From Pocillopora verrucosa (Eukaryota; Cnidaria; Anthozoa; Scleractinia; Pocilloporidae), in assembly GCF_036669915.1 (NCBI RefSeq), contig NC_089321.1:2074316-2138315 (forward strand): a DNA stretch of 64,000 bases, written 5' to 3'. The translations under genes were made by a program, and so were the position numbers. Below, in pieces: positions 1 to 64,000 of the stretch (its first letter is position 1; each line of letters opens with the position of its first letter). The notes under the pieces are model-generated. The model was given only the letters and a program-made list of their open reading frames with translations, did no database searches and had not been told where the DNA came from.

Positions 1-790
1 GTTAACCTTTTTACTCATGGGCACGAAAAAACGGTTTGAACCCAGTCAGAACCCGTTTGTTAGGAGAAATACTTAGAGTTACTCAAAACCTTATCCGTTA
101 TTTGTAAGGTTTCCTGTTTCTGGTCAACTAAGCGTGTTAAAGCTAAGAAACGTAAACCTGACTGAACACCTATTCGTTTAGGGGACAAAGGTATCGAGTA
201 ATCGTTTGCTTTAAAATATACCAAAAGTTGATCTATGATTAAAGCTGAAAGGATTTCGATGTACCAGGCCCTAAATCTGGTGCGAGACTAAAAAGAAACT
301 TTTCCTTACCATTGGTTTTAGGCGAATTCTTTGTTATTTAATATTGAGCATGTGTACCTTTCTGATTCGTTGCCCTTGACGAGAACCCAAGGTTGGTTGG
401 ACTGTATGTACTGATTACCAAGCTTAGATATGTTCAGCACGTCTTTTAAACCTTCTCGAAGCCTGAAATATAATCGCGACATTGTAAGACAAGAGATTGT
501 TTATTCTCACGGAGACATTTTCATCCCAGGATAGTGGCAATATTTAAAATATGTTTAAACGACCAAGGAATCGCTTGGCGCAACAGACTTCAAAAATTGA
601 GAAGATAATACGCGGCAGCCGGGTTGAAAAGCTAAGGAAAAGATTAACTCAAATGTGGCAATAACTATTCATTCAATACTACGTTAATTACTGCAATACA
701 TATGTTACCTTAAGAGGGACGCTTTCAAACAATGAACCGCTTATTGAAAGATTCATCTTCAGTAAATTTCTTCAGAGCTAAATAGATTAC
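1..790 (-). other. Intron at the left edge (MARS1 gene continues beyond the window)
   Basis: The last exon visible of the methionyl-tRNA synthetase gene ends at 791 with a GTAATC donor in phase 2. I found no continuation of the anticodon-binding domain in the remaining 790 bases on the minus strand, so this is read as intron. The rest of the gene should lie to the left of the window. Confidence 0.6.
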
Positions 791-3700
791 CTAATTTTCT
801 CAAGATTATCGATATACGTCTTCAACTCTTTGTTGATAAGTGCGATGAACTTCTTGTCATCGTCTGTCAATTCCATGGCTGGTATAGAACCATCAAAGTT
901 GTTCTGGACAAACATCAAGGCACTGAAAAAAAGGAAGAATTTATCGATCACTAACATGTCTTCGGGTGTTATAAATATCTTCATATGGTTACGGACGATC
1001 CTAAAAATGGAAAAGATTTTTTACTTTTAAAAAAAACTTGAATCACCAACAAAAATAAGTGCTGAGCTAAGGAACAATAAAGTATTTAAAACTACAGCAA
1101 TGAGAACATACCGGTTGATGAAGTTGCCAAAGTTGTTGAGCAATTCAGTGTTGTTGCGTGCAACGAAATCCGACCAACTGAAAGCACTATCCTGTTTAGA
1201 AAAGAAAAACGAGTATATTAGAATGATGACAGAAACTATGACGGAAAAACGTAACTGGAACAATACCTAAACGCCTCTCAAAAGTTCGCGTTTAAGACAG
1301 TTGCTACCGCAATGTTGTTGATTTTCCATTGCTTTAGGAACGTTCCAACGGCTTTTCGACGATCAAAATGTTGGGCTATGTTAGAAACGGTTAAGTTTAA
1401 AATGATGGATGGCTATGTTTCTTGTTCTAAAGAGAGACGAAGTGCCTCACCTGGCTCTCGGGCCTGACGAAAACCAGATAGAATCTCCACACATCTGCTG
1501 GTATGCCTGTGTCGGCTGCATCGTCACCAAACACCCCCACTCCACGACTCTTGGAGAACTTATCATCTTCGTAATTGAGGTATTCTGGGAAGGAAAGGGA
1601 GCTAACTTAATGAGATATTTTATTTCAGCCTAGTAGCCTAAATCTCGCTACGTTTCGGGCATGTTGTCATATCTTATCTAATCTATGGAACAGTTTTGCA
1701 GGACTCAGCTTAAAAACAAATCCCAGCTGTACATTGCTGATATGTAACTCATTTTTAAAATGTTCAAAAATAAAATATCTCGATATTAAATGTTATATTT
1801 AATTTTGAAGCTCTTGCCGTCAATTCCGTTTTTTCTTCTTGTTTCCTTTTAATTTTAGATACCAATGATATAAATCCCACAAAAAGGTGTCTCATGGATG
1901 CCTCGATAAAACATATTTCAAACCAAGTTTGAAATTAACTTAGTTATGCCAGCCGCTTTCGAAAAAGCTGGCTTAGGCTTTACGTATGCAGAATAACAAA
2001 TCACTTTTAGTCAACGGTGTGAAAAAGAAAGTTTTTAATTCAAGTAGAACGACAGGTAAAGGGAACGCGGAAATCTACATTACCTGTTGCGCTGATGGAA
2101 TTCAAAAGACTGTAGTTGTCGTCTGCACCAATCAGAGTGCACGGGAACACAACAGTGTGGAAAGGGACATTATCCTTTGCCATGAACTGATGAAGAGTGA
2201 CCTGAAAGAATTCCATTTTCATCATTAATGAGATCGTGACCTGACCTAAGGCTGCTCAAACAGTTTCGAAAACCTTATGATAATAACTTTAAAGTGTTAA
2301 GGCTTTGTTCGAGCCTTAGAAACGAATGAAAACAGTTAAAGATGACCGAGAGCATTGATTCCTGGGAGTTGCTTTGCTCTTCCCGATAGCGTTCATTAAA
2401 CCTCAAGAAAGAAATGAAAAAGTTTTAGGATTGCTATGGCCGAATATTTCGAATAGGGCTCAGATTTATAGTTGTGCTTATGCACATCAACTCTTGATTA
2501 TCATTGTTTAATTTCAAGAATTTATTCGGCCGCAATGTAGCTATAGCAACAGTCATAATGACATGCAATACTGAGATACAGTCTGGTCAACTGAGTTGAT
2601 ATTTTCCTATGACTCACTTGTTGAGGGTTTTTCCACCATTTCTCCCACTCGTTCGTGTAGTTTGCTGTGATCGAAAGGTACCTGAAACAAAAAAGTGCAA
2701 AGTCTTGAGATTGCCTTTAGAGCCGATCATAGCCACACACTTTAGAGAAGAGGAAAGTATCGCAAGCAGAAGTTTATCGTTAGAAATTAACCGTTGTACA
2801 TAAAAAGTTTCACCACAAAACAAATGCCATTTGATGTCCCTTCACAACAAAAAACAGTACTGACTCACCCTATTGGTGCATCAAACCACACGTAGAAGAC
2901 CTTATCTGTGTATCCTTCCAAAGGAACTGGGGTTCCCCATTTTAAGTCGCGTGTGATACATCGTGGCTTAAGGCCCTCCTTCACCCAACCCTGAGTTATC
3001 TGGCGAGAATTTGGTGTCCACGTTCCTTACAAGAAAAATGGTATAAAAAATATCGCGTTTAACTTGAATTAACCAGATGTAGACTGCAGTTGTGAATGCT
3101 TTAGGAAAATTCAAAGTGGAATGCAATTGAATTGCTTTTTAGGCAGGTCATGTAGAACTCTTCAGGTTACCTTCAGAAGAAGATTTGTCGATCCAGGTCT
3201 TCAAGGACGATTCCAACTGAAAGGCATAAAAGTATGCACTTTAGAACCAGTGACATTATATGTGGAAAATTTCTTTTTGATCGTGGACAGTCTGTACGTA
3301 GCCTCGTCCTGCATAGAGGTGGGAGACTGCAGATAAGAGAGTATGCGGACGCACTTCGTAATTTGCCCCAGGCTTTTTGAGTTAAAACAACGACACGTGA
3401 GCGAAGATTTCAAGAGAGTTTTTGTTGTGTTCGCATGGAATGGAATTTTATGAGTTTTTGTTTCTGTAGTAATTTTATTGCTTTGTTGGAGTTTGGCACA
3501 TTTTACGATATCGCACGTTCTTGTTGAACAGTTACCTTGGTCAAATTCAAAAACAAGTGCTTGCTGCTTCTCACTTTTGATGTTCCTCCACAAACCTTGC
3601 ATCGAGGTTTCTGAAAGCAAATTTATCTTAGTGGTGTTTAAGGAGACAAAACAATGATGAACATGGATCAATCAGACACTTCTTGCTATTGAGGATAAAA

Positions 3701-6700
3701 ACGGAGTAGTTATACGCCTAACAGCATCTTCGTTATGTAAATGTCGCTTTGCACGTAGATTTAACTAGAGATTCTCACGGTTTATACGTTATTTTTGAAA
3801 ATAACTCGCTAGATATATCAATTTATGACTCGAAAGTGAGGTATATAAATTTTTTTCTGGCCTTTTTTCTTCGGTACATTCACAATAGAATAAAACCTCC
3901 TTTACCTTAAGCTCGATAGCGTTAATAAGCTTTCCGCAGGAATCACACTGATCTCCTCTAGCACCCTGCAAATGTAAACACGATTACTAGACCATGCAAT
4001 GTACCTGTACTTCGTCAGGGCTAACCACAAGACGTAGTATGTAGCAAATCAATATAAAACTCGGAGGTTGGAGGAATAAGGGCTAATAAGAAGATATATC
4101 TCAGTGTAATTCTTTTAGACTTAGTTAACATGAAAATAATATGGCTTACCTCATAGTTGCAGAAGGGACATGTACCCTCAACAAAACGGTCAGCAAGAAA
4201 CCTGGAGGAAGAACGGACTGCAATGTTTGAAAAATGAAGTTATAAAGATGCGTCATCATAGCCCAAATTCACGCTCGTTTCTCTGCAGTGCTCGAGAACT
4301 TGTGTCTCTTACCGGAACTGGATGAATAAAAACCAATACCAAAGCGACAGTGACTTGCTTAGTATTATAGCGTACATCGTCTCTCTTGACTATACTCGGT
4401 TCCGGTTGGGTTCAAATTAGTTCTACGTGTTTGTAAAGGTAAAACATTACGACATCGAACTTGAAAAGTCTCTAAATAGTTGAATTTAGTCCTACGCATA
4501 AGGATCAGTGAAAGTCAAACCTTTTGCATTCCACGCACTGAAGTTGTTCCAGAGTGTCCTCAACTAGGTGATCTTGCTTTTGGAGTCGCCAGAAAATGTC
4601 TTGGGCGATTCTAGGAGTAAAAAAGATCACCTTTTTCAAACATTTGATAAAAACTAACCCTTTACAAGCAGCATGTTCTCATCACCTTCCCCATGTAGAT
4701 CGGAGAGCCTTTGTGACAGTACCATACGTTGTATATTCAATTAAATGCATTTGGCATTTCATAGTTGATTTAATCAATCAGGATTACTTTACCTAGTTTA
4801 CCTATAACGCTTAATTCAGACAGTGAATTTCGCGGTATGGCGATACGGCCCAGCTGCAAATGAATCTCGTTGATCGTCAGCAATATTTTCAATAATTCAA
4901 AGCTGTTGAGTTTATATGCCGTACTATGCTGCTTGCGTAAAAATCCATATTCAAGTTCTCCTCCAATAAGTGGTTAAAATTGTGTTTCGAAAAAGGAAAA
5001 TTTTGTGTTAGATCGACAGGAATCAGTTGGCAGGGATATCGAGAGTATATCTGATTTCTTCCTCAGAAATTGAACTTTGAAATTTAAAAGTGAAGGTGAC
5101 ACGTCTGTGGAAAAAAAAATATAAGACCTCAAGAGCGAAAAAGCAAAAAAAACACAACCAAAACCTCAAAGGGTAGTCTTCAGGATGCAAGAGATAAGAG
5201 CAAGAACCAGGGAAAAAAAAGCAAAAACCACATCCAAAACCTCAAAAGGTAGTCTTCAGGATGCAAGAGATAAGAGCAAGAAGCAGGGAAAAAGATGTCG
5301 CGTCCAAAATTAAACTCACTCAGTCTGTTGCTTAGTAGTTGTCCTTCCAAAGAAGTCAAACTTGATCTGAAACCATTCGTAGACTTCTTTGTGAATCTTG
5401 AAGTACTTGTCACATATTTGTTGGGGTGTAAGACCTTCCTCTAACGCCTGGCATAAGGAGCAACAAAATAAGTGTTATCTTCACAATATCAGGAGTTCCG
5501 ATAATTACGCTGAATGCTTAGTGTGGGGTTCGTGCATAATTTTACAAATTAAAAATGTAAGCCTAAATGACCACAAAACCATTAAAACCTTTTCTCCATT
5601 ACATGGTTTTTCCTTATTTGCATATTGGCGTATAACTGTTGTGACTATGTTTTCATCTTTGCATGCCTGCCTTTCAGTAATGACGTTCAGTATAATTACC
5701 TTGGTTTCTGTGGCTGTGCCGTATTCATCCGTCCCACAGATGTAAAGTGTGTTGTACTGACGAAGGCGGCAAAACCTGTAGAGCAATGAACGCAAGAAAT
5801 AGTGCACAGTAAAAGCTATTTTGATCCAGGAATGACAAGGAAAATCTCATCAGAACTATATCCGATCTCATATGCATATTGAAATTAAGAACTATCAAGC
5901 CAGAGATAACCGCACTGAACAGATGTAACTTCTCATTATTTGCAAGTTCTTGCAAAAGTTGGAACATTACAAATCGACGAATTCATGGAAGAAACAGAGG
6001 CCAAAGTGTGGAAAGGTTCTTTTTCCAAAGTAAACCGGCTTAAAGGCTAGAGGCGTGCCGCCTGAAGGTTAAAGTACCTGGCATATACATCTGCACTGAG
6101 GACACACCCAATGATATTCCCCAAATGAGGCACATTATTTACGTAGGGCAAGGCACTGGTGATCAGAATATTTCTTTCTCCTTCGATGGGAAGACTGCGG
6201 GAGGCAGAGGCAACACAATATTTAGTAAGTCTTGTATTCATGTTTCAAGTACTACTAACTAAAGACAAGTTTACAACGTTCTCCAAGCTTCAAGAATGCA
6301 TTTTCCTTTAAAGAGAGTCTACATGTGCTTACATAGGATCCACAAGCCGGCGGGTTTTCGGATGGTTTTTGCTTCCATTGTTCCAATGCTCAAAAGCGTC
6401 AGCAATCTCTTCCCTCGACAAAACTTTGGCAACAGTTCCCTGAAAAAAATAAAGTGTAAGTATCCGAATATATTTTTTTGCTATAATCCATTCGTTGAGA
6501 GGTACGATAAACCAGCTGAATTGTTCGTAAGTCCCCTATAATCTCTCCATCACACTTTTAAGTAGCCCAGCCCAGATAGTTTGCGATTGGCCGATATAAC
6601 TAAGATCAGCTTAACTCAAAATGAACTCATTAGATGCTAACTAATGAACGAGAATCATTTAATCAGAAATAGTCTCGCCAATGACATAAGTTCTCTTTGT

Positions 6701-9700
6701 TTAAACAGACATTCATCAAATTTAGGTTGAAGAATATGTTCAGCTTTTACTTCATGTGGCCCATAAAGTTTAAAAAAGCTGATATTCTACTCTCTATTCA
6801 TTTATCTATTTCTTAAATGGATGCCATTCAAATGGACATCTGCTCGTTAATTCAAGGGAGAGACAAAAAAAACTTGGTTTGTTTTAACTAAAGAATACTT
6901 CTTTTGGTTTCAGAAGCAAAAAAATGCCTCTGCAATTTCTACCTAAAATTAAAATTTCAGAACTTACTATAGCAAAGTATGAAAATATGATAGATTAATC
7001 TATGTTTAAGATCTAGTACCCTAGCTCACCTCCTCTGTGGCAGAATCACCCTCTTGATCTCGTTGGGATGATGGGGAACCTATTTTAGCAGAAAATTTCA
7101 CTATTATCTTTACTTTTTATTATTAGCATCAGAATCATTATTGACTATTACATCATTGTTACTTCTATCATTATTTACAACAATTTGCATACATATCACG
7201 TTCAGTATTACAGTTTAAGCAAATACTATCAGCATGAAAAATAATTGATTTTACTAATCGGTAGAATTGTTGTAACCCCTTCACACCCTAACATCAGTAT
7301 GAATATTCTCCATACTGTTCTCCGTACATTTTCAAAGAGGCTGACAAGGAGAATTTGTTTAACAATCAAGAGCTGCTTTAGTTGGTGATCATCTCCTCTA
7401 TTCTTATGACTTCCTTGTTTGATTCAGGGGTGATATGGTAAGGAGAAATTAGATGCTAGTCACTCTTAGGGGCTAAAGGGATATGTAACTCGTGACGAAT
7501 GTGATGATATATTCACCACATGCAGTTTACGATGTGGTGAATTTGGACCCGAATTGAAGTGACAAGGAATGATCCCACTTACATTTGCTGAAATCTATAT
7601 GAATTAACAACTTTCCATGCAATATGAAAGTATATCCTCTGATATTTTACTGCCATATTTTGATGTTATCGCTTCAATTAATTTCTAATTTCTCTAAGTC
7701 AATAAATATTTCACATCTATGTTTACTTTTTGCTAACTGCTCTTGAGCGTCAAGCATTGCCAACAAAGCATCCTGCAACAAAAAAGAACCCCGATCAGTA
7801 TCAAGTAGTTGCCAAAGTATATAAGGAACAGTACTCTTTCATTAGGACTTGTATTCTGCATATCGCCATCTATAAGTTGTAATAAAAAAGTGATCTAAAT
7901 ACATGCCATCTATAAGTGTTTCAAATGAGTATACTCAAAAACCGCAGAGAGATATAAATCTCATTTCTGTATAATATATAAGATGTATCAAAAATGGACA
8001 GCTAGATTTATTCGTGTGCATACCTTAAAGGAAGAAACTTCTTTTCCTCCTGCAACCTCAAATTCAGTTTTGAGGAAAAGCTCCTGAGACATGAGCAGGT
8101 TGTGCCACCTTTTTAAGTTTGAGATGCCTGGATCTGTTTGATCAAGAGAGAAAATTTTTACAAACCATAATTTCATGATTTTCTACTCTACTGGCACACA
8201 AAATCACAGAGCAAACATAGCTGGGAATTCTGCATTCGTAGTAGATACTCTGTTTTATTTTAACCCTTCGTGACAAGTCTCAGAAAACTAAATCAATTTC
8301 ATGGCTAAGCTAATCCAGACCATATGGCTGGAGCAAGCTCTGAAGACACAAAGAAAGCAGATGTTCACCAATACCTGAATATTTTGTGCCCTCCATGAAG
8401 AGAGGGTGCAGAGAACCCCAAATGATGACATCAGCTAGCCCCAGGTGACTCTGGAAAGTCAAGGAATGGCGATTTGTTTAGTAGGAGCACTCATTTCAAT
8501 TAAAAGTGTATAACTCCACGTAGTTGTGATTTTTAAGTTAAATTCCAAAAGAAGGAAACTGTGCTAAGGGGTGTGATCAATGAGTTACGAAAGAAGTAAC
8601 CAAAGGTGTAAAAAAAAGTTTTATGAAATTCATACCCCAGAAAAGTACTTCTTGGAAGCAAGAGCTTCATCTGCATGTCTTAGGAGATTTACCAGATCGT
8701 CAACATGGCCACTGCAATCCCTTCCCTGGCCAATGGACTTTACAAGATAATTGAAGATAACAGGCTGCCAGATAAAATGGTAAATGAGTCAGCAAAAATC
8801 TGACAGATGTTTAGATGATTATAACCACAGGTACTCTTTCAGGGTGGGGTCTGACTCGCATCACGGGTATCTTTCCCGGCGTATCACTTACTCATTATCA
8901 TACAATACTCTTGACCACCTTTTCTTTCATATATGTTCACTCTATGCAACAACTTACCTGCAAAGACGTGCTCTCCCACTCCACCCACTGATCAACAATT
9001 GCTTTCCCATAAGGGTCGGAAGCTACATCTGAGCTTCTGTTGAGGTCAAGGAGGTACCTATATAAACAGGGTTATTGATCAGTATCGGAGTCGAACAATG
9101 ATGTTCATTTACATTCATTTACATTGACAATAGGTATTACTCTTACCCTTAACTTGCTATTATTGAACTAGATCCACCTGTGAAATCAGCTTTATAACCA
9201 ATGTCATAAATCTCAGGTTAATCTTTTTTAGGTTGGTCCGTAGATTAGATCAGATTATAACCTTGAAGGACCCTGCCTCCCACAGATTAAGCATAGCGCC
9301 AGAATCCTATGTTCGGAATTTTTTTGGTTTACTGCACAAATTACGTTAACTGGAAATGGCCCTGGGGTTCCCTCAGTTAACAGAGGTGGTTGACTCAAAT
9401 GTGTGAGAGTTAACAACAAAACTTGCACGACTTGTAAATGTCAGCCAACCCGATATGTCATGCAGTCGTGCTTGAACGGAATTCAGTGTTGAATACTGAA
9501 CTTCTTTGGGGCTAGGTAATCTAACTGAAAATTACCTTGAGGAAACCAACCACGAAACAAAATCAAAGTGTCTTAGCTTTTAGTTCTTAAGTTTGAAATG
9601 TATGAGCTCAACATCCTTGATGAACCCAAAACGTGTGAATCATCTTAAGCTGTTTTTGATCATTTCTTCTTACCCTTCCTAAAATCGAATATTTTAACTA

Positions 9701-12700
9701 AGGGAAGACGGTTCATTTAATATAAAGGATAAATTGTTCAATACATGAAGACCGTATGAGGCATGAATACCTGCAAATACTGTTTGGACTGTGTAGCAAA
9801 TTTCCATCGTCAGTCTCCAGCACTGGAAGCTATTTAAGACAAGCCATAATGAAGAAAAAGTTGAAAAAAAATGAATGCCAAAAGCACTGTTAAATCCCTC
9901 TTATTTGGTCCCTAGGTTGTGCATAATAACTGTCATCCGCACTGATACCCGTTAGTGTTTTGTACCATTGGCTGAGTCGGGAACTCAAACACCAGCTTAA
10001 GTTTTTCTACTAGAGGGGCAGGAAGTATGCACTCTGTTGTGTTTGGGCTAATAGTTCACATGATTTAGACAGTCGAAATATCTTTGCCTTTTGCCTAAAC
10101 AATTCCTTAGTCTGATGGTTCTGTCCGGTTGTTTATGATATCAGACATCTAATTGCAATTCAAGCATGTCATTGTTGAAAATCACCAAAATTGTTGGATG
10201 ATAAAATATCAATCATTTCAAATCGTTTAAGAAAGGAAATTCTATTGAGAGAAGTGCAGCTCTTATTTATAAAAGAAACTGTAATAATACTAACCTTGCT
10301 ACTTCCTTGAAGGTTGAATTTCGTCCTATCTGGTTTAAAAAAAACATAATGTTTGAATCAGTAATCTTACACCGAGCAGCTATACCCAGTGTTCAAAGAA
10401 AATGTCATTTAAAAAAGCTAGTAAGCTAAAGGAGTTAAAAGGGTGAAGTTCAAATAATATTTTCAGTCATATTTCACGCCAATCATGTCTGGCCATTATA
10501 AAATTACAAGATCTGATTATTTCCGTCACGCGACGTTCATATTGTACTGAAACTGCGTAAAAACTTTAAAAATTTCTCGCCTTAAAAACAAAGTCGCTTA
10601 ATATGTGTTAGGTTTACATTGAATATTGAGCCGTTGATCAGTCAACTGAATATTGGCCAGGCGTACGTGTCTGAAATATGCAAATTAAACTGATTTTGAT
10701 AATCGATACTGCCAAATCATTTATATCTACTTTCATCGAATATGTTTTACACTTTTATTTGACACACCATGCCGATATCTTCGGTGTTCGGTTCAAGTTT
10801 CATGATAAGGAGGTGTTAACCGCTTCCCAATTTTGCCGAATCATTTCGGTTATTTATTTCAGTGGCTCACTGCCAATTTCATTTTCTTAAGTTGAATCAA
10901 CCTCTAACCTTTGCCTGAACTATGGAAAAATCACGTTTATACTGACTACAGAGGTTTAGGCTTAGCATTTCTGTATTTCCATATGAGAAATGTTAAAAAG
11001 CCTGCATTACACTGCGCAAGTTAAAGTAATGAAATCCGCCATCCATTTAAAGACCATTTTCTGATGTCAAGGTTGAAAATATGACACGTCGGAAGCATGC
11101 GCAGTTAGCTTGTTGACGATAGCATACGCATGTTACGTCTAGCGTTACACAGTCTCACATGTCAATGAAAGTCCACGTAACAGTATGCTCGAGCTGTTCA
11201 CGAAAATCAATCTCTGATTATCCCTTGAGTAAGCGAAATGCCTTTGAAGGAAGAGTCTTAAATTGCAATTTTTGCGTAAAAGCAATATTGATTGGTACAA
11301 GGGAAGTCACCGAGATCAATGTATAACTCGTAAGTAATCGTAATTAGTGAAATAAGATTCTATTTCCCAAAAGAAGCACCACAATTTCGACACAGGTGCG
11401 GAACGAATTCCTGTTTCGCTTTGATACCTTTGATACCCATTCTGAAAAATCGTTTCAACAAATTGGGATATAAATGCTGAGTACCTCTTCTACAATGTGC
11501 CGATTTGAACCGCACAATTTTTCATTTACAGCTGTCTACGTTCGATATTTTTTAAAACAAAGTTGCTCTGCTTTAAAATGGCGTTAATTTCCGTCTTTGA
11601 AGTTGTGGCTCTCGTTGAAAATTAATGAGTGTTTCCTCACTTGAAAAGCTCCAACGACGACTCCAGTCATAAAACCAGTGCAGAAGTTACGCTCGAATCG
11701 TGGTTTCTGTGTATTTAAATTGTTTCTTCAAGATTACCCTAAGTGAAATTAACCAAATTTGCAAATAATTCACTACGCAGTTACCTTTTAGAAACTTCCG
11801 ACGTCATTAGGAACTCCATCGCGTTATTGGTCATTCGCTTATTTCCACGTTGCATTTCGAAGAACTGAGTGATTTTTCGAGGTCTCTGTCTTAGACTTAT
11901 GAGACAAGAAGCATCCATAGGCACAGTGGCGTTCCATAACTGTGTTATAAAGAGGTTATGTTCCATCTTGATGGTAAATCACATCACCGCCAATATACTG
12001 TAATTTCAACATGTCTATACCTTTTCAGCGGAAATACAGTTTGAATGTAATCGCAGAAAAATATGTACACATAAGTGTTTGTCGATATGTTCAAAGTACC
12101 TCGAATAAAGCGAAAGCCATTGATTGCTGACTTTACTTAGACAAAATTCCCTAATTGTATACTTTTTGTTACACTTCGGGCAACAATGAAGGCAGAAGTT
12201 ATTTTTCCACCTTCTCTGTTCTGCATCCGTGCGCACGTACTCATCGCTTTTCAAAACAGAAGTCAAGTGTCTTTCTAAGAAGATGTCAAAGATAATTTCG
12301 TGACAGCTTATCTACTATAAATACTTTTTTGTTCTGAGTTCCAGTTTTTCCTGGAACTCAGCGACAGAAAGAAAATAAAGGACAGTTTTTTCACTAAAAG
12401 TGCGTGCTGTGAAAATTATACGAGTGAAAAAAGGACCAACTTAAAAGACAAGTTTTCAGGGAAATGTTTTGATGAGAAATTTCCTGAACTGAGTTATGAA
12501 GTCAGTTTTTATCGACAGTTCTCGTCAAAAGGGATGTGCACAATTAAGTGCATAATTTCGACTATGATTTTAGGAGCTTACAGACTCGCATTCGCCATCG
12601 TCAATTAACCTCTTTTCGCAATTAACGTCTGTAATGATGACTGTGGACTCTACGGAGTAAACTTCGAAAGTTTAAACTTGAAAGGATCGAGTCGAAAAGG

Positions 12701-14101
12701 ATCGAGTCGAAAAAACCTTTTTCAGAAAGCTCTAAGCATTTTCATTTTGGTTTGGGGTGTACGGAGTATCTTGAAATCTCCCCCGCTGTTTACCCAGCTT
12801 GGTACGGGCAGTAGAAGAGAGTTTTATACTAAATTAAATATAAACTGTAGTTCTTCAAAATTACTTATATTACTTTACATTCGATTCGTGTCTTCTTGTC
12901 ACATTTTTTTTTTGTAGCACTTTGTCAATTAGTGTTTCACTGTTTCTTCCAGGTAGCTCTGCATTATGCGGTGCACTTAAGTAACTTTTTGGTTTCAGCT
13001 TAAACAAATGCAACGCAGGATTTCCAAGAATTTAGGGTTTATAGTCAAAACATCGAGGAAGAAATTTAAACCTGAATAAAAAGTTGCCTCTAGAAATTTG
13101 CTACAACGAAATGCAAAAGCAGACTGGCTGTACGGCTGTTCTATGTACCTGGTACGTGTAAATATAAGATAATTTTACACTAAATTAAATATAAACTGTA
13201 GTTCGTCAAAATTCCTAACATCACTTTACATTCGATTCGCGTCTTCTTCGCCCATCTTTTTTGTAGTACTTTATCAATTAGTTTCTCACTGTTTCATCTT
13301 GGTAACTCTGCATTATGCAGTGCCCTTAAGTAAGTTTGTTGTTTCAGTTTAAGCAGACGAAACTGAAACGGAGGGTTTCCAAGAATTTAGGCTTTAGAGT
13401 CAAAACATCGAAACAGAGAGATGTATGCGTAATTTGAAAGCTAAGTGAAGTGCACTTAAGTTAGTTTGCGGTTTCAGATTAAGCAGACGAAACCAAAACG
13501 CAGGGTTTCCAAGAATTTAGGCTTTAGAGTCAAAACATCGATGTAACAAGAGGATTTGTTTCTTAGAAATTAGAGTCTAATCATATCATTCTTGATTCTT
13601 GGTATTTGTATGCGTAATTTGAAAGCTAATTCATAATCTACATTTGACCAAATCCACATAAAGAATTAAATAGACCAATCACGAGGTTTCTTGGAAATCT
13701 TGAACACCTGTACTATGATGCGTCAGACTCTTGCATCATCCCTTCCCTGGGGGGGGGTTGGGGTGGGGAGGCGTTGTAATTTAAAAAACCAAGATTAAGT
13801 TGAGGAAGAAATTTAGACCTGAACAAATAATAGAATTACCTCTAGAAATTTGCTACAGAAAATGTAAATTCTAACTGGCTTTTATCCTAGACTCCAGTAG
13901 ACCAGAATGGTCAAATCATTGTTACTATTTGTACACGAAGAATTGGCTAAAATTCTGGTTTCACTTCTCGACTAGCAGTATAAGAAAATAGCTGATACCT
14001 TCATTCGTGATGTACTGTATCGTCATTGAAACATCCGCCAGATTTTTTGCTGCTAAAATACGAAGCAAGGATGGATTCCCTGGGTCGCTATAGAGCTTCA
14101 T
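791..14101 (-). CDS. MARS1: Cytosolic methionyl-tRNA synthetase, 24 exons, 3' end beyond window
   Basis: Charges tRNA-Met with methionine in the cytosol. Exons: 13999-14101, 10295-10329, 9771-9829, 8958-9057, 8636-8764, 8375-8450, 8024-8133, 7727-7772, 7030-7079, 6333-6439, 6078-6194, 5700-5775, 5320-5447, 4521-4610, 4150-4201, 3906-3965, 3536-3610, 3171-3216, 2869-3025, 2618-2681, 2084-2201, 1451-1584, 1112-1191, 791-922. All have GT/AG ends and consistent phases, giving about 714 codons. Residues 1-204 form the GST-like domain found in animal cytosolic MARS1 (start [11 protein letters not shown]). A charged linker follows. The class I catalytic core has HLGN at 295-298 (HIGH motif), four CxxC knuckles at about 404, 420, 433 and 450, and KFSKS at 608-612 (KMSKS loop). 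The anticodon-binding domain begins near 645 and is cut by the window; vertebrate proteins are about 900 residues. Introns hold a MITE and tandem duplications. An in-frame ATG upstream at 14209 is discussed in the findings. The identification is secure. Confidence 0.96.
5158..5310. repeat. Tandem duplication of about 80 bp in a MARS1 intron
   Basis: Two adjacent copies share the run AGTCTTCAGGATGCAAGAG and its flanks (about 5158-5233 and 5238-5310), differing at a few bases. The second copy ends about 10 bases from the donor of the 5320-5447 exon. Confidence 0.85.
7275..7484 (+). mobile_element. MITE-like inverted-repeat element, copy 1
   Basis: About 210 bp with degenerate terminal inverted repeats: it begins AACCCCTTCACACCCTAA and ends CTTAGGGGCTAAAGGG. 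It has no coding capacity. The same sequence recurs in the same orientation at 39150-39345, which shows that it is dispersed. It lies in the MARS1 intron between the exons at 7030 and 7727, antisense to that gene. Confidence 0.75.
12335..12361. other. Perfect short hairpin in MARS1 intron 1
   Basis: TGAGTTCCAG and its reverse complement are separated by five T residues, making a perfect 10-11 bp stem. No function is evident. Confidence 0.6.
12830..13870. repeat. Degenerate direct repeats in MARS1 intron 1
   Basis: A unit of about 250 bp starting CTAAATTAAATATAAACTG occurs at 12830-13115 and 13177-13425. A third partial copy (13450-13543) and a fragment at 13801-13867 repeat its right part. 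Copies differ by substitutions and small indels, so the duplication is old. A run of G lies at 13750-13758. Confidence 0.8.
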
Positions 14102-15390
14102 AGCTTCACCGATTTGAGATGACGATAGCTTGCGACAGCTTAGACGTGTTATGAATGTCGCTGTTCGAAGAAAAGCGAAAGAACTGACTCCACCAAAAAC
14201 TGGAGACATCTGGTGAAACCAGTTTTTCGTGAATTAAATAAACCAGATTGAAGATTTGATGAAGACTGGAACGAGTTTCTGCGGCCACACACCAAAATAG
14301 GTCGGGTTCACAAAAACTCCATTGCGCATCGAAACAAGAAAACTAAAAAAGCATCTTTCAGGACCATATGGATGACCTCTAACATTGGTACATGCCTACT
14401 TTCATTTTTTCCCTCTCCTCTTACGATTAACTTTATGATGTAAAATGGCTTCATGGTTGGTGAAAATATTGTTCGATCAAAGAAGATACAAAATTAGATT
14501 TTTGATATTGGATGGATCCTCATATTGAAATTGATTGTTTTTTTTTCATGCTTGGAACCCAGTTTTAGGAAGTAGATAGGCGCTGTGTTTAGGGATCGTT
14601 ATAACCCTGTCTGATTTCTTCCCAGATATAGTCTACAAAGATGTAGTTTTGTATCATCTCTTTTGGAAAATCACCTTGTACTAGTTATTCTCCTTCTCAA
14701 CTTTCTCAATAACTTTTTAAGGTCTGTAGGGAAATGCAAACTTTGCTCAACTCAGATCACAGTAATTCGGTATACGATGTGGGGTATTTCATAGCCTTTG
14801 GGTATCTCCTGCGATAGTACTTTGGAACAAATAGAGCAGTGCTTAGCCTCGCTCTTGATATCCATCTAACTTTACTTAGGTTTTTAATACTTTTTTTTAT
14901 TCACTCAATAGTTACTTTTAGTAGACTGTGGTGAGCTATGAGCTGTGAATCTTAGAAATTTGGTAATAGTCTTCCCATAACCATACCAACTCGTCACCCT
15001 TCACCGAAATTCAGGTGATAGATCCGTGATTACCGTCACGAATATGGGACAAGGTTCTTACTAAAATTGATGTATGTGAAGAAATGGAGAGAGGAATATT
15101 TGTGAACTGTAAACACATAAATGAAAACTGTTCAAAATTTATCACCTATTAATGCACCATGAGATGACTCTTTTCGATATCTGTAAAGATATTTTTATTT
15201 CATTCATTGAGTCGACCATGGACAGTTACTTTCCGTTTGACATGGTTTCAGTCTCGAGCCTTTTATTTTTGTCATTCGTTATCATTAAAATTCGGTAGTT
15301 ATTATAGTACTAGGCTGAATCAATCTTAATTGCTTCAAAGGGACCACTCTTATCGAGCACTTTCTGCTCTGCCTTGGTAAACTCGGTCAT
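14102..15390. other. Intergenic spacer between MARS1 and the SAM synthetase
   Basis: It should contain the 3' UTR of the SAM synthetase and the promoter and 5' UTR of MARS1, both transcribed leftwards. The first 108 bases next to MARS1 keep an open frame with the MARS1 start (see findings). I see no other gene. Confidence 0.6.
15262..15267 (-). terminator. Possible polyadenylation signal of the SAM synthetase gene
   Basis: AATAAA on the minus strand, about 125 bases after the stop codon. A second AATAAA lies at 15194-15199. Which one is used cannot be told from sequence. Confidence 0.45.
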
Positions 15391-18300
15391 CTAGTAAGCC
15401 AGCTCCTTAGGTACTTCCCAGGAAAAACCTGGCTTGAAATGACCGTAGACGCATGCCTCCTGGTAGATGGGTCTCTTTAAGTCAAGGTCCCTGTAGAACA
15501 ACAAACAGATATATAATTCATAAAATGCCAGTAGTAGAAAAGTGACAATATCTATAAAGCTTGAAGAGCTGGTAAGACATTGAGATGATAGTAAGTATAT
15601 ACGAAAAAAAGCTTGTCAGGTGGCTAAAAAAAACCTTTCCACCGCCATATAAAAATGTTCAGTTCACACCTGACTATCACGCCAGGACGAAGATCAAAGT
15701 TTCTCTTGATAATTTCCAAGAGCTCGTCTTCAGACATCGTGCCTGTTCCGTAAGAGAACACAGTGATTGAAAGAGGTTCGGCAATACCGATGGCATACGA
15801 GACTTGGATCAAGACTCGGCGGCACAGCCTGGCTGCCACAAGAGACTTAGCAATCCACCTGGCGGCATAACAACCAGATCGGTCCACCTAACAGATAAAA
15901 CAAAAATGGATTAATTTGCTGCTCCCATTCGGATAAATGGCTCTGTATTTTCGGTCAAATCCAAACCTTTACATAAACATGTTTTGATGGTTATGAGAAA
16001 AGTATTTTAGTATTTTCAAGAGTCTTAAAGGTAAAATAAAGCTAATTTTGGAGGCAGAGACTCAGTGAACTGTTTCAGAAGGAAAGGATATCAAGGAAAC
16101 AAACCTTAGAGAAGTCCTTCCCAGAGAAAGCACCTCCCCCATGAGCCCCCCATCCACCATAGGTGTCGACAATGATCTTCCTTCCTGTCAAACCTGCGTC
16201 ACCTTGGGGGCCTCCGATCACAAATGTACCAGAAGGTTGCAGATGGTAAATTGTTTTGCCATCAAGATATTTGGCAGGGACGACTTCCTGGAAAAATCGA
16301 TTTGGTAAAAAGGGGAAAATGGGCTTTAAAAAGTGCAACAACACAATATATGTATGGCCAAATGCTACTGGTTGCTGATAGGTTTATATTAGTCGTGTTT
16401 TTCTGAAATAGAAAAACTATAACAGTTCCCTCAAACATAACTATTTCCCCAGTCTGTTCAAATGTATTTTTTCTATTGTGCTTTGCTACAGACGGAAAGA
16501 AAGTTATTTTAGAGCGAAAATGCTTCGCTTTGGACTGGCTTGGATTTTTTGAAAGGTTTGGGTCCGTCGCAGTTCATTAGCAATAAACCGATTTAAAAAT
16601 CTAGCTTAAAAGGTGATTAGAAATGCACAATTGATTTGTAAAATTTAGTAAAGTATACTTGGAAGTAGGAAAATCATAGTACGTCAATAATTTTCTCCTT
16701 CAGTTGCTTCCTCATTTCTTCTAATTTGATGTCAGGGTGGTGCTGGGCAGAAATAACGATAGTATGGACTCGAAGAGGTGTGATTACACCATCACCCATT
16801 TTTCCATCATACTCGATGGTAACTTGTGTTTTGGAATCAGGTCGGAGCCAGGGCATAGATCCATCTCGTCTCTTCTCAGCAAGCTTCTTGTTTAGATTGT
16901 GAGCTAAAACAGCAGTCAGGGGCATGAGTTCTTTTGTCTCATCAGTGGCATAGCCAAACATGAGACCCTGATCACCGGCGCCGATATCTTCTTCTTTTTT
17001 GTCTTTATGGACAGCGCCGGCAATGTCAGGGCTTTGCTGTTGGAGGGCAACCAGGACACTGCAGGTCTTGTAGTCGAATCCTGAAAGAGTCGATTGTTGT
17101 TGAAACTCAAGGAGTTGCTCATGCATAATATTTGATCTCCAATAAAGAGAGTCTAGTGATCAGCTTAGGGAATAATTTTTAACCTTTTTCCGAGGAATCA
17201 TATCCAATCTTCCTGATTGTGTCACGGACCACTTTCTGATAATCCACAACAGCCTTCGATGTGATTTCACCGCAAATAAGAACCATGCCTGTTTTAGTCG
17301 CAGTTTCTGTTCATAAGCAAACATTTCAAATCAATACCTGTCTATCACACGCACGTCAACCATCAATAACTATTATAACATAGGTAGTAAATTTGTCTAA
17401 TCAAATTCAATTGCGTGAGCGTGCTTCATATTCCAAATGTGCACGTGCAAAATTTTCCTCAAGAAGCTAGAGTTGCTAGAGAACCAACTGTTAAACAAAG
17501 ATTGCATTGTGAACACATGATGTGAAGAATCTTTGAGCCTATTGTAGGCCCGAAGGCTTCTATTTCCACCGGCCAAACAGGTTTGACTGGAAATGATCTT
17601 GCCAGCACCTGATTGGGTGCTGACTGACTGACTGATGTTGTTTCCTTCAGCTTCCAAATTCATCTTCACCCTTTTAAATCTTATTAGTGTAGAACATCGG
17701 TGAATATCACTTAGCCATCGAAAATAGGTTGATCCTCGAGGCACTCTCCTGTCTAGGTTCACAGTTGGTTATTGAGCTAACGTAAACCAACGCGACATAA
17801 TCAAAATCGAAATCTTTAGGTCCATTTGCCATTGAGAAATATTGAAACGCGAATCATTTTGGATCAAATCCAAACAGGAGATATGTTTTTTTTCTGTCAC
17901 GTAACTAAATTCCCGGAATTATTTGTATTATGTCCAGACCTATTCAGCGAAAGTGAAAAAAAGTGCTTTCGGAAAAACTTTGTGGTGCTAGGGGGTGAAA
18001 CCAAAAGAAAGAGATTCCAATTTTGATGTCCTAAGAACTTTCAATTTGACTTTCTAAGATAGATCGGTCCATTGCAACCTCAGGACTGAATCAGCCATTA
18101 CTAAGTGGCGCCCTTTTAACTCGTGCTTAGATGTGCAAATTTTCTTTTCACTAAGACGCTGATCATGCAACAATTTATTTCTTTAACTTACCACATGCGA
18201 CTTTGGCATTTGGATCTTGTGTGAGATGAGCATCGAGAATAGCATCTGAGACCTGATCGCATAGTTTATCTATAGAGACAAAGTACACTTTCGTTTTAGC

Positions 18301-18459
18301 TTGAAAACGTCAACTTCCGCCAGCGTTCAGCTGTGGAAAATTTGCGCTTAAAAAGTTAAACGATGAATTGAAACGGTACAACTTACCAGGATGTCCTTCG
18401 CCAACAGACTCAGAGGTAAAGAGGAAAGTAGTATTTCCCTTTGTCTTTTGGTTTGACAT
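15391..18459 (-). CDS. MAT2A: S-adenosylmethionine synthetase, complete, 7 exons, 390 aa
   Basis: Makes S-adenosylmethionine from methionine and ATP, the main methyl donor of the cell. Exons are 18387-18459, 18192-18269, 17184-17306, 16683-17080, 16105-16287, 15670-15887 and 15391-15490. Together they give 1173 nt with correct phase at every join and a TAG stop. Visible motifs: GEGHPDK around 20-26 (ATP and methionine site), GAGDQG at 125-130, GGPQGDAG at 249-256, and the glycine-rich GGGAFSGKD at 274-282 that binds the polyphosphate. The C terminus keeps the family ending, with FSWEVPK close to the stop. The length is near the 395 residues of vertebrate MAT2A. It is a single MAT1A/MAT2A-type protein; invertebrates usually have one such gene, so the symbol is by family. 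The gene lies upstream of MARS1 on the same strand. Identification is secure. Confidence 0.97.
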
Positions 18460-18583
18460 GGTTGCAAAGCTTTATGAAGGAGGCCCTAGAGTGTAATGAA
18501 AGGTGTGACTAGAAGCTAGTTTTCCGGGGCTTCATATATCTTGTAGGCGTTCCATTAGCATGCACTGCTGACGTGTACACCGC

Positions 18584-18659
18584 AATTGGCTTTATGATTG
18601 GTTGAGATGTGACAGCGTTTCAACTACTTAAAAGGTTTTGGGATCAACACTTCACGTGA
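18584..18659 (-). promoter_or_regulatory. Likely proximal promoter of the SAM synthetase: two CCAAT boxes and an E-box
   Basis: On the minus strand, CCAAT occurs at 18585-18589 and again at 18597-18601, about 130 bases upstream of the start codon. A palindromic CACGTG E-box lies at 18653-18658. There is no clear TATA box. The arrangement is typical of a housekeeping promoter; the transcription start was not determined. Confidence 0.45.
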
Positions 18660-20200
18660 TACTACAGTTCCAGGAAATATTTCGCAATATATTCAAAGTT
18701 TTTCAGGATGATTTGACTGCTTAATAATTTATTATCTTATTTAACAACATCATAAAATATTTACAATTTAGGCGCAAAGATTTGGGGGCGTGGCGAGATG
18801 ATGGAAGTGTGTGATAAGCCAAGTAATTTTACAAGTATGAGTATTGCTGAGTTACTAGGTTAGCGCAAATTATATTTTTAATTTTTTTATAGAAGGATCT
18901 TCCTTTAGCGATGAATAATTAACGTGATGTAATAGTTCTAGGAAAAATATCCCAACAGGTTCAAATGTTCGAAGAAGCAGCCTTCCAAACGCGTAGACTA
19001 TTAAGAGCCATTTTCCAAGAAAATCGAAAATCGCAAGACACTCGTAAAAAAATTGAATTTTTTTTCTTTTGCCAAAACATCCCTTTTAGTAACCTTATTC
19101 AAGAAAAAATAGTTTTGGGTTCACGCGTTTCAATATACAGGAGAAATTACAAATAGTTTGAAAAACAACAGAATCCGACCGCAACTTCGAGAAAACGGTG
19201 AACGCATGAGAAACAATCCCTAACATCGAAACTTCAGCCGAGTATTATTTCGTTCTTAATCTTTAAAATCCTAAAAGAAAATTTGAAGAAAGAAGTTTTT
19301 AACATTTACAATCGACAAGTTTAAAAAGGTCGTATTTGTGAAATGTTAGAAAATGAAAGCGAACTTTAACCGTTGTAAAGGCCCTCTGGTATATGCCACT
19401 TCCTAGTAAAACCCTTATAGAATAAAGCCTTGGCTATTGAAGTAAATTACAGGAACGTTTTAGCTCTGGAAATTAAATACAGCCCTGACACTGGAGTAAG
19501 CAATTTGAGAATTTAAGTTAATAAACTTTATGCAAATTAGACGGCCCGCTGAATGAATTCATACTAAACAGGGGTGGATCCAGGGTAGTTTACCTGATTT
19601 CCGGAACTCACTCAAATTTTTTCCGACCTAGTTAAATGTTGATAAAAGTACTTTTGGAAAACACTCTAATTTCCCTTTGGAAACTACTGATACTTTTGTG
19701 GAAATCACTAAACGTCTTCCAGAAATAAACCATCTTCCTGTTTTACAGTTATTTATTAAAGAAAATACGTTTAGAATGACTAATTTCGTTATAATTGCGG
19801 TCATGAGGCGTTCGGGAGCGCTCCGGATCACGCGCTGGCCTTTCGAGCTTCGATTACACCTCGGAAACCGTCGGAAGCCGTCGGAAAATGTTCGTGGAGC
19901 CAATCTTTACGCAACCGGTGGGTGTAAGTCCTTGTTATTTGGTGACAATAACAGGCGGAACACAGTCAAAACCCCTCACGATTGGCTAGCAAAGATTTCG
20001 TCATCGGAACTCACTCAAAACACTCTTCTGATTGGCTAGTTGTGTTTGGAAACTACCTTGGAAACTACTGACAAAGTATAAAAAGGGCAGTTCCTTCCCC
20101 AGCGGGTCTCTTTCGTTGCTCCTACAATACAAGTACTTTTGAACTTGCTCGGGGGTTAACGACGGAATTTACTGTTAAACGTTTAAAAAATACTAGTGTT

Positions 20201-21126
20201 ATGACTCGCGGAGATCCTGTTTGTCGGAGGGAGGATTGTTCTCCCTTCGACATTGGCCTAGTTTTCGACGAGATCCACAACTACTCGCCGCATCAGAAGC
20301 TGGAGTTCGTCGAAAACGTGTGGAAACCAGGTGAGCTTTTTGATTTCCCCGTGTCAATGGAAAATGGAAAATCTCGTAAGTTTGTCTCGGGCTGGCTGAA
20401 AAGATTTCCATGGCTAGCTTACTCCAAATATTTCGATGGAGCATTTTGTTTAGCTAATGTGTTTGTTTTGGAGTTCAGTGTGGGCGAAACGCTAATAAGT
20501 TAGACAAATTAAGGATAGCCCAGAGACAAATGCATAGAAATAATGCTCCTGCTGCAACTCCTGAGGGATATTTCAAGATCAATCTCACTAGAGTTTTTCT
20601 TGACCATGTACTCCAGCAGCTCAACACCAGATTCCAGGATGATGTATTTGTTTGCTATAAAGGTATTTCGATTATTCCCTCTGTTTTACTAGCTACTGAC
20701 CCTGCCTGGAAGGCCAATGTTTTGGAATTTTGTAACCATTACAGACAGGACATACCAAATTATGCAGGATTACAGGCAGAGCTTTTGTTATGGGAGAGAT
20801 TGTGGAAGGGGAGGGATAACAGAGGAGATATTATTCCTGACAGTTTGGAGGCTACACTGAAGGATATTGACAAAGATGCATATGTCAACATCTATTCCAT
20901 GCTGAAAGTCCTGATCACAATTCCAATTTCATCTGCATCTTGTGAGAGATCCATATCATCCCTTCGGAATCTTAAGAACTATTTGAGAAATACAATGACC
21001 CAGGACAGACTGAATGGATTGGCACTGATGCATGCCCACAGAGACATGGATTTTGACCTTGAACGTATAATAGATTTATTTGCTGAGTTACATCCTAGGA
21101 GAATGAGAATGGCAAACATTTTGTAA
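20201..21126 (+). pseudogene. Broken hAT transposase (TTF zinc finger and dimerisation domain)
   Basis: A start at 20201 opens a frame of 100 codons. Its middle (GKSRKFVSGWLKRFPWL) matches the start of the TTF zinc finger of ZMYM1-like hAT transposases, and it stops at 20503. A second frame, from 20530 to 21126, carries the C-terminal region ending in the hAT dimerisation domain, with the typical SSASCERSISSLRNLK stretch at 20932-20979. The two frames differ, and the large catalytic region normally between them is absent, so the copy cannot encode an active transposase. It may still be mobilised by an intact relative. A remnant C-terminal protein of 198 residues could be made, but nothing shows that it is. 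Confidence 0.8.
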
Positions 21127-21530
21127 TAATTTTTTGCACCAGCTGTTTCTAGAGTACTTGTGAGTTATGTTCTGTCTGGGTTGTGGCCTTTAAGTCTCAT
21201 AATCCTTAAACTGATGGAGAACAGTACAGAAGCTCAAACTGGTGCCTGTATAACTTTTTTCAACTCATTTCAAGGTTATTTTCTATTTTGTTTTACTTGT
21301 GATGATTTTCCATTGACATTGACATTGGGTTTTCATGTTAAGCTTAAATGGTTAACAAACATTTTCACTGAACTCAACCAGCTTCACAGCAATTCCCAAG
21401 GATGAAGAAAGGCTAGTATTATTTCAAATTATCATTTTACTTCAATTTGTATATCATTTTATGATTCTTATAATTTATATTTTTCTAATAATTGTTTTAT
21501 TTTTTTAATTCCAGCTCCCAACACAGGCTA

Positions 21531-21737
21531 ACCATCCATAAAGCCCTTCTCTCTCTCTCTCAAATTCTTTTCTGTGTTGTGCTCCTATAAATGAAATGAA
21601 TAAAAGCCAGCTCAGGAAATGTTGTTTTTAGTGTTGCTAAACATTTGGATTTATTGAGCCTGGCTTTCATTCATTTCATTCATTATAGGAGCACAACACA
21701 GAAGAAATTTGAGAGAGAGAAGGGCTTTATGGATGGT
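21531..21737. repeat. Hairpin with arms of about 83 bases inside the hAT element
   Basis: 21531-21613 is nearly the reverse complement of 21655-21737, separated by about 40 bases. The arms share ACCATCCATAAAGCCCTTCTC and contain a CT microsatellite. It may be a fold-back duplication formed when the element was deleted internally. Confidence 0.8.
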
Positions 21738-22268
21738 AAGCCTGTGGTCCCAAGGATGAAAAAGGCAAGTAGATTTTTATTATCAATCTTTAAACTATAT
21801 CATCAATTGTGCTTGTTTTTCTTTTGTTATCAAAAACACTAACACTTGGTTCGTTTTTTTTTCTCCACATCTTGATTTTCCTGACTGGGAGGTGATGTTT
21901 TCCAGTGTGAAAAGTCTTGGTGATGACTTGGCCTTCCTGAAAACACTATATACACTGGTTTGCACAGTAGCTAAAGGTGGAATATTTGTAGATCAGAGTG
22001 TTTCCTGTAGTACTTTCAAGAAAAATAAATGTTTTTTGCCTTTTTGATTACATGCTTTTTTAGTCTTTTGGGGGCAATTAAATTTTCTAAAAATGCATGA
22101 AATGGCCTTTAGAGAGCTCCAAATTTCAAATTTTCTCGGGGGGGGGGCATGCCCCCGAACCCCCCTAGCAGGAGTGGGTCCTCGGGTGGAAACTACCCAC
22201 TCAAAATCCTGGATCCACCCCTGCTAAATGCAAAGTTTAGTGTAAAAGGACTACTTACTGTTGCTTGT

Positions 22269-23966
22269 AATATGTTTTTACAGTGAAAATGTTATTTCTA
22301 GCTTTCAGCTGTGTTGGTAAGAGCCGTAAATAACTTTTTATGTGACGACTGAAAAACGTTTGTTTAGCTACTTTGCTACCAGCGAAATCATTGAGATCGC
22401 AACTTCGAACTGAAGCTGTCATCGCTTGACGAAACTCCGTTACCACAATTTTAAAATAGTTTTCTTCAGGGGGAAAAAGCAGAATTAAAATGCATTCGAG
22501 ACCGTTGACTTCGATTTTAAATTCGTTTAGTTAAGATTTCAAGCCACCACAAGGTCTTATGACCTCTACTGACCCGGAAATCCGTTACATGCCAAAGTCA
22601 CGTTAGCAAACTGTCACGAAATACTCAATAGCTTCTGTTTTCGGCCTTTGTTTTGATAAAAAAAAATATATAAACTTTTTACAGAACAGACCTTCTTGCT
22701 TTATTTGATTTATATATTTGTATTGGTCTGGACACATGCATATGCTGACCGGCTGTGAAAGACATTCATCACAGTTTTTGATTCAGAGTGGTATAATATT
22801 TCCCAAAATATTTCAAACACAAATGTTTCCTTAATAAGTTCGTTATTCCCGAATTTCCCACCTTGCAATAATCCCTACAGCAAAAGAAGAAAAAAAAAAG
22901 CATTAAAGTCAACTTTATAGCTTGCTTTAGTTTTGTTTTGGATTATTTTTTATGATTTTTCCTCCGAAACCAGGAAACCCTAGCCAGGTAACTATAGAAA
23001 TTCTCAGTTTCATTTAGAGCTTGTCCACAACACAACTTCAAACTTGCGTGTGCTTATCGCATCCTTAACACCTTCCAGACCTCTTCAAAATTGTTGAAAA
23101 GCTAATAATAATCTTTGAGTTAACTATGACCAATTCACGCCGCGAGCGCGAGAAAAGGAGAACCACTCCGCAGGGCTGAATACGCGATGTGGAGTGTTAT
23201 AAAATTCCACATTCTCGCGCGTAACGCTTTCCCTAGAGCCCTCTAGAAGTATTGTTTAGCGAAGATAAACAAAGTTATCTTTGGTTAACTCAAAGAACTT
23301 GCAGAAATACCTCCAGCCTGCATAAAAGGCGCTTTATGAGCCAAGCGAGGCGAAAGTGGCATTTTGCACGAAGCGCAAGAAGCGACGAGGGGAGGAGAAA
23401 AATAAAGCTTTATTTTTCTCCATCCCTCGTCTCGCGCTTCGCCTCGCTTGGCTCATAAAGCGGCTGTTATGCAGGCTAAAATACCTCTTCACATTTATAA
23501 GATAAGGTGTCATTGATTTGTCAGAGCGGGAAGAGACATTTATAACGTGCAAATAGTCACAAGCTGAAAGGTAACTGACTGATTTGTAACAAGGACTCAC
23601 CCTGACAAACAAGAAATGATCTCACTTTCCGAAAAGGAACGCTCTTTTAAACATAAACAAACTTCAAAAATAAGTGAAGGAAGCAAAAAAATCAACAAAA
23701 TAGATTTTTTCTTGACTTAGTTATTCCGGCGAGAACAAATGGAAGCAAGCCTCTGAGGAGAAGTGAGGACACCGTTTAGGCAAAACTCTACAATTTGTGT
23801 ACTTTACTAGCCTGTTCACAGACTCTCTTCATTTTTAGATATCGTCGAGTGCACGTATAAAAAAAAAGCGCGTTCCGCCCTCTCTCACGAGCAATCGCTT
23901 ATCTTGTGCGCGCACCAAATTCCCAAAACAGAAAAACGTCGGTGAGCAGGGTAGTACTTTCTGTTT
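22269..23966. other. Non-coding part of the TTAA element
   Basis: Between the left inverted repeat and the 3' end of the transposase-like gene I see no coding exon. It holds the 165 bp MITE at 23314 and a GC-richer patch at 23140-23230 with short inverted repeats around GCGAGCGCGAGAA and TTCTCGCGCG. Confidence 0.5.
23314..23478. mobile_element. 165 bp MITE with 9 bp target duplication
   Basis: Long terminal inverted repeats begin AGCCTGCATAA one base inside each end and pair over most of the element. AAATACCTC flanks both sides (23305-23313 and 23479-23487). A 9 bp duplication is typical of Mutator-like elements. The element has no coding capacity. It is inserted downstream of the transposase-like gene inside the larger transposon. 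Confidence 0.8.
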
Positions 23967-26900
23967 CTACATATTTTTCCCACGGAGCTGGCAAGTGCAA
24001 TTAATGACGGCTTTTTTCAGCAGGTCAACGTAGAGCGCTTTGCGGCGAACAGGCTTGGGAGGTACTTCTAATTCTAGTTGCTGACAAATGTTTTGAAGCA
24101 TTCCAAGTTTAATTCTCTCCAGAGATCCTCCCTTGGCCATGGCACAGAGATCGTACTGATCGTAAGTGATGGGGTGCTGTAGCGTGATGGATAGGATTGT
24201 TTCTCTTGTCATGGTAAAGTTTTCCTCTTCTACTACAGCTTGGATTTCAGCATCGTCGGATGTTTGCCGTCGGACCTTTGCTGCAAGACGTGAGAAATAT
24301 GAAGTGCACTGCTGCGGGGTAAGAAACTCGGATACTTTGAACAAACGAACACCATCAGGTCCTTGTGCACGTCTCATTTCACGTGATACGATATCACCGT
24401 CCAGTTTTCTGCCGCTGGTTTGACCAATTGTAAACTTTGCATTTAGATAATCCCTCTGGTTTTGGTTAAAGCGATATGCTTTTTTGCTCGGCTTTAGCGC
24501 CCATCCTTCTTTTACCTCTACTTCGCCGGATGTAGCCTCTCTTGTATCCCTAAAAGACGCAAACGAAATAACTTGACTGGTTGTGCCCTCCTCCAACCTG
24601 GACTTGTAGTCTAGTTTGGCAAGGTCTAACAAAGACCGTTTCTCTAAAGACTTGGTGCATTTCTCTAAAGATAGGTGTTTTTCGAGAGAAGACAGCCTTT
24701 GGAAGACCTTAACACACCCATCCTGAGGGCAGGTAAACACGGATGACGATTCATTTGTATTATCAGTGGGATCATGAACCTGCTCCACTTCCGTCTCTTG
24801 CTTCTTCCTTGACTGAGTTGGTTTTGGGCTAAGGGGTCTAAAGTCTCCAGAAGAAAACTCAGATGAAAGCCAACCAATGCCATGCTCAGAAGTAGATAAC
24901 ACATAAAGAAACAAGATTTACATAAAAAGCACTGTTCACCTACTTCAATACTTCACTCTGCACAGCCTGTGAAGAGTGCCCCTTTGGTCCACTTTGCTGC
25001 GCGAACAGATAAAACGTTTGCTTTTTACATCTTATGACCGGACATGTTCTTCAGAACCGCCATATTCTGCAATGTTCGTTTTAAAAATTTTGTAGAACAA
25101 ATCAAGGACTATAAATTTATAAAGGGTCTAAGGGGCTTAAGTCTTTTACAAAGCAAAACCCCACGGGGTGGCAGACACCCACTCCTCCTGCGTACCAGGA
25201 TGGGAAATGGATGCCTTTCATGCGTCTGAAGGCTATAACAAACGATAAACGTACACCTTTTTACTCAAACTATAAAAAAATATATATTTGCGCGATGAAA
25301 TAATTCTAAAAAAGGAAAAATTGTGAATTTTCATTAGACTAACCTTCTGATGTTGTTTCCAATGGGATCTCTTTTCCCTTTCCCATACTATAAGCGCGCC
25401 AAGCTACGAGAATTTCGTCTTTAAACTCGAAATTGTTTAATTTGTTGATACCAATAATCTTTCTGTTGTCATCTACTACTGCTTCCTCTTCAACACTTTG
25501 CATGACAGCAACTCGAACTCCTTCTATCCCCCCATGCGAAAGAAGAGCACTCTTCAGTTGTTCGGCATTGGTCACGTCATTTCCTTCGTTTATGAAAGTC
25601 CTGACGTGATTCTTGCAGGTTGCAGCGAGCCTGTCTGCGGCACCTTTTCCACCCTGTGGGTCAGAAAAGTCAATGCGCTTGATTTCGATGCCGGTGGAGG
25701 AGGATATCACTGGGCATGAGAGTACGGTGGACGACGAATGATAACATCCTGCGTTATCTTGGCGAAAGAACGCCTTGTTAATCTCACTGTGCTCCAGCTT
25801 GATGGTATTCAGGACATCCTGCATGATTTTAACCACTGCGGCACTGCCTTGATTGCACGACTGGACTATGTGCAAAAAGCCCTGCCACTGGAATACACCG
25901 CTCACACGACGGTAGACGACAGAAACGTGCCAGGAGATACCTCGCTTACCAAACCAGTCGGTTTGGGACTCTCTGTATTTCTGTGGCAGGAACTTCATGG
26001 CCCAGTAGTTAATTATCAAGACAGTGTTGTCGTCAAGTTTCTCCAGTGCATCTATTCTCGCTTGGTCTTGGTTAGCTGATCTAAGGATGTGGCATTTCCA
26101 GGACATTATGGCCAGCTGGGCTGTCTGGAATATAAATAGCACTTCGTCTTTCGCGTCCTGAGTCGGAAAGGTCGTCTCGCCAAGGACCCGTTCAATCTTT
26201 GCCAGAGTTTCCTGAAGACTTTGACAACGGTCACAAAGATCAGTGTGTTGGTGACTGCATTGCTGCTGGTAATCTGCATCACTACTGTCGCTAAGAGCAA
26301 ACAACACACAATGGTCTGCTACGTTAGAGGGGCTTGTGACATGAACCTGTTGATAAAACAAAACTGAGATTACTGTTTGTCTGTGCTTATACTTCAATAT
26401 AATAGTTAATCAAATGATTTTTTAATCTAACATATATTATTAACGAAAGGGGGCGAATAACTTTTAACCTTAACCATAGAAAAAAAAACTATCCTCGTGC
26501 GCGCATTGTTAATCTCGAGAATTTATGTAAGCTAGTTACACGTGCACCATTTAGTGAAGAAAAAGAGTACAAAATATATATTTGTTTTACGGAATGATTT
26601 TGTTGACGAGGTAAAATAAGTACTTACTTTTAGTTTTATTCAAGCTGTCTTTCTGGAGTCAGAATTCACATTACCTTATAGTCCCCCTTCAAATACTGCT
26701 TGCTTGTCATAAGAGCTTGCACAACTGTAGTCTCCCACTCCTTGCCGGAACCTAATCCCCCTATTTGGCGTACGAGGGCCACGAGATCATCAAATGCGCG
26801 AGCACCTTCAGCTGCAAAATAATCTAAGCCCTGCAGTGATTTTCTTACAGAGGCACTGCACTCAAAGAGTACCCGTCTCATAGAAGTTTTGCTGAATGGT

Positions 26901-29577
26901 TGGAAGTTGATCTCCAAATAGTACTGAGTGTACCGTTGTATCACTCGCTCGGGTATCATCATACAGATTACGTTAGGTACTTGAATAACCTCACCAGACG
27001 AAAGCTTGAGATGTTTTTGCCCAAATGGAAGGTCCTGAACAAGATGCGGGCTCGTGATGAAACCAAGAAAGTGGTCAAGCTGCCTCAAGTCTACTCGTAT
27101 TCGTGTGGTAGGCTGTTGTGGAACTTGAGCGCCTCGGCCAAACTGTGATCGATGAAGATTAGCCATGGAGTATCGGTATCTTGTCAACCCCGGGATATAA
27201 CGGGAAGTGTCGTTGAAAGTTCCAACCCCTGCCATAATCGAAAGCACTTGTCTACGGGTATCCCAGCTGGTTGCATTCTGGTACACTTCTGCTAGGGCCT
27301 CTAAATACAAATGCTCTGAATGTGACAACTCACTTACACCTAGGGCCTTGTTCATAGCCGTAGAAGAGGCTAAACGTTGCCAGAGTTCACCAGCATTATC
27401 AGGGGTGACGCTCTTTAGCACAGTTGCTACTATTTCTGTGGCTCTCCTTGTTTGACGTTGTCTTGTTCGCTCAGAGGAATCACTTCAAGAAAGCCATGGC
27501 TTTCCAAGCGGTTCAAGTTTGCATGCTGCCAGGAACTCACTCAGCTTTTCGCGCGGCTCATGTAAGATCACAGGTGTGGGCTCGTCACTCTGAGTGGAAG
27601 CTGTGCTTATTGTGTCTGGTGACAGAAAGGTGTCAACAGCGATTGTTAGACGTCCAAGGCTTTCTGCGAACTCTTCAACAGATTGACCGGTATCACTTTG
27701 TCCTGGAGATGAGTTTGAGCTGTTCTGTAACATACAAAAAAGACGTTTAGACATCAATGTTACTTCAATATTTTTGTTTATTTTGTCTCTAGGCATTAGT
27801 TTTTTATTATAGTTCGAAACTTAAGTTATACATCATTTTAAAAAAAGAAAATATGAATTTACATGCATACCGCTATCATTATAAATACTCCCGCTCCAGC
27901 CAGACCGAAAGGAATTTAAAGAAACGAACAGTGACCTATTCGTCTTAAAATCATTTTCAGAGTCATTTTCAAAGTTTACAGTTATTCACAGTTACCCAGC
28001 CCTTTCGGAATTTTGGCATTTGTTATGTTGGAATAACAGTCTGTATCCAAGGTTACCGTTTACTTACTTACATTTGCCTCTGAAGTCTCTAGTTCTACGC
28101 ATGGAGTAACTTCAATCATTGGTGCGGGTGTCACTTTCTGTTTTGGTTTGTCTCCGCGAAATGTTGCTTGTACATTCTGCAAAGAGCTGTAGCAAAAATA
28201 AATGTTAACCTTGTTAAAAGGCCATCGCCGATTTCTTTACTATTCTTCAAAGCCATTTTCTTCTTTGGGGGGAGGGGAACAGGAGAATAAAGGGTATTGT
28301 AACGCTTGTGCATATGTTGCTTTACGCCCTCGCTCGTTTAAAATTAAAGCGTATACTTAAGCTACAAATGTGTTACGATAAACTTACGCGATCCAACTTG
28401 AATACGTATTCCTTCAGTGTTTAAAATAAATGCAGATAGAACGCTGTCCAAATGCCGATCGCCTTTGACCGAGGCTGTTTTGTGAGCAGCTATTTCTAGT
28501 GGAATGCTACGCTTCACTTTTGAGGATCTCCAGCGCATACCAAATTCCGCTCTGTGGCGAGGGCATATTGTCAATGACAAGTGGGACTCTTCCACTGCAA
28601 ATACCCCTAAACAAAGGTAAAGGGAAAATTACCCATTGCATACATCACGAGCGAGTTGAGAGGCTCGTGTGCTAGGAGATCTCGAGGTCCCCTTTTTCAT
28701 AAAAAAGTCTTTAAAGTCTGTGTAGCAGTGACAGGTGTGTGTGCGTGGGTGGCGGAGCGGGGGGGGAGGGGAGTGGTGAATAAAGATCTTTTTTGCTATC
28801 GTAAGCGTTAATATTTGGTTTGCAAAATATTAACGCCGCGGATAAAAGCCTGCGATTTTTAAAGAGATGAACTCGTTTGCTTATTGTTCTTGCAAGAAGG
28901 ATACAAAAGAGCGGTAGGCAAGTACTGGGGACAATAATTTTGTCAAATGGAAGGGGACATTTCGGTTCGACCGACCGAAATAACCTGACCGGTCAAATTG
29001 GACCAGCTTCAAAGGCGTTCCCAAATATTCTGGTAGGACCGAACCGAAATGGTCCATTCCATTTGATTTCTAACCGAAACTTGCGGAATTTTGGGCTGAA
29101 TGGAAAGCACCCGAAGATTTTCTTAGAATAACATGACCATCGTGAGGTCTGTGATAAAGAGATGATTGAAATGTACACCACTATTAGCCACTACGTAAGA
29201 CGGTAAGACAGTACATAAGATTTACCTGCTCTTGCTAACAGCAGTTTCCATTCAGTGTCAAGTGCTGTATCTGCTTTTAATCCATACAGCTTGCAGTGCC
29301 TCGAAATGTCCCTTGTACAATTTCTTAAAGCGAGAACTTCAACTTGGCCTGGATAATCGCTGCTTAAACCACAGGGTGTGGCGTCGTGTAATAAACCAGA
29401 AAAACTACATGAGTGAAACGTTGCCGAAGCTATGACAAAAAACAAAGCTCTCCCAACAAACGAGACAAACTCCACTAACGCTGTTTCGGTATTCGTAATA
29501 CTAGACGGGAATAATTCAATTAAAAATAATATCGTAGAGGCACGTGCAATAGTAAGTGGCGAAACAGTTCGTGACAA
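23967..29577 (-). pseudogene. Transposase-like gene of the TTAA element, multi-exon, with an in-frame stop
   Basis: Probable exons: a 5' exon ending at 29226 (start uncertain, open up to 29577), 28388-28594, 28072-28186, 26675-27724, 25344-26346, and 23967-24844 (acceptor chosen by phase). The 28388 exon has a CPRHRAEFG motif. The 25344 exon has the block MKFLPQKYRESQTDWFGKRG, then QDNAGCYH and DPQGGKGAADR, spaced like the acidic blocks of an RNase H-fold (DDE) transposase. The last exon has a C2H2-like CPQDGC...H region near its start and a SAP-like helix-extension-helix at its C terminus. Exon 26675-27724 contains an in-frame TGA at 27485-27487, and the join from 28388 to 28186 does not keep frame. 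The copy therefore looks inactive. Similar unannotated multi-exon proteins are, to my recollection, common in coral genomes, but I cannot name the family firmly; Kolobok-like is my best guess from the TTAA sites. Confidence 0.65.
28942..29067. repeat. Inverted-repeat element within an intron of the transposase-like gene
   Basis: TCAAATGGAAGGGGACATTT at the left pairs with a sequence ending CCATTCCATTTGAT at the right. Both arms contain the ATTTCGGTTCG motif. The left arm also contains its own palindrome around CGACCGACCG. This is a small non-coding element of unknown family. Confidence 0.65.
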
Positions 29578-30114
29578 TATATAAATTTTATTCCAGGAGC
29601 ATTTGACCTGGAAATGTTTTATTAATATTGTTCCTAGAGTCGAATATTTCTACACTGATGATCTATAAACAGACGTACGGTTGTTCATTTTTTCATTGGG
29701 ACAGCTGTAATTGCTTCTTTGTCTGTTTACATTGTGTACGAAGTATAGCACGTACCGTCATATGCGACAAGCTAGCGTGACCAATCTCTGCACGTTTGCT
29801 AAATTACACGTCACATGATCTTGTTATCCCGTCTAGTATCTGATTTGTTCGCTCAATAAGAATAATACTCACCTTGTTAACTGTGTGGTTTGAGCAGTGG
29901 TTAATTTTCATCATTGTATGTTATTTTCGGACCAAAACATAATCGGGTTTCATTATTATTAAAGCGTCTGATAATGCGTAATAAGCGCTGCGTGGGAAGT
30001 GTTTAGATAGCTCAAGAGCTGAAGTTGCTGGACACATTTTGGTCAAAATCAGGTATGGATGAGTTGCCACTTCACAGGACAAACAGATTGAGAGATGGAT
30101 TTAACTTCTATCGC

Positions 30115-30757
30115 AACAAGCAATGGTAAGTTGTTCGTTCAACAAAACTTTGCGTTAAAAATATGAATTCATTCAGCGGGCCGTCTAATTTGCATAAATT
30201 TTATTTACTCAGATACTCAAATTGCTTATTGTAGTGTGAGGACTATATTGGATTTCCAGAGCTAAAACTTTCCAGTAATTTAGTTCAATAGCCAAGGTTT
30301 TATTCTATATGGTTTTACTAGGAAGCGGCATATACCAGTGGCCTTTTACAACAGTTAAAGTTCGCCTTCATTTATTAACATTTCCAGGGATACAAATTTG
30401 ACCTTTTTAAACTTGTCGATTGTAAATGTTAAAAACTTCTTTCTTCAAATTTCTTTCAGGAAATTAAAGAGTAAGTATGAAATAATACTCGGCTGAAGTT
30501 TCGATGTTAGGATTGTTTCTTATGCGTTCACCGTTTTCTCGAAGTTGCGGTCGGATTTTGTTCTTTTGAGTACGAAAAACCAGCAAAAAATCGATTTTTC
30601 AAACTTTTTGTAATTTCTCCCGTACAATGAATCGCTTGAACCCCAAATTATTTTTTCTTCAATAAGGTTACTTAAAGGGATGTTTTGGCGAGAGGAAAAA
30701 AAAATTCGTTTTTTTCACGAGTGTCATGCGATTTTCGATTTTCTCGGAAAATGGCTC
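30115..30757. repeat. Right terminal inverted repeat of the TTAA element
   Basis: The reverse complement matches the left arm, with scattered substitutions. The shared stretch GAATTCATTCAGCGGGCCGT (30165-30184, left partner 19541-19560) and a region rich in A and T near the tip are the best preserved parts. This arm is uninterrupted. Confidence 0.87.
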
Positions 30758-30761
30758 TTAA

Positions 30762-32650
30762 ATTGTATTTGCGCCGGATACATCATTCGCATTGCCAACC
30801 GTTAGATTTGGATGACACTCGAAGATTTGGAAACCTCTGCGTGAAGATGTAATTACATGAGTGGCAAGCCAAGTAATTTCTAAATATTCAAATGACGCAG
30901 AGCAAATAACGCAGAAATGTCTTTGAGCCAATACTTTCACTTTAACCAAATGTGGCTATGTTCCTGGAATCACAGGATGTCAACGACTATCTGCAGCATC
31001 AGTACAAGGTAAAACAAATGTAAATGAAACAAATAACTGCTTCCAAATGCTCTCTTGACGAAAAAATACAGTACTATGTCTAGTTTACGGCATAAATCAT
31101 TTGCTTTTCTCTGGCCTTTGTTATTTACTCACAGTGAAGTACTGCGCTATAATCAGTTCTTGTTTGTTAGTCTCAACAGGCTTGTCTGGTTACCGAAAGA
31201 TTTCATTCATATGAGAACAATTTTAATCGCTATATTGCTTACTCATGTTAATGCACATCAAAGCTACTGCGTCTAAATAGAGTTAATTCAGTAGGAAACG
31301 TCACGAGCAGCTTACGAGCGTTCTGTGAGTGTTAGATGAAATATGATAGTAATTTGTGAATCAGTCCTTTGTAGCTTTACGTTTCCTGTTATTTGATTTA
31401 GAAGCTGAAATCTCCGCAGCGATTTTACGATGTTGCCGTGTCATTTTACAGTCACCACTAGAAACATCGCCAAAAACCTGTTTTTCAAAGGGCTTCAAAG
31501 AGGTAAATAAGTTGTCGTCGAGGTAAACAGTCTTGAAATCGATAAATTGCTATCTTATTCGTTTTGTTGTATGGCGAAGGAAGTGATGCACCCACTTCCC
31601 TGAGTTTCTTTTCAGCACGGCACTCGATCTGTCTTAGTGTAACACCCCCTCTTTCCTACATGTTGACTTTGCTTTAATAGTTTTGCCTTTGCATTCACAA
31701 AACGAAAACTAAAATCCATCAGTAGATTGACTTATCGATGTCCTTCGAGAGACGGAATAAATGGTTGGTTTTGACCTTGATATTAATGGCTGAAACTTGT
31801 GGCGTTTTTCAAAATAAAGAAATTTCGTTTGGGCTAACAAGCGTTGAAAATCCTCAAGAATACTAAATATACGATCTTGACATGAAAATTAAGCAATTTC
31901 CATGAACTGAAAAGAAGGTGTAGTGACTGTATTTTAGAATGGCCGGAAAGAGTGGAAAACGTATAGTGAAAGTAGGCACCCCAAACGTTTTTAAAGTGTT
32001 GGGAATACATATTTCAGGATTAAGCATTTTAGAGATCTCCTGAACAGAACAAAAATTAGGTGAGGTCACTCACCAGAGCATTAAATCTCTCATTGCAGAA
32101 AGCTATCGAGCAATGTAACACAAAGTCTTAAATTCAAGAACCACACCAGGGCCAAACCACCCCTCAATTCGGTGTTACACGGTGTAGCTTGGGTAAAATT
32201 TAAGATTCCTTTTAATTTTTTTAAAGAAAATCTTCCTTCGCGGTTAATAAGCAGATTCCTGCACCGAAACATGGAAGGATATAGGTTCGAAACAAGTAAT
32301 TAAGGCAGGTCTTAAGTTTTTTTTCCAACTTAAAGGAGCAGTCAACAATCTAGGAGCAAAATACACCTCCACATGATGTGTCTTGAAGCCTTGATCGAAA
32401 ATACAGGAGCATCCGCTGACTAAAAGAATCATGGTGCTGCGACTTTCTGAAGGCTTCGATCCACACCAAATCTAGCAACCCCGTGGAGGAGCATTTCTAC
32501 CATCGACGTTCCACTTGAAGTATTTGAGGTGACGTTGTGTCAAATTGGATATCCAAGGCAGTGACTTTGTCATTTTGAGCCAAAAATTTCTTACAAAAAC
32601 TAAGCCAAAGTTATACAGTATACCATGATGAGCTTTTTGAAAGTGGTCAG
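30762..32650. other. No gene seen
   Basis: AT-rich sequence with short open frames only and no convincing splice-linked coding stretch. It lies between the TTAA element and a tandem repeat. Confidence 0.5.
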
Positions 32651-32654
32651 CTAT

Positions 32655-33142
32655 GACAAAACTGATACTTTTGTGGAATAGTTTAGTTGTTGTGCTCAAT
32701 AAATGATGCTGTTCCAGTCTGTTATAATAGGACTTGTTGAATTTGCTGCCTGGTTTCAACTACAGATGCCAATACCAGGGTCATTATTTAGGTTCAACCC
32801 CACTGTATCTTACACAAGGCCAACCCTAACAATATCACAGCAAACTGGTCAAATGGACCAGTTCCCTTAATTTTCAAACAAAACAATTGCAATTTTATAG
32901 GATTCAGAACCAAAAGAACAGATGCTTTTGTGGAATAGTGTAGTTGTTGTTGTCAATAAATGTTTCTGTTCAATCTGTCATGATCACAATTTTTTTAATT
33001 TGCTGCTCGGTTTCAATGACAGATGTTAAGACCAGACCGATTCAGTATTTAAGTCTACGCCCACTGTATCTTACATGAGGCCGACCCTTGCAATACCCCA
33101 GCAAGCTGGTAAAATGCACCGGTTCCCTTGATTTTCAAACCA
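32655..33142. repeat. Two tandem copies of a unit of about 250 bp
   Basis: Copy 1 (about 32655-32879) and copy 2 (about 32905-33142) share CTTTTGTGGAATAGT, CCACTGTATCTTACA and GGTTCCCTTGATTTTCAAAC-type stretches in the same order. Identity is roughly three quarters, so the duplication is old. No coding frame spans it. Confidence 0.75.
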
Positions 33143-34002
33143 AAAAATGTAAAGAAGTTTACACCAACAACTTTACGATGGGATACAAAGATATACTATT
33201 AGCTGATAAGTGGTTACCATCAAGCAGGGGAAGTCCTCTTTTTGTAATGGCCTCCTCCACCAACTTCATTGACCCTAAGGTGCTTCTTGAAATTTTAAAC
33301 CTTTGTTGCTACAACAGGTAGTCTTCATTAATACTTTGGATCGAATTTAACAGATTTCGTAGGCTGCAAGAATCATTATAAGAGTGCCGTGGACATAGAT
33401 CAACACAGTGGAGCTGGTGGTCCACAGCTATACTCTATAGTGTCCCATGTTTCTCAAATTACCCGTACAGTCAGATATAAGAATACTTTTAATTAAATGT
33501 AAAGATTTTAATAACATTATTAATGTAGGCCCTTATTTACGCGGAGAATTCGAATCAATTTTTAGTCTTTCTTTCTCTCCATGTATAGATATACATTATT
33601 TTTTAAAATATATGGTTTACAAAAGTAATTTAGCATCAGCCGGGGTGATTGAGATATGTATATTTTTTTAATTTGACTAAATCATTTAGATCTGTATCTT
33701 GTACACTACACTACACTAGTTCACTACACTAGCTTACCAGTATCACAATCATCTTTACCAAATGGAGCTCCATTTGTTCCCATGGAAACCCAGAATAGTC
33801 TCTCGTCATTATTGAACCAATGAATCATGGGAATTTGTTTGTGTGAAGATCCATTTACTGATCTGCTAGCTTAAGGAGATATGGTTTAAATGGTCTGTAA
33901 AAACAAGCAACACATTCCATATTCAGTTGACTGCTCTGTGGCTAGTATTTGTAAATGTCTCACTTCTCCAATATCAATAGTTTTTGTGTGGCTTACACAA
34001 CA

Positions 34003-34431
34003 TGTAGTGTAGCCACACTATGGCGCGATCGGATTTATTTATTTGTACACGAGAGTCGAGCGCCTGTCACGTGGTCTAGTATCGAAGTATTGTATGGCGC
34101 ACTAATCTGAGTCAGCCATCTTGATTGTAAGCGTGGTCTCGAGTAATTTTTTTCAGGTGATCGTATCACGAGTTAGTTCCCCTCACAGAAGCCAATACAT
34201 TCAGACCCGGCTTGTGTTATAAGTGCACCTTGTGCAAGAGCTTCTACGTTCTTAAAAGACAATATTTAACTGCTTGAATCTTCGGTACGGGTTGTACCAC
34301 ACAGAAAGGAGTTATTGCACTCTCACAAGCCAACAACTATCGGCTTGATCTATCGGTGCGGGTTGCACCACTCAGTGAGTGTCTGAAAGTGTTTCTGTGT
34401 GGTCACATTTCACGTAAGTCATTTGCCGGAA
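34003..34431 (+). other. Possible solo LTR or untranslated first exon, with two small hairpins
   Basis: The segment starts TGTAGTGTAGCCACAC, contains a TGTGGTCACA near 34398-34407 and is followed by a strong donor, CAC|GTAAGT, at 34432. It is GC-richer than its surroundings. Two hairpins, at 34284-34298 and 34355-34369, have the same loop. TG...CA ends suggest an LTR of 405 bp, but I found no matching 5 bp flanks. The strong donor suggests a non-coding first exon. Neither reading is proven. Confidence 0.3.
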
Positions 34432-34439
34432 CATTTTTT

Positions 34440-37400
34440 ATCCTGAATTTCTGTCTATACCATATGCTCAGTAAGAAAATTACTTAAACAGTCTTTTTAG
34501 TACATGCAAAGATAAAATTTTGGTCAAACTGCAGAATACCCTGCCACCCATGGCATTACATGTCATTGAATACAAATAGAATAAACCATTTTTAGCCAGT
34601 AGTGAAAATAGGACTTTTTTGTTGCCCTTAGAAAATCACTGAAACACTGCTGTTGTCTGGAAATTCAACTTGACGACCTCTTTAAATGAAATTATACTTT
34701 CATGTTTACATAGCTAAACCAATAAAAGTCACAAACATCTAATGCCTAACCTGAAACTGTGGTTTGTTGTTAACATGGTGCTAAATGTCTATTGTGATTG
34801 TTTCCAAACTTTGGGGAGTAATCCATTGAAACTCAGTAACAAAGTGGTTTTGCTTTTATTAAAATATGAATAGGAGCCTAGTGCTTTAATGTTAAGTGAA
34901 ATGTGATTAGTGTTATGTTTTCCAAGTTATGGCCAGAATTATTCAGACTCATTTCACATTTCATAACTTCCTTCAACCTTGGCAGTCTTCTAGATTCTCT
35001 TCATAATGGTTCAGATAAGCATTGGTATCTATACTTGGTGGCAATACATGTGTAGTAGGCCTTTATTTGGTAGACTACAACTCCTTTTCAGTTACTTGTT
35101 TGGTTTGGTGAATTCATCACAATACTGATATACATGAAAAATTACACTTTTTTGATTGGCTGAAAATAGTTAGGTACCTTTTTCATTTATCATTAGTGAA
35201 AAAGTAATAACTCATGTACAAAATAATATAAACTATGCTCAGCAACAATAGATCACATTAGAAACCAATCAGATTTACACAAAGTAGGTTGTTCTGATTG
35301 ATACATGCAGTAGCTGACAAAAATAAACAAAAGCTTGGATACTTTTATGTATATTGATAAACACTAACAAATTGCATTCCTGAGTAAGAATTCAGCTGAA
35401 GGACAAATTTTGATGGCACACACTTCGTTTAGTCAATACTGTCAAATTTATCTGCCATCAGTTTGTGGATTTCCTGTGAATGTGTATCTTTCATGTGTAT
35501 GTTATGAAAAATCAATAACATGATTTCTCATATGATAAGCAACTGTAAATTTTTCAAATACTTTAAACTGCACACACGCTATGAGCTCAACATTTGTTAT
35601 TTGTGAAAAATTTACTTCTGCTTATTTAGAATACCTAAGTACACTTTAATTAACTTAGCTTAGACTTTGTTGAGTTTTATGAAGACAGTTCAATGGAACT
35701 GACATTTGTTACATTTATAGTTAAAAGTTAGAGCTACTTGATGTGGATTAGATAACCATCAGGTATCTTCGGAGACCCAGGGTTCTAATCACATCTGTAG
35801 ACCCCTTAAAAGCACAGTCTTAACAGATCAGTTCCAAACTGTCACAGTCATTCTGAATTTTGATTGGTAACAGACGTTCAATCTTGTTCTGGCAAATGAG
35901 AGTGAAGCAGGTCTCACAAGTCCTGTTGTATGCTCTAACACAAAGTGATACATGAAGTTCAGTTGCTTACCATGTTTGTCTTGGACCTTTATGTACGGTA
36001 GATTAGCACTTTGCATGATGATGTTAAGTCGACCATTTGCATGATGACGTCAAGTTCACCCATTCATTTCTCCACATAACTTGAATTTGGTAGATTCACT
36101 GGCATGAAATTACAATTTCAATAATAAGAAAACTTGGAAGCTTCTGGTAGTTTAAATCATATGATACCATCATGCACTTGCCTGTACATTGAACCTGCTG
36201 TGTTTAAGTTATGCCTCTGAGTACTGTTCCTGAAATCTATTATGGCGACACTCTATCTCTCTTGAACTTTCTGGTAAATAAAACCTCCAAGTCAGATTGT
36301 AAATCTTATTGGGTTAAAAATTATTAGCAACGTTAATGTAATGTTACTTCAGAGAACTTAACTCAACATATGATTCATTAAAATATTGCTTGTGTTCTGA
36401 TCTTGTAATGCACCTATCTTTTTTCCCTAGACTCTTCCATTTGCAACCTCATATCTACCTACCTGAACTAAATTTTTCTGTGTTCTTTATTGAAAATACA
36501 GTCCCACAAAACCTAAATACAATAATTATAGTAAACGTTTTGCTCTCAACCAACTGAAAGTTGAACTTTTATGCCCTAATGGACAAAAGAAACCTACACC
36601 CAGCATTGTGTTACTTTATATGTATGTATTGTCCAAAATTAGTCATACATTCACACCAAATCAAGCTCCCAATGGCTTCTAGTGTAGATTACATCATTTC
36701 CCAAATGTCCCTGCCCTTCTCCAAAGTTTTATCCTTATGTACTAGTACACAAAATGTCAAAAATATTCATATAAAATTCTTCCCTAGAGTTCATTTCACA
36801 TCATTTACTTTGGAAAAGACAATCAACCTACAAACTTCAGAAGTCAATTCAACTTCGCTAAGTAAACATAATAATGACTGAATCTATCAGACCACTATGG
36901 GAAATTATGCTGATGTTTTTTCAGTTCCTTAAATCTTCAGGTTACATGTGCAACTTTTGTTGTCAAAATGAGACCTCCATAACAAAGTTTGGCCAATAAC
37001 TCTCATCTTCAGAATGAACATTTCAGGACTTTTGTATGCTAGTTGTCTTGTGTTATTGATGAACAGGATCAATATTGAAAACTATCTAATGGTAATCGGA
37101 TATTAGCTCTTCCAATAGAAACCCAATGAGACACCAGACACTAAAAAGCAGCTCAATTTCGTAAGCCACACATGTACGCATTGCGGACCTATTTTTTGAA
37201 ATGCCAACACATTTTCATGCGGTAAAATTTTTGGAACTTCTTCCTTGCAAGAATTATACTTTCTGATTTTTGCTCTCAAGTCCCTGCTCAGAACTTATTG
37301 CCAAGCAGCCTAACCATAAATAGTAGTCTCTTAGAGTACCTTATTTGAAAGTGCGTTAGGAACTGAAAAATGCCACAGAAAATCTTTGTTGACAGAGTAC

Positions 37401-37740
37401 TTTAGGCGCTCACATTCTAAGTGCTTTTTGTAGAAAATTAATATGGGCAATATTTCTTATGCAAGTCAAATTGAATGCTACAAAATGAAGTAAAAACTTA
37501 GTACTTAGTACTTAGTAGCTAGAGCTTTAAGAAAATCTCGAAAATAACTCGTTGTGATACTATTTATAAATCAAGTCCGTTGAGGTGTCAATTGAGTCTA
37601 CGAAGGACAAGATGTGACCCTCTCCATTAGCCAAATTCAGAGAAAATAAATGACTGATTGTTCAATTCCTCAGTTCGGGTCAGCTTTGAGGGATCTGCCC
37701 TAGTAAAAAACGCTATGTAAACTTCTAACGTACAATCTCA
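34440..37740. other. No gene seen
   Basis: About 3.3 kb of AT-rich sequence with no coding stretch I can support. It could be an intron of a gene reaching the von Willebrand A exons at 37748, or it could be intergenic. Confidence 0.45.
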
Positions 37741-37747
37741 ATCAAAA

Positions 37748-38273
37748 CAGGACAAACAGGAAATTGTGACAAAAAGATTGACTTGGCTATAGTTCTTGAT
37801 GCCTCTGCGAGTATAGGTGAAGAAAGTTTTAAAGAAGACTTTGCTAAGGCACTGATCAGGCGACTCGCCTTATCCAGTGACAGCGTCCGTGTGTCGCTCG
37901 TGGCGTCTTATTCCACTCATGGTACCTCCCTCTCCGAGCATTCCTTGATTGAGAAGAATTAAGCGTGCACGGGAATGCTTTGTGAAAAAGCCATCATCTT
38001 TTTTCTTTCTGCTAATTTTCAGTTGTTTTTTTCCTTTCAGAAGTAAGAGAAGTTGTTATTTTTATTACGAATGGATTTAGTTTCATTGGATCTGACGCTG
38101 TTAAAATAAGAGCTGACGAAATAAAAAGAAGAGGAATTGAAGTCATGGCAGTCGGAGCCACTAACAGGACGGGAGACGAAGAGCTGGAACATCTATTAAG
38201 CAAACCGATCAAGGATCATTTTTTTAAGCTAAACGGAGTTGATGATAGTATTTTGAGCAGAATTTGCCGATAG
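37748..38273 (+). CDS. von Willebrand factor A domain fragment, two exons, partial or decayed
   Basis: The first exon (from about 37748 to 37920) encodes KKIDLAIVLDASASIGEESF and on to an SVRVSLVASYSTH stretch. DASAS is the MIDAS metal-binding start of a VWA domain. It ends in phase 1 at a GTACC donor. After a 117-base intron, the second exon (38038-38273) joins in phase and encodes VREVVIFITNGFS, the fourth strand and the equivalent of the TDG loop, then the last helices, ending at TAG. Between them about 45 residues, including the central TNTG-type loop of normal VWA domains, are missing. No signal peptide or upstream exon was found. VWA domains mediate extracellular adhesion, but this copy would lack part of the metal site, so it may be a decaying gene or may have lost an exon. 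Confidence 0.6.
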
Positions 38274-39149
38274 TTTTACCTACGAACAGCTGAGAGAAAA
38301 TTGCCGCAGAAACCAAACTTTTGTGCCGTTAAATATCGTGAGCGAAAAATTTCTGGATATCTTTGTGAGCACATTTTTATATTCAGAGCTGGAGCCTGGT
38401 ATGTTAAGCTTTTGCTGGATGATTGATTAAGGGCATGTAATCAAAGTTTGGCTCCTGTGGTAAAATTTAGAAAATTCAGAGAAAATGAAACGTTACAGTC
38501 CACTGTTGCTCCCTGTACTTTCTTTCAAATTGCGCAAATATTCGATAGAAAAATTAGAAGGAAGGGCCTAAAGTATTTCATCTATTCTTCCTGACCTGGA
38601 TGTGCCTTAATGTCAACTTTAATTTAAAGAGTTAATGGAGACCCACACTTCTCGATTAGCTCATGGAGTAATGCCATCATTTTATTAACAACTACGTGTG
38701 GTAAATTCAATACAATGATCACCAGCATCTACAAATTGGCTGTTCCATGGACGACTTGCACGCTCCCTCGGTAAATTAGCGACCTTAAAATTACAATTAA
38801 CATCGGTTAGTTCATCGCCAGTAAAAGTTCAATAAAAGCTGAAGTAAGTCGTGCAAAATGGACAGTTAGCAAAGAATACGGAGGAAGGAACCTAACAAAA
38901 AAGTATGATAACGATCATTTACCTCTTAATATTGCATAGCTCATTTATCGTTTGATAAAGTAAAAGTGCAAATATCAAAAAACCGTAAAGTTTGAAAAAT
39001 GCTTCTGTTTTTAGTTACTATTGTGTTCTCGTTTGATTTTATTTCCATTTTTTTTTTCATTTTTTCTAAGACTCAGAACATTTTACTTTCAATCTGAAAC
39101 ATAAGCAACCAATTTTAATCGATCGTTTTTTCAACGTTCACCTGTTACG

Positions 39150-39345
39150 AAACCCTTTACACCCAAGCATCAGTATACATATTCTCCCTACTGTTCGTCA
39201 TACATTTCCTATGATGCTGACAATGAGAATTTGTTTAACAATCAAGAGCTTCCCTAGTTGGTGATCATTTTCCCTATTCTCTTAACCCTAATGTTTGATT
39301 CAGGGATTATATTATGGGAGAAATTGGATGCTAGTCAATTTGTAT
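39150..39345 (+). mobile_element. MITE-like element, copy 2
   Basis: Matches 7275-7470 along its length, including GAGAATTTGTTTAACAATCA, GTTGGTGATCAT and GATGCTAGTCA. The right inverted repeat is truncated or diverged compared with copy 1. Confidence 0.75.
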
Positions 39346-39629
39346 CTGAAATTAATGACTTACCAATTGCAAAAAAGACACCGCAAAAAAATTGAAAATA
39401 CAATAAGTTTACTTATTATGCAAAAAGGAATCATGAATGTAGTAGAAAATCGAATATAAACAACAGAATGTGCTGCAATTGGTTAAAGGAACTATATGAA
39501 TGAACAAGACTGAGTGAAAAAGACAAATGAATAAAGGAGGTGAGTTTCTAAAGAGACTGTGTTGCTGCGTCGGGAAAGAGCATAACAGGTAATTTAGTGT
39601 TAAAATGTAAATTAGCCACCGTAAAGAGT

Positions 39630-39690
39630 TTAAAGGCAGACGTTTCGAGCGTTAGCCCTTCGTCAGAGCGATTGGAAGGGCTAACGTAAC
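39630..39690. repeat. Short dispersed-repeat fragment with an inverted repeat
   Basis: CGTTAGCCCTTC (39650-39661) and GAAGGGCTAACG (39675-39686) form a 12 bp stem. Sequences of the type CGAGCGTTAGCCCTTCGTCA are, to my recollection, common in coral genomes next to retroelement ends, possibly Penelope-like. No reverse transcriptase is present here. Confidence 0.4.
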
Positions 39691-40757
39691 GTAACATAAG
39701 ATTGAAAAAGAGCTAATGCTTGTTTTAAAATACTGTACCTGGCACTGGAAATCTCGGAATAAAAGGATGCGGCACACCTGGCCCTGGCCTCGGTCCTATA
39801 ACGGAATAAAAGTAGCTGCAGCTTTCTTCATTTATCATGGCACACCCATACCACCGTACATAAAAGCAGTGGCAAATTGCATCGTCATCCACTTGTTTTG
39901 TAAAGGTTTCTCTCTCAATTACAGTTAGGGATAGTTATGGAAGTTTTTCATCTATTATTTAAAGTGAAAAGAAGGCAGCGCGTTTCTATCATTGTATTTC
40001 CAAGAATTACGTCAGTTCAAAATAGTTATTATGACAATTAAGGGTTTGAATTTAATGTCAGTGAGCAAGTTTCTACTAATTTTTAACACCTCCTTCTGCT
40101 ATTACTTGCTTGCTTTTGGATTTTCTCTGGTCTGATGTATGATTAACGAAGAAACCTCCGATTATCAAATATACTGAAAATTATACTGGTTTGTCAAATT
40201 TCGGTTCTCTCGTACGGCGATTACCAATCTCTTAATTCCATAGCTCCTCTCAAGATGTTTATGATATCTGCAAGTGTCATCTACAATGATTAAGACTGAG
40301 GCATATCACGCGATCCTCAATATTGAAGTTTCATTTACGAATTCAAATAGAAACTGGCGATCTCCTGGGGTCGCTTTGGATTAACTTTACTTTGCTCTTT
40401 GATTGGTCTAGGAAACTCGCGCCACTTTCTCAACCAGTCAGATTTAGCCCTTGAAGTAGGTTGCGAAATTTTTATTTGAGATTTACTGGAGATATCATCC
40501 TTTCATCTGATTGGCCGTTTAGCTTATTTTACTTCTGGTTTTACTACATAAGGCACTCTATCGCGAAACAACACACTCGTCAGCTAATTTAACAAATTTT
40601 CCTTGCACAACCACAAACCTTTTCTGGTTGAAACTAATCAAAAGAAATGGAAGGCCTAGGTGAACAAGCCAAATCATGAAGGAAAAACGAAAGCCTCGAA
40701 CTGGTGAATTTTGTTCAGTTCCCCTAACATGCGGTCAAACATATCGTGGGTAAATGA

Positions 40758-43700
40758 CTAAAAGTTTGTACCTGCCACGATTCCTCGGATCCAACCCACG
40801 AAAAAACTGACCCGAGTGTACACACTGGATTGGTCAGATATGCAAAACGGGTGTCCAAAGGACGTGATCCCTTGGAGGGCAAACCTTCCACGGTCTTCAC
40901 AAAACAGTGGACCACCGCTGTCCCCTTGGCATGTACTAGTTCCAGTTCCTCCTGCACATAACTGGAAATTAATATTAACTATGCCCATTCCACATCTCCG
41001 AGGGTCTTGAAGAGGCATCGGTGCTTGCTGAAGAACTGGAGGGGTTAATCTGCCTGGCCCAGGTATATGACGTCCCCAACCTGATGATTGGAATCAGTGC
41101 TAATAGTTTTAATCTTTGATGGTGCTTTCATATTTGCATCAGGGAACGCCGCAAAATGTTGAAAATGGAAAAACAAAAAGACATTGCTAGTCTGGGTTAT
41201 GTAGACACATTTGTGCACGTGCAACATCCATTAAAACCCGTGGTAGCATTACATCTGACATACATCCTCCTTAAATCGTAGTAGAGACATTTGTGTTGGA
41301 AGCTTTGGCAATTGACGTGTATTCTTTACCTAGACTATATGAATATATTTATCATCAAAGTGAGGAAAGGTTATGTCAAGCTAAGCGCCAACCCCCCCCC
41401 CCCCCCTCTGGATGGGAGGTTAATCTATCCCGAGGTTACCCCCAAGCATTTGATCAGGCTTCCCTGACAATTCACCGGTACCAAATTAATACTCCTGGAT
41501 GGAGAGAGGCACTGTGAAAGAAAAGTGTTTTTCCCAAGTACACAACACGATGACCTGGTCAGGTCTCGAACCCAGACCTCTCCAACCAGACTCCAGCTCA
41601 CTAACAAAGAGGCAACCGCTCTCCCACATCATAGCGAGAAGTCTAGTTTTTTTTTTTCTTTTAAGTTTTTTATATTGATCAAACATTAATCAAATATGCT
41701 TACCAGCAGCCATGCATTTTGCTGTAAGCGATGGTTCTGTTGGGTTATTATCAGGCAAGGGGACAGGTGGGATATTGGTTACCCTGCCAGCGAGCCTTAT
41801 AAGGGCAATGTCAAATGGACCCGCCTGTGGAAACGGCCTATATTGGGGATGCAAGACCAACTGTGCAACTCCAAAGTGCATACCAGGCTGATTGTTACCC
41901 TTGGCACCTGAAATAAAAAGAAATATATCACGAGTGAGGCATATTGCTCTCATACAATTGTACATTTCGAGATCGGCTATCAGCACAATCAAAATATCAT
42001 AGCTTTAATTTGTAATTGAAAACAAATTGTTTAAAATATGGAGCTTAAAACGTTTGAGCCTACGTTTCTGTATCATTTCCAGTATAATTTAATAAGTTAT
42101 ATTTAATTTAGTTATGAAAACATTTTTACCCATGTCGATTAGCAATCGATATCTGCAGGTCAAATTGGATATTTAGTACTAAATATGAGAAAATTGACAA
42201 CGTATGTGAAGTGGTCGTGATGTTAGGCATCCAAATTTGACTTCATATGTGCAACGAGGTAAAGCCATTTATATAATTTTTGAGACGGACTGATTATATA
42301 AAAGCGGCACTGATGATTGTACACTGTGTAATTCCGTTGCAACCAGTTGGATCAAGCTTAAATCCATTATCTACAGAAACTTCGGCCACTTTTATATCTA
42401 GCAGCCGTTCTGATCGACGCGGAGCTCCTGGAGATCATATTTCCCGGAATTTATACTGCAACCTCTCAATCTCACCTGGAGGGTAAGATAATTCTTAAGT
42501 ATTCTCACAAAACGAAAGTTACTTTGAGGGAGATGGGTGGTGAATGGAGGCAACGCTCAGCCTTTCGCTCTTCGATTCATAGTTAGTTAATAAATCTAAA
42601 AGAATGATCAACCGTCTATGATGGGTATACCTACCCAAAACCACCTGCATCGTCTGAAGATTGATTGAAGGTTGATGAGTATGGGGGTTAAAAAAGCAGT
42701 GAGCAGCTGTAAGCACCCATTCAGGACTGATCAGTGAGCCACCGCAAAAATGACCATGTAATGTTCTCAATGAAGCCAGCCAGGGCCATGTGGCAGGATG
42801 AAGGGCATGTGCTCCATTGATAATTCTTCTGAAGAGAGGTGATGAAATCGCACTGCGATAACCTATGGGATATTACATGATAAGCTGAAGTATGCATGCA
42901 TTTTTTGATTGGCTCTTTCTTATGAGTTCTTGGAGGAAGGGCACATAGATGACGTCGCCATCACCAACTTTTCGCTTCAATGTTACATAAAACAAATCGA
43001 TGCCATTTCACTGAGCAATTTCTCTGCTACTTTTTTGTTCTCACCACATTTAGACACTATCTGTGATTTATTATTGATCTGACACACGACAATATGGAAT
43101 ATATTTGTTTAAAAAAATTCAGGCGATGACAAAGGCGTATCTTTTATGCCTGCTATAGTATTCTACGTATTTATGAAAAAGAATACTTACTACAAAACAA
43201 ATTGTAAAAAAGTGACGAAATTGTACCTGCATTTTGGAAACTTTTGGGTAGCTCTTGACGTTCAGGGGTGTCGGACTGGGGTGTCGAACCGAATTCGTCC
43301 TCTTGAACGTCGGCTGCCATGGCTGAGATTAAAATTTCATCGTTATGTTGTTATAGTGTCGTTATAGTGACGCATAGATGACGTTACCATCACCAACTTT
43401 TCGCTTCAATGTTACATAAGGCAAATCGATGCCATTTCACTGAGCAATTTCTCTGCCACTTTTTTGTTCTCACCACATTTTGACACTATCTGTGATTTAT
43501 TATTGATCTGACACACGACAATATGGAATACATTTGTTTCAAAAAATTCGGGCGATGACAAAGGCGTATCCTTTATGCGTATGAAAGGAAACACACCACT
43601 CACTTCTGCAAGAGACTTGGATCTTTCTCTAGTGATAAATTTATACTGGACAGTATATAACAATGAGGTGGTTTTGAAAGAATTTATATCAGTAATAGCC

Positions 43701-44091
43701 AGTACAAACCCTGATTCCAAACTAAATGATAATTGCTAAAAAGAGGAAAAGATCTTTGGTACTGAAATAACAATTTCTAAAAGAATCCCACGAGTGACTC
43801 GATCTTTCTGAGTATAAATGAACCTAGAAAAATCTTAAAATAATTCTAAGTTCAGCGACATATTTTCTTCTCATATAGTTTGGTAGGAAAAAGCCGTATA
43901 TGGTATCAAACAAGAATTCTACAAAGTTAAATTTGCAAATGTATTTGACAATGCATATCTCATAGCAAACATACTTTAATAAGCATTCACATCGTTTAAC
44001 ATTATGTTTCCCTATAAAAATAGAACGAGTACTTACAATGTACAGCGTAACAGGCAAGAATGAGTAAAAGAGTCCCTGCGTTTACCGTCAT
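40758..44091 (-). CDS. Secreted chymotrypsin-like serine protease, complete, 5 exons, 301 aa
   Basis: Exons 44037-44091, 43227-43322, 42635-42862, 41704-41907 and 40758-41080 join in phase 1 at every intron and end in TAG. Exon 1 is a signal peptide ([18 protein letters not shown]). Exon 2 is an acidic propeptide. Exon 3 carries the activation site, Arg63 before IING, and the catalytic His in LTAAHC (His105). Exon 4 has FDIAL (Asp159), and exon 5 has GDSGGP (Ser249), so the triad is complete. The residue six before the serine (position 189 in chymotrypsin numbering) is Ser243 rather than Asp, pointing to chymotrypsin-like specificity for large hydrophobic residues, not trypsin-like. Probable roles are digestion or extracellular processing; the sequence does not tell which. 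A SINE lies in the last intron and a direct repeat flanks exon 2. Confidence 0.94.
41392..41648 (-). mobile_element. tRNA-derived SINE in the last intron of the protease gene
   Basis: Read on the minus strand, it begins with a tRNA-like head including a B-box, GGTTCGAGACC (41562-41572). It continues through a conserved body, CACAGTGCCTCTCTCCATCC, and ends near a C/G homopolymer at 41392-41406. This body is, from memory, shared by SINEs of many marine animals. It lies in the same orientation as the host gene. It is not a functional tRNA gene because the acceptor stem does not pair. Confidence 0.65.
42947..43580. repeat. Direct repeat of about 205 bp flanking exon 2 of the protease gene
   Basis: 42947-43150 and 43372-43580 are about 95 percent identical, including CACCAACTTTTCGCTTCAAT and GATGACAAAGGCGTATC. 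The 220 bases between them contain exon 2 (43227-43322). The high identity suggests a recent duplication. Confidence 0.88.
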
Positions 44092-47000
44092 GGTCCGATC
44101 TCTGGAACAACGATATGAATCCCTAAGAGTGGAAAACAGCAAGATTATCTCATTAGGAAAGCCTTATCACTCATTATATGTAACGGAGGAAAATTTACAA
44201 ATGTAGGTGCTACACGTAAGAATGACTTAGCAAGTCTTAAGAAAATCAAACTGCCTTATGAACAAAAAATTAAAAGTTATAATTGACGCGAGGAAATTCT
44301 GCTTTTTCATAAACCTATTCCTGAAGCTACATGTTGTGACATTTTAATTAGGAAAGGGACTATAAAGTATTAGTTCGGTAAAACAGAAACAGAAAATCAT
44401 GAAATGATAAACAAAGAAGGAGAAAGAGTGTGGTTGATCAAGGAGAAGTTTGGCATGAGTTGTAAATTACTACAAAATATTACTTTGGTAACATGATAAT
44501 TTGCATTAAAAGCTAAATAAACCCATGATGAAGAAGGATGGTTAAGTATGGATTTAACTGACACGAATTGTAAATTACCACAAAATATTACTTCGGCAAG
44601 GTGAAAATATGTGATAAAGTCAATTGATGAGATTGGCACGGATCGAAAGTGGTGAAATCAGTTGGAAAATGTAATGCTATGAACCCATTTGTGCATAGCA
44701 GCTCTTTCAGTGACTTATATGACATCAGTCTTCTACCAGAAGAGAATACGTCTTCCACAGCTGAAAAAAGTTCACCTCTGAATCGTTCTTAGCTTACACT
44801 GCCGAAAAACAGAGTCAATGTCGCTGAATGAACTTTTCAGAATTCGTGCGCCTTGATTTCGTGATGACGTGTATCTAAAGAAAATTCTTCCTTTATCAAT
44901 CTGAACTAAAAGCTTACTCGGGAAAGATTGCACAATCTTCACCTATGTTATTGAAGTTTTAGTTATGACAGAGGCTTGTTATACTCACTTGAAACGTGTA
45001 GGTACGATCTTCAATCAGCTCAGTGTTTTCAAGCCTCTCTGGGAACAAGATGAGAAGTTACTCTTTCTTTTCGCTCGCGCCTTTTTATGCGTTTCAAAAC
45101 AATGGCTAAAGGAAAAAGATATTAACATTAAAATTGAATCTATTATTTTCTTTCGCAAATATGCCGCAAATTTTAATAGAAGGAGACTTATGCTCCATAG
45201 ATATCAATGAGACGTAAAAACAGCCTGCCTACTTTAGGGTTGATGTGTCTCAAATAAAAGGTGCTGCCTCAGTATTGACGTTCTTTTTTACATAAATAAT
45301 TATGCTCTGCATTTTAGCAGAAGTTTATGGAGCGCGTCTGTAATTTTCATCCACGGCAAACAAAACTAATGTCATTATTACTACAATTCGGTAGCAATGG
45401 CGTGTGAGTTTGTCACGTTTGTAAAATGAGGTCCAAAAACTTGTGGTTATAAGGTGGATATTTGATTCACTTAATTTTACCGATTTGTATCTCAAAATAA
45501 TTTGAATAAAAGATTTTGTTATAAAACATCTTTTATAGAGGAAAGATAAGCTTAAGAACATAATTCGCGTCACTGATTTGCAATTATAGGTAAACTATTG
45601 TTTTACCATAAAGCATGGAAGCACAGCTTTCTTTCTGCTTAAGGGTTAGTTTAAATTAAAGATATCAATGTATCCATGAAAGTAATCAAGTAAAAGAGAG
45701 CGCTAGACGGTCTTTTTTTGTTTGTTTTTGTTTTTTAATTTTTTGCATTTTTTGTCTAAGTTAGCTGTGCTGTGCAAAAAAACTTTGAACTTCAAATTTA
45801 AGGGAGCTCCTAACGGAACAATTAAGATTTTTTAAATTACTCTCAAAAGCACTCGAAAAGTAGGCTAAATCATTCGCCTCTGGCTCGTGATTCACCACTT
45901 TTCTCGTGTTCTCCCAAATCAACGTTCCCCTGAGGCCGCGTGGGTTATTAGGCCAGTAAACCAATAGAAAGTGGAGTCTATTGCTTAAACAGTCCGCGCT
46001 GTTTCTGTTGCATAGTTCTGGACAAAATAATAATTGCATAATTGTGAAGGCCTCTTTCTAGACTTATCTGAACAGGATTTAAAGACGCATGTTCTTACTT
46101 TTCACTCGTGCAAAACATTGTCCGGTATTTCCCAATAGTTAACAATTATTCACTGCAGTAAAGGTAAATATCTTCCACTTTCACCGACACTGAGGTGAAT
46201 AATTTTCCTAGTATCTACCATAAAGAAACCAAAAAATAGTATGTTTCTTTCAAAATTTTTAGAAATGTCAGATATGAAACGCTCGAGGCGCGATTTTGTC
46301 CTCTTGACAGCTAAGAAGTGACTAGTACGTGCTGATCACTTCCGTGATAGCCAATTAGCCCCTTGCGAAAAGCACAATACACCTGCGTGGTATATAATAA
46401 TGTCTACGGACAAACATTTGAAAGGAAATTGGCTAAGAATAATGATTAAAAAAGTCGCTTTACAATTATATTGTGCTTGTTTTCATCTACAATCATACTC
46501 CATCAGCTTTCGAGCAGATAATGGAGCACAGCGGTAATTGAAGTTTAGTTTCAGGTAGTTCTTAAAGATGAAAGCAAATCAGTGGGGGGAGGTGTGTCGG
46601 TAACATTGACTCGTGCGTTAACTGATTTTAGAGACAGGTAGTTCTAACCGTTAATGATCAATCGAATGGAACATTGGCTCCAAGTAGCGGTTGAATTACT
46701 CTCAATGAATTATTACTCTGCTATCGAGCAGTAGTTTACTGAGCACGTCTCTTGATTTAACTTCTGATGGTTATCTTGTTCTGCAAGCAGTTGAAGCAGA
46801 AGGATATTAGAAATAGTCTTTCCAGCGCTTTACATTCGGCTTTCGAGCAGAATTTGAAAGTCCACGTCTTAAACTATCACTCAAGCATGAAATTTAGTGC
46901 CGATTTCGTTACTCTGACATTCTCGAGCACCCGTTTGTCTGAATATCCTGTCATTAGCAAATACAAAAAGTGCTAAGATGGGACAACTAACGAAATATAT

Positions 47001-47830
47001 CAGGGTTTCCAAAGATCTTTAAAAGGGAAATTGCAGCTTCGTCTATATTTTCTTCAAGTTGGTTTGTATAAATTTGTTGATGGTTTATAGATGTGCTATC
47101 GAAAGAAACAAACGACTATATCTAGCATAACTTGAGTGACTGATTTGCAATTAGTTGCAAAAAAATCAGGTTTAAACTGTTGCATTAACAGAAGGAAAGC
47201 ATGCAAGACTTTGTTATAGGATATAAGCTACTTCAACTCGGAGATGGCAAAGATACAGCCTCTATCAATGATAGTAACGATCTAAACAAATCTGTATCGT
47301 CTCATCTCTTTGAATATATAAACCTGAAGCATGTCTGACTGAATACCGTTTTCGCTTGAAGACATGTAAAAGAGGTTTTCAATGGGGTGATGAATTTACT
47401 CTTAAGGGTTAAGATTTAAGCCATTTTGCCGCTAACGTTTAGTGAGAGTTTCATGACTCAAAAAAAATGGCGCACTCTATAAAGAAAATATTTTAACGGT
47501 TATAGTTTTTCGTTAACGGTTTTACGGTTAACCCCATTGAGACCGTCGTTATTTATCGACACGTTATGGTTTTATTTATATATACGTGCATAATATCAAT
47601 GTGATAAACTAAGGTCTGAAAGCTCTATCCAAGTGTGCTAAGTCTGTTATTCTCCAACACCGATATCACTGGAGCATCAGTGTATAACTGAATAGCCGTA
47701 AAGGAGTTAGTTTCCGATTTCAACAGAAGTCAAACAATGTCCGATAGATAAAATTTGGATGTCAATCTACCGGTATTGAGAGAAAGAAGTTTATCTGCCG
47801 TCAAATGACATTTCTAATTCTGACCAAAGA
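44092..47830. other. Mostly non-coding spacer
   Basis: Contains a small duplication (GTAAATTACTACAAAATATTAC at 44462 and a near copy at 44576) and several scattered copies of a motif with CGAGCAG between 46505 and 46850. No coding region is supported. It includes the promoter of the protease gene near 44100. Confidence 0.5.
47450..47545. repeat. Cluster of TAACGGTT motifs
   Basis: TAACGGTT and ACGGTTA recur several times within about 50 bases around 47495-47545, and related motifs occur at 48695-48770. This may be the end of a small inverted-repeat element. Confidence 0.35.
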
Positions 47831-48357
47831 CTCTCAACATTACCTATAATTTCTGCTTAAACGAAGACTTTTAAAATCATTTGAATGATCATGATTTCTG
47901 ATGGCCGAAGATACTCTTCCATTGAGAAACTGTGTATCCATCAATGGTTCATTCCACACGCCAAATTTGTCAAAGGAAGCGGGAAATCCAAGAGGGTGAC
48001 TTAAGGGATTTTTCTGTTGTTGTAGTGTGTACGTCTGGCTGAGGGTAATTTTTGAAAATGACTGAGTTGTAGGTGACAATGACTGACCGGATTTTGTCAT
48101 CAAAGGTAAATAAAGAGGTATTTTGCAGTCTATTGTTCAAGTCTTGTAAAAAAAACTGATAAGTTAGTACTATTACAAGAAAAACAAACTAATCCACTCC
48201 GAAACTTCTTAAACCTATTAAATCAGCCATTACGTCGATTTTTTGCTGTCAGACCTGTTTGTTGAAGTTTATTTTCGAGACACAGACGAGACCTTTGTTG
48301 AGTAGCTAGGTTTGAGTAAATCAATAATAATGCAACAAACTAAAATATAACGTTTAA

Positions 48358-48363
48358 TTTATT
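48358..48363 (-). terminator. Polyadenylation signal of the peptide precursor gene
   Basis: AATAAA on the minus strand, about 130 bases after the stop codon of the precursor, in an AT-rich context. Confidence 0.6.
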
Positions 48364-48492
48364 TTTATAACAATAATTTGAAATCAAGATGTTTCTTAAG
48401 GAACAAAAACAACAGTTTTTGTCGTTCTCCTCTCTTCAGATCCTCCGTGACATTCCTCACGCGAGTACTTCTATTTCTAGTCAGAGCCTTCA

Positions 48493-49915
48493 TCATAACC
48501 GTAGCTTTTTCTGAAACGTAGAAATTTCCGATTTAGCTTATGAATAACGTTTTCAAAATTATCAGAAAAAAAATAATTGAAATATCATATTTATGTGAAA
48601 AATACTGCTAACCGAATTTGAAGGCAACCCCAGATATCACTGGCTTCCTTGCTGAAACGAGGGTCTCAGTTTAGTGATCATGATGGCTTTTACGGATAAC
48701 GGTTAACATTCTAGCCATTTCACGGCTATCAATCAATTCCCTTCCGGGAAATAAAATTTTACGGTTGGCTCTTTTTATGCGACTGACGATATAAATTTGT
48801 TAATTTTCACCATAACTTTTTTAGCCGTTTTCAGGCTGAGGGAGACCCTCTGAAAACGTTACTTCCATGAGTGAAGGGCAGTTTGGATGATAATTACCGT
48901 TACAAATTAATGCAGTAATCCTTTTACAAGTAAATGAATATATATAGACACTCTACCATTATAAGGTCGCCGTCCTCTACTTCTCTCCCAAATTCGATCG
49001 GTGGAATGTATGGAGGAGGTTGAAGATAATCATGCTGAAAGCCAGTAAAAAAGATAACAACAGTAAACTTTTTACCAAAAGGTGTTTTGTATTATCATTA
49101 TTATTATTTTGTCTCGGTTTTTCATATATAATATGACAATTCAGTTGTTTGGATCGCACTATATTGTGAAATATGAGGACCGGGAAAAAAAACACTAAAA
49201 AATTAAAACTTAATTTCGCAATCACAAAAATAAACCAGATAATTTAAAAACTGATTTCATAGTATTGAAAAATTAATTTAGCATTTTAACTAGCGCGAGG
49301 CAAGCAATAGGCATGTATACACGGGCGAACCCATGTGATTGAAATAAAATATCCGTCGAAAAGGGAGGCAGTAAGAACCTAGAATTGATTTGTTACATTT
49401 AATAAAAACGAGAGAGTAAAAGAATTTATGTTGAAGAAAGCACAGTACTATAGACTCCGAATAAAAAAAAGAAGAGCACGATTGAAGGCATATTCGATGT
49501 TAAGACTAGAAACGTTTCCTCAGACCTGCAATGTGAAAGAAGGCAGTTTAAATTTGGAGGATTCTGTGTAAGTCTGAAAATAACTCTAGGTGCTCCCTTG
49601 CTACGTTACGACAAAATATTGCAAAGAGGAAGCTTATACTTTTTGTAACGTATCAGGACGTCTTTGCCATTGTTAGCCAATCGACCTAGATCGCGAAATA
49701 ATATTCGGTTGAGTACTGTTTTATACGCGTTCGAGTGAATCTTGCTACAAACAACTCGTATTAATTCTAATCGTTCTATTTACCATTTCTAGTTGAACAT
49801 CGGCCTCTCTCTTTCTACCAAACTCGATGGGTGGAATGTAAGGCGGTTGTTCATCGTTTTGTTGGGAAAATCCAAAAGTCAAAATAAAACATGTAAGCCA
49901 CACTAAGTATTTCAT
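48493..49915 (-). CDS. Candidate neuropeptide precursor with two EF-amide type peptides, 3 exons, 75 aa
   Basis: Exons 49784-49915, 48957-49034 and 48493-48510 join in phase 0 and stop at TGA. Residues 1-17 (MKYLVWLTCFILTFGFS) are a typical signal peptide. Exon 1 then encodes QPPYIPPIEFGRKRE and exon 2 encodes QPPPYIPPIEFGRE. Each has a Gly amide donor followed by a basic cleavage site, RKR in the first and a single Arg before Glu in the second. Glu precedes the first Gln, as in cnidarian precursors that are trimmed at acidic residues. Sea-anemone RFamide precursors use the same G-R-E pattern. The predicted products are pyroglutamyl or leucyl-glutaminyl peptides ending in Ile-Glu-Phe-amide. 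The third exon adds only KKLRL. There are no cysteines apart from one in the signal peptide. A TATA box and an AATAAA signal support a real gene. I do not know a described family with this motif; function is inferred. Confidence 0.72.
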
Positions 49916-49980
49916 GACTAATGATATATCAATAACCTATCTATGAGTGCTATCCACGGCGAATCTTCCCAAGAATGGGG

Positions 49981-49990
49981 ACTATATATA
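49981..49990 (-). promoter_or_regulatory. TATA box of the peptide precursor gene
   Basis: TATATATAG on the minus strand, 66 to 75 bases upstream of the start codon. This would place transcription start about 40 bases before the ATG. Confidence 0.6.
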
Positions 49991-51355
49991 CGGGCTGAAT
50001 TTCATAGCTCAAAGTTAGATTGGTTTTTAATATGCTTGCTCGGTTTTTTTTGTCAAACAATCGCCTTTTTTCCCGAAGCTTCCGTGAGAATGCTTGTCTC
50101 GAATTTACCCTTTGTCCTGTTTGTCAGTTATCTCTAGTTTCACGACTGACTGAACGTTGCGGAAAGGAAATTCCGCCCTCATCAATGAAAGAGGAACTCG
50201 ATCTTTTCTGTTTTCATTTCTTAGAAAATTTACAGTACACGATGTCCACGTGGCGTTTCTCAATAAGGCACTTTTTCTCCAGCTCAATAGTTACTCTCTG
50301 AATTTGATTATAAACACCCATGATAAGTCCGAGCTTGCTTTTGTCCTAAAAGTTAATGACTAGCATATGAGTGATTACCACACAGTGGGTAGTCCCGCCC
50401 AAGCCTAAACAGGAAAATTCGAAGTGGGAGTTATTGAGATAGATGAAATTCTATATAAAAATTTAATTACGACTGATAATTTCCATCCTACAACGGAAGA
50501 GAAGGGAATTATGAAAAAGGACAATGTCATTTTGTCTTCCACGCTCTTTGACAGTTAGAATGTTAAGTACACGGCATATTAAAAAATGAAAACCGTGACG
50601 GGATGCGGCCAACGGAATATTCCTGTCTTCAATCACAATTTTTTCCGAGTTTTAACTTAATTATGTGTGAAATTGAGCGATGAATATATGTATTGAAAAG
50701 CACAAAGTCGAGTAGCTTCAGAAAAACGGAGGAGAAATCTTTTTGTTGTGTTCGGCCCTTTTAGAACTAAATATGTTTTAGTTTGACAGGATGCCAGTTT
50801 GAGACGGATGAAAATCAGTTTAACATTGTTAAATATTCTTTTTGGGTCGTGATTTAACAGCCATGAATGAAAAAGCAAGAGAAAAAAGACAGAAAAAAAG
50901 AACGCCAAACGGTGAACATAGCCTATCTGCGCGATGTCGAACAGCCCATAGGACGTAATTTGGTAAAAAAAAAAAATGATTTGAACTTCAGCAGATCACA
51001 AAGAACGGTCGACAATGAAACTGTGGTAACGATAAAGACGGTGAACATTAAATAACCTCGCCTTTGTCATATAGTTTATCTTTTAATATAAATCATTTCA
51101 TTGTATTTTCCATACATGATAAACTAGAGTGTTTTGATTTGTAAAATACTGAAAAGGCAGCAAGCAGACCGAAATAAAGTTAGCAAACTATTGTGCGACT
51201 CGGCTCGCAAGAAGATTGCCGTAAGAACTGAATTTAGTTAAGTTCGTAGGACATAAGACCTTAAGCCATATGTTGAAAATCTTTATTTATCCTTGTGCCC
51301 ATCAAATATTTTGGTATTATATCTTTACTTTTTCTGAATTATTGATAAAAACCAG

Positions 51356-51449
51356 CTTCAAGGGATAAGCGTCAGTCAGTACTGCACTATTACGGATCAA
51401 TGCAAGACCTATATTCCCTGCAACTTTCATCGTTGTTGTTATTTTAATC
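51356..51449 (+). CDS. Possible internal exon of a small cysteine-rich secreted peptide
   Basis: A pyrimidine-rich tract and AG precede 51356, and a GTAAGT donor follows 51449. The open frame between them has five cysteines spaced C-x5-C-x5-C-x4-C-C, unlikely by chance in such AT-rich DNA. The pattern resembles disulfide-rich peptides, which in cnidarians include both defence and venom types. The next acceptor in phase, at 51512, would give a stop two codons later. No signal-peptide exon was found upstream, so this may be a fragment, an exon whose partners I missed, or chance. Confidence 0.28.
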
Positions 51450-52386
51450 GTAAGTTTTAATCAGTAAATTTCTATATATTTACACAGAGGTATTTTTTGT
51501 GGTCTTTGCAGAATGAAATATGTCGACGCTTGCATATAATTTGATTTGGTTCATTGTGCAAAACATAATTAGGAGTTCTTAGGTACACAAAAAGGCCTTT
51601 AAAGTGGAACGAACAACAAATTTATCACTACGAAGTTTGCTTCGTTCAAGTTAAGAAATCGTTCTTGCGCCGATTCCAGGTATCAAAGAGAATATTATTA
51701 GACTAATTCTGGAAAAAAAGACCGAGAGTGCATAGGAAAAAAACATTATTTATAGATTAGAAAAGTGAGAAAAAATACAAAGGAAGAAAGATGACTCAAG
51801 TTACGAACTACAAAAAAAGTAGTTGTTACAAAGAAGCCTGAAAAACTCACAATAATCTTGCAATAGCCACTGAGGTTTCAAGTCAGCCACTGAAGCTGAT
51901 CAGTATGCAAGTTCGTAGCAGACCCGTGAAGGACAGTTTGAGAAATAAGTAATTATACATTTTAATTGATTTTTAAAGAAATGCAATTTTAAAGACAAAA
52001 TAATATTTTCCTTGTGCCAGACATCTGTACGGCAAAGAGTTGGAGATTTGCCAGGTCCAGTCGGGCTTTATTAAGTGATTCACCCACTAGAAAGATCCGG
52101 CATATAGGCCACATTTCAATGAACTGCCACAGCGAGTAAATCATACACTGAGCTGAACGAGTACCAAGCAGTCCTCTACGACACTACAGATTATAAATTA
52201 TCAAACTTTCAAAATATTTTTATTGTAAGATATTCATCACCAAAAGGCTTTGTTTTGTATATTTCGAACTTTGAAAATCTTAAAGTTCTCATTCAGCGCT
52301 TTTTGGTTTGCCTTGTTCCTGTAGAACGATTTTCTTTTAGAGCCCTCAGGCTAACAAGATTTATTGTCATAATATTTTACGTTCAA

Positions 52387-52849
52387 CAGCGCGTGAAATT
52401 GCGTCTACTACAGGCACCAATGTGACTAAATTTTTCACTTTGGCGACCAAATCCTGAAAATTAGTCGCCAAATTGGCGACTAGAATGCTTCATCATAACC
52501 ATACCTAGAGATATAGTGAATTAGAAAGATTTGGAAAGATAAATCCGCGGCAAACGTCCTCGATAAGTTCGTTTCCAAAACGCAGCACATGCATCTTGAT
52601 CGATAACTACACGCCATCTAAGATTTAGGTGAGCTTGAAGGTTGAATATCATCCATCTTAGTGTCCACTTTGTAGCACGTTAAAGATCTTTTTCCTAACT
52701 TAATTTTGGAGGGTCTTTCTGGAACGCTGACAGCGTGGAAAAAACGTTTTGTTTGTCTTTAAAAATGGCGACCAACTTTTTTTGAATTGGCTACCACTTT
52801 GAAGAATAGCCAAGTGGCTATCAGAAAAAAAGATTAATTTCACGCCCTG
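52387..52849. mobile_element. Non-autonomous inverted-repeat element, about 460 bp
   Basis: Starts CAGCGCGTGAAATT and ends AATTTCACGCCCTG, near-perfect inverted ends of 14 bases. Inside are repeated GGCGAC / GTCGCC motifs (TTGGCGACCAAA, TTAGTCGCCAAATTGGCGAC, ATGGCGACCAA). CAG ends are of the hAT type, but no matching 8 bp flanks are visible. It has no coding capacity. Confidence 0.65.
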
Positions 52850-53705
52850 TACAATCCAGCCTACTCAAATCAAACGCAGGGGTCAAGCATCGTTATGTTA
52901 CTCCCCTGATGATCAGAGTAACAATTTAAAATTTATTGATTTGAATTTTTTGATATTATTTTCCATATAAAGCCAGGTCGTAAGGCTTTGATAGTACCCA
53001 CGGTTTACTCAGAATGGTTATATATTTTTTTCGATAAGCGGGCGATTTTACATGTAGAAATTATGTCGAACATATCAACGAAACTTCATATCTGATTAAG
53101 CTCAGCTTATTTTGTGTTCTAACATGCCAAACCTAGCATATTATGCTTTCGAGTGATCAACGCCGTCCTCTGAAAGGTTGGAAGTAGAACAGGTGTATTT
53201 TAACACGTTAGTTGTATTACAAACCGCATGTCGTGTAACTTTTCGCTCTTTTCTCAATAATTCGGAAGTAGTTTACGCTCAGAAAATTTAAAAACGTGTC
53301 CGCGACTTTTTTTTTCCTCCCTATTGTCATTGGACAGGAATCGGTTATTGCTTGAATCCTGATCTATTCCTTTATTAAGAAATTTAGAATAGTTGGCCGG
53401 TTTTGATACTCAGCGTATTTAGACTGTGAACATTGGGATAAAAATTTACATAAGCAGAATGGATAACAAGTCATATTAATAAATGAATACCCCCTGCAAT
53501 AAATAGTTAGCACATGATTCACAAAATGAACGGTTTGAATTGCATATAGAAAAAAAAATATGATTAAAACTTAAATGCATTCGGGTGCGCACTTACAGCA
53601 ACAGCTATGCCTTAGCCGGTTGACTTACAATTTTCTCTTTGCGTGTTCCGGTGTTAGAAAAAAAAACAAACAATGAACAAATCAGCGAGCATATCTTTCT
53701 TCACA

Positions 53706-53711
53706 TTTATT
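53706..53711 (-). terminator. Polyadenylation signal of the PTB-domain gene
   Basis: AATAAA on the minus strand, about 55 bases after the stop codon. Confidence 0.55.
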
Positions 53712-53763
53712 CACATTTGAGTACATCGTATGTAGATTCATTTGCGATCGTGTTCAGCTGGCC

Positions 53764-54360
53764 TTAAATTTCGTTTAATTCTAAGTTTTTATTCAAAGAG
53801 CGCTTTCTTGGGATTTTGCGATACTTTTCCCTTCTCGAAGGTTTTAACTTCGTTGTTAATGGGGATTCTTCGTTTCCCATTTCATCAGCATCCTGTACAC
53901 AGACACAATTCATTTTTTGAAAGTATTCCCCGACTGTGAAAGCCAGCTGTTTCGCCACACTTTTCTTCTCGCACCAAAAGGCGTGCGTTAGATAAAAATC
54001 TCCTTCGCGTCCTTCCAAATGATGATAATTGAACACCAATACTTTCCTCCTTTTGCTGTCAACCCCGCAGTAGATTATTTTGTTAAAGTTGTAAACAGTT
54101 CTAGTCGCATGCTCTTCTTCATCAGCCCTGTAAAGCTCAAATAAATTGTCTTTTACTCGAAGAATTTGTTTCGGAAGCAAATTATGTTTCAGTTTTAACC
54201 GAGAATTGTCAAAGATTTCCTCCACGGACCCGCATATTCCGTTACCAACAGGACACAATACTTGAACGCTTCCAAGGTAAATAATTGGAAAGCTAATTTC
54301 TCTTTTTGTATCGGCGGATTCTCGAGAGAAACGAATATTTCGTAATGCAGCGTACGCCAT
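53764..54360 (-). CDS. PTB/PID-domain protein, single exon, 198 aa
   Basis: One uninterrupted frame with no signal peptide or membrane segment. Residues of about 22-153 have the phosphotyrosine-binding fold signature: SFPIIYLGSVQVL as first strand, a middle stretch VYNFNKIIYCGVDSKRRKVL matching the I-x-Y-C-x-x-D core strands, then VFNYHH and a C-terminal helix KSVAKQLAFTVGEYFQKM. Such domains bind NPxY tails of membrane receptors and serve as adaptors in signalling or endocytosis. The last 40 residues are basic (RREKYRKIPRKR) and could be a nuclear or membrane-contact tail. It resembles short PID proteins such as FAM43 more than Dab or Numb, but the exact subfamily is uncertain. The absence of introns, the basic tail and its own AATAAA suggest an old retrogene or an intronless family member. 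Confidence 0.8.
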   Translation of the reverse strand: MAYAALRNIRFSRESADTKREISFPIIYLGSVQVLCPVGNGICGSVEEIFDNSRLKLKHNLLPKQILRVKDNLFELYRADEEEHATRTVYNFNKIIYCGVDSKRRKVLVFNYHHLEGREGDFYLTHAFWCEKKSVAKQLAFTVGEYFQKMNCVCVQDADEMGNEESPLTTKLKPSRREKYRKIPRKRSLNKNLELNEI

Positions 54361-55345
54361 ACAGGATTTTGAACTTGCGATATCAGGTTAAAGTTGGAAA
54401 CTTCGAAATTCGACAGTGACGAAAAAAAACTCCTGTGATGAAAAATTTTGAAATATCCGATAAAAATTTAATTTAGATGCAAAGGAGTACAGAATAAACA
54501 TAACAAAAGAAAACATTTGTTTTATTGACGATGGAAAGTTTCATGTACGTCATCTGCTGGTTGATTGGAGGAAATTGTCTGTCCATTGGCTAATAAACCC
54601 GGTGATAAACATTTAACTTAAATGGCAATTTTTTTTATTTTAATTTTGGTACCATTATACTGATGACATGGAAATTTGTACGTTATTTTGGATATCAAGA
54701 GAGACAATTAGTTTAAAGAGGAAGGTTGACCTTTTTTTCTGAGGAACAGCCTCGCTAAACCAACCGCCATGATTAGTAGAAGGAAAGGTCAGATTGGCTT
54801 TTGCTTTTTTTGTATGGCATGGCTGAGACATGAAAGATAAGAGTTTCTCGTGGTTTTCTATTCTGGGTGGACTAAAATAAAAATATATGTATAACGTATA
54901 ATTTACTTAAACATCGTGCCGCTGCAGAGCTCAGAGCGAAACAGAAAATATGATTTTATCCAAAGTAAGATTCTTTCTTTCGTTTACAGCCATCGTTAAA
55001 GACCAATAAGAATATAGTCTTTATATATAATTTATCGATGATAATTCCTCTTTCTTCGCTGTAAAAATATTTTCGAAATCTGCAAGTACATTAGAGAAAC
55101 CTTCGAAAGTAGTCTTGTTTGATTAATAGGAAAGAAAGCTGATTTGAATATTAGAAACATTATATCTTCATTGTTAAATATTTGAACCATTATTTGTTTT
55201 CTTGGTATTTAATTCTTGTGTACGTGTAATTTTAAATTATTTATTAATTTCATTTTAAATTTGACAGCTCTTTCTAATTCCTCTCGAAGATATAAAAAAT
55301 TGCATTTAAAACATCAGACATCGATTTTGATCAAACAAAAGAACT

Positions 55346-55467
55346 GAAAAGAGTCACGGAAAAGAGTCACGGAAAAGAGTCACGGAAAAGAGTCACGGAA
55401 AAGAGTCACGGAAAAGAGTCACGGAAAAGAGTCACGGAAAAGAGTCACGGAAAAGAGTCACGGAAAA
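55346..55467. repeat. Minisatellite, 13 bp unit, about 9.4 copies
   Basis: The unit GAAAAGAGTCACG is repeated head to tail without a mismatch. Perfect identity points to recent expansion. It lies about 1 kb upstream of the PTB-domain start codon. Confidence 0.95.
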
Positions 55468-56944
55468 ATATCCTTTTTATGCTTGTAGGATAAATGTGGA
55501 GATAACGCTCCGTACCTAAAACCTTCCAAGCCTTTTTCAGATCTCAATCTACGTCTCGAGAAATTTTCACTCACTGTGAAATGACCCGAAGAAAAAACTT
55601 CCAAAGTGAAGTAAGCCATGGCTTTTAAAGTCTCCACAAACTTAAAAATTTGATAGTCAAATGACATAATACCACTGAACTAAATTTTAACCAATCTAGC
55701 AGCCGAAAAACTCTCTAAAAGTAGGTATATCGAGTACTCTTTTTTCGACTTCACGGCGCCACCATTTTTAAAAAAATTGTCGAGAACGATTTCTTTATAA
55801 TTAATGATTAATGTTATAAATTGTCACACAATGTAACGAAATACTAGACTGATTGTAACGCGAATAGGAAGATTTCGTGACATGATATTTCACAACGTTG
55901 TAAACAAAGTTCAACACTGATTTGCATGCGTACAGTGAACTAAATAAGGGAAAGAAACGTGTAATTGTGAAATTGCAACTAAAATAGGGTATATTACAGT
56001 ACTTTGGGATTGGGAATTTACTGAACTCGTGATTATGGAAAAATTACTTTATTTCGCAACTAGAACTGTAAAACGAAGTAGCACTGAATTGTAAGGGCAG
56101 ATTGGTATTAGATCCGTTAGAGCGTTAGTATGTTCAGATTGTCAGGAGTGATGGAAGAAAATAAACGCGTTTAGAAAACAAAGAAGTATACAGTCCTCTT
56201 GATTCCGCGACAAAAATCTCGGTGAGTAAGCCGTTCATGACGTCCCAGAAATTTAACCCTAATGCTGGGAACAAAAGTGTCGTTCAAACACCAGCTGCTG
56301 AAAAGGTTATCGGTCTCCTTGTATCAAGTTTAGCCCGAGTTTCAGTTCAAATTAATGCCTTTCTTGCGTAACCGACAGTGCAGCCATACTGTGAACTTAT
56401 GTCTGTTGCGTCACAATTGAGCAGCCAGGTTGCTTAGTAACATTCAAACTACGTGATAATTTTAAAGGCACGTGATATGCCATGCATTTTGGAACGGAAC
56501 AATAAAAGCAACGATAGCAACAACGTTGTAACAACTGCTTCTAAAATTGACAAATAAGGAGACTTGACATGTAGTTAGCTTTACTATCTAGAGAAATTAT
56601 ATACACGTATCTCGCAACTCAATTTTTTGCCAGTTGCTCTCAGCATTCGTAGTTATTTGTCAATCTCCAGGACATAGATTCACTTTCAATCGACTCACAA
56701 ACATTTATCATAACATGTCGCTACATATATGCAATTTCTTTATTAAGAGGTCTCTAGAATTCCATTTTACGTTTAATCAGATTATGCTGCACTCGTTAAA
56801 TTATGTCACAACTGATTTCCTTGTTTTCCTTTTGTTCATCTATACCCAACAATATCAAATTTCCATTCTTGATGGTTTAAAGTACCTTTCGGTAGAAACC
56901 CCGGGTAGCCTTAATTCTTATACAAAACAACCTCAAAATAACCA

Positions 56945-56962
56945 TTCTCTCTCTCTCTCTCT
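56945..56962. repeat. CT microsatellite
   Basis: About nine CT dinucleotides in a row. Confidence 0.85.
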
Positions 56963-57345
56963 GGAATGATTCATGAACATTTTTTCCTGCGCACGGATTC
57001 GGTTTATGCCAAATTGTAGTATCTATCTGATTTTTTTTCCATAACCATGTACAATTGATCTCTCGGTAGTTCATCAGTAATGGGAAGAACACTTCTTGCT
57101 CTACCTATAGGAAAGCTTCACATATCCTAAAACAACCTGAAATTAAACATTATTTCATTCCAAATTTACCTCACTCCTTGCATTTTTAAGGAAACCTAAC
57201 GAAACCCACTTGGTTTCTTAAAGAACTGTAACTCTTGCTCTACCTCGCTATTTCAAGTTATAATTAATTCGGTGTACAGTCATTTACCTCATAGCATTAA
57301 TATTAACAAGTTCCAGTTTATAGAAAGGATCACTTTCTAAATTCC

Positions 57346-58323
57346 TTAAGATGCTCTCTCCGTTCCCATGGTAGCAGAATCAGAAGTATGTGGATTCTGG
57401 CCTCGGTTGAAAGAGCCGGCCTGGGGCTGAATTTGGCGAGAAAGTTTAATTAGTTTTCTTAGCCCTGTGCGCATGTCTTTACTCCTACCAAAGTTCAGCA
57501 AAGGATTTAAGAATGCATTAAGCTGGAGGAAGAATGTATAAAAAGGCCTGTAAGCGCTTAAACTCATTATGCCTAACAAGTGCAAAATAAGCGGAGACAT
57601 AAGAGCTGGGAGAAACGTCAGGAACAATACCACGAGGATTATCCCCACAGTGACTGCAATTCTCCTCTCCCTTTCCAATGAAGGGCGCAATTGAGTTTCA
57701 GTGGGATTCATTTTCTTTGAGAATATGCCTATGTAAGAGATAATGATAACAAGGAAGCAAATAAGATAGAATAAAAGAGCAGAAACATTTCCGTAAGGAA
57801 TCATATCTAACTCTACCAGAAGTACCGCCAAAATGCATATCACCCATGTTACGAGAATCTTGACAATAGCACGGTATCTAGTCACGTTACTGCGATACCA
57901 CCAGGGTTTTCTGACTGCTAGGTATCGATCTCTACTTATCAATGCCAAGTTTGCAAGCGTGGCATACAAACACAGAATAGATGTCGCGTGAGATAAGCGC
58001 GAGGATACACCAGAACCACCCGAAGGTGGGCACATGTATTTGTCGGCTATCGCCGATACATCTCTAAAGATAGAATATGAGGTATACAACAAGTCAGTTA
58101 CTGATAAACTACACAGCATCAAAAATGAAGGACTTTGCAACGATCTATTTCGCGTTACGGTGAACACCACAAGCGCGTTACAAAAAAACCCAATTACGGC
58201 CAAGAGCATGCCCATTGGTCGGACACCGTAGTTGGTGAAGTCTCGCAGTTGATGCTGGGTTTCCTGTGGAATATTCTGGACAAGACATGCTTGGTATGGA
58301 AGCTGGGTCAAGTTATTGGCCAT
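57346..58323 (-). CDS. Rhodopsin-like (class A) G protein-coupled receptor, single exon, 325 aa
   Basis: Seven hydrophobic segments are visible, starting at about residues 38, 69, 112, 152, 180, 225 and 263. An N-linked site (NLT) follows the start. TM1 has the conserved Asn in FFCNALVV, TM2 has the Asp in SVTDLLY, TM3 ends RDRYLAV (DRY), and TM7 has NPLLNF in place of NPxxY. TM6 lacks the usual CWxP and has TFLP. It is a plasma-membrane receptor with unknown ligand; intronless class A receptors are expanded in anthozoans. The start codon chosen leaves a short N terminus. An AG acceptor just upstream of the ATG (near 58336) suggests a 5' untranslated exon. It is 3.4 kb from a second receptor of another subfamily, on the same strand. 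Confidence 0.9.
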   Translation of the reverse strand: MANNLTQLPYQACLVQNIPQETQHQLRDFTNYGVRPMGMLLAVIGFFCNALVVFTVTRNRSLQSPSFLMLCSLSVTDLLYTSYSIFRDVSAIADKYMCPPSGGSGVSSRLSHATSILCLYATLANLALISRDRYLAVRKPWWYRSNVTRYRAIVKILVTWVICILAVLLVELDMIPYGNVSALLFYLICFLVIIISYIGIFSKKMNPTETQLRPSLERERRIAVTVGIILVVLFLTFLPALMSPLILHLLGIMSLSAYRPFYTFFLQLNAFLNPLLNFGRSKDMRTGLRKLIKLSRQIQPQAGSFNRGQNPHTSDSATMGTERAS

Positions 58324-61302
58324 AACTGCACACCTGAAAACACCAACACAACTCCTTTAAAATTTTCCCTCTTTCGTCTTTTTACTACTAATTAAACTAA
58401 TAGACAGCTGTGGTCTTCCTCAAGTTTTTCTGGCTAAATGCCTTATTATACCTCTGTAATTCAACGGCAGTTATATGATCCCTCCCTTGAGAGTGAAATC
58501 CAGCTAGGATTGACTTTGTAACCTGTAGCTGTAAAAAAGAAATGAAGAAACATGTTTTCAGGTCAAAACCACCTGAACCTTAATGTAAAATGAAATTATG
58601 AGCTCATCAAGTTAAAATACTTTTTCATTTTAATGTTAGATCCGTTATTTCGTGTTAAAACTGAATTAACAGTTTTTTTCGTATATACTTTATTCACTAT
58701 CGTGTAAATCACGTAAGGAAATCTTTATAACACACTGAGTAATTCTAAAGTTATCGAGTTAGCCTCTAGTTGTTCCATCACAAAAATTAAATAATAGTCT
58801 CATTGGGAAGCGTACGAAATCAACCAAATACTGCAAATGTAAATGTGTTTCATGGGGAAAATCTTACGATATTCTTATATTCCACGGTGGGTTCGAAAAT
58901 TAGAGCTTTTCGTTTCGATCGTTGATATTTACCTGCAGATTTTCTCAGATCTTGTAATCGGGAAAGCCTCTGGATCTGATCGTGTTATATTCTCCGGACG
59001 AAATTTGTTACAACTTTGCCTTGGGCTGCCTAAGGGTGGCAAAAAAATTAAAATTTCTTACGCGCATAAAGAGAGAATGTTTCTTTTCCTTAAATATCAT
59101 CTTTTTCAAGTACCTGTCGGAGAAGTTGGATCATCATTTTTTCTACTATTAGCAGTCCCTTCATGCTTTTCAAAAAAGTAACAACTTAGTAACAAACATT
59201 TGATATAAGATATACAGATTTTTCTTACCATACGGATTGAGTCCGATCTCAAAGTCAAAGACCTTTAGGAACTAAGGTTTGTACATGATACTCTAAAACA
59301 TCGACTTCGAAAATAGCGGATAAGAGCTTAACAGGTAAAGTATATAGTACAAAATATCTTCTCATCGACAAAATTATTGAGCGAATCTTTCCATGCGTAA
59401 CCGCTTTTATAAATGTATTTTGCGACTAATGAAACCGCCATAAATAGTTCTATTTAATCCCAAGTAAAGTTCAATTAATTTCGGCTTGCGCTGTCTTTAT
59501 TGCTGCGTGCGAAAGAGCTAAAATAAAGCCTACAAACGATAAGTGAACCGAAATGACCACGAAATCAATTTATTCTAAACCGACATTTAATGAATCCCTA
59601 ATCCTTCTCTTTTGCTATCCACTTTGTCGGTGGTAACTACTATAAATTTAAGCTGCGTACGAAACTAGTCAATCCTTACCTTTATTTACCATGAAATATT
59701 ACTCAACATACCATACTATCAATTTTTTTCTTTATGTGTTTGCGATTTTGCGCTTCAACTCAAAATACGGCTAATCTCAGGCTTGTTTAAAGGGATATTA
59801 CCAGGAAAGCAAAACATTAAAATGTAATCCCTTGTGGTAATTTTGCTTCTAAAAGTCGGTAATTTTACTTGGCCTGTCTCGTTAATGGCTTGGAGAAAGG
59901 GTACACCGAAATCAAAACGACCAAAATTAAAACGAACGAAATCAAAACGACCGAAAGTGGAGAGAGCTTCAAAAGTTATTAACTAAACCCTTGAAAGAAA
60001 CATGTTCAATTATGTTTACCAGTCGTTTCCTTAATTATAGTGTACATGGCAAAATTCACTGTTTATTGCACGCAAAAGCCGCCAGAACATGCTAAAGATG
60101 GCACTTCTAAGGGGGAAATAGAGATTTCATCGTTGTACTTTGAATAGTGCACATAGGATGTTACATCACTAAATGATTGATGGTCACAAATGTAATTTTG
60201 TCTTCTCCCTTTCTCTCTCGTCCAGATAACATGAAAATGATGAAAACATGGAAAATTGAAGAAAAAATTAAGAGCCGAAAAATATGGAAATGAAGCCTTC
60301 GTTTCGTGATCTTTCCTGCATAACAATGAATTTTGATTCGTACTACGGAAAAATTATAGTTACAGAGGTGATTATATACAAAGAATTAAAGAGTAAACAC
60401 ATTAAAAAACGAATTTCTCTGATTTTTAAGCTGCAAAATAAAATGAGGAAATCATCCAAATTTTGAAAAAAAATCAGGATTTCGAGTGACTAGATTTCAA
60501 AATTTAATGTCGCGTTGCTTTTTTACATTCCTTCCTTTCTTTTTGTCTAAAAACGCGAGAAATTTTAATGAATCAATCAAGTTTTTTGTGAAAATTTGAT
60601 TTTGTCTATGCAGACCATACCAGAAAACTTAAAAAGAAAGCTTAGGATATCATGAGGGTTTTGTTATCTTTACTTGAAAGTTTGTTAGTGTGTCAAAATA
60701 ATTTCGGACGTCTACGCAAGAACTTTCCCACGAGTCTTTTCAATGCCAACGCCACAAAGTCCCCTTTCTTCCTTACCAAAAGCGAAATTACATAATTGGC
60801 AGATGATTTTTTCTCTCTTTCCGAGGAAAATGTTGTTGAAAACACCGCGAAAGATGTTAGGTTGTTTTAAGGAAACTTCTACGAAATTTTGTACAAACTT
60901 GAGAGAAAGAAATTTGCGGATTCTCGCTCTCATTACACCTTTGCCCAACATCGTAACAGTTCTTTCATGTAGATTTTCCATTGGAGATTAACGCTCCTCA
61001 TTTAGGTGCGAAAACGAGGGAGGTACTATGGACTGTCGTTTTTACTCATTACCAGTCTCTCGAGCTTAGCGTTTGCTCTTCAAAGTGTTCGCGAAATTGG
61101 CAAAACATTAATATGCAATTTGAAATGACTGTTAGGTTAGCTAAAGAAATGAAGCACAATAGTTAACGATCGATTTATCTATTAAAAAATATTTGTGGAT
61201 GTAACCGTGATCAATATCTTTTTGAATTGGGTCTCTTTCCAATTTTGATGGTGAGCCGCGAGTAATTCTGTAGTTTATTTCATAAATCAAGAGTTAATTC
61301 AT
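58324..61302. other. Spacer between the two receptor genes, no gene seen
   Basis: AT-rich. A short run of related motifs (GAAATCAAAACGACC and variants) at 59910-59957 is a small degenerate tandem repeat. Open frames here are short and lack similarity I recognise. Confidence 0.5.
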
Positions 61303-61513
61303 GGGCCCGTTTCTCGAACGTCCCGGTAACTTAAAGTAAAAATTTAATGAATAGTGAAGTTGGCTCTGACACCTGAGCCAATCCATTTTGTTTCGTTTGC
61401 TGATTATTTAATTAATTGTATGATTTTCAAAATTTTGGTAACCCCTATCTTGGATGTAAACAGAACAACTTTGCAGGCCGGTTAAGTTGCCGAGACTCTC
61501 GAGAAACGGGCCC
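61303..61513. mobile_element. MITE with perfect 15 bp inverted ends
   Basis: Starts GGGCCCGTTTCTCGA and ends with the exact reverse complement. It is 211 bp and non-coding. Flanking bases do not show an obvious target duplication. Confidence 0.8.
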
Positions 61514-61707
61514 TAGAAAACATGTTTTGAGATTAAAATTTAAAGAATAGGTGAGCAGGTTCTGGCACTTTAACCATTCCATTCTTTTCGTTAATGTTAA
61601 CAGTTTCATCGAATGATTTTTAAAACTTTTGAAGACCCATCCAGAATGAAAACAGAACAGCTCTACGGGCCTGCGAAGTCAGTGGGACCTTCGAGAAACG
61701 GGCCTCT
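61514..61707. repeat. Second, one-ended copy of the same MITE
   Basis: Follows the first copy directly. It repeats its right half (AAACAGAACAGCTCTACGGG, then CTTCGAGAAACGGGCC) but lacks the left end, as expected from a tandem duplication or nested insertion. It ends about 65 bases below the stop codon of the receptor at 61772. Confidence 0.7.
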
Positions 61708-61771
61708 GACACGAAATAAAATTACGGGCTTCAAAAAAGCTTCCAAAAAAATTTCCTACACCCTTATTGTA

Positions 61772-62758
61772 CTACAACATTTCAGATGGCCCTTGATTCA
61801 CGTTTGCAGCGATACTTTTGCGGACAGATCTTAGTTCAAAGTTTCTTTCACGCCTTCTCGAGAGCTTTGTTAATGCATCCTTAAAAAGAGGCATCCTAAG
61901 GCTGTACACAAACGGATTTGCCATAGAGTTTGCCAAACGCAGAGCACTTGCAAACCAAATCACTGGTGCAGGAAAGCATAAGCAGAACTCTTTCGTAATG
62001 TTCACAGCAAATGCTGGTAGCCAAAAAACCAGCGACACAGTAGCTACTACAAAAAATGTCCTTGAGTGTCGCAAGCTCTTTTCTACGAACTGTTGGTTGC
62101 GATGGACCATTAATCCAGATGCTGGTTTCCTACTTCGCAATCGAGTTCGGATAGTGAAGTAGCTGGCACAAATAATCACCAGAGAAATGAAAAGAGATAT
62201 GCTAGTGGCGACAACGACATTTCTTTTCTTTACAGCTGGGTAGTACAACTCCATCAAAGACATTCCACCCAAACAAAGTCCACCAGCCCAAACTAAAATA
62301 ATGCTGGAGATGTAAAGAGATGTCTTTGCTACGCGATGACGAAGAGGCCACAAGACTGCATAAACACGTTCAAGCGAGATAAGGGCTAGGAAAAACACCG
62401 ACGTGGCAAAAGCGAGGACTTGGGTAGACGTAAACAAAAGGCTCAACAAATTCTTCATATTCCCTTTTTTTCTTCGTCCAGCTGCAGTCACTCCTTGGAA
62501 CTTTGAGACACCGAGAATGATCGGCTCTGTTATTCCCACGAGTAAGTCACAAACTGCAAGGTTAATCAAAAGGTAACAAGTTCGTTTAAGACGGAATCGT
62601 TGAGTCCAAAAGACAAAAATAGTAAAAGGGTTTCCAATGACGATGATTGCCGCTTCAACTACGTAGATAGCAATGAATATCAAAGCGACTTCCTTAGACA
62701 TTTTGTCTTTCTGTGGCTGTTTCTTCCCCAGAGGCCGATAAATTTTCAGTAAAAACAC
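61772..62758 (-). CDS. Rhodopsin-like (class A) G protein-coupled receptor, single exon, 328 aa
   Basis: Seven membrane segments. TM1 has IGNPFTIFVFW (GN motif), TM2 has NLAVCDLLVG, TM3 ends LERVYAV (E-R-V in place of DRY), TM6 has VFWLPAF (FWLP), and TM7 has NPFVYSL (NPxxY). The third cytoplasmic loop is basic and the C-terminal tail is Arg-rich. The first Met adds 19 residues, KIYRPLGKKQPQKD, before a second Met (MSKEVALIF) that may be the true start, since TM1 begins right after it. The position equivalent to Cys3.25 is Ser, so the usual disulfide between TM3 and the second outer loop appears absent. It is an orphan receptor, probably amine-, purine- or peptide-like; the ligand cannot be told. 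Confidence 0.9.
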   Translation of the reverse strand: MFLLKIYRPLGKKQPQKDKMSKEVALIFIAIYVVEAAIIVIGNPFTIFVFWTQRFRLKRTCYLLINLAVCDLLVGITEPIILGVSKFQGVTAAGRRKKGNMKNLLSLLFTSTQVLAFATSVFFLALISLERVYAVLWPLRHRVAKTSLYISSIILVWAGGLCLGGMSLMELYYPAVKKRNVVVATSISLFISLVIICASYFTIRTRLRSRKPASGLMVHRNQQFVEKSLRHSRTFFVVATVSLVFWLPAFAVNITKEFCLCFPAPVIWFASALRLANSMANPFVYSLRMPLFKDALTKLSRRRERNFELRSVRKSIAANVNQGPSEML

Positions 62759-64000
62759 TTTCTTCCCTTATTTTTACAAGAAATTTTGTGTAAACAATTA
62801 TGAACAGAATAAGGAAATCATTATTTATCTAAAGGTTCCCTAAGTCTTCAAAGTCTCCATTACAGGTTGGCGAACCACGCCTATCACAAACAATGAAACT
62901 TCTGTTGACAGGAGCATAACAAAACTAAACAAACACTCGGTTTAAACTCAAGCGACGAATTATGGTTCAACAAGAAAGATTTTACATTGCGTAAACTAGA
63001 TGCGTACGTGGAAAGAGTGGAAATACATTCCTGGAGATTAAAATATTAGAATTACCTATTAGCAAAATAATGAAACGCTCAAAGCGAAAGTTGGTCTCAG
63101 AATAATCCATTATATATCATCTCATCATCGAAAAAAATACACCCAAGTGCAATTAGTAAACTCATTACTTCTCCAACAACGGAGAACAAACGTTTTAAAA
63201 CAAAAGTCGTTGTTAATCAAACACATGCCAGCTTTCTCAAATTGAATGCCAAAAGGCAATCAATTTAAAGATCAAAAACGGACGCAGAGGCAGGTGCACA
63301 GATGTTATTTTTCTATTCTTTTTGTTTTGCTTCCTGTTTACATAGGCTTAGCCTAACCGTACACGGAAGCTGATTTATATTTAACCTGATTAGCTTTTAT
63401 AATACGTTAAAAGTAGCCGAGTTTTTTTTTCCTTTGGAAATTTTCGAAATGTTGAGACTAACAAAAATCATTTATGGAGTTTTCTTCCCCCTTGTGGTAC
63501 GGAAATAAGGTCAATCCTCCAGACGCCTTCCACTTGCGGGGCCTGAGTTCAGGTGGGTTAAGTATAACCGAAGGGAAGCTCATGAGGTTCTCTTAAAACC
63601 CTAATCTCGTACCCAGATCCTCCCGTGTAACTTTAATTGTAGGGTTGTGGAAGGTCTGGGCAAGAGACTACTTAACCCCCTTCCCCCCCCCCCCCCCCCC
63701 ACCCAGTAGTTATCGCTGCCTTTTCATATGATACTTGTATCGCTGGATTCGAAGATGGAATAACAACAGACTCCTTCAAGATTTGTTTTTCAAAATCACT
63801 AGCCTCATTACGCATGTATGACATCACACCATCTTGTTTTGTTTGTTTTTTTTTTTTTTATTTTTGATTGCTGTTTCATTTTGAATCAATCCCAGTGAAA
63901 CCACATCCAAGATTAAGAACACGGCGCTTCCGTAATACGTGTGCTTAACTTAAAGAAACAATTTCTTAGGTTTACCTTCTAACTTCACCTTTGACAGTTC
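62759..64000. other. Right-edge spacer, no gene seen
   Basis: Contains an inverted repeat at 63598 and homopolymer runs (C at 63684-63701, T at 63848-63859). No coding stretch is supported. Confidence 0.5.
63598..63672. repeat. Small inverted-repeat element
   Basis: CTAATCTCGTACCCAGATCC at the left pairs imperfectly with GGTCTGGGCAAGAGACTAC at the right, over about 18 bases. Non-coding. The flanks contain a C-run at 63684. Confidence 0.6.

Follow-up and report, generated by a model that had tools for sequence, protein, structure and literature searches.

Our results suggest that a small gene in a 64-kb stretch of the Pocillopora verrucosa genome (64,000 nucleotides, here called the window) is the preprohormone of a stony-coral family of X-Pro-Pro...Glu-Phe-amide signaling peptides, and we consider it likely that these peptides would be released from neurons or neurosecretory cells. 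The original prediction, made from the DNA letters, had proposed a precursor of amidated peptides. This reading is supported as a whole by a spliced product, by relatives that keep both the motif and the processing site, and by conservation focused on the predicted peptide. Secretion, cleavage, amidation, cell type, and receptor are the parts that we infer.

The coding sequence lies on the minus strand and is 228 bp long (75 codons plus the stop), divided into three exons by two phase 0 GT-AG introns. Exon 1 (positions 49784..49915, minus strand) encodes MKYLVWLTCFILTFGFSQQNDEQPPYIPPIEFGRKREADVQLEM, which comprises a signal-peptide-like leader and the first peptide copy (QPPYIPPIEF-GRKRE), and is followed by the donor GTAAAT of the 749-nt intron 1 (49035..49783, minus strand). 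Exon 2 (48957..49034, minus strand), flanked by the acceptor TTTCAG and the donor GTAGAG, encodes HDYLQPPPYIPPIEFGREVEDGDLIM with the second copy (QPPPYIPPIEF-GREVE), and beyond the 446-nt intron 2 (48511..48956, minus strand) the acceptor TTTCAG leads into exon 3 (48493..48510, minus strand), which encodes a short basic tail, KKLRL, and the stop. Joined in this order, MKYLVWLTCFILTFGFSQQNDEQPPYIPPIEFGRKREADVQLEM, HDYLQPPPYIPPIEFGREVEDGDLIM, and KKLRL make up the 75-residue protein, whose N terminus is hydrophobic as judged by hydropathy alone (KD mean of 2.31 for the 10 residues that start at residue 4) and whose residues beyond position 25 include no cysteine. As predicted, the motif PPYIPPIEFGR occurs once in exon 1 and once in exon 2. 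The prediction had also placed G-R after both copies; Gly and a basic residue do follow each, but the site is dibasic only after copy 1 (GRKRE), copy 2 having a single Arg (GREVE).

The signals proposed at the two ends of the gene could both be located. The TATA-box-like element TATATATA (49983..49990, minus strand) starts at 49990, 75 nt 5' of the ATG. An AATAAA (start 48363) overlapping an ATTAAA (start 48358) lies at 48353..48363 on the minus strand, about 130 nt after the stop, outside the interval first noted (48493..49990) and identified by consensus match only. Such polyadenylation-like hexamers also occur upstream of the gene (50031) and in intron 1 (49403), so that a hexamer by itself means little.

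Among public predicted proteins, a search that returned 7 proteins from 9 candidates gave as its best match P0001, a 75-aa protein 97% identical to the window protein over its full length. P0001 agrees with the reading of all three exons, confirms both splice junctions, and ends in KKLRL. Because its frame requires the removal of two introns, P0001 derives from a transcript that was spliced, or from a copy of such a transcript; its source label, "lgn," we take to denote an assembly of public reads. It differs from the window protein by two changes, GRKSE for GRKRE and GREAE for GREVE, both outside PPYIPPIEF-GR. The exon reading together with this full-length product bears out the predicted 75-codon gene in three phase 0 exons, and the absence of any transcript across the junctions, named beforehand as a refuting outcome, is contradicted by P0001. 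An alternative frame for exon 3, using a donor a few bases later and ending in YGYDEGSD, was ruled out, since P0001 ends in KKLRL and a paralogue described below has EKLRL at the same place.

The two copies of the motif appear to have been held constant at the protein level. Their 11 core codons differ at 5 bases, all of them silent, an outcome with a probability of about 8e-4 if changes were random; the flanks differ while the motif is kept, as had been claimed. In the 64-kb window, this gene and a 13-bp minisatellite were the only places where an 11-residue sequence with G[RK] at its end is repeated exactly on one strand within 1.5 kb, and a chance repeat was rejected, 20 first-order Markov windows having yielded 0 comparable repeats. 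The minisatellite (55346-55467; 9.4 copies of the 13-bp unit GAAAAGAGTCACG with 100% matches) is open on the plus strand and so mimics a repeated peptide. The small size of the gene and the degeneracy of some relatives could also suggest a chance open frame or a pseudogene, a hardly credible explanation that is contradicted by the spliced full-length product, the silent-only changes in the core, and the relatives in other genera.

These relatives were recovered by profile searches at E ≤ 10, which gave 24 proteins from 1,663 candidates and 23 from 4,130 candidates. Pooling three protein searches gave 29 ids, consisting of one unrelated plant protein (P0024, E 5.3), which was dropped, several that are either near-copies of the window gene or its paralogue or read-through fragments of them (P0002 being the window gene's own protein), and relatives, most of them without a named source. 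The named ones are from Porites lobata, P. evermanni, P. harrisoni, and Oculina patagonica, and all are labeled unnamed, hypothetical, or uncharacterized. Precursors of the family hold one to four units each, with up to three amidable units in P0013; Oculina LOC144659615 isoform X2, a 135-residue precursor, has four units, one of them degenerate. The exon 3 tail KKLRL is similar in position and sequence to EKLRL... of the paralogue (EKLRLLREE...) and to EKLR... of Oculina (EKLRSLRFKK...) and some Porites relatives (EKLRDHRHQ), other Porites relatives having EKQR.HHHQ. A scan of IMG/VR for the unit pattern gave 19 matches, none of them a relative. The original prediction depended on orthologues that keep the motif and G-R, and a similar motif followed by Gly-Arg or Gly-Lys is indeed kept by the relatives from the two named genera, Porites and Oculina. 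Porites and Oculina represent the two main stony-coral lineages. Because they sit in separate main lineages, the family probably predates the split between the two, as far as these sequences indicate.

A second gene (L003) lies in the same 353-Mb genome, 134 kb away and on the opposite strand. By inspection it has three phase 0 exons and would encode MKYLVWFSCFTYVCGLLESPHPDNGRLSYTSVDSDVKRFE, EKENQPPYIPPLEFGRKREVPLL, and EKLRLLREERDEKRRF, and the public protein searches gave no spliced record of it. TATA elements stand 79 nt (TATATATA) and 75 nt (TATAAA) upstream of its ATG, and its intact unit ends in LEF-GRKRE. Alignment with the window gene at the DNA level (blastn, E ≤ 0.01) is confined to the initial 29 nt of exon 1 and the motif in exon 2; nothing aligned in the 300 nt of upstream sequence, in either intron, or in the last exon and the 500 bases downstream of it. 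The peptide core differs at 1 of 11 residues, and a further 6 codons (against exon 1) or 5 codons (against exon 2) differ silently. Exon 1 of the paralogue (L003 596-715) also holds a degenerate unit, GRLSYTSVDSDVKR, which resembles the first, likewise degenerate, unit in the Oculina precursor, EKLSYVLMVKFSTKRD. From their sequences, the paralogue and the Oculina precursor may be orthologous, with the window gene on a separate branch. In the surrounding 268 kb, of which 6,692 bases read N, a unit profile was used to look for more copies in frames of at least 15 residues; it found only the three known units at E < 0.1, the next match being at 0.75. The protein searches set a lower bound of at least two genes in this genome.

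To describe the peptide unit itself, we listed 35 nonredundant units by hand, with the limits of degenerate units set by eye and with P0001, P0002, P0003, P0005, P0018, P0020, P0021, P0022, and P0026 left out as near-copies, read-through fragments, or isoforms. Gly followed by Arg or Lys is kept in 27 of the 35, as GRKR or GKKR in 26 of these, and 8/35 units are degenerate. The pair before this Gly is EF in 20 of the amidable units, EM in 2, and EV, EY, ES, KT, and ET in 1 each. The EF ending is thus present in 20/27 units with the site and in 0/8 without it, a contrast (Fisher p of 2.7e-4) that is indicative only, the units being related and chosen by eye. A Pro-Pro start is found in 15 amidable units and absent in 12. 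A second set of 23 units was picked by a regular expression in which the penultimate residue must be E or K, which makes the residue counts from it partly circular. Among these units, 18 have an acid at most 3 positions before X, 16 have X-P-P, and X is R, Q, or G in 17; P0027 and P0028, which also match the expression, and near-copies were excluded from this set. The most conserved part of the family is the predicted peptide together with its processing site. A small structural or matrix protein of the mucus or the skeletal organic matrix, with fortuitous Pro-rich repeats and uncut at GRKR, could account for the location of the repeats in separate phase 0 exons, which is common in structural proteins too. 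Such a protein is nevertheless very unlikely given the retention of Gly and basic residues just described, the loss of the EF ending in units that lack the site, the very small size, and the lack of any Pfam domain in P0001 or P0013 at E ≤ 0.001.

In a preprohormone, the leader would direct the protein into the secretory pathway, where a prohormone convertase would cut behind the basic residues on the C-terminal side of each PPYIPPIEF-G, these residues would be trimmed by a carboxypeptidase, and peptidylglycine amidating monooxygenase would convert the Gly to the amide. Trimming at the N terminus would proceed past acidic residues as far as a protected start of the form Q-P-P or X-P-P. The predicted product of exon 1 is pGlu-PPYIPPIEF-amide ([M+H]+ 1182.619; 2+ 591.813), and that of exon 2 would be pGlu-PPPYIPPIEF-amide ([M+H]+ 1279.672; 2+ 640.3397). 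The second is less certain because its single-Arg site (GR-E) lacks the Rxx-R pattern with which monobasic cleavage has been reported and because no acid adjoins its Q (L-QPPPY, compared with E-QPPY in copy 1). The source of the peptides would be peptidergic neurons or neurosecretory cells, and their target would be a G protein-coupled receptor (GPCR).

The sites agree in the main with what has been described for cnidarians. Gly with basic residues on the C-terminal side is the classical signal for convertase cleavage and amidation, and on the N side of cnidarian precursors, trimming removes acidic or other residues until it reaches a Q, X-P, or X-P-P start (PMC7523074; PMC11087051), X-P-P being an N-terminal protecting group (PMC7523074). 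The window gene has both the C-terminal signal, with GRKSE at copy 1 in P0001, and a protected N terminus, and the acidic-then-X-P-P pattern of the units fits the N-terminal cleavage seen by mass spectrometry in Nematostella (PMC11087051). A weak point is that the first site of P0001, GRKSE, is R-K only: the C-terminal sites given for the Nematostella mass spectra in the sections of PMC11087051 used here are KR, RR, KK, and Rxx-R, and RK is not among them; another screen counts RK as a cleavage site (PMC12440616). Cnidarian precursors with a single copy are known too. Similar copies are present here (two in the window gene and one intact in the paralogue), but these are few for a cnidarian precursor, which counts against our reading, as does the acidic residue adjoining the C terminus, unusual for an amidated peptide. 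The HIRamides were doubted by Koch and Grimmelikhuijzen partly for acidic residues (PMC7523074), and Thiel et al. described two HIRamide receptors, with EC50s of 2.1 nM (raised baseline) and 190 nM (PMC11087051).

The same products could be processed and secreted without being neural, as proline-rich antimicrobial or mucus-defense peptides from gland cells. A small precursor that combines processing sites with proline-rich repeats would suit such a role, as would the birth and decay of copies, known from defense-gene families. Proline-rich antimicrobial peptides are cationic and Arg/Pro-rich. The three predicted products examined carry a net charge of -1 to 0, however, and conservation falls on EF and on the residues for amidation and convertase cleavage, which makes a defensive role unlikely.

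If the gene encodes signaling peptides, the closest in style are the hexacorallian HIRamides (FHIRamides), going by the published sections and tables drawn on here. Their precursors likewise hold repeated amidated peptides with internal acidic residues, several with Pro-Pro starts and some, like the exon 1 peptide, starting with QPPY (pQPPYLDL..., GPPYIDL..., and NPPIDL... in the table of PMC6756747). HIRamides, however, end in FHIR-amide and are 14 to 19 residues long, whereas the coral peptides mostly end in EF-amide, are about 10 to 11 residues long, and have a PPYIPP-like body; HIR, and with it the FHIR/YHIR-amide C terminus, is absent from all 35 listed units. Coral GLWamides share the protected N terminus (Q, R, or G before Pro-Pro) and the amide, taking the form G-, R-, or pQ-PPGLWamide in 6/7 species listed in PMC7523074, but they have another body sequence and a GLW C terminus, which none of the 27 amidable units has. 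Antho-RFamide/QITRFamide precursors resemble the coral family in a Phe-amide end and a pGlu start; they differ, as far as the sources used describe them, in yielding Arg-Phe-amides, mostly in many copies, in contrast to the Glu-Phe-amides and one to four units found here, with Glu before Phe in 20/20 Phe-ending amidable units.

For one Nematostella precursor, the products are given as "EFamide, LMamide and NAamide" (PMC12440616), and the coral gene might be its orthologue. The name matches the C terminus and both would be anthozoan, and the two, which can be compared by name only from that source, may be related. Orthology is nevertheless distinctly unlikely: neither profile search returned a protein labeled Nematostella, although most rows were unnamed, and none of the 27 amidable units ends in LM or NA. 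In open-access PMC texts, with figures and supplements outside the search, YIPPIEF, IPPIEF, PPYIPP, IEFamide, and PPIEFGR were absent, the 27 texts that came up containing no more than the letter string "ipplef," and "EFamide" with "Cnidaria" led to PMC12440616 alone. The coral amidated-peptide family, as predicted from its sequences, therefore seems undescribed in those texts, in line with the claim that no family of this kind had been described and with the Nematostella precursor as the one possible relation.

How such a family could have been passed over is suggested by the main hexacoral survey (PMC7523074), according to the sections of it used here. Seven neuropeptide families are described there for corals, from seven scleractinian species, and the coral families listed do not include PPYIPPxEF peptides. 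According to the Methods, the script required three or more sites and three or more similar copies, a rule by which both the window gene and the paralogue would be missed, whereas the Results speak of two or more copies, by which the window gene might not be. TBLASTN searches and regular expressions derived from known peptides were further parts of the survey.

The window contains two uninterrupted frames for class A GPCRs (PF00001), at 57346-58323 and 61772-62758, both on the minus strand. The nearest solved structures are ACTH/melanocortin receptors for the former and, more weakly, adenosine, serotonin, and S1P receptors for the latter. With over 1000 GPCR genes in a Nematostella genome (PMC11087051), nearness is not evidence of pairing, and for pairing of the peptide with these two receptors we found no evidence either way. 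Other features of the window are an uninterrupted frame with a PTB/PID domain (PF14719/PF00640; 53764-54360, minus strand), a hAT transposase C-terminal dimerization domain (PF05699; 20530-21126, plus strand), an exon-like frame for the central domain of S-adenosylmethionine synthetase (PF02772; 16674-17126, minus strand), and a trypsin-domain fragment (PF00089; 41690-41992, minus strand).

Many coral neuropeptides and receptors remain unidentified (PMC11269664). We regard it as an even question whether the X-PPYIPPxEF-amides are an overlooked stony-coral neuropeptide family with tiny precursors of one to four copies, older than the Porites/Oculina split and having its own receptor. This raises the possibility that small low-copy precursors escape screens based on copy number. 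A further coral family with exact predicted masses would be directly testable, and it may bear on contraction, settlement, or spawning.
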